From a virus, in IMG/VR virus record IMGVR_UViG_3300014838_000080, positions 1-23,642 of that record: a stretch of 23,642 nt of DNA. One strand, written 5' to 3'. The position numbers were made by a program, and so were the translations under genes. Shown here one piece after another: positions 1-23,642 of the stretch; positions within the stretch are counted from its first letter, which is position 1, and every line of letters begins with the position of its first letter. Under the pieces are notes generated by a model, which did no database searches, was not told the DNA's origin, and saw nothing but the letters and a program-made list of their open reading frames with translations.

Positions 1-221
1 CCTTCCTGCGCGCCCTGAATGTCAGTATCGCGGACAGCGCCACCGGGGACGATGTGCTGAATGCGATTCGCCCGATCGGACGGAAGGCAGGCGACGATTC
101 GGCCTTGCGCGCGCAATACTGCGTAGCGGCCCTTCTGCTGGGACCCGGCGAAACTGCTGTACTGGAAAGACACGAGGAGCCCGGTAGCGTGATATTATCC
201 ACACATGAAACCGATGCCTAA
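1..221 (+). CDS. 3' end of an unidentified gene (partial)
   Basis: An open frame runs from the window edge (first complete codon at base 3) to TAA at 219-221, giving about 72 C-terminal residues. It contains the stretch LNAIRPIGRKAGDD followed by ALRAQYCVAALLLGPGE, probably helical. Third codon positions are strongly G/C, as in the other genes here, which supports real coding. I do not recognise the family. Its last 17 bases overlap the next gene, and the promoter-like motif at 189-198 lies inside its tail. The start lies upstream of the window. A packaging or DNA-metabolism gene would be expected here by position, but nothing in the sequence shows that. Confidence 0.6.
   Translation, partial: FLRALNVSIADSATGDDVLNAIRPIGRKAGDDSALRAQYCVAALLLGPGETAVLERHEEPGSVILSTHETDA
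189..204 (+). promoter_or_regulatory. Extended -10 promoter motif, copy 1
   Basis: GTGATATTATCCACAC contains TG (190-191), one spacer base and TATTAT (193-198), a good extended -10 element. No convincing -35 is seen at the usual distance. Counting seven bases from the hexamer puts the transcription start at about base 205, exactly the A of the next ATG. The same 16-mer recurs with one or two changes at 531-546 and 820-835. Promoter activity is inferred from this repetition and placement. Confidence 0.6.
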
Positions 222-534
222 GAATTGGCAGCACACCGCGATTTTGGCAGCAACCACACTTTTCGCATTCGTGCTTTTCTCTCCCGAGACGTTCGCTGCT
301 TACCCTTGGCTGATACAACTCGCCAAATTCGCCACAGCAGGCGGATTGGCGGGACTGTTTGGAATGGCCCATAGCCAAGCAACGGCAAACGCTGCCGCAA
401 TTCAACAGGTAGATGAAAAGGTAGTCGATACCCACGCGGCGGTTAACGGGCGAATGGATCAACTTGTTGTGGCGGCCAAGGCTCAAGGAGCGCAGGATCA
501 GAGAATTCAGGACCGATCAGAATCGCATACGTGA
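205..534 (+). CDS. Small membrane protein, holin-like candidate
   Basis: 109 aa. Residues 11-26 (AILAATTLFAFVLF) and roughly 35-54 (WLIQLAKFATAGGLAGLFGM) form two hydrophobic segments separated by a short loop. The rest is a hydrophilic, Ala/Gln-rich tail (residues 57-109) with coiled-coil character. Size and topology fit a phage holin or a holin-associated membrane protein, but many small phage membrane proteins look alike and no specific family signature is visible. ATG 205 is favoured because the promoter motif at 189-198 predicts a transcript beginning at that base, so it would be a leaderless message; there is no Shine-Dalgarno sequence. The stop codon TGA (532-534) is itself part of the next copy of the promoter motif. 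A second membrane protein gene follows at 564. Confidence 0.6.
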   Translation: MKPMPKNWQHTAILAATTLFAFVLFSPETFAAYPWLIQLAKFATAGGLAGLFGMAHSQATANAAAIQQVDEKVVDTHAAVNGRMDQLVVAAKAQGAQDQRIQDRSESHT

Positions 535-546
535 TATTATGCACAC
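531..546 (+). promoter_or_regulatory. Extended -10 promoter motif, copy 2
   Basis: GTGATATTATGCACAC differs from the copy at 189 by one base. TG is at 532-533 and TATTAT at 535-540, predicting a start near base 547. It overlaps the stop codon of the preceding gene. A GTG at 531 could be mistaken for a start codon, but it lies inside the promoter motif and would be upstream of the predicted transcript. Confidence 0.55.
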
Positions 547-563
547 GAGGTGATTGTGCCACC

Positions 564-806
564 GTGTACCGCGAAAACGAGGGTCCCAACGAACCACACG
601 GCGAGCGTATCGCCACACTGGAGCGTCAAATGCAAGATTTGATGGGCAACGGCCAGCCGGGCCGTATCAGAGAACTGGAAAACACGGTGAACGGACACAA
701 TAAGCTGATATGGATCGCGTCTGGAGTTCTTGTAGCCGGGCAAGTTCTGCTGGTTCTTCTGCATTTCTTCTCACCCGTGGTAGCCAAACTGCCCATAAAC
801 CCTTAA
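564..806 (+). CDS. Coiled-coil plus C-terminal membrane anchor protein, XhlA-like
   Basis: 80 aa from GTG 564. The N-terminal half is charged and heptad-like (ERIATLERQMQDLM, then RIRELENTVNGHNK). A single hydrophobic segment (LIWIASGVLVAGQVLLVLLHFF) follows, with a short periplasmic-type tail. This order, coiled coil then one membrane span, is that of haemolysin XhlA-type and related phage lysis accessory proteins, and it lies directly after a two-span membrane protein. The start is chosen because the predicted transcript begins near 547 and GAGG at 548-551 sits upstream. The in-frame GTG at 531 would lie within the promoter motif. A role in lysis is inferred from shape and neighbours only. 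Confidence 0.55.
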   Translation: MYRENEGPNEPHGERIATLERQMQDLMGNGQPGRIRELENTVNGHNKLIWIASGVLVAGQVLLVLLHFFSPVVAKLPINP

Positions 807-819
807 TTGCTCCCGATCT

Positions 820-835
820 GTGATATTATCCACCC
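820..835 (+). promoter_or_regulatory. Extended -10 promoter motif, copy 3
   Basis: GTGATATTATCCACCC, with TG at 821-822 and TATTAT at 824-829. It predicts transcription from about base 836, two bases before ATG 838. It differs from copy 1 by a single base across 16. No clear -35 element is present. Confidence 0.6.
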
Positions 836-837
836 AT

Positions 838-1092
838 ATGGCCAAACTGAAAGCCAAAGAGCGGAACAAGCTGCCCGCGTCCTCTTTCGGGATGCCCGGC
901 GAGCGCAAATACCCAATGCCCGATAAGAGTCACGCGGCGAACGCGAAGGCCCGTGCGACCCAAGCCGAACGGTCGGGGCGAATCTCCAAATCCACCGAGT
1001 CAACGATCGACGCGAAGGCCGACAAGAAACTCGGGTCCCATACCAACGTTCGCAACGCTGCCTCGCACATGGGCAAGCTGAAGCACTGCTAA
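838..1092 (+). CDS. Small basic conserved phage protein (DUF6582-like)
   Basis: 84 aa, strongly basic and Lys/Ala-rich. The N-terminus reads MAKLKAKERNKLPASSFG, then a segment like ERKYPMPDKSHAANAKARAT and a Lys-rich tail. This layout (start of LxxxxRxxLPxxxF, then PxPDxxHAxxAxxR) is that of the short DUF6582-type proteins often found beside phage structural genes; their function is unknown. ATG 838 is preferred over the in-frame GTG 820, which lies inside the promoter-like 16-mer. With a transcript starting near 836, the message would be essentially leaderless. Confidence 0.6.
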   Translation: MAKLKAKERNKLPASSFGMPGERKYPMPDKSHAANAKARATQAERSGRISKSTESTIDAKADKKLGSHTNVRNAASHMGKLKHC

Positions 1093-1096
1093 CCTG

Positions 1097-1264
1097 ATGA
1101 TCTACTGGGCCGACGGAAACGCGCGAAATGCGAAGTGGTGGCGGGTGATGTACGGATTCCCTGGCCAAAAGGCCGGCGCGGTACTACTCGACTTCCTTCC
1201 GAATCCCCGGATCGCGGACAAGCTGGCGAAGTCCTACACGCTGGAGTTTGGGAGGGAAATATGA
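1097..1264 (+). CDS. Small hypothetical protein, 55 aa
   Basis: ATG 1097 opens a 55-aa frame (begins MIYWADGNARNAKWWRVMYG, ends LAKSYTLEFGREI) that exactly fills the space between the gene ending at 1092 and the one starting at 1261. Its TGA (1262-1264) overlaps the next ATG as ATGA, the usual sign of translational coupling. It is rich in Trp, Tyr and Arg. No family is recognised. The start has only a poor ribosome site, so coupling to the gene upstream is plausible. Confidence 0.6.
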   Translation: MIYWADGNARNAKWWRVMYGFPGQKAGAVLLDFLPNPRIADKLAKSYTLEFGREI

Positions 1265-1476
1265 AACTCAGCCGTCGAGGACTATTCGGCCTATTTGCTG
1301 GCGCGGCGGCGGCCCCGCTGCTCGCCAAGGTTCTTCCGGCGCCCCCTCCGGCGGGGGAACCCACACTGGCCATGTATGAATTTGCCGAGCGCTACCTTAA
1401 GCCGGCGGTTGTCCATTTGTTCAACCAAATTGACACGTTGGCGGTTGGCGATGTGTTTTCTATTGGGGGGGGCTAA
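1261..1476 (+). CDS. Small exported protein with Tat-like signal
   Basis: 71 aa. The start is fixed by GGGAGGGAAAT immediately before ATG 1261. The N-terminus MKLSRRGLFGLFAGAAAAPL has the twin arginine, a moderately hydrophobic Ala/Gly core and a Pro-rich exit (residues 1-30), as in Tat signal peptides. The mature part is only about 40 residues (EPTLAMYEFAERYLKPAVVH onward) and ends in Gly-Gly-Gly. Similar tiny twin-arginine proteins occur in phage structural regions, with no known role. The gene ends in a run of eight G (1465-1472), followed by TAA overlapping the next ATG by one base. Function unknown. Confidence 0.6.
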   Translation: MKLSRRGLFGLFAGAAAAPLLAKVLPAPPPAGEPTLAMYEFAERYLKPAVVHLFNQIDTLAVGDVFSIGGG

Positions 1477-1943
1477 TGGCCTGGGAAGAGGGGTACCGCA
1501 ACATCACGGCCGCGCTTGAGAAGCTGAAGCCCCTTCACGACTTCTGCCTCGTCGAGCACGTCCCCGAGACTGAAACCGTTCTCAAGTCCGGGCTGCACAT
1601 GACTGGCGACTACCGCTGGCGCGCGGATAGGCCGCGGGGCATTCGCCGCGGCCGCGTGCTGGCCGTCGGCCTGGGCGACCGGATCATATTCGCCAAGTGT
1701 GTGCAGTGTGGCGCCGAGGCGCAGCGGGTCGCCGGGCGCGCGTGGCGATGCTTCGAGTGCGGAGGAGATCTGGAGTCAACCGGAGAGGTTGGGCGCTGTG
1801 AGATGGGCGTCAAGCCGGGGGACATTATCCTCTACCCGCGAATCCCGTCCAACGACGTCATTATCAATGGGAAGGAGTACACTATCTGCCACGAGGAGCA
1901 GCACGTCCTGGCGGTGATTCAGGAGGAAGGATGCGCGGCTTAG
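1476..1943 (+). CDS. GroES-type co-chaperonin with zinc-ribbon insertion
   Basis: 155 aa. After a 16-residue extension comes a co-chaperonin fold: LKPLHDFCLVEHV (17-29), the mobile-loop region ETETVLKSGLHMTG (31-44), RGRVLAVGLGD (58-68), VKPGDIILYPR (112-122), and the final strand DVIINGKEYTICHEEQHVLAVI (127-148). These match the GroES order PLHDRV, GGIVLTG, GEVLAVG, VKVGDIV, EVLIMxExDILAIV. Where GroES has its short roof hairpin, this protein carries about 40 residues with Cys75-x2-Cys78 and Cys92-x2-Cys95, a zinc-ribbon pattern. The IVL tripeptide that GroES uses to touch GroEL appears as LHM. Phage co-chaperonins (for example T4 gp31) help the host chaperonin fold coat protein, a sensible job beside these capsid genes. 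The identity is firm; zinc binding and partner are inferred. Confidence 0.85.
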   Translation: MAWEEGYRNITAALEKLKPLHDFCLVEHVPETETVLKSGLHMTGDYRWRADRPRGIRRGRVLAVGLGDRIIFAKCVQCGAEAQRVAGRAWRCFECGGDLESTGEVGRCEMGVKPGDIILYPRIPSNDVIINGKEYTICHEEQHVLAVIQEEGCAA

Positions 1944-2056
1944 AGGTGGCGTGGAGTGTCTTGATGGGCTGCGCGGCTGGACTGTGCATCGTCATCTTGA
2001 TTTCGCACGCAATGTCCGCGATCTGCGGAAGGGGGAAATATGGCGAGAGAAAGTAA
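1931..2056 (+). CDS. 41-aa single-span membrane peptide
   Basis: ATG 1931 is preceded directly by AGGAGGAAGG, one of the strongest ribosome sites in the window. The frame encodes a short head (MRGLEVAWS), one hydrophobic span (VLMGCAAGLCIVILISHAM) and a basic tail (CGRGKYGERK). It overlaps the co-chaperonin gene by 13 bases and the next gene by 17. The strong ribosome site and clear membrane segment make it more than chance. Function unknown; a lysis or inner-membrane accessory role would be a guess. Confidence 0.55.
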   Translation: MRGLEVAWSVLMGCAAGLCIVILISHAMSAICGRGKYGERK

Positions 2057-2318
2057 CAGCCGAGACCGCAAGGGCGAGGTGATGCGCCTGGAGTTCAAGC
2101 CTGCCAAAGGAGGCCTAATCTCCGAGACGCACATGAAATACAAGCGCGGCGGCCAGGGCGGCGGCCCGATGGAAGACCACGAGATGGAATCGGCCGTGCA
2201 CCCGACCATGAAGCACGCGCAAGAGCACCTTGCGGCGGTCATGGGGCATTGCTTCCCATCTGGAACGGATAAGGAAGACGACGAGCCCAACCGCGAGACG
2301 GCGGCCGACGAGGACTAA
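2040..2318 (+). CDS. Small charged conserved phage protein
   Basis: 92 aa from ATG 2040, with GGAAGGGGGAAAT just upstream. The N-terminal half is basic (MARESNSRDRKGEVMRLEFK), followed by a Gly-rich patch KYKRGGQGGGP, then a His- and acid-rich C-terminal half (EDHEMESAVHPTMKHAQEHL, ending DKEDDEPNRETAADED). It resembles short uncharacterised proteins encoded just before phage portal genes; I know no function. The strong charge split, basic front and acidic tail, suggests binding to nucleic acid or a protein partner, but nothing catalytic is visible. A hairpin (TCCGC-GATCT-GCGGA, 2015-2029) stands directly before its ribosome site. Confidence 0.6.
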   Translation: MARESNSRDRKGEVMRLEFKPAKGGLISETHMKYKRGGQGGGPMEDHEMESAVHPTMKHAQEHLAAVMGHCFPSGTDKEDDEPNRETAADED

Positions 2319-2340
2319 GGTTTTCGCAGGGCGGCGCGCC

Positions 2341-2354
2341 CCGTCGTGAGACGG
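2341..2354 (+). promoter_or_regulatory. GNRA-tetraloop hairpin before portal gene
   Basis: CCGTC-GTGA-GACGG is a perfect 5-bp stem closed by a GTGA (GNRA) tetraloop, 18 bases before the portal ATG in a short intergenic space. Its central 12-mer CGTCGTGAGACG is identical to that of the hairpin at 7445-7458, while the outer pair changes from G-C to C-G, so pairing is kept. A translational or mRNA-stability role is inferred. Confidence 0.55.
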
Positions 2355-2372
2355 TTTCGGGCCGCAAATTGA

Positions 2373-4484
2373 ATGAGCCGTAACACCTACGCCAACTCGG
2401 GCACGCAGCCGTACAATATCCAGCGGCCCGAGTCCCCTCCCGAAAAGAAAACCTCCCAGAAAACCACGAAAGACCAAGAAAAGTACATGCAGACCATGCT
2501 CGGCCGCTTCGAGGGGGCCCGCACTGGGTGGGAGATCCCTCGCAAGGACTTCCGTGAGGATCTGCGTTTCGTGTCCGGCGACCCGAGCGATCAGTGGGAC
2601 CCGGTGGTGAAGCAGAATCGTGACGCCGACTGGGTTCCGGCGCTAACGATGGACCGCCTAAATCCGCTGATAAACCAGATCGTTAACCAGGCGCGCCAGG
2701 ACAGGCCACAGCCCAAGGTATCGCCGGGCGATGAGGGCAACCCGCAGACCGCCGAGACAATCGAGGGTAAATTCCGCCATGTCCTCTACGAAAGTCACGC
2801 TGACCTGGCCTTTGACTGCGCCCAGGCTTACGCGGCTTCTGGCGGGTTCGGGTACGTCGAGTGGACCTGTGAGTACGTCGGTCGAAAGGGGCTCCAGGAG
2901 CCGCGGCTAAAGCGAGTTCCCGACCCTCTCAGCGTCTATTTTGACCCAGCCGTGCAGGAGCTCGACTACTCCGACGCCGAATATGCCTTCAAGCGCAAGC
3001 GCTATAAGCGTGGCGAGTTTGAGCGCGCATTCCCCGGTTACGAGGCCGTTCCGTTCCCGTTCCCCGACGGCGAGGAACTCAACGAATGGGGCGACGAGGA
3101 CACGGTGTGGGTTGCCGTCTATTGGTGGGTCGAGAAGGTCGAAACCAAGATGCACCAGTTGGCCGACGGCTCAGAGGTGGCAGACGATGAATTGCAGGAT
3201 GGCGATGAGCCAGTAAGATCGTGGCCGGTTACGGAGCGCATTGTACACCGGGACATAGTAGACGGCCAAAAACGCCTCGAAGAGTCGATTTGGGCTTCCG
3301 AATGGATCGGCATCATCCCCACGCTTGGTCTGGAGAGAATCAGTAACGGAAAGCGACGTTACGTGTCTGCGGTGCGTTACGCTCGAGATCCACAGCAATT
3401 CATTAACGTTGGGATGTCCAAGACCGCAACGCGCATGGCCGACGTTAACGACGCGCTTTGGCTCGGGACGAAGGGCCAGTTCAAGGACAAGAAGTGGCGC
3501 GACGGCCGGCGGCACTATTATCTCGAGGCCGAGCCTGTCACAATCCAAGGCAACCTGGCGCCCCCCCCAGAAAGAGCCAATGCGGAGCCGATGATTCAGG
3601 GTTCGACCGAAGCAACGGCACAGGGTATTGACGCGCTCAAGGGCGCTATCGGATACGTCGACACGGTAACCAAGCCATCGCAAGCCGACCTGTCAGGGAT
3701 CGCCGTAGAGCGCCGATCGCAGCAGACCTCCCTGGCCAATTTTCACTACGAGGATAACGGACTACAGGCTATGTGGCATACCGGGCGCGTGGGGATTGAC
3801 CTCATGCTTTCGCTGGCCGATACGCCGCGGCTCTGGAAGGTCATGAAGGAAGACCAGCGGCAATCCCAGACCGTGCCAATCACGATGGATATGGAGCCCG
3901 GCGTGAATCCCGAGGTTCCGGGATACGAGGGCCAGCCGCATATCAAGATCGACGACGGAGACTACGGTGTCATCATCCAAGCCGGGAAATCCTATGCGTC
4001 CAAGGTGGACGAGGAAGACGACTTCCTCACATCGTTAGTGCAGTCCGACCCCCAGCTTGCCGTGCTCTACCTGCCGACGATATTCCGGCTCCGTGGGTAC
4101 GAAGACCTGGCCGAGATCGCAGAGCTTGCCATGCCGCCGCAGATTCAGCAAGCTTTGCAAGCCAAGAGGGGCGGGTTGAACCCAGCGATGCTCCAGCAGC
4201 AAAACGCGGCGCTCACCCAGCAACTCCAGCAAGCCAAGCAACTTCTTCAGCAGGTTGCGCTGAAGCTCCAGACCAAGAGCATCGAGACGCAAGGCAAGGT
4301 GGACGTGGAAAAAATCAAGCTCATCAAGGCCATGATCGAGAAGCAAATGGACCACAGTCACGATGCGGTGGTCACGCACCTGGCGGAAGCCACGGACGCG
4401 GTGGAGCACGTCACAGGGATGCAGCACCAGCAGCAAATGGCGCAACAGGCAGCACTTCAGCCGGCGCCGGGAGGCATTCAATGA
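2373..4484 (+). CDS. P22-like portal protein
   Basis: 703 aa, close to the usual P22 gp1 length of about 725. The portal is the dodecameric ring at one capsid vertex through which DNA is pumped in and later ejected. The conserved run of the P22-portal family is visible: a region around residues 85-115 (MDRLNPLINQIVNQARQDRP, then PQPKVSPGD), a helical segment ending ASGGFGYVEW, and RVPDPLSVYFDP. The C-terminal about 110 residues are Gln/Lys-rich coiled coil (from AALTQQLQQAKQLLQQ onward), matching the helical barrel of P22-type portals. ATG 2373 has only a weak ribosome site (CGGG near 2358) and follows the GNRA hairpin. TGA at 4482-4484 overlaps the next ATG. It contains a C8 run near 3561-3568 without loss of frame. 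Confidence 0.9.
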   Translation: MSRNTYANSGTQPYNIQRPESPPEKKTSQKTTKDQEKYMQTMLGRFEGARTGWEIPRKDFREDLRFVSGDPSDQWDPVVKQNRDADWVPALTMDRLNPLINQIVNQARQDRPQPKVSPGDEGNPQTAETIEGKFRHVLYESHADLAFDCAQAYAASGGFGYVEWTCEYVGRKGLQEPRLKRVPDPLSVYFDPAVQELDYSDAEYAFKRKRYKRGEFERAFPGYEAVPFPFPDGEELNEWGDEDTVWVAVYWWVEKVETKMHQLADGSEVADDELQDGDEPVRSWPVTERIVHRDIVDGQKRLEESIWASEWIGIIPTLGLERISNGKRRYVSAVRYARDPQQFINVGMSKTATRMADVNDALWLGTKGQFKDKKWRDGRRHYYLEAEPVTIQGNLAPPPERANAEPMIQGSTEATAQGIDALKGAIGYVDTVTKPSQADLSGIAVERRSQQTSLANFHYEDNGLQAMWHTGRVGIDLMLSLADTPRLWKVMKEDQRQSQTVPITMDMEPGVNPEVPGYEGQPHIKIDDGDYGVIIQAGKSYASKVDEEDDFLTSLVQSDPQLAVLYLPTIFRLRGYEDLAEIAELAMPPQIQQALQAKRGGLNPAMLQQQNAALTQQLQQAKQLLQQVALKLQTKSIETQGKVDVEKIKLIKAMIEKQMDHSHDAVVTHLAEATDAVEHVTGMQHQQQMAQQAALQPAPGGIQ

Positions 4485-6439
4485 AGAAAGCACTACTCGC
4501 GGTATTCCTGGCGGCCTCGGCGCACGCCCAGATCGTGCAGCAGACCATATCGCAACTCGGGACGTCCGGCAATTGGGTATTGGCCTTCAATTGGACCGCC
4601 GGAAGCAATGGGGCTGTGCCGGTTACTCCGGCCAAACTTCAAGGTTGTTGCAACGGGTATTTCGTCACCCAGGTTGAAACTGTCCCTGGCGGTGTCATTT
4701 CCCCAAGCAGCGGGTATTCCGTACAGATTGTAGACTCGGCCGGGGTAGACGCTCTCGGCGGCCTTGCCTCTTCCTTGAGTGCGGCGATATCTCAATCGTG
4801 GGCGGCTACTGGGGCAGCTCCACCGATTCAAGGAAACTTCAGCCTGTTAATTTCCGGTCAATCCGTGCCCAGCGCGACAGGTGTAGTATACGTTTTCCTT
4901 TCCGTTGCGGGGCCGACAAAGACATTATCCAGCAGTAGCGCCAACTGGATCACCATCGGAAATCCTCCTTTCGTAGACATTCGCACCTTTGGGGCTGATC
5001 CGACCGGAGCGGCCGACTCAACCACAGCAATCAACAATGCGATCCTGAGTGTATGTACCGCTGGAGGGCGGGTGTTTATTCCCCGTGGGACATTTAAGAC
5101 CTCAGCGCCATTGGCGATGAATGCCTGTACAGGACTGGATATCGCAGGCACCGGAGCGGGGTCAATCATTTCCAGCTCGATCACCACGAACGCTATCCTA
5201 AGCGTTTTTGGCGCAGGCGCGAATAACAGTATTCACGATGTCAACATCCAAGGGGCCGGCGGTGCGAGTATCACCTGCATTTACGTCCATAGTTCATCGA
5301 ACACGCTTATTCAGGACAGTGTTATTTCTGGGTGCGGAAAAGAAATCTGGATGGACGCGAATACCCAGATTCTCCATGTCATTCATAACCAGATAATCGG
5401 CATTCCAGCCAACGGAATCGGAATCTTGCAGGGCGGATATCTCACTTCAGACCTTATCATCGAGCGCAATCTAATCCAATCAAACTCCGCAGGAAGTCAG
5501 GCATTGGCGGGGATTTATATCACCGGCAGCTCAGGCACCAAAATTACTAATAACGACCTCTTCGCCGATGGCATTGGGCTTTATATCAATACGGCAGGAT
5601 CTCAGCTTGGGCAGTATATAGAGTCAACCCAAAATTGGTATGACTCATGTTCCACGGCAGGGCTTGAAATTACTGGAGATAGCACCGGCAGCACCTATAA
5701 TTTTCAATCCGTGAATGACGATTTCTCAAGTAACCAGATCGGAATAGTTACCTCGTCTACGGGTGGTATCGATGGATTGATGTTCACTAACTGCCAAGTC
5801 ATCCAGAGCGTCCAGTGGGGCATTTACCACGGCGGCGGAACGAACGTGGAATTTCACAATTGCCAAGTGGCAGGCAATAGCACGGGATCATCGGGCACCT
5901 ACCAAGGCATGGCAGTAGCATCGAATATTTCCAAGTGGAAGGTTATCGGAGGCGTCTACGGAGCGATTAAAACCCCGGCGAATCTGACAGCCACACCGAC
6001 ACAGGGGTACGGAATTTTCCTGAACGGTGGAACCACAGACTATTACGAAATCATCGGCGCGACAGTTCTCGGAAACGTCACGGGCGGAATCGGTGGGGTC
6101 CCTGTCGGGGTTCACGCCGTGGTGGAAAACAATCTAGGATTCAACACGGCTCCGGTGAACTTCATAGCCACTGAGACCGGGGCCAATAACGCAATCGCCG
6201 GGACTTCGATTCTCGGGCTGGTAAATGGCACCTGTGTGAGTATCCAGCTTGCCCACACTCTTCAGGCTGGAGGAAACAGCTTCAACTTGAATGCTCTCGG
6301 AACGGTCGCAATCAAGAGCCACCTTAATCCCGCCAATAACATCGCCACGGGTTACGCGAATAGCGGAAGTATCTGGCCGATAGTAAACCTGTGCTACGTC
6401 TTTGCGTCTGGCGGCCTGTGGCTCGATATGGCGCAGTAG
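4481..6439 (+). CDS. Tailspike-like pectate-lyase-fold protein with signal peptide
   Basis: 652 aa. Residues 1-16 (MKKALLAVFLAASAHA) form a textbook Sec signal with an AHA cleavage site. Residues about 17-145 form a beta-rich domain that is paralogous to the same region of the adhesin at 20503. From residue 165, VDIRTFGADPTGAADST is the hallmark opening of the pectate-lyase-3 right-handed beta-helix, followed by GGRVFIPRGTFKTS and many N/G/T-rich coils to about residue 560. This is the fold of phage tailspikes that bind and often cut host polysaccharide. No catalytic residues can be assigned by eye. Start ATG overlaps the portal stop as ATGA with GGGAGG upstream. Its place between portal and scaffold is unusual, since P22 puts its tailspike at the far end. 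Cleavable export of a virion spike is also unusual. Confidence 0.8.
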   Translation: MKKALLAVFLAASAHAQIVQQTISQLGTSGNWVLAFNWTAGSNGAVPVTPAKLQGCCNGYFVTQVETVPGGVISPSSGYSVQIVDSAGVDALGGLASSLSAAISQSWAATGAAPPIQGNFSLLISGQSVPSATGVVYVFLSVAGPTKTLSSSSANWITIGNPPFVDIRTFGADPTGAADSTTAINNAILSVCTAGGRVFIPRGTFKTSAPLAMNACTGLDIAGTGAGSIISSSITTNAILSVFGAGANNSIHDVNIQGAGGASITCIYVHSSSNTLIQDSVISGCGKEIWMDANTQILHVIHNQIIGIPANGIGILQGGYLTSDLIIERNLIQSNSAGSQALAGIYITGSSGTKITNNDLFADGIGLYINTAGSQLGQYIESTQNWYDSCSTAGLEITGDSTGSTYNFQSVNDDFSSNQIGIVTSSTGGIDGLMFTNCQVIQSVQWGIYHGGGTNVEFHNCQVAGNSTGSSGTYQGMAVASNISKWKVIGGVYGAIKTPANLTATPTQGYGIFLNGGTTDYYEIIGATVLGNVTGGIGGVPVGVHAVVENNLGFNTAPVNFIATETGANNAIAGTSILGLVNGTCVSIQLAHTLQAGGNSFNLNALGTVAIKSHLNPANNIATGYANSGSIWPIVNLCYVFASGGLWLDMAQ

Positions 6440-6447
6440 CCAACTCC

Positions 6448-6457
6448 GTGATAATAT
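6448..6457 (+). promoter_or_regulatory. Extended -10 promoter motif, variant
   Basis: GTGATAATAT: TG (6449-6450), one base, then TAATAT (6452-6457). It resembles the TGATATTAT motifs at 190, 532 and 821. It predicts a transcript start near 6464, four bases before ATG 6468, repeating the near-leaderless arrangement. No -35 element is evident. Confidence 0.45.
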
Positions 6458-6467
6458 CGGACTGCAT

Positions 6468-6869
6468 ATGCTCCCCTGGTCGTTCGGCCGAATATTTCAG
6501 GTCGTCTCGGAAAACAATTCGCTGCTGAGGGATCTGCAAAGAAAGCTTTCGATTTTGATAGCACAGGAGAATTCTCTAATGATCGACACTTCCAAACTGG
6601 TGGCCGAAGTGGCCAATGAAACCACGGTCGAGCAGTCCGTTTTGACGCTCGTATCGAACATGGCGGCCAACGAGGCCGCTCTTTCCTCGCAGCTTGCCGC
6701 TGCGATCGCTGCGAACGACCCGGTAGCCCTGGCAGCCGTGCAGACCGCCATTGATTCCTCAGTGGCAACGCTGCAGGCGAATGATGCCGCCCTGGCCTCC
6801 GCTGTGACGGCAAATACCCCGGCCGCGCCGGTCACGCCGTCCGCGGCCACGCCGAGCGCGAAGAGTTAA
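6468..6869 (+). CDS. Small Ala-rich protein of phage structural regions
   Basis: 133 aa from ATG 6468. The front (residues 1-37) is amphipathic (LLRDLQRKLSILIAQENSL), the middle is a helical Ala/Val/Glu-rich stretch starting MIDTSKLVAEVANETTVEQS, and the C-terminus ends in Ala/Pro/Thr repeats (TPAAPVTPSAATPSAKS). Short proteins of this composition, with a TVxxSxxxLxxxLAAxxAAL helix, are common in phage structural modules with no defined role. Two starts compete: ATG 6468, four bases after a predicted leaderless-type transcript start, and ATG 6579, which has a good AGGAGA at 6565-6570 and would give 96 aa. Both may be used. A strong terminator follows at 6897. Confidence 0.6.
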   Translation: MLPWSFGRIFQVVSENNSLLRDLQRKLSILIAQENSLMIDTSKLVAEVANETTVEQSVLTLVSNMAANEAALSSQLAAAIAANDPVALAAVQTAIDSSVATLQANDAALASAVTANTPAAPVTPSAATPSAKS

Positions 6870-6896
6870 GCGCCGCACATTCTTACGAAGGAACAG

Positions 6897-6932
6897 AGGC
6901 CGGATTCCCATAAATGGGCTTCCGGCCTTTTT
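6897..6932 (+). terminator. Intrinsic terminator
   Basis: AGGCCGGA (6897-6904) pairs with TCCGGCCT (6921-6928), with an inner CCCA-TAAA-TGGG stem and a 2x2 internal loop between them. It is followed by TTTTT (6928-6932). This closes the portal-tailspike-small-protein transcript and separates it from the region that follows. Confidence 0.85.
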
Positions 6933-6939
6933 GCGTTTG

Positions 6940-6948
6940 TGGTAAGAT
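6940..6948 (+). promoter_or_regulatory. Possible extended -10 promoter of the structured region
   Basis: TGGTAAGAT: TG (6940-6941), one base, then TAAGAT. It lies eight bases after the terminator and predicts a start near 6955, immediately before the first hairpin of the structured region. It matches consensus less well than the other copies, and no -35 is seen. Confidence 0.35.
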
Positions 6949-6954
6949 TATCTC

Positions 6955-7395
6955 GTCGCGGAGTTGCTGCCGCGATAACAGATTTGCGGTCCAGGGGAGA
7001 CGCCTCACCGTCTCCCTCCCGCAAGCCCTTGTGAGGAGGGGAACTTGAAATCACCGTTTCCTTGGTTTGGCGGAAAATCGCAGGAGAGTTTGTTTTGAGC
7101 CCCTGGAGTGCGCCGGGTGTCTCGCGGCGCGTGCAGGGGCTCCTTACGAGCGTTACATGCGATACCCCTGCGTCAGTTGTCGCCGATGTCGATCTGAGAA
7201 CCCAGCCCCCAACAGGGTGAGCGCGGTCGCCTCAGAGGCAGACTGAGGCCAAAGAACCGGCGGGCTGCAATAAATTGGGACGTTGCAGACCAGAATCAGA
7301 TTCGATGCGGCGGCTGTAGAGAATGCCCCGAACAGGGGAAGAGGCTTCGCATAGAAGACCCAAGGACAGACCGTGCCTTGCCACTTCCGTAAACT
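6955..7395 (+). ncRNA. Candidate structured RNA region between modules
   Basis: This is the core of a 594-base gap with no substantial reading frame. It holds a series of perfect inverted repeats: TCGCGG/CCGCGA (6956-6975); TTGCGG/CCGCAA (6984-7024) enclosing GGGAGACG/CGTCTCCC (6995-7016); GAGCCCCTG/CAGGGGCTC (7097-7142) enclosing GCGCC/GGCGC; GCCTCAG/CTGAGGC (7229-7249); CTGCAA/TTGCAG (7265-7288); and CCCC/GGGG (7326-7338). It is bounded by a terminator and a possible promoter at its 5' side and by a second promoter at 7378-7405. I recognise no known RNA family and see no tRNA. It could be a phage structured RNA or a long regulatory leader. It could also be an eroded gene, since a methylase-like start lies inside. 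Ends are approximate. Confidence 0.4.
7045..7098 (+). pseudogene. Truncated start of a phage DNA adenine methylase-like gene
   Basis: GAGGAGGGG (7033-7041) is an excellent ribosome site in front of TTG 7045, which opens MKSPFPWFGGKSQESLF and stops at TGA 7096-7098. The opening PFPWFGGKS matches the N-terminal cofactor-binding start of phage Dam/D12-class N6-adenine methylases, which normally run 200-300 residues. Nothing recognisable as the rest follows in any frame; the frame reading RRRVCFEPLECAGCL gives only a doubtful echo plus two CxxC pairs. Either a deletion left a stub or the match is chance in a leader peptide. The stop codon falls inside a strong stem-loop (7097-7142). Confidence 0.4.
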
Positions 7396-7405
7396 GTGCT
7401 ATTAT
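7378..7405 (+). promoter_or_regulatory. Promoter of the scaffold-coat operon
   Basis: TTGCCA (7378-7383, five of six to TTGACA), a 16-base spacer, then TATTAT (7400-7405) preceded by TG at 7397-7398. It has both a -35 and an extended -10, making it the best sigma70-type promoter in the window. Predicted start is about 7412, giving a leader of nearly 60 bases that contains the GNRA hairpin at 7445. Confidence 0.7.
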
Positions 7406-7444
7406 TCCCACTGAGACCGCCAACTCGTTAAAAAGGTGAGTCGA

Positions 7445-7458
7445 GCGTCGTGAGACGC
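7445..7458 (+). promoter_or_regulatory. GNRA-tetraloop hairpin before scaffold gene
   Basis: GCGTC-GTGA-GACGC, a perfect stem with a GTGA tetraloop, ends two bases before the ribosome site GGAG (7461-7464) of the scaffold gene. The stem and the following GCGG are repeated almost exactly at 15913-15930, where the loop is GAGA. Confidence 0.6.
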
Positions 7459-7469
7459 GCGGAGTGAAA

Positions 7470-8435
7470 ATGGAAGAACTGAAGCCGCTTAGCGAAGCGT
7501 CCAGCCCCGAAGAGTTCAAAGCTCTGCGGGAACAGCATCGCAAAGCGTCGGAATCGGCCGCCGAACCCAAAGAGCCGCCCTCGCCCGCCAGCGCAAAGGC
7601 ATCCGAAACTGTCGCGGATTCGGAACCCGCGAAACCCAAAACTCAGGAAAAAGAAGAGAAGCCAAAGGGAGAGCGCACCCTTGAATCCCGCATCGCGCAG
7701 TTACGCGCCAACGGGAAGCACGGGGAGGCCGACGCGATCCTCCGTAAGACCTGGGAGCAGCAGTCCAACGAACGCTTCGACAAGCTCGAAAAAGAATTGC
7801 AGGAATACCGGACTCGCAAACCGGCAACCGAGCCAGCAGCCGCCGCGCCAGCAACTCAGGCCGCCCCAGCGACCGCGCAGACAACGGATGACGGACCTAA
7901 ATCCAAGGATTACGACGGATCGGCTCCGGGCAAGATGTACGAGGATTACCTTGTGGATCGAGCCCAGTGGAAGATCGAGCAGAGGTCCGCTGTTGAAAAG
8001 CAGCGCGCGGCTCAGGAAACCACCAAACAGACCATCACCCGGAGAATGGTAGAAGCCCGCGCGAAATATGCGGACTTCGATGAAAAGGCCGGAAATCTGG
8101 CTGTCGGGCTATCCCTCCCGAATATACGAAAGGCTCTCTTGGAGATCGACAACGCTGCCGACGTCTACTATCACCTGGCCGGAAACCCCGCCGAGGCAGA
8201 TAGGATTCGCGGGCTGGCCAGCGACGATGCACGGCTCATGCAAATGGCCATAATCGGGTACACGCTGCGCACTCCGGCCGCCGGCCGATCCGACACTCCT
8301 ACTGAAAAGTTACGGACCCCCGTGTCGAAGGCCGCGCCCCCTGGCCGGCAACTGAACGGTATCGAGCCGCCTCCCAAAAAGAGCACTGCCGAAGCCGACA
8401 ATTTCGAAGAATTCAAAAAGATTCGCCACGGATAA
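7470..8435 (+). CDS. Scaffold protein
   Basis: 321 aa from ATG 7470, with GGAG five bases upstream; an in-frame GTG at 7464 would overlap that site. The protein is highly charged and low in hydrophobics: a Glu/Lys/Pro/Ala-rich N-terminal third, helical segments around residues 70-115 (TLESRIAQLRANGKHGEADA), a disordered Pro/Ala/Thr linker, and a helical C-terminal half. It lies directly before the coat gene, as scaffold gp8 does in P22 (303 aa); scaffold directs coat assembly and leaves the procapsid. The sequence itself is not conserved, so the call rests on position, size and composition. A motif of type EEFKxxR occurs at both ends (residues 14-20, and the extreme C-terminus NFEEFKKIRHG), perhaps a repeated coat-binding element. 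Confidence 0.75.
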   Translation: MEELKPLSEASSPEEFKALREQHRKASESAAEPKEPPSPASAKASETVADSEPAKPKTQEKEEKPKGERTLESRIAQLRANGKHGEADAILRKTWEQQSNERFDKLEKELQEYRTRKPATEPAAAAPATQAAPATAQTTDDGPKSKDYDGSAPGKMYEDYLVDRAQWKIEQRSAVEKQRAAQETTKQTITRRMVEARAKYADFDEKAGNLAVGLSLPNIRKALLEIDNAADVYYHLAGNPAEADRIRGLASDDARLMQMAIIGYTLRTPAAGRSDTPTEKLRTPVSKAAPPGRQLNGIEPPPKKSTAEADNFEEFKKIRHG

Positions 8436-8438
8436 CCA

Positions 8439-8452
8439 CCGCTGTGAAGCGG
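8439..8452 (+). promoter_or_regulatory. GNRA-tetraloop hairpin before coat gene
   Basis: CCGCT-GTGA-AGCGG, a perfect 5-bp stem with the same GTGA loop as the portal and scaffold hairpins but a largely different stem sequence. Its 3' arm runs into the ribosome site GGAGAGGG (8451-8458) of the TTG-initiated coat gene. Confidence 0.6.
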
Positions 8453-8465
8453 AGAGGGCAAAGCA

Positions 8466-9728
8466 TTGGCAAACCAGTATTTGACGCGTCAGGAAATCAC
8501 CTACGCCAAACTGGAAGTCCTGGAAAACAATTGCGTTGTGGTGCCGAACATGTACCGCGACCTAGACCAGGAGTTTGGCAAGAAGGGCGGCAAGATCGGA
8601 GATACGATCTTTGTCCGCAAGCCGCCACGAGCGATCGCGCGCGACGGGCAGGCATACTCCCCGCAGGCGATGATAGACACGGAAGTTCCGGTAACCATCA
8701 ATCAACAGTCGGGTGTCGACTTCGAGTTTTCGACCTCGGAAAAGTTTCTCAGCCTCGACGACTTCCAGGACCGATACCTTGACCCGTACATGACCGCGTT
8801 GAGCAACCTGCTGGATTTCAGGGCGCTCAATACGATGATGATAAACACGGCGAACTTCGTCGGAACCCCAGGCACCACGCCGGGACTGAGCGGTACGGAC
8901 GCCTTCAACATCTATTCGCAGGCTTCCCAAAAGCTCGATGAGATGGGCTTCCCCCTGGACAAGGCGAAATTCCGCCGCGCCCGTAACTTGGTCATCAACT
9001 CCAACGCGCGAACTGGTTGGAACACCTACACCAAACAGTTCTACAATCCCAAGGATTCTCTCACTAAACAGTGGAAGACCGGGCAGATTGACAACGCCTT
9101 GTCTCTCGACTGGATGGTAGACCAGAACGCCCCGGTGCAGGTAATCGGCGCACTCGGAGGCACTCCCGCGGTAGTCGGCGGTGGCCAGACCGGTTCTGCT
9201 ATCAACCTCAACGGGCTCGGAAGCGTAACCAACTACTTCTTGCTTGGCGACATTATCAGCTTCGCCGGAGTGTTCGCGGTAAACCCGCAGAACCGCACGT
9301 CGACCGGTGCGCTTCAGCAGTTCGTCGTTCAGCAGAACATGACCAGCGCGGGCGGTACCGGGACGGTCCAGATCCTGCCGGCCATCGTTCCTTCCGGACA
9401 GTTCCAGAACGTTACCAACTCGCCGGCAGCTGGCGGCCTGGTTAACGTCTACAACACCGCGGCGGCCGGACAATCCGCACTTGCTGGCGTGTCCACCGCA
9501 CAGGGCATCTTATGGACTCGCCAGGCGCATGCCTTCGTGTCCTTCCCCGGAGACGTGCCGGAAGGCGTCGACATGGCGATGGAAGCGCGGTCCAAAGAGA
9601 TCGGCGTCTCCATCCGTTTCGTCCGCATGTTCGATTCCGTGCGCGACATGTTCACCAACCGCACCGATGTCTATTATGGCATCGGACCGCTGTACTCGGA
9701 GGGATCTGTCCGCATCGCAATCAGCTAA
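8466..9728 (+). CDS. P22-like major capsid (coat) protein
   Basis: 420 aa, near P22 gp5 (430 aa). It builds the icosahedral shell around the scaffold. Family landmarks include an N-terminal arm (MANQYLTRQEITYAKLEV), VVVPNMYRDLDQEFGKKGG, DTIFVRKPPRA, FSTSEKFLSLDDF and, in the accessory domain, GDIISFAGVFAVNPQ, which aligns with GDKISFAGVKFLGQ in the P22 coat accessory region. The C-terminus ends in SIRFVRMFDSVRDM and YYGIGPLYSEGSVRIAIS. It starts at a rare TTG, offset by the strong GGAGAGGG site and preceded by the GNRA hairpin. It follows scaffold in the same transcript. The identity is strong from position, length and accessory-domain match. Confidence 0.88.
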   Translation: MANQYLTRQEITYAKLEVLENNCVVVPNMYRDLDQEFGKKGGKIGDTIFVRKPPRAIARDGQAYSPQAMIDTEVPVTINQQSGVDFEFSTSEKFLSLDDFQDRYLDPYMTALSNLLDFRALNTMMINTANFVGTPGTTPGLSGTDAFNIYSQASQKLDEMGFPLDKAKFRRARNLVINSNARTGWNTYTKQFYNPKDSLTKQWKTGQIDNALSLDWMVDQNAPVQVIGALGGTPAVVGGGQTGSAINLNGLGSVTNYFLLGDIISFAGVFAVNPQNRTSTGALQQFVVQQNMTSAGGTGTVQILPAIVPSGQFQNVTNSPAAGGLVNVYNTAAAGQSALAGVSTAQGILWTRQAHAFVSFPGDVPEGVDMAMEARSKEIGVSIRFVRMFDSVRDMFTNRTDVYYGIGPLYSEGSVRIAIS

Positions 9729-9750
9729 CGACGCCGACAGGAGAAAAACC

Positions 9751-10797
9751 ATGAACATCATGAAAAACTTCATTCGAATCGCATCTCTGGTGGCAGCGGC
9801 TTTGCTCGGAATCGTCCCGGCGCAAGCGCAGTTGACCACCACCAGTACTACCCTTTCCGTGGCTGTTCTGGCAGGCGGCGGAAATGTAGCCAGCCAGGGC
9901 CAATGGTGCCTGACTTCGGCGACCGGCGTAGTCCTGCCGTCTCTCTCGGCGAACGCTGTCGGCTCTTACTTGTTAGTGGACAAGGAGGTCGCGCAAGTAG
10001 TTTCCGCCGGATCTTCCAGCACCTGCTACAACGTCAAGCGCGGGCAGATTGGGACTTCGGCGAATTACGGCCACTCCGTCAACGCTACTTTATGGGTCGG
10101 AAACGTTGCAACCGGGAGCGGCGATAACTCGCACCCGTTCTCCGGTGGCATTTTTACCCCGAACGTGCCTAGCGGCACTTGTACCGCTTCCGTACAGTAT
10201 TCCCTGCCCGTCATCATCTACGGGCCGAATAACTCGGATTTCTCCGGTGGTTTGGCTAATTGCGTGTCCGGGTATTGGTCCACAACGACTCTTGGGGAAG
10301 CTCAAGGTGCCGTAACGAACGTGAACCCGTACACGGCCTTTACCACGCTTTCCAACAGCATCGCCGGCACTGCGGTAACGGATATCGCGGGCGTGGAATG
10401 GGCTACCCAAATCCAAATTCCCAATTCCTTTACCTCTACCGGCGCGTGCGTGCTCAACGGCTCCACGGTCGGAACGGACAAGTGGCTTTTCGCTATTTGG
10501 GATGCCACCGGCGCGGTCGTCGCCACTACTGCCCTAGCTGGCGTCACCACATCGGGCGCATCGCTATACCAGTGCGCCGCATGGACCGCTACAGTCAATC
10601 TCGTTGGCCCGGCCACCTATTTCATCGGGTTGCAAGGCAACGGGACCACAGACACGTTCACCGCCTACAAAACAGGCGGCGCGCCGACTCTCATGGGTAC
10701 GGTCAAAAAAGCCGCTGGCGCTTTCGGCACCGTAACCGCGATTACGCCCACTACAACGTTCACCACGCTGTACGGGCCGTTCATGATGGTTTACTAG
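9751..10797 (+). CDS. Exported beta-rich protein following coat gene
   Basis: 348 aa from ATG 9751, set by ACAGGAGAAAAACC upstream. Residues 1-27 (MNIMKNFIRIASLVAAALLG then IVPAQAQ) form a Sec signal with AQA cleavage. The rest is Thr/Ser/Gly/Val-rich and beta-stranded, with four or more Cys. A middle part (residues 140-200) and a C-terminal sandwich-like part contain WLFAIWDATGAVVATT and ATYFIGLQGNGTTDTFTAY. Genes placed right after coat often encode capsid decoration or head fibres, but those do not normally have signal peptides. It could be a capsid-surface adhesin, a host-wall protein made late in infection, or a gene captured from the host. No family is recognised. Confidence 0.65.
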   Translation: MNIMKNFIRIASLVAAALLGIVPAQAQLTTTSTTLSVAVLAGGGNVASQGQWCLTSATGVVLPSLSANAVGSYLLVDKEVAQVVSAGSSSTCYNVKRGQIGTSANYGHSVNATLWVGNVATGSGDNSHPFSGGIFTPNVPSGTCTASVQYSLPVIIYGPNNSDFSGGLANCVSGYWSTTTLGEAQGAVTNVNPYTAFTTLSNSIAGTAVTDIAGVEWATQIQIPNSFTSTGACVLNGSTVGTDKWLFAIWDATGAVVATTALAGVTTSGASLYQCAAWTATVNLVGPATYFIGLQGNGTTDTFTAYKTGGAPTLMGTVKKAAGAFGTVTAITPTTTFTTLYGPFMMVY

Positions 10798-10817
10798 TTT
10801 GCACTTCGAGATCAAAG

Positions 10818-10840
10818 GGAGGCCGGTTATCCCGGCCTCC
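10818..10840 (+). promoter_or_regulatory. Nine-bp GC hairpin between two genes
   Basis: GGAGGCCGG-TTATC-CCGGCCTCC is a perfect 9-bp stem with a 5-base loop, starting about 20 bases after the preceding stop. Its arms resemble those of the terminator at 6897, but there is no T-run, so efficient intrinsic termination is unlikely. It lies 18 bases before the preferred start of the next gene. It may protect the upstream mRNA 3' end or separate two expression levels. Confidence 0.6.
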
Positions 10841-10858
10841 ATGAAAGGCAAGAAGAGA

Positions 10859-11170
10859 ATGCCCCAAGGAATGGCAACCAAAGAAGTCCATCTGTACCAT
10901 GCGACCCTCCCGCCCAAGATCGTTTACGGCGAACCCGCGGTGCGCGAAGCCATGTTCGACAAGGACGGCAATCCAACCGGCTACGGGTTAGAGTACATCC
11001 CACAGGAGTTCCCCAAGCACGTTCACCAGGTAGCGGGAAACGAAGACGAGCAAAAGGTAATGCTGGCCGATGGTTGGCACTTCGACCCTGAAACTCTCTC
11101 GGGCCCATTTCCGCGAACTGGGACCAAAGTTGATCTTGGCCCGAAGATGGTCAAAAAGGAGGTTCTGTAA
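10859..11170 (+). CDS. Small conserved-type phage protein, function unknown
   Basis: 103 aa from ATG 10859. The core includes MATKEVHLYHATLPPKIVYG, then FPKHVHQVAGNEDEQKVMLA followed by DGWHFDPE. Short phage proteins with a segment like FPKxVyxxxgxExxxxxLxxGW occur between head and tail genes and are uncharacterised. In-frame starts also exist at TTG 10799 (no ribosome site), ATG 10841 (abutting the hairpin) and ATG 10871. I prefer 10859 because the hairpin then sits upstream and a purine-rich GAAAGGCAAGAAGAGA precedes it. Stop and next ATG overlap as TAATG. Confidence 0.55.
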   Translation: MPQGMATKEVHLYHATLPPKIVYGEPAVREAMFDKDGNPTGYGLEYIPQEFPKHVHQVAGNEDEQKVMLADGWHFDPETLSGPFPRTGTKVDLGPKMVKKEVL

Positions 11171-11769
11171 TGTCCGAAGGATTCGAGATGCGGCCAACCG
11201 GCCAACAGACCATGAGCCAAGCGGAGTGCGACCGATTCCTTCGCGATGCTCGCGAAGCCCCGAAGACCAAAAACCCAGTCATTCTCGGCATCCGCCTGCA
11301 CGAGATGATGCGTTCCAAGAACAACGGGTACCCGAAGGACATGTACCACGCCGAGCTGGAAATGCGCCAGGCGTACAAGGAAGAGGAAGAAACGGCGTTG
11401 GTCGCGATGGGATATCAGGAAAAGTACATCCTGAAAACCCACCCGAAGTACGTCTTCCGGCGCAACATGGCAGACAAATTTGCCGAGCGCATGGAAGTGG
11501 CTTCCCCGACAATAATCAACAATGCTTTCGTCGAGGAGCGGCTGGTCAAGACTGCCGAGGACGAAAAGAAACTCAAGGCGCAAAAGCCCCCGGTCGGATG
11601 TGGCCCTTGGGTGGACAGACTCGATGAAATCGCGCCTCTCCCTGAAGCGGAATACGTCGACCCCAACGAAGAGATTGCGCGGCTCCGGGGTGCACTGGAG
11701 CAAGCCAACCGCGCGCTGGACTCCAAGGGCGGGAGCGGGAAGCGCAAGGAAGAACCCGTTACCGCGTAG
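11170..11769 (+). CDS. Hypothetical protein with C-terminal coiled coil
   Basis: 199 aa from ATG 11170, with AGGAGG seven bases upstream. It is acidic/basic mixed and mostly helical: a segment MSQAECDRFLRDAREAP (residues 14-30), a middle rich in Glu and Lys, and a heptad-like stretch EEIARLRGALEQANRALD near the C-terminus. No enzyme motif, membrane span or signal is visible, and I do not recognise the family. Its place between head proteins suggests a virion or assembly component. Confidence 0.6.
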   Translation: MSEGFEMRPTGQQTMSQAECDRFLRDAREAPKTKNPVILGIRLHEMMRSKNNGYPKDMYHAELEMRQAYKEEEETALVAMGYQEKYILKTHPKYVFRRNMADKFAERMEVASPTIINNAFVEERLVKTAEDEKKLKAQKPPVGCGPWVDRLDEIAPLPEAEYVDPNEEIARLRGALEQANRALDSKGGSGKRKEEPVTA

Positions 11770-11789
11770 TGTCAGAAAGGGCCTAACCT

Positions 11790-12458
11790 GTGTCCTATAG
11801 CCTCACGCAAGTTGCGACGGCGGCGGCCCAATGGCTGACCGTCCTGGACTCAGGGGAAGCCCTTTCCTCCCAGCAAATCACCGACTGCCTCGCAATTGCC
11901 AACGATCTGCTGGCGAACTGGACGAACGAGCAAACCATGGCCGTTCAGATCCTGATAAACGAGCAGAGCAAAGCGCTCCAGCTCCTGATAGATAAGATGT
12001 CGCGGGAGGCGGCCCCCCTCGTTACCCGCCAAGCAAAAGACGGTTCCGTGACCCTTTCCGAGCAGAATCTTTTTGCGTCTCCTCTGGCCACTGCATTTAC
12101 GCTTTCGGGCGGAACTTACACCGAGGGCACCTTCACGCCTCCGACTTACACGGCCGCGTCGTTCACGGCCCCGACGTTCACAGGATCCAGCGTTCCGCAG
12201 TTCGTGGACGCTACCACGGCGCTGACGCTGCCCGCCGGAGTGGCGCGCGCGCTCAAGACCGCGATGGGCATTGAGATCGCCGGTTGGTTCGGAGTGACGC
12301 CTTCCGCCTCGCTCGTCGCGGATGCCAAGGAGGCGCGCGCCGCGGCCTTCCCAGTGCCTAATCGCGTCCCGATTCCAGGTACGGCTGGTCAGGCGCTTGT
12401 GCAGCCGCCGGGAGTTCCGGCCAACGCGCCGACGCCGCCGGCTGAAGGGGTCGAGTAG
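11790..12458 (+). CDS. Divergent gp4-like head-completion paralogue
   Basis: 222 aa from GTG 11790 (AAAGG upstream). The N-terminus MSYSLTQVATAAAQWLTVLD, then ANDLLANWTNEQTMAV, parallels the gp4-like protein at 12823 (MSASLTQLAYQALRDIGNL, ANQMLDAWLIDELMAY). The C-terminal LPAGVARALKTAMGIEIAGW and VADAKEARAAA parallel FPPGYERMIRKNLAVNIAP and ALEDVKRQAIE. In between, the usual beta region is replaced by short repeats of type (Y/F)T-x-x-(T/S)F, such as TYTEGTFTPPTYTAASFTAP. The end is Pro/Ala-rich. It is probably a duplicated and remodelled member of the gp4 family, which joins the portal to the tail. TAG overlaps the next GTG by one base. Confidence 0.55.
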   Translation: MSYSLTQVATAAAQWLTVLDSGEALSSQQITDCLAIANDLLANWTNEQTMAVQILINEQSKALQLLIDKMSREAAPLVTRQAKDGSVTLSEQNLFASPLATAFTLSGGTYTEGTFTPPTYTAASFTAPTFTGSSVPQFVDATTALTLPAGVARALKTAMGIEIAGWFGVTPSASLVADAKEARAAAFPVPNRVPIPGTAGQALVQPPGVPANAPTPPAEGVE

Positions 12459-12826
12459 TGGATATCCTCGGAATCACAGTCTGGCGAGAGGCGCGCGGCG
12501 AGGGCATGGCTGGCATGACCGGCGTCTATCACGTCATCATGAATCGGGCGCTGGCGGGCCGCGAGGGATGGCCTTCCGACCCAGAGCAAGTCTGCCTACA
12601 GCCCTACCAGTTCTCGTGTTGGAATAGCCTCGACCCGCAGCGGAAGCTGTATCCGAAGCCCGGAGATGTCCAGTACAAGCAGGCGCAATACATCGCCAAT
12701 CTCGATCCGTCAGACCCTACCGGCGGCGCGACGGCGTACTTCGACAGTTCCATAACGGCTCCCAGTTGGGCTGATCCGAAGCTGTTCACTGTGGCGATTG
12801 GCCGGCTGAGGTTCTATAAACTGTGA
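12458..12826 (+). CDS. SleB-type cell wall hydrolase
   Basis: 122 aa, a minimal catalytic domain of the SleB/CwlJ hydrolase-2 family, which cleaves peptidoglycan glycan strands. Visible landmarks are ITVWREARGEGMAGM with the probable catalytic Glu11, YHVIMNRAL, VCLQPYQFSCWN, a central helix (YKQAQYIANL), GGATAYFDSS and the final AIGRLRFY. There is no signal peptide or wall-binding domain, so it needs a holin or acts from the virion. It lies between the two gp4-like genes, overlapping both by one and four bases, which favours a virion-associated or late lysis role. An endolysin role with the membrane proteins at 205 and 564 is possible but they are 12 kb away. Confidence 0.85.
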   Translation: MDILGITVWREARGEGMAGMTGVYHVIMNRALAGREGWPSDPEQVCLQPYQFSCWNSLDPQRKLYPKPGDVQYKQAQYIANLDPSDPTGGATAYFDSSITAPSWADPKLFTVAIGRLRFYKL

Positions 12827-13626
12827 GCGCATCCCTAACCCAACTCGCGTACCAAGCGCTCCGAGACATCGGGAACCTGCGTCCCGGCCAGACTACGAGC
12901 ACGGACGTGCTGCAAGACATCCGCACGGAAGCCAATCAGATGCTCGATGCGTGGCTGATTGATGAACTGATGGCCTATTGCTATCCTGCCGCTCTGTACC
13001 CGCTGAATGGTTCACAGCAGCAGTACACCATCGGCCCCAATGAGACCACGCCGAACTGGACTGGCCCGCGGCCCAACCTGATTCGGGATGCAAACCTCGT
13101 CCTGACCACCGTTAACCCCGTTTTACGCATTCCGATGAACATCGTTAACGTCGATCGATGGAGTGACATCGGGATTCAGAATCTACCCAACGCTCTGCCG
13201 CTCACGTTGTACTACGTGAAGGACTTCACCGCGACCGGCGCCGGGACGATCCTGATCTGGCCTGGCGATCTCAACTCCGACCAGATCGAACTCTACACGT
13301 CGTTAACGATGCCATTCACATCGTTCGTGGACCTGACGACGGTTTACAGCTTCCCTCCCGGCTACGAGCGCATGATTCGCAAGAATCTCGCGGTCAACAT
13401 CGCGCCCATGATGAAGCTGTACAACAAGATGGGGCGCATCGACTGGCAGGTGAGTGAAGCGGCGCTCGAGGATGTGAAGCGCCAGGCCATCGAATCAATG
13501 GAGCTCGTGAAGTCCGACAACGCTCCCGACCCCGAGATGCGAGGCGACCCGGCGTACTGCGGAACTTCGAACACCAACCGCGGGTGGAACTGGCTCCTGG
13601 GGACGACCGGAAGGTCAATGAGGTAA
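12823..13626 (+). CDS. P22 gp4-like tail accessory / head-completion protein
   Basis: 267 aa from GTG 12823, overlapping the hydrolase stop as GTGA. It begins with a helical module (SASLTQLAYQALRDIGNLRP, then ANQMLDAWLIDELMAYCY), moves to beta strands with QQYTIGPNETTPNW, and contains PLTLYYVKDF and TILIWPGDLNSDQIELY. It closes with FPPGYERMIRKNLAVNIAPM and a helical tail. This order (helix, YTIG, LYY, WP, PPGYExxxRxNLAxxIAP) is typical of gp4-like proteins that bind the portal ring after packaging and start the tail. P22 gp4 is about 166 aa, so this is a longer member. The gp10-like gene follows, as in P22. Confidence 0.8.
   Translation: MSASLTQLAYQALRDIGNLRPGQTTSTDVLQDIRTEANQMLDAWLIDELMAYCYPAALYPLNGSQQQYTIGPNETTPNWTGPRPNLIRDANLVLTTVNPVLRIPMNIVNVDRWSDIGIQNLPNALPLTLYYVKDFTATGAGTILIWPGDLNSDQIELYTSLTMPFTSFVDLTTVYSFPPGYERMIRKNLAVNIAPMMKLYNKMGRIDWQVSEAALEDVKRQAIESMELVKSDNAPDPEMRGDPAYCGTSNTNRGWNWLLGTTGRSMR
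13605..13616 (+). promoter_or_regulatory. GNRA hairpin before gp10-like gene
   Basis: GACC-GGAA-GGTC, a 4-bp stem with a GGAA (GNRA) tetraloop, ends 12 bases before GTG 13629 and lies inside the end of the preceding gene. It has the same spacing as the scaffold, coat and ejection-gene hairpins but a different sequence. Being short, it could be chance. Confidence 0.35.
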
Positions 13627-13628
13627 AT

Positions 13629-15125
13629 GTGCCTCGCGTCCCAAATTTTCAGTTCACCGGCCCCACGCACCTGCTGCTCTCGCCGGTACTCGACTCGCAG
13701 CGGTCAATAAACCTCTACCCAGAAGCTGGCCTAGGCGACAGTAAATCGCGGTTGAACCTTGCCGGAAGACCTGGACTGAATCCGTCCGGACCACTGGTTA
13801 CCTTAGCTGGCGGCAATGTGCGCGGGCTTTGGCAGGGGAACCATCGGCTTTTTGCCTGTGGCGGGCAGCACATTTATGAGGTCTCTAACGCTGGCGCGAT
13901 CATCACCGACTTCGGTAGCTTGGGCGCCCTCAGTCCGACCGGCCCTGTCTTCTTTGAGCAGAATTCCGGCAGTTCAGCTTTTCAACTGATCGCTCTGGAT
14001 ACCGCCCAAACCAAACTTTTCAACGTAAATTCAGGAACGCTTACCGCAGTATTCAATGCCACGGCCCAGACCATGGCCGACGGATTTCAGGTAGCCGTGG
14101 CGACCGGCGCGAGTTTGGTAAATGCCGGTAACCCGAATCAAATAAATTGCTCGGCCTTTGGAGACGCAACGAACTGGACTCCGCTGCCGGGTCCGCTTCC
14201 AACCTACGTGATCCGAACGGGATCATCGGACCTAGTAAACGGCTTGGCGTGGCTGAATGGCCTGCTTTATATTTTCGGCACGAAGAGACTGGAAATCTGG
14301 TACGACGCCGGCAATCCCGGATTCCCATTCGCGCGGGTCAATGGCGGCCAGATCGGGCTTGGACTTCTCGGCCCATGGACCATCGTTAACTTCTACAACT
14401 GCATCATGTTCATGGGATCGGACGGCACCGGCTACGCGCAAGTTTACATGATGCAGGGCATGAACCCAGTTCGCGTGAGCGACGCATCTATCGAATACCT
14501 GATTTCGCAGCAAAGCTCATGGCTCCTCGGCGGGATGACAGCATATGGCTACCAGGAGAGCGGACACACGTTCTACTGCCTGTGCCTGTCCAACGGAAGC
14601 CAGCTTGTTTACGATCTCACCACAGGGCTGTGGCATGAGCGCGTTTACGCCGGCCCGAACCCGCAAACGTTCGCTTCCCTTCCGGCATTCGCAGTCAACG
14701 CGGGCGGCAATTACGTGGGCGACAGCGGTAGCGGTGCGATTTACCTGCAAAGCATTCAGTACCCGGCGGATTACACTACCGCCATCACCTACACCCGGCA
14801 GAGCGGTCCCGTGTTCCGCGACAACCTCGTGCATACCTTCGACCGCTTCGAACTCGATTGTGACATCGGCACCGCGGCGGCCACGCTGAACTGGTCGAAC
14901 GACGGCGGCCGGAACTTCGGCACCCAGGCGCGGGCAATGAAGCAAGCGGCGAACCAGGGAGGGCCGAGCGGGGCGCCGTGGGGAACGCGCTATTTCGTCA
15001 ACCAGATGGGGCGCTCACGTGACATGCGGCTCCAGGTGAACATCACGAGCAGCACGCAACTGGTGCGGATCGCGCAGGGGCTGCTGGACTGCGACAACAC
15101 CGGCCCCCCGACAGAGGACGCATAG
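13629..15125 (+). CDS. P22 gp10-like packaged-DNA stabilization protein
   Basis: 498 aa from GTG 13629 (GAGGT just upstream); P22 gp10 is 472 aa. It forms the hub that plugs the tail below gp4 and keeps DNA inside. Landmarks include SPVLDSQRSINLYPEAG near the N-terminus, GRPGLNPSG, NGLLYIFGTKRLEIWYDAGN then PGFPFARVNGGQIGLGLLGP, FMGSDGTGYAQVYMMQG and RVSDASIEYLIS. These follow the family order of LYLFG, EVWYNTG, FPF, WLGxD and ISTHAIE. The beta-propeller-like composition agrees. A longer frame upstream has no ribosome site and runs back through the gp4-like gene. Confidence 0.85.
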   Translation: MPRVPNFQFTGPTHLLLSPVLDSQRSINLYPEAGLGDSKSRLNLAGRPGLNPSGPLVTLAGGNVRGLWQGNHRLFACGGQHIYEVSNAGAIITDFGSLGALSPTGPVFFEQNSGSSAFQLIALDTAQTKLFNVNSGTLTAVFNATAQTMADGFQVAVATGASLVNAGNPNQINCSAFGDATNWTPLPGPLPTYVIRTGSSDLVNGLAWLNGLLYIFGTKRLEIWYDAGNPGFPFARVNGGQIGLGLLGPWTIVNFYNCIMFMGSDGTGYAQVYMMQGMNPVRVSDASIEYLISQQSSWLLGGMTAYGYQESGHTFYCLCLSNGSQLVYDLTTGLWHERVYAGPNPQTFASLPAFAVNAGGNYVGDSGSGAIYLQSIQYPADYTTAITYTRQSGPVFRDNLVHTFDRFELDCDIGTAAATLNWSNDGGRNFGTQARAMKQAANQGGPSGAPWGTRYFVNQMGRSRDMRLQVNITSSTQLVRIAQGLLDCDNTGPPTEDA

Positions 15126-15896
15126 ATGGGATCGCCAGCCAATTCCGGACTTGGCCCCCCCCCGCTGAATACGCCGATTGGCTCTACCGGCGCGGATCAG
15201 TTCGGAGTGCCGTTCGAAAACCGGCCCGCGCAACCGCTGCCTGCGGCAAACATCGCGGTCACCTGGGGGCAGTGGTTCAACCAACTTTTTCAGATCTTAA
15301 AAACCGCAGTGCTGGGAGCGTCGGCGCTCACCACCGTCAACGTGATTCCGAAAGTGACCGCGCCGGGAATTCTCGGCAACTCTTCTCTGACGGACAATGG
15401 GACTAATGTATCGACATCTGAATCCTTGCTTGTGGGGTCGGCCACCGATGACGGCTCCGGCGCGCTCCTGCAGGTCCACGGCAACGTGAATCTTCCGACT
15501 GGATCGACTTACCAAATAAACGGAGTGGCGATCGGTGCCACTGGGTTTCCGGGCTCCTATGTCCCGGCAGTGGCGCTGACCGGCCAGACCGCAGGGATCG
15601 GGACGACGAACCTGCAACATGCCAGCGCAGTGCTCCCGTCCGGAGATTACCTGGTGTGCTTCGGTATGGAATGCACGGCGACTGGGACTGGGACGGTGGA
15701 CCTCACGATAGGCTGGACAAGCCCATCGGGAAGGGCGCACGCCCAAGTGGTAGCAATTGTTCTGAACTCGCTTGGGACCGTTATCTCGCAAGCGATGCCG
15801 ATTCACACAGATGGGGCCAACAACTTGACCTACTCGACGACTGACTCCGGAACCGGTACCTATTCGCTGGACATTACGGTGGTGCGGACAAACTGA
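15126..15896 (+). CDS. Tail fibre or needle-like protein
   Basis: 256 aa, starting directly after the gp10-like stop (TAGATG). The N-terminus is Pro-rich (GPPPLNTPIGSTGADQFGVP), then a helical WGQWFNQLFQILKTAVLG. Then comes fibre-like beta sequence with VHGNVNLPTGSTYQINGVAI, the kind of stem repeat seen in phage fibres. The C-terminal about 110 residues look like a beta-sandwich tip (GDYLVCFGMECTATGTGTVD, and NLTYSTTDSGTGTYSLDI). In P22 the gene after gp10 encodes the tail needle gp26, a trimeric coiled coil; this protein holds that place but is mostly beta. A C9 run (15155-15163) near the start keeps frame. Exact role uncertain. Confidence 0.6.
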   Translation: MGSPANSGLGPPPLNTPIGSTGADQFGVPFENRPAQPLPAANIAVTWGQWFNQLFQILKTAVLGASALTTVNVIPKVTAPGILGNSSLTDNGTNVSTSESLLVGSATDDGSGALLQVHGNVNLPTGSTYQINGVAIGATGFPGSYVPAVALTGQTAGIGTTNLQHASAVLPSGDYLVCFGMECTATGTGTVDLTIGWTSPSGRAHAQVVAIVLNSLGTVISQAMPIHTDGANNLTYSTTDSGTGTYSLDITVVRTN

Positions 15897-15902
15897 TACG
15901 AT
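15894..15902 (+). promoter_or_regulatory. Possible extended -10 promoter of ejection module
   Basis: TGATACGAT: TG (15894-15895), one base, TACGAT (15897-15902), overlapping the preceding TGA stop, as at 531. The predicted start near 15909 places the GNRA hairpin (15913-15926) at the very 5' end of the mRNA. Confidence 0.4.
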
Positions 15903-15912
15903 ACGAAAGTGA

Positions 15913-15926
15913 GCGTCGAGAGACGC
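15913..15926 (+). promoter_or_regulatory. GNRA-tetraloop hairpin before ejection genes
   Basis: GCGTC-GAGA-GACGC, with the same stem as at 7445-7458 but a GAGA loop, another GNRA form. Both are followed by GCGG and then a ribosome site (GGGGGA, 15929-15934 here) and both are preceded by GTGAG. Confidence 0.6.
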
Positions 15927-15938
15927 GCGGGGGATTGA

Positions 15939-16811
15939 GTGTCCATATTTAGCGACATCACTGGGATTTTCGAGGGCAACAAGGCCGGCAACCAGGCGGC
16001 TACCGGAAACATTAACGCCGAGCACGGGGTAACGAACGCTACCAATGCCGGGCAGGCGGGGATTGCAAGCGCCGTCGGGACTGGCACGGCAGCCGTAAAC
16101 CAAGCGGGGCAAGGGGTCACAGCCGCGGCCGGCGGCGCGAACGCCACGCTGTCACAGGCGCTGGGAGGTATCCAGAACGACACCAACCCGACCATCGCGG
16201 CAGGCGGCGCCGCGGCAGACCAACTCTCGCAGTACGCAGCGAGCAACCCACAGTTCAGCGCTCCCACGTTGGCGCAGGCCGAAGCCACTCCGGGTTATCA
16301 GTTCCAGCTCGCCAGTGGAACGAACGCGATTCAGAATTCGGCCGCCGCGCAGGGCCTCGGAAATTCTTCGAATACCCTCGTCGGACTGGAAAATTACGGT
16401 CAGCAGTTGGCGCAGACGGACTACGGAAACCTGTTCAATCAGGCGCAGTCGGCCTTCCAAACGAACCAGAACGCTACCTTGGGCAATCTTTCGACGCTCA
16501 TCAATTCCGGCAATACGGCGAGCGGAATCAATGCCACGGCCACCACTGGGTTGACCGGCTTGCAATCACAGAACCTGACCGGTGCAGCCGGCACGAACGC
16601 GACTTTGCAGGAATACCTAGCGGGCCTCGGACTCCAGGGAGCTACCAGTTCGGGAACTCTCGGGCTCGCCGGCGCTCAGAGTGCCGGAAACTTCGCAGTC
16701 GGTGCCGGCAATGCGCAAGCCGCTGGAACGCTGGGGCTGGGAAACAACATCGCTAACCTGGGGAGCGACTTAGGCGGAATACTCGCCGGTATTCCAGGGA
16801 TCGGGGGATAA
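15939..16811 (+). CDS. Ejection (DNA transfer) protein
   Basis: 290 aa from GTG 15939. It is Ala/Gly/Asn/Gln-rich and helical, with no Cys and little charge. The diagnostic part is residues about 107-170: EATPGYQFQLASGTNAIQNS, AAAQGLGNSSNTLVGLENYG, QQLAQTDYGNLFNQAQSAFQ. This follows the common pilot-protein pattern PGYxFRLxxGxxALxxSAAARGxLxSGxTLxALxxYGQ..YxNAFN. Such proteins are packaged in the head and leave with the DNA to form a channel across the envelope, like gp7 of P22. The C-terminal 100 residues are Gly/Ala-rich and end GILAGIPGIGG. A 7-bp hairpin lies in its last codons. Confidence 0.75.
   Translation: MSIFSDITGIFEGNKAGNQAATGNINAEHGVTNATNAGQAGIASAVGTGTAAVNQAGQGVTAAAGGANATLSQALGGIQNDTNPTIAAGGAAADQLSQYAASNPQFSAPTLAQAEATPGYQFQLASGTNAIQNSAAAQGLGNSSNTLVGLENYGQQLAQTDYGNLFNQAQSAFQTNQNATLGNLSTLINSGNTASGINATATTGLTGLQSQNLTGAAGTNATLQEYLAGLGLQGATSSGTLGLAGAQSAGNFAVGAGNAQAAGTLGLGNNIANLGSDLGGILAGIPGIGG
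16776..16795 (+). promoter_or_regulatory. Hairpin before second ejection gene
   Basis: GGAATAC-TCGCCG-GTATTCC, a perfect 7-bp stem with a 6-base loop, inside the end of the first ejection gene. It is 16 bases before ATG 16812, whose ribosome site is GGGGGA (16802-16807). The loop is not GNRA. Confidence 0.4.
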
Positions 16812-18584
16812 ATGGGAAGCATTAACGATCTACTCGCCAACTACAACCCGACCGGCTTCGCCTTGAACAACCAGCAGCGCGCGGCCACGATTGCAGGTAC
16901 CCAGGCTCAGACGGCGCAGGCCGGCGCGGCCACGCAAGGACAGATCCTTGCCAACCAGCGGGCACAGCAGCAAATCCAAGACCAGGCCGCTCTTGCTTCG
17001 ATCTTCGCGGCGGCCGGGAGGCAGGCACAAAATGCGGTCAGTTCGGTACCTCCGGCGACTCCGGCGGCTGGCACGCCGCCGGCTGCACCTCCGCAGTATT
17101 CTGTTTCTCCGGCAGATCCAAATAATCCAAACGGATTGCAACGGCGGACGCCGATTGACCCCGGAAATGCTGGCGTTCCTGCTGTTCCACGTGGAACACC
17201 CGCTATTGCCACACCTGGGTTCGCGCCCGGAGCCGGAGGTCCGCCGGCGGGGAGTGTAGCTGGCGCGAATCCGGTTACTGGGTCAACGTTCCTGGACCCG
17301 AACTCGCTCATGCAGCAGTACTATGCGGCTGGAGGCCGCGGTACCGAGCCAATTTTCAACGCGATAAACCAGATTATTTCATCCCGCAAAGCCGCGGTGG
17401 ACCTTTCTAAAGAGCAACTATCGCAGGAAGAGGGCCAGCGCGAACTGGCGGCGAGCACGGTGCAGAACCTGTTAGCGCTGCCACCTGAACAGCGAGCGTC
17501 CGTTTTCGCGCAGCAAATGCCGCGCCTTCAGCGGGAAGCGCCGGACGTGAACTGGAAGATTGATCCGACCAACGATAACGCGCTCCACCAAGTGCTCGGC
17601 CAGACGGTACTGCACAAGGCGTTGTTGGATCAGGCGAAAACCCAATCCGAAACCGCCAATGCCAACGCCACCGCCGCGAAAACGAAGGCAGAAACGCCCG
17701 GAGTGCAGGCGCAATCCGAAATCACGCAACAGAAGGCCGCGGCGATGAAACAGGCCGTGTCCGACTTCCAGAATGACCCTACCGGCGTCCACCCGATAGA
17801 CCGCGTACTCCCGGCGAACCTTGACCCGGATGCCAACTCGGCTTACAAAGAGAATTACAACGTGGCCATGCGCTACGGGGGGCCGGATGCCGCGCTCAAT
17901 GTGGTCAAGGAAGCCACCGCGCACGCCGCCGAAATCGGCATGAAGACCAGCCCGACCGTGCAGGCCGCCGATACGGCGCAAGTCCTCGCCAACAAGGCGG
18001 CTACAGCTCCGATTGAACAGGCTCTCGCGGCCTCCAGCGAGCGGCTCCGCGACTCTCTCCAACAGGGAGACGTCGCACACAAGGAGTACTTCGATTCGCT
18101 GTCTGCCTATCAGAAGGCGCTTTCCACCGCGAAGACCATCGGGAACGTGGTTGACCTGTCCGAAAACGGAGGGACTCTCGCAGGCAAGCAACTCCAGGCC
18201 ATGGTGCCAGAATTCACCAATGCCGCCCAAGACATCAAGCGCATGGGAGCGGCGCAGAACAACGCCGGGATGTCGAGCGCCGGCGAGGGTCTTTTGGCTG
18301 AAGCCAAGAGCCTTGCTACTGGAGTTCCGTTGACCGCCGGCACTATCAAGCAAATCAAGCCGTACTTGGCGACCATCGCCAACGGCGCGGCGGGACAGCA
18401 TAACGCCACAGTGGAAGCCCTGCAGAAGACGTATCCGCAGCAGGCCGGAACGCTCCAAAAAGAACCTCTGCCGTTCCCCCCGCCGTTCCCGAAAGCGAAG
18501 GTCCACGATTACGCCGTGGCGCACGGGATCAGCGATGACGTGGCGACGAAAGCGATTATCGCAGCGGACAACAGGATTGAATAA
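16812..18584 (+). CDS. Large helical ejection / internal virion protein
   Basis: 590 aa from ATG 16812. Residues 1-75 are Gln/Ala-rich helix (LNNQQRAATIAGTQAQTAQA). Then comes a Pro/Ala/Gly linker of about 100 residues (TPAAGTPPAAPPQYSVSP), followed by long Ala/Gln/Lys helices to the end (from LMQQYYAAGGRGTEP through TAAKTKAETPGVQAQSEITQ to DVATKAIIAADNRIE). There are no catalytic motifs, membrane spans or Cys in view. Composition, length and place between two other ejection-type genes match the internal proteins that podoviruses inject with their DNA (gp20-like position in P22). Its stop overlaps the next ATG as TAATG. Precise homology cannot be shown by eye. Confidence 0.6.
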   Translation: MGSINDLLANYNPTGFALNNQQRAATIAGTQAQTAQAGAATQGQILANQRAQQQIQDQAALASIFAAAGRQAQNAVSSVPPATPAAGTPPAAPPQYSVSPADPNNPNGLQRRTPIDPGNAGVPAVPRGTPAIATPGFAPGAGGPPAGSVAGANPVTGSTFLDPNSLMQQYYAAGGRGTEPIFNAINQIISSRKAAVDLSKEQLSQEEGQRELAASTVQNLLALPPEQRASVFAQQMPRLQREAPDVNWKIDPTNDNALHQVLGQTVLHKALLDQAKTQSETANANATAAKTKAETPGVQAQSEITQQKAAAMKQAVSDFQNDPTGVHPIDRVLPANLDPDANSAYKENYNVAMRYGGPDAALNVVKEATAHAAEIGMKTSPTVQAADTAQVLANKAATAPIEQALAASSERLRDSLQQGDVAHKEYFDSLSAYQKALSTAKTIGNVVDLSENGGTLAGKQLQAMVPEFTNAAQDIKRMGAAQNNAGMSSAGEGLLAEAKSLATGVPLTAGTIKQIKPYLATIANGAAGQHNATVEALQKTYPQQAGTLQKEPLPFPPPFPKAKVHDYAVAHGISDDVATKAIIAADNRIE

Positions 18585-20506
18585 TGGCAGATCCCCAACA
18601 GATCACGCTCACAGACCCGCAGCAGTGGCTACGTGCGAACGGAGGCTCTGGGCCATCTCCAACACTCCAGGACCCGCAGGAGTGGTTGTCTGCGCAAAAA
18701 TCCGGGGACAAAGGGATCGGTGCTGCTTCGCGGTTCGGTACCGGATTGTACGAATCCACGCTCGGCGGAATCGGACAAGCGATCATGCACCCGCTGGATA
18801 CCATCTCGGGCATGCTGAAGCAAGGCATTGGCGTGGAAGATCTCAAGCAGATCGCGGATTTTGCCAGCAAGGGGAAAATGAAGGAAGCGGCCATGCTGGC
18901 GGCCAAGTATACAACAGAGGGACCTGTGGGTAGATTAGCCGGGGCAGCCGTTGCGCCAGCGGTCCAGGATGCCTCGGAGGGAAACTACGCGGGAGCTGCG
19001 GGCCGGCTCGTTGGCACCGCAGGAATGGCGATGTTGCCCGCGCTCGGGGAGACGGACGCGGCGGGTGCCGTGGGAGCGGGAATCCGGGCCGGCGGAGGGG
19101 ACGTGGCCGCCGGAGCGGCAAAAGCCGCTGGTGGTGAGTTGCTGGCCAAAGTAGTTCCTGGCATGGAATGGCCGGTGCGGATCGGGGTGCAGTACCCGGC
19201 AGTGCGGCAGATCGGCGCGGGAATCACCAAGGGCGTGAAAGCGTACCGGGACGCGATGGTGCCGGAGGTGGCGCCCAATATTGCCACCGCCGCGGATTTC
19301 GCCGACTTTCAGCAGCCGCCGCCCACGCCGCGGGCCGCGCCGAACGTCGCAGGTCCAGGGTTTGCAGCCGATACCCAAGTCCCGATGACCGCTGATGATG
19401 TCTTCCAGCAGACAGCCGCCGCTGCTCCGGTGGAAGACGTCGCGCACTTGAACGCCATCGCGAAATCCCTCGGCGCGAAGAATTTCAAAACACTCACCGC
19501 CGATCAACAGGCGCTCGTGCGCAAGATCGCACAGCAACCGGAAGCCCCCGCGCCGCAACCGAGCTCCGTAGCGCCAGCGGCCGCCGCCGCCCCACCGCCA
19601 CCTGAGCCGGCATCACAGGGGGCACAAGCGGCGCCGGCTGAAGCGCAAGTCACCACTGCGCAAAATCCGGCCACGCTGGCACAGGCACTCAAAGACGAGA
19701 TGCAGCAGTCCGGCACTCTGAATGATCTTGACAAGCTCGCCGCTGCCGAACAGCGCCGCGCCAAGTACCGCAACCAGGCGGCAGATAATATGGGAATAGC
19801 AAGAGAGGATGCCAGTCCATCTTCGGACATCGCACAAGGTTCGAAGGTCGAAGATATCGTAGGGGGAAACCGTGGGCGCTGGGCAAAGACTATGGCCACG
19901 CAGTTCAAACGTGCCGGCATGACCACAGAGGACGTAGATAAGCTGAGCCCGGACATGATGGACAGAGTCTCGGTTTCTGCCGGGGTATCCCCAGCCTCTC
20001 TGCGATCGCCGGAAACGATGTTAATGCTCAGCGAATACTTGGACAATATGTGGAAATCGGCACCAAAAGTGACACCCACCGCGGCCCCGGTAGCTCCGCA
20101 AGCCGCACCTTCCGCGCCCGCTCCAACCCCGGTTGAAGCTCCTCCAACTCCGGTTGATCCGGCAACCGCGGCAGCTAACCTCGACGCGGCCATGCGCGGA
20201 CCTGGCGGCAGTCTCGAAGGACAGCCTGCCACTATCCCCAACCCCGAGAAACCTGGGTTGACTCCCGAGGCTCACGCCGGAGCAGCGCGCGGAACGCGAG
20301 CCGATCGCGCGGGGCAACTCGCCGATGCTATATCGAAATCGAAGTACGCGCCACTCATCCAGCAGGGCGCGGAACTCTCGTCGGATGTTCTGCGGGCTCT
20401 CGCGCGCGAACTCTCGCCGTTTACGGATTTACCGAAGACCCCGGCGGCGCTGACTAAGCTCGCCAAAGACGTGCAATCCCGATTGACCGGAGGCGGTCCA
20501 AAATGA
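18584..20506 (+). CDS. Large ejection protein with Gly/Ala membrane-active region
   Basis: 640 aa. It opens with a short motif twice, TDPQQWLRANGG and QDPQEWLSAQKS (about residues 10-38). Residues 45-75 form an amphipathic helix region (RFGTGLYESTLGGIGQAIMH). Residues about 115-205 are Gly/Ala-rich and mildly hydrophobic (RLAGAAVAPAVQDAS, then AAGRLVGTAGMAMLPALGE), able to insert in membranes. Pro/Ala linkers near 320-355 and 500-530 separate helical domains (HLNAIAKSLGAKNFKTLTAD; MTTEDVDKLSPDMMDRVSVS). It is third in the ejection-type run, where P22 has gp16, also about 610 aa. The role is inferred from position, size and composition. Confidence 0.6.
   Translation: MADPQQITLTDPQQWLRANGGSGPSPTLQDPQEWLSAQKSGDKGIGAASRFGTGLYESTLGGIGQAIMHPLDTISGMLKQGIGVEDLKQIADFASKGKMKEAAMLAAKYTTEGPVGRLAGAAVAPAVQDASEGNYAGAAGRLVGTAGMAMLPALGETDAAGAVGAGIRAGGGDVAAGAAKAAGGELLAKVVPGMEWPVRIGVQYPAVRQIGAGITKGVKAYRDAMVPEVAPNIATAADFADFQQPPPTPRAAPNVAGPGFAADTQVPMTADDVFQQTAAAAPVEDVAHLNAIAKSLGAKNFKTLTADQQALVRKIAQQPEAPAPQPSSVAPAAAAAPPPPEPASQGAQAAPAEAQVTTAQNPATLAQALKDEMQQSGTLNDLDKLAAAEQRRAKYRNQAADNMGIAREDASPSSDIAQGSKVEDIVGGNRGRWAKTMATQFKRAGMTTEDVDKLSPDMMDRVSVSAGVSPASLRSPETMLMLSEYLDNMWKSAPKVTPTAAPVAPQAAPSAPAPTPVEAPPTPVDPATAAANLDAAMRGPGGSLEGQPATIPNPEKPGLTPEAHAGAARGTRADRAGQLADAISKSKYAPLIQQGAELSSDVLRALARELSPFTDLPKTPAALTKLAKDVQSRLTGGGPK
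20485..20498 (+). promoter_or_regulatory. Hairpin presenting the ribosome site in its loop
   Basis: GACCG-GAGG-CGGTC, a perfect 5-bp stem whose 4-base loop is the core of the Shine-Dalgarno sequence (GGAGG, 20489-20493). It ends four bases before ATG 20503. It could display or occlude the ribosome site of the adhesin gene. Confidence 0.5.
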
Positions 20507-22656
20507 AAAAACTGCTTCTGTTCCTGATGGCCTCGTGCGCCTTCGCCGCTGGCACCGTAAACGTCACGCTGGCGCCCCTCACGCCTACGGCAGTACCCGT
20601 GTGGGTGCTCACCTATGCGTGGACCGGAGATGCTTCCACGGGGTCCGTACCAGCCACGGCGGCCGCGGCACTCATCCAACAGGCCCAACTTCAAGGCTAT
20701 CTAATCTATGAGGGCGAATTCATCCCCGGCGCGACGACGGTCCCCACAAACGGCTACAGCGTCACTGTGACGAACACGGCATCGGTTGACGTGTTGGCCG
20801 GCGCGGGCAGCACTCTCAGTTCCACGACATCTAAGGTATCGCTCATCAGCCCACCGCAGATTTTGAGCGGCACTTTGACGCTGAATGTCAGCGGGCAGTC
20901 CGTAGCCAGCGCTACGGGCCAGGTGCTCATTTACCTCGTTCCGAATCCCTACACGGGAACACAGGTGACCACGGCGCTGGTGAATGTGACGACTAACCCG
21001 AGTGGGGTTTGCGTGCCGCCACAACCGCTCAACTTCAACAACGGAACTGGATCGGGCGCCGGGCAACTCTCCGGCTGCGCATGCTCTGGCGGTTCTTGTA
21101 CCTGGGCGACTATTGGGGGCGGCTCTGGGACATTCACGGCGCTCACTGGAGACGCAACGAGCACCGCGACGGGCGGCGCTACGACCGTCCTAAAAGTCAA
21201 CGGAAATACCCCCGGCGGAACATGCACGAGCCAATTCGTTTCCTCCGTCAGTTCCAGCGCAGTTCCCACGTGCACTTCCGTGACGCCCACGCTGGCGGGG
21301 CTATCGAACGTCACCAACGACGCGCAGACCAAAGCGGCGATCATGCCCAATACCGCGCCGTCCGCCGGTCAGGTGGCAGTCGGGAATGCAGGAGGGACGG
21401 CGTATGCGCCGGTGACGATCAGTGGAGGATGCACGCTCGCCAGTACGGGAGTAATGACATGCTCAGGTAGCGGTAACATGAATACCTCTACCTACGACCC
21501 TGCGGCAATCGCGCAGCAGGTTGTGGGCACGACTGCCACGCAGACGTTATCGAATAAAACCCTGGTAGCGCCAGTTCTCGGCGCAGCGACCGCGACCAGC
21601 GTGTCCACAGGCACTAGCCCTCCAGCGTCTGCATGGTTCACGGGTACGGCAGGTCTGGATGGATTTGGGACGGGAACATGCTCTGGCACAGTCCCGGCTG
21701 GCGCTGGATTCCTGTGTGCGCTATCGACTCTCTCCGGTCCTGAGTGGATGACATCGGGCGGCAGCATCCCGGTTGTGATGGGACCTGCAAGCGCAACAAG
21801 CGGGCACGTCGCGACATTCAACGGAACGAACGGCAGTCTCTTGCAGGACGGCGGAGCCTTACCCACCGGCACGGTTACTACAGTTGGATTCACTGGAGGA
21901 CTTATCAGCGTGGGAAGCCCTACGAGCGCACCGGCGCTGACCGTTGCGGGAACTAGCGGCGGCATCGTTGGCTTTACGAGTTCATCTGCTTGGGCCTCAT
22001 CGGCAGCATGGGCTGCTGGTGGAATCGGTTATGGTCTCGGTGCTGGCAGCGTTCCCGTAGCTACAGCAGCCGGGACAGCAAAGCAGATAGTCCTGTCTGG
22101 TGGCGCTGGGGCACCAACCATGATCGACTTCCCCCACGTGATGGATATACCTGCTGCGAACTGCGGACCGTCCTCGACCCCCGGTGCGGGATGGAGCACC
22201 TCAATATCGCCAATCTGTCGTGCTGGCACCAACAATAAAGGCGGCGTGCTACCATTCGCGGACGCATCGACCGCGCAGTTCGATCTTGAAATCCCTGGTG
22301 ATGCCGATCTCACTAGTGGCAACTACCCGTACATCAAACTGTTCTTCACGGATGGCGCGAACACCAGCGGCACGGAGATATTCCAGGCTCAAGTTTCCTG
22401 CTATGTTGCGGACTTCAGCGCAACGGACGACGTAGCCTTCGCGACGGCACAAGTCTTCACGACGCGGACGGCCACCGCCGCGAATCGTTCTGGCAGCGAG
22501 AATCTCCAATTCAACTCGACCTCAATGTCTGGGTGCGTGGCAGGCGCTTCAATGATCGTGCTCATCACGCGGAATACCGATACAGCCGCCAGCCCAGTGA
22601 ACGTGAGCAAAGCCAGCATCACGTTCTCCCGATTGCTTGCCGTAGGAGCACAATAA
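20503..22656 (+). CDS. Exported tail fibre / adhesin
   Basis: 717 aa, starting in ATGA overlap with the previous stop. Residues 1-16 (MKKLLLFLMASCAFAA) form a Sec signal; MASC also makes a weak lipobox. Residues about 17-150 share a domain with the tailspike at 4481: both have W-x-L...WTG, PGxxxPxxGYSV, VDxLxG, LxVSGQSVxSATG. A Cys-containing Gly-rich part follows, then fibre stem repeats (YDPAAIAQQVVGTTATQTLS, NKTLVAP). The C-terminal about 170 residues are a jelly-roll-like domain (PYIKLFFTDGANTSGTEIFQ; SMIVLITRNTDTAAS). It is likely a receptor-binding fibre. The shared domain is probably the virion attachment part. Confidence 0.7.
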   Translation: MKKLLLFLMASCAFAAGTVNVTLAPLTPTAVPVWVLTYAWTGDASTGSVPATAAAALIQQAQLQGYLIYEGEFIPGATTVPTNGYSVTVTNTASVDVLAGAGSTLSSTTSKVSLISPPQILSGTLTLNVSGQSVASATGQVLIYLVPNPYTGTQVTTALVNVTTNPSGVCVPPQPLNFNNGTGSGAGQLSGCACSGGSCTWATIGGGSGTFTALTGDATSTATGGATTVLKVNGNTPGGTCTSQFVSSVSSSAVPTCTSVTPTLAGLSNVTNDAQTKAAIMPNTAPSAGQVAVGNAGGTAYAPVTISGGCTLASTGVMTCSGSGNMNTSTYDPAAIAQQVVGTTATQTLSNKTLVAPVLGAATATSVSTGTSPPASAWFTGTAGLDGFGTGTCSGTVPAGAGFLCALSTLSGPEWMTSGGSIPVVMGPASATSGHVATFNGTNGSLLQDGGALPTGTVTTVGFTGGLISVGSPTSAPALTVAGTSGGIVGFTSSSAWASSAAWAAGGIGYGLGAGSVPVATAAGTAKQIVLSGGAGAPTMIDFPHVMDIPAANCGPSSTPGAGWSTSISPICRAGTNNKGGVLPFADASTAQFDLEIPGDADLTSGNYPYIKLFFTDGANTSGTEIFQAQVSCYVADFSATDDVAFATAQVFTTRTATAANRSGSENLQFNSTSMSGCVAGASMIVLITRNTDTAASPVNVSKASITFSRLLAVGAQ

Positions 22657-22657
22657 C

Positions 22658-23410
22658 ATGACACCTCTTATCTCCAAATTCCTTACTCTGATGCTGATGT
22701 TTTGGCCGCAGTACGTGGCGGTGCCGTTTACTCACACAAGTAGTGCTCCAATAACCTTGGTGCAAAAAACGGCCGGAGCCTATGGAGCTTCATCAACTTA
22801 TTTTGCGGCAGCTTTCACCAATAACACTCTCGGAAATCTAGCGGTGGTTGCGGTTCATTGGTGCTCTTCCGGCGCACCCACCACGATCACATCTGTGACG
22901 GACACAAGCACCAATTCTTATACTATCTCCGCTGCCAGTTTAGCCACAGTGAGCGCAACGCATTATGCGGACTGTTACACTCAATTCGCATATGTGGCAA
23001 GACTGAATAGTTTCAGCGGCACAAACACCGTTACCGCGAGTTTCCCAGGAGGTTCTAACGTCAATGGAAGCATCAGCCTCTACGAGATGACGCCAGGAGT
23101 TGTCGATCAAACTAATACAGGCACTAACGCAAATACTAATGTCCCAACGCCTGGATCTATCACGACGACCATCAACGGAAGTTTCTACATCGCCGCTGGA
23201 GTCTTGGATAACGGGTTTGGGTTCGGGAGTGGATGGTTCACAGCCGGCTCACCTTTTACACTGAATGGAGAAGTCGGGGGCGGCAATCTGAATGTAGCAG
23301 ATGAATATTACCCGCAGACCACAGCGGGGGCGCAGGCGGCAACCTTTGGGACAAATTATTCGGGGTCCACTGGGCCAAACGCTGGTTCAGTCATTACCTT
23401 CCACCCATAA
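22658..23410 (+). CDS. Exported lectin-like beta protein
   Basis: 250 aa, starting one base after the previous stop with TAGGAG upstream. A hydrophobic N-terminus (LISKFLTLMLMFWPQYVAV) could be a signal or anchor, though it lacks a clean cleavage site. The rest is Thr/Ser/Asn/Gly-rich beta sandwich with TSVTDTSTNSYTIS, GTNTVTASFPGG, ISLYEMTPGVVDQTNTGTN and a closing NYSGSTGPNAGSVITFHP. This strand order is common in uncharacterised secreted adhesion domains of soil bacteria and in some phage tail proteins. No enzyme residues are seen. It is probably part of a host-binding set with its neighbours. Confidence 0.6.
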   Translation: MTPLISKFLTLMLMFWPQYVAVPFTHTSSAPITLVQKTAGAYGASSTYFAAAFTNNTLGNLAVVAVHWCSSGAPTTITSVTDTSTNSYTISAASLATVSATHYADCYTQFAYVARLNSFSGTNTVTASFPGGSNVNGSISLYEMTPGVVDQTNTGTNANTNVPTPGSITTTINGSFYIAAGVLDNGFGFGSGWFTAGSPFTLNGEVGGGNLNVADEYYPQTTAGAQAATFGTNYSGSTGPNAGSVITFHP

Positions 23411-23421
23411 AAAGGAAACGA

Positions 23422-23642
23422 ATGAAAACGATTGCAGGTTCGAAAGTGCAATTCTCAAAGGGCGTCCGTTTGGCTGTTGTGGTGCTCTGGTTTTTAGTTG
23501 TTGTAGGGGCTAGCGCAAACAATATTTACATCGCGCAAAGTGCAGCGGGAAGCGCGAACGGAAGTAGTTGCGCGAATGCGTACGCCTACGCCTATTTCAA
23601 CACGCCAGGAAATTGGACAAGTGGCACCCCAAGCGGAGTCCA
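23422..23642 (+). CDS. 5' end of an exported, probably beta-helix, protein (partial)
   Basis: ATG 23422 follows AAAAGGAAACGA and is open to the window edge (73 codons). A positive head, then LAVVVLWFLVVVGASA, gives a Sec signal with ASA cleavage. The mature start NNIYIAQSAAGSANGSSCAN and NTPGNWTSG match the opening of secreted parallel beta-helix proteins of the type common in Acidobacteria (NxYVAQ...G.NNGTSCANA...NW). It would be the third exported adhesin in a row. The remainder lies outside the window. Confidence 0.6.
   Translation, partial: MKTIAGSKVQFSKGVRLAVVVLWFLVVVGASANNIYIAQSAAGSANGSSCANAYAYAYFNTPGNWTSGTPSGV

Follow-up and report, generated by a model that had tools for sequence, protein, structure and literature searches.

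The window, by which we mean the whole stretch of 23,642 nucleotides analysed here, is the 23.6 kb virus record of a podovirus-like phage. Its portal protein belongs to phrog_156, its scaffold protein to phrog_8865 and its coat protein to phrog_283; among the matches listed for cultured phages, the coat protein has P22-type coat proteins at 28-36% identity. The scaffold gene (7464-8435, + strand) is preceded by 594 bases (6870-7463) that, as a preliminary description of this DNA had stated, lack a substantial gene, the longest + strand ORF being 59 aa. Two minus-strand ORFs touch this gap, one of 62 aa (6866-7054) and the end of one of 135 aa (7232-7639), which overlaps the scaffold gene. The gap opens with an intrinsic terminator behind the upstream ORF, which ends at 6869; this terminator (6898-6935, + strand) consists of GGCCGGA..TCCGGCC followed by a T run, with a scanner match at 6916-6928. 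At its downstream end lies a scanner-called promoter (7378-7405, + strand, TTGCCA-16-TATTAT). The preliminary description had linked this promoter to the gap; it is indeed present, but it belongs to the next operon, encoding scaffold and coat, and lies outside the RNA described below.

At least seven perfect inverted repeats had been reported in the gap. Our repeat search found eight in 6870-7463, five of them perfect. Perfect stems of at least 8 bp numbered three, compared with 0.57 in 30 shuffles (maximum 2). Five stems of at least 7 bp were observed against 1.7 in shuffles, with one shuffle reaching six, and 14 stems of at least 6 bp against 7.6 (maximum 15), so that at 6-7 bp the excess is moderate and not clear. 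The folding energy of 6945-7392 was z -3.25 on the + strand, with 0 of 100 shuffles as good, and z -1.66 on the - strand. When 110 folding segments from both strands were ranked by z, the + strand segments starting at 6881 and 6950 came first (-3.4) and fourth (-2.7), respectively.

Relatives of the gap were found in six other phage contigs, five of which carry its 5' domain and four its 3' domain. Inside the gap, blastn aligned no more than 28 bases with a 39.6 kb contig (L001); this match forms a hairpin, and a C-G/G-C swap within it is compensatory. A scan with the pattern of this hairpin returned 11 stretches: the L001 contig again (as L012), three true relatives (L014, L015 and L018) and seven others (L013 and six more), which were rejected as they contain the hairpin only, the rest of the RNA being absent. 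A covariance model (R1) covering the 3' domain and based on the sequences of the window, L014, L015 and L018 then identified L162 at 48.9 bits (E 4e-12, against 0.07 for the runner-up). A second model (R2), which represents the 5' core, identified L239 and its near-duplicate L242 (45 bits; E 4e-11 for L239). The family sample hence comprises seven distinct contigs, or eight with the near-duplicate, all metagenomic. The relatives picked by the single hairpin pattern also possess H1, P4, P5, P7, P8 and PK2 (described below), none of which had been selected for, and this supports an RNA class. The homologous gaps anticipated by the preliminary description therefore exist, but they are not restricted to the spacing between portal and scaffold genes.

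The spread of the family was sampled by exact-pattern scans of one viral collection, one genome-contig scan and covariance-model searches that covered about 670 genomes as well as retrieved sequence. The genome-contig pattern scan returned 101 stretches, which were taken as chance, the hairpin appearing in none of the contexts listed. R1 had no match in 396 genomes of one phylum, where an empty answer shows little. Ten matches of model R3 in the same phylum, at 24-30 bits, were also read as chance: all seven that were checked sit inside long ORFs, and those aligned were without most of the conserved loops. BLASTN gave no credible cultured-phage match for the gap or its relatives, the one hit being a weak 30-base match, and no credible plasmid match for L014. 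A coat-protein search in 297 genomes of one phylum yielded a single match, at 33% identity too weak to name a host. Our paper searches found no description of this RNA.

The homologues and their covariation delineate a structured RNA of about 410 nt on the + strand (about 6955-7365), whose ends were placed by the presumed promoter and the last conserved pairing. Its 5' domain begins with a hairpin, H0 (6956-6975, TCGCGG/CCGCGA), recognised by eye; L014 displays TCCTGGA/TCCAGG at the same place, also by eye. It is followed by H1 (6983-7024), with an outer stem TTGCGG/CCGCAA and an inner stem GGGAGACG/CGTCTCCC whose arms form repeat I5. In a helix-arm swap test, for which the arms were picked by eye, the inner stem was the best of 24 permutations and the outer stem near-best (2 of 24). 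The short hairpin H2 (7025-7041) scored weakly, with 11 of 120 permutations as good.

The 5' core contains the hairpin P3b (7110-7130, GCGCCG-GGTGTCTCG-CGGCGC), the best conserved part of the RNA, with 100% of cells paired, together with an H-type pseudoknot, PK1, formed by stems P3a and P4. P3a (7105-7108 with 7140-7143) encloses P3b and shows two-sided changes in four of five pairs across six sequences, the window being one column out of register there. P4 (repeat I7) pairs 7133-7139 with 7165-7171, and its loop holds a conserved ACRAGCGTT segment (7146-7154); the model-fitted alignment shifts the P4 arms of the window, so that some window pairs are scored as unpaired. Two nested repeats had been highlighted in the preliminary description. 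That at 6984-7024 coincides with the conserved hairpin H1, but for that at 7097-7142 the pairing of 7097-7105 with 7134-7142 is not conserved in the family, which instead forms P4.

A long helix, P5 (7180-7198 with 7296-7314), closes the 3' domain; it was the best of 120 permutations, with -17.9 kcal/mol for cognate and -7.0 kcal/mol for non-cognate arms. Inside it stand two hairpins, P7 (7224-7258; P7a 7225-7227/7256-7258, P7b 7229-7235/7243-7249) and P8 (7262-7291; arms 7262-7270/7283-7291). P8, also the best of 120 permutations, has a conserved loop motif, TTGGG, and its arms are nearly all covarying, with two-sided changes in eight of nine pairs. Part of the P8 loop (7275-7279) pairs with a CCCAA stretch near the 3' end (7359-7363, within an invariant CCCAAGG at 7359-7365), giving a second pseudoknot, PK2. 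Two PK2 pairs are changed on both sides, as in GGGAT/ATCCC versus GGGCT/AGCCC in L015, and two of its seven pairs do not form in the window. Between P5 and this 3' strand lies P9 (7326-7338, CCCC/GGGG), for which three of 120 permutations were as good.

These predicted pairings are supported by compensatory changes in the 3' domain with PK2, in the 5' core with PK1 and in the long closing helix. The tests of pairing and covariation used 4-6 sequences and a shuffle null rather than a tree-based one. For the 3' domain with PK2, L162 included, 94.6% of cells were paired and two-sided changes affected 15 of 26 pairs, with a covariation of 0.608 compared with 0.200 in shuffles, kinship being ignored. 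Because L162 had been recruited with a pattern that fixes PK2, its PK2 is no independent test, while its P5, P7 and P8 are. A purely sequence-based alignment of the 3' domain gave similar values (95.2% paired, two-sided changes in 10 of 26 pairs, covariation 0.558 against 0.211), and sliding the pairing partner by 1-3 columns in that alignment brought pairing down to 24-45%. For the 5' core, 93.5% of cells were paired, with a covariation of 0.444 against 0.244. P3b, P4, P5, P7 and P8 were also predicted independently by RNAalifold on the full alignment. G-U cells exceeded A-C cells (16 vs 5), which points to a + strand RNA; an RNA from the minus strand, which would have fewer compatible wobble pairs, was rejected.

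Across the homologues, no conserved protein gene was found in the gap, and the differences between them show no codon-position bias. The latter also applies to the frame of the conserved hairpin (GAAGVLRR), which we rejected as a protein since its changes are mostly non-synonymous and, by eye, its start codon is absent in L018. A diversity-generating template repeat was discarded as well, BLASTN of the gap against the window giving no copy in the tail genes. That the gap holds chance hairpins or a decayed gene would fit stem counts at 6-7 bp just moderately over shuffles, yet it is scarcely credible, since several helices and both pseudoknots show compensatory changes between distant contigs, and the lack of codon-position bias speaks against a decayed gene. 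The earlier proposal of a new phage structured RNA is thus upheld by homologues, by strong compensatory pairing in their alignments relative to shuffles and by the absence of an Rfam match.

Upstream of the RNA, a presumed promoter can be recognised by eye at 6920-6948 (+ strand), with TTCCGG (6920-6925) and TAAGAT (6943-6948) separated by 17 nt. The terminator and promoter-like site described earlier at the start of the gap fared differently: the scanner recovered the terminator, but it made no promoter call near 6940 in the window. The terminator is 95% conserved in L001, and its 3' arm overlaps the presumed -35 element. By eye, a -10-like hexamer directly precedes the RNA in the window, L001, L014, L015 and L239, and comparable hexamer pairs occur in L001 (TTCCGG-17-TATCCT), L014 (TTCCAT-17-TATGCT) and L239 (TTGACG..GATAAT). 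TTGCAA-18-TATAAT before the RNA of L015 was the sole scanner call among the three RNA-bearing stretches scanned. On the 3' side, the scanner found no clear terminator of the RNA in the window. The -10 half of the scaffold promoter is kept in L001, where flank homology resumes at 7392.

The same predicted 5' core evidently carries at least two alternative 3' halves. The window-type 3' domain is common to the window, L014, L015, L018 and L162, and has no match in L001. L001 and L239 instead share another 3' half, with AATCCGGGCAACGGGCTG, TACGNCCCGGT, AGTTCNAGCAGA and CTATGG in both. Conversely, the 5' core has no detectable match in L162. Taken together, the two 3' halves and the lone domain of L162 indicate that the RNA is modular, and the 5' core and 3' domain may be two separable elements. 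In L162, the 3' domain stands alone (1803-1980) directly before an ORF, with TCGCGG/CCGCGA closing it, and may represent such a separable element. In L239 (7127-7245), AGTTG followed by CGTTTCGTAGG has, by eye, a complementary CCACGAAACG about 100 nt further on, suggesting a long closing helix for the other 3' half as well.

Comparison of the window with L001 revealed flanks that are 98% identical over 2,409 bases to the right of the gap and 95% identical over 116 bases to the left, with near-identical coat and scaffold genes. Despite this, the two RNAs are barely alike. By pairwise alignment score, the RNA of the window has its closest counterpart in L014 (z 38.5), an unrelated contig that encodes a tape-measure protein, and is far from that of L001 (z 6.8). 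A near-identical flank in L001 combined with a closest RNA in L014 implies that RNA alleles are exchanged between phage types. Of the other relatives, L015 resides in a 96 kb contig, and the L018 contig has a portal of another family, phrog_2662. Judging from these contigs, the RNA is present in phages of different types and is evidently replaced as a cassette. The gap before the scaffold gene is absent in L002 and L008, relatives of the window by coat protein, so the RNA is accessory.

A phage-encoded RNA near portal and capsid genes, as in the window and L239, could in principle be a DNA-packaging RNA acting at the portal like the phi29-type pRNA. We regard this as highly improbable, as the L014 and L015 copies are not beside portal or terminase genes, these phages have ordinary large terminases, the RNA is missing at this place in L002 and L008, and the Rfam pRNA model was not matched.

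The genes downstream of the RNA vary, encoding a scaffold protein, a small unknown protein or a glycosyltransferase. An ORF begins 15-20 nt past the end of the RNA in both L018 and L162, and each of these two ORFs matches glycosyltransferase families. This arrangement makes a cis-acting, riboswitch-like leader the main rival explanation: the fold would hide or present AAGG, at the 3' strand of PK2, as a Shine-Dalgarno sequence and so control translation of the next gene. The CCCAAGG containing it is invariant in all five 3' domains. Such a leader is nevertheless unlikely, because in the window a separate promoter intervenes between the RNA and the scaffold gene, the kind of downstream gene is not constant, and about 410 nt with two domains is far above the usual size of a leader. 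Moreover, by eye, the start codons that might follow AAGG lead, in the window and L014, into frames of only 12-13 codons.

Comparison with known RNAs yielded no relative by sequence: Rfam searches at gathering and permissive thresholds gave chance-level matches only, and the GOLLD and ROOL models were not matched. ROOL is a large ornate RNA of phages and prophages with several pseudoknots and without a known protein partner or described function, of which the solved example measures 659 nt (PMC12286853). GOLLD is a giant phage-encoded RNA in which a well conserved region accompanies a less conserved one, and its expression is reported to rise during lysis (PMC12286853). The RNA described here shares with ROOL its phage origin, its length of several hundred nucleotides and its several pseudoknots (PK1 and PK2), and differs in its smaller size (about 410 nt). 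With GOLLD it shares phage origin and regions of unequal conservation, but it is about half the size and reverses the layout, its 5' core being shared and its 3' half variable. No tRNA genes were found in the window or in the stretches around the relatives, a difference from ROOL and from the frequent tRNA-gene neighbourhood of GOLLD. On the best reading, the RNA appears analogous to GOLLD and ROOL, its nearest known kinds. The phi29-like pRNA is likewise a phage structural RNA, but it is much smaller, and the RNA studied here has no fixed link with packaging genes. TnpB/IscB guide RNAs (omega RNA, HEARO and RAGATH-18-derived) are also large and pseudoknotted, and L018 has a TnpB gene 1.3 kb away; in contrast to those RNAs, the one described here has no adjoining TnpB or IscB seen in the other contigs, does not overlap the end of the TnpB gene and has no Rfam match.

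We therefore think it likely that the gap holds a new class of large, accessory phage RNA that forms a separate + strand unit and probably acts in trans. With the genes on the tailspike side before it and the scaffold-coat operon after it, this unit would probably have a promoter of its own, driving + strand transcription. The differing downstream genes and the separate promoter argue for a role in trans, in which the compact RNA body would bind a phage or host partner. The finding that the RNA has been replaced between genomes that are nearly identical elsewhere suggests that its partner differs from host to host or from one rival phage to another; a target in host defence or takeover would be an example. 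A special case of this trans-acting RNA would be an anti-defence decoy that imitates an immune RNA or protein of the host, or titrates it. The swapping of alleles between near-identical genomes and the accessory presence would suit a decoy, which still seems quite unlikely to us, as there is no likeness to a known immune RNA and allele exchange has other causes. More tentatively, a trans-acting accessory RNA of this kind could possibly be an RNA-only gene with a double-pseudoknotted fold, traded as a cassette among unrelated phages, with interchangeable 3' halves, a varying host or rival target and perhaps an ordered RNA assembly.

The known classes of large phage RNA are few, and GOLLD and ROOL, which have been studied most thoroughly, have no settled function. 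The RNA reported here is compact, its predicted fold has two domains and contains several covarying helices open to testing, and it occurs in more than one type of phage. Its wholesale replacement in near-identical genomes amounts to a swap experiment made by nature, from which RNA function could be studied, and its exchange suggests that phages trade RNA genes as they do protein accessory genes.

Several neighbouring genes were recorded along with the RNA. The L018 contig carries a TnpB-type gene (PF01385, PF07282; L141 10159-11391, - strand) about 1.3 kb upstream of the RNA, and the L015 contig an ISL3-type transposase gene (L140 9926-10600, - strand) just past it. A tailspike-like beta-helix gene is located next to the RNA both in the window (4481-6439, 652 aa) and in L001 (1926-4277, 783 aa); the two diverge past a similar N-terminal part, the opposite flank being 98% identical over 2.4 kb. 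Upstream of the portal gene, the window encodes a protein (1476-1943) with a weak match to GroES-type co-chaperonins (phrog_3188). Finally, the long genes at 4481-6439 and 20503-22656 begin with similar signal-like N-terminal parts (MKKALLAVFLA... and MKKLLLFLMAS...), which suggests that their products are paralogous virion-attached proteins.
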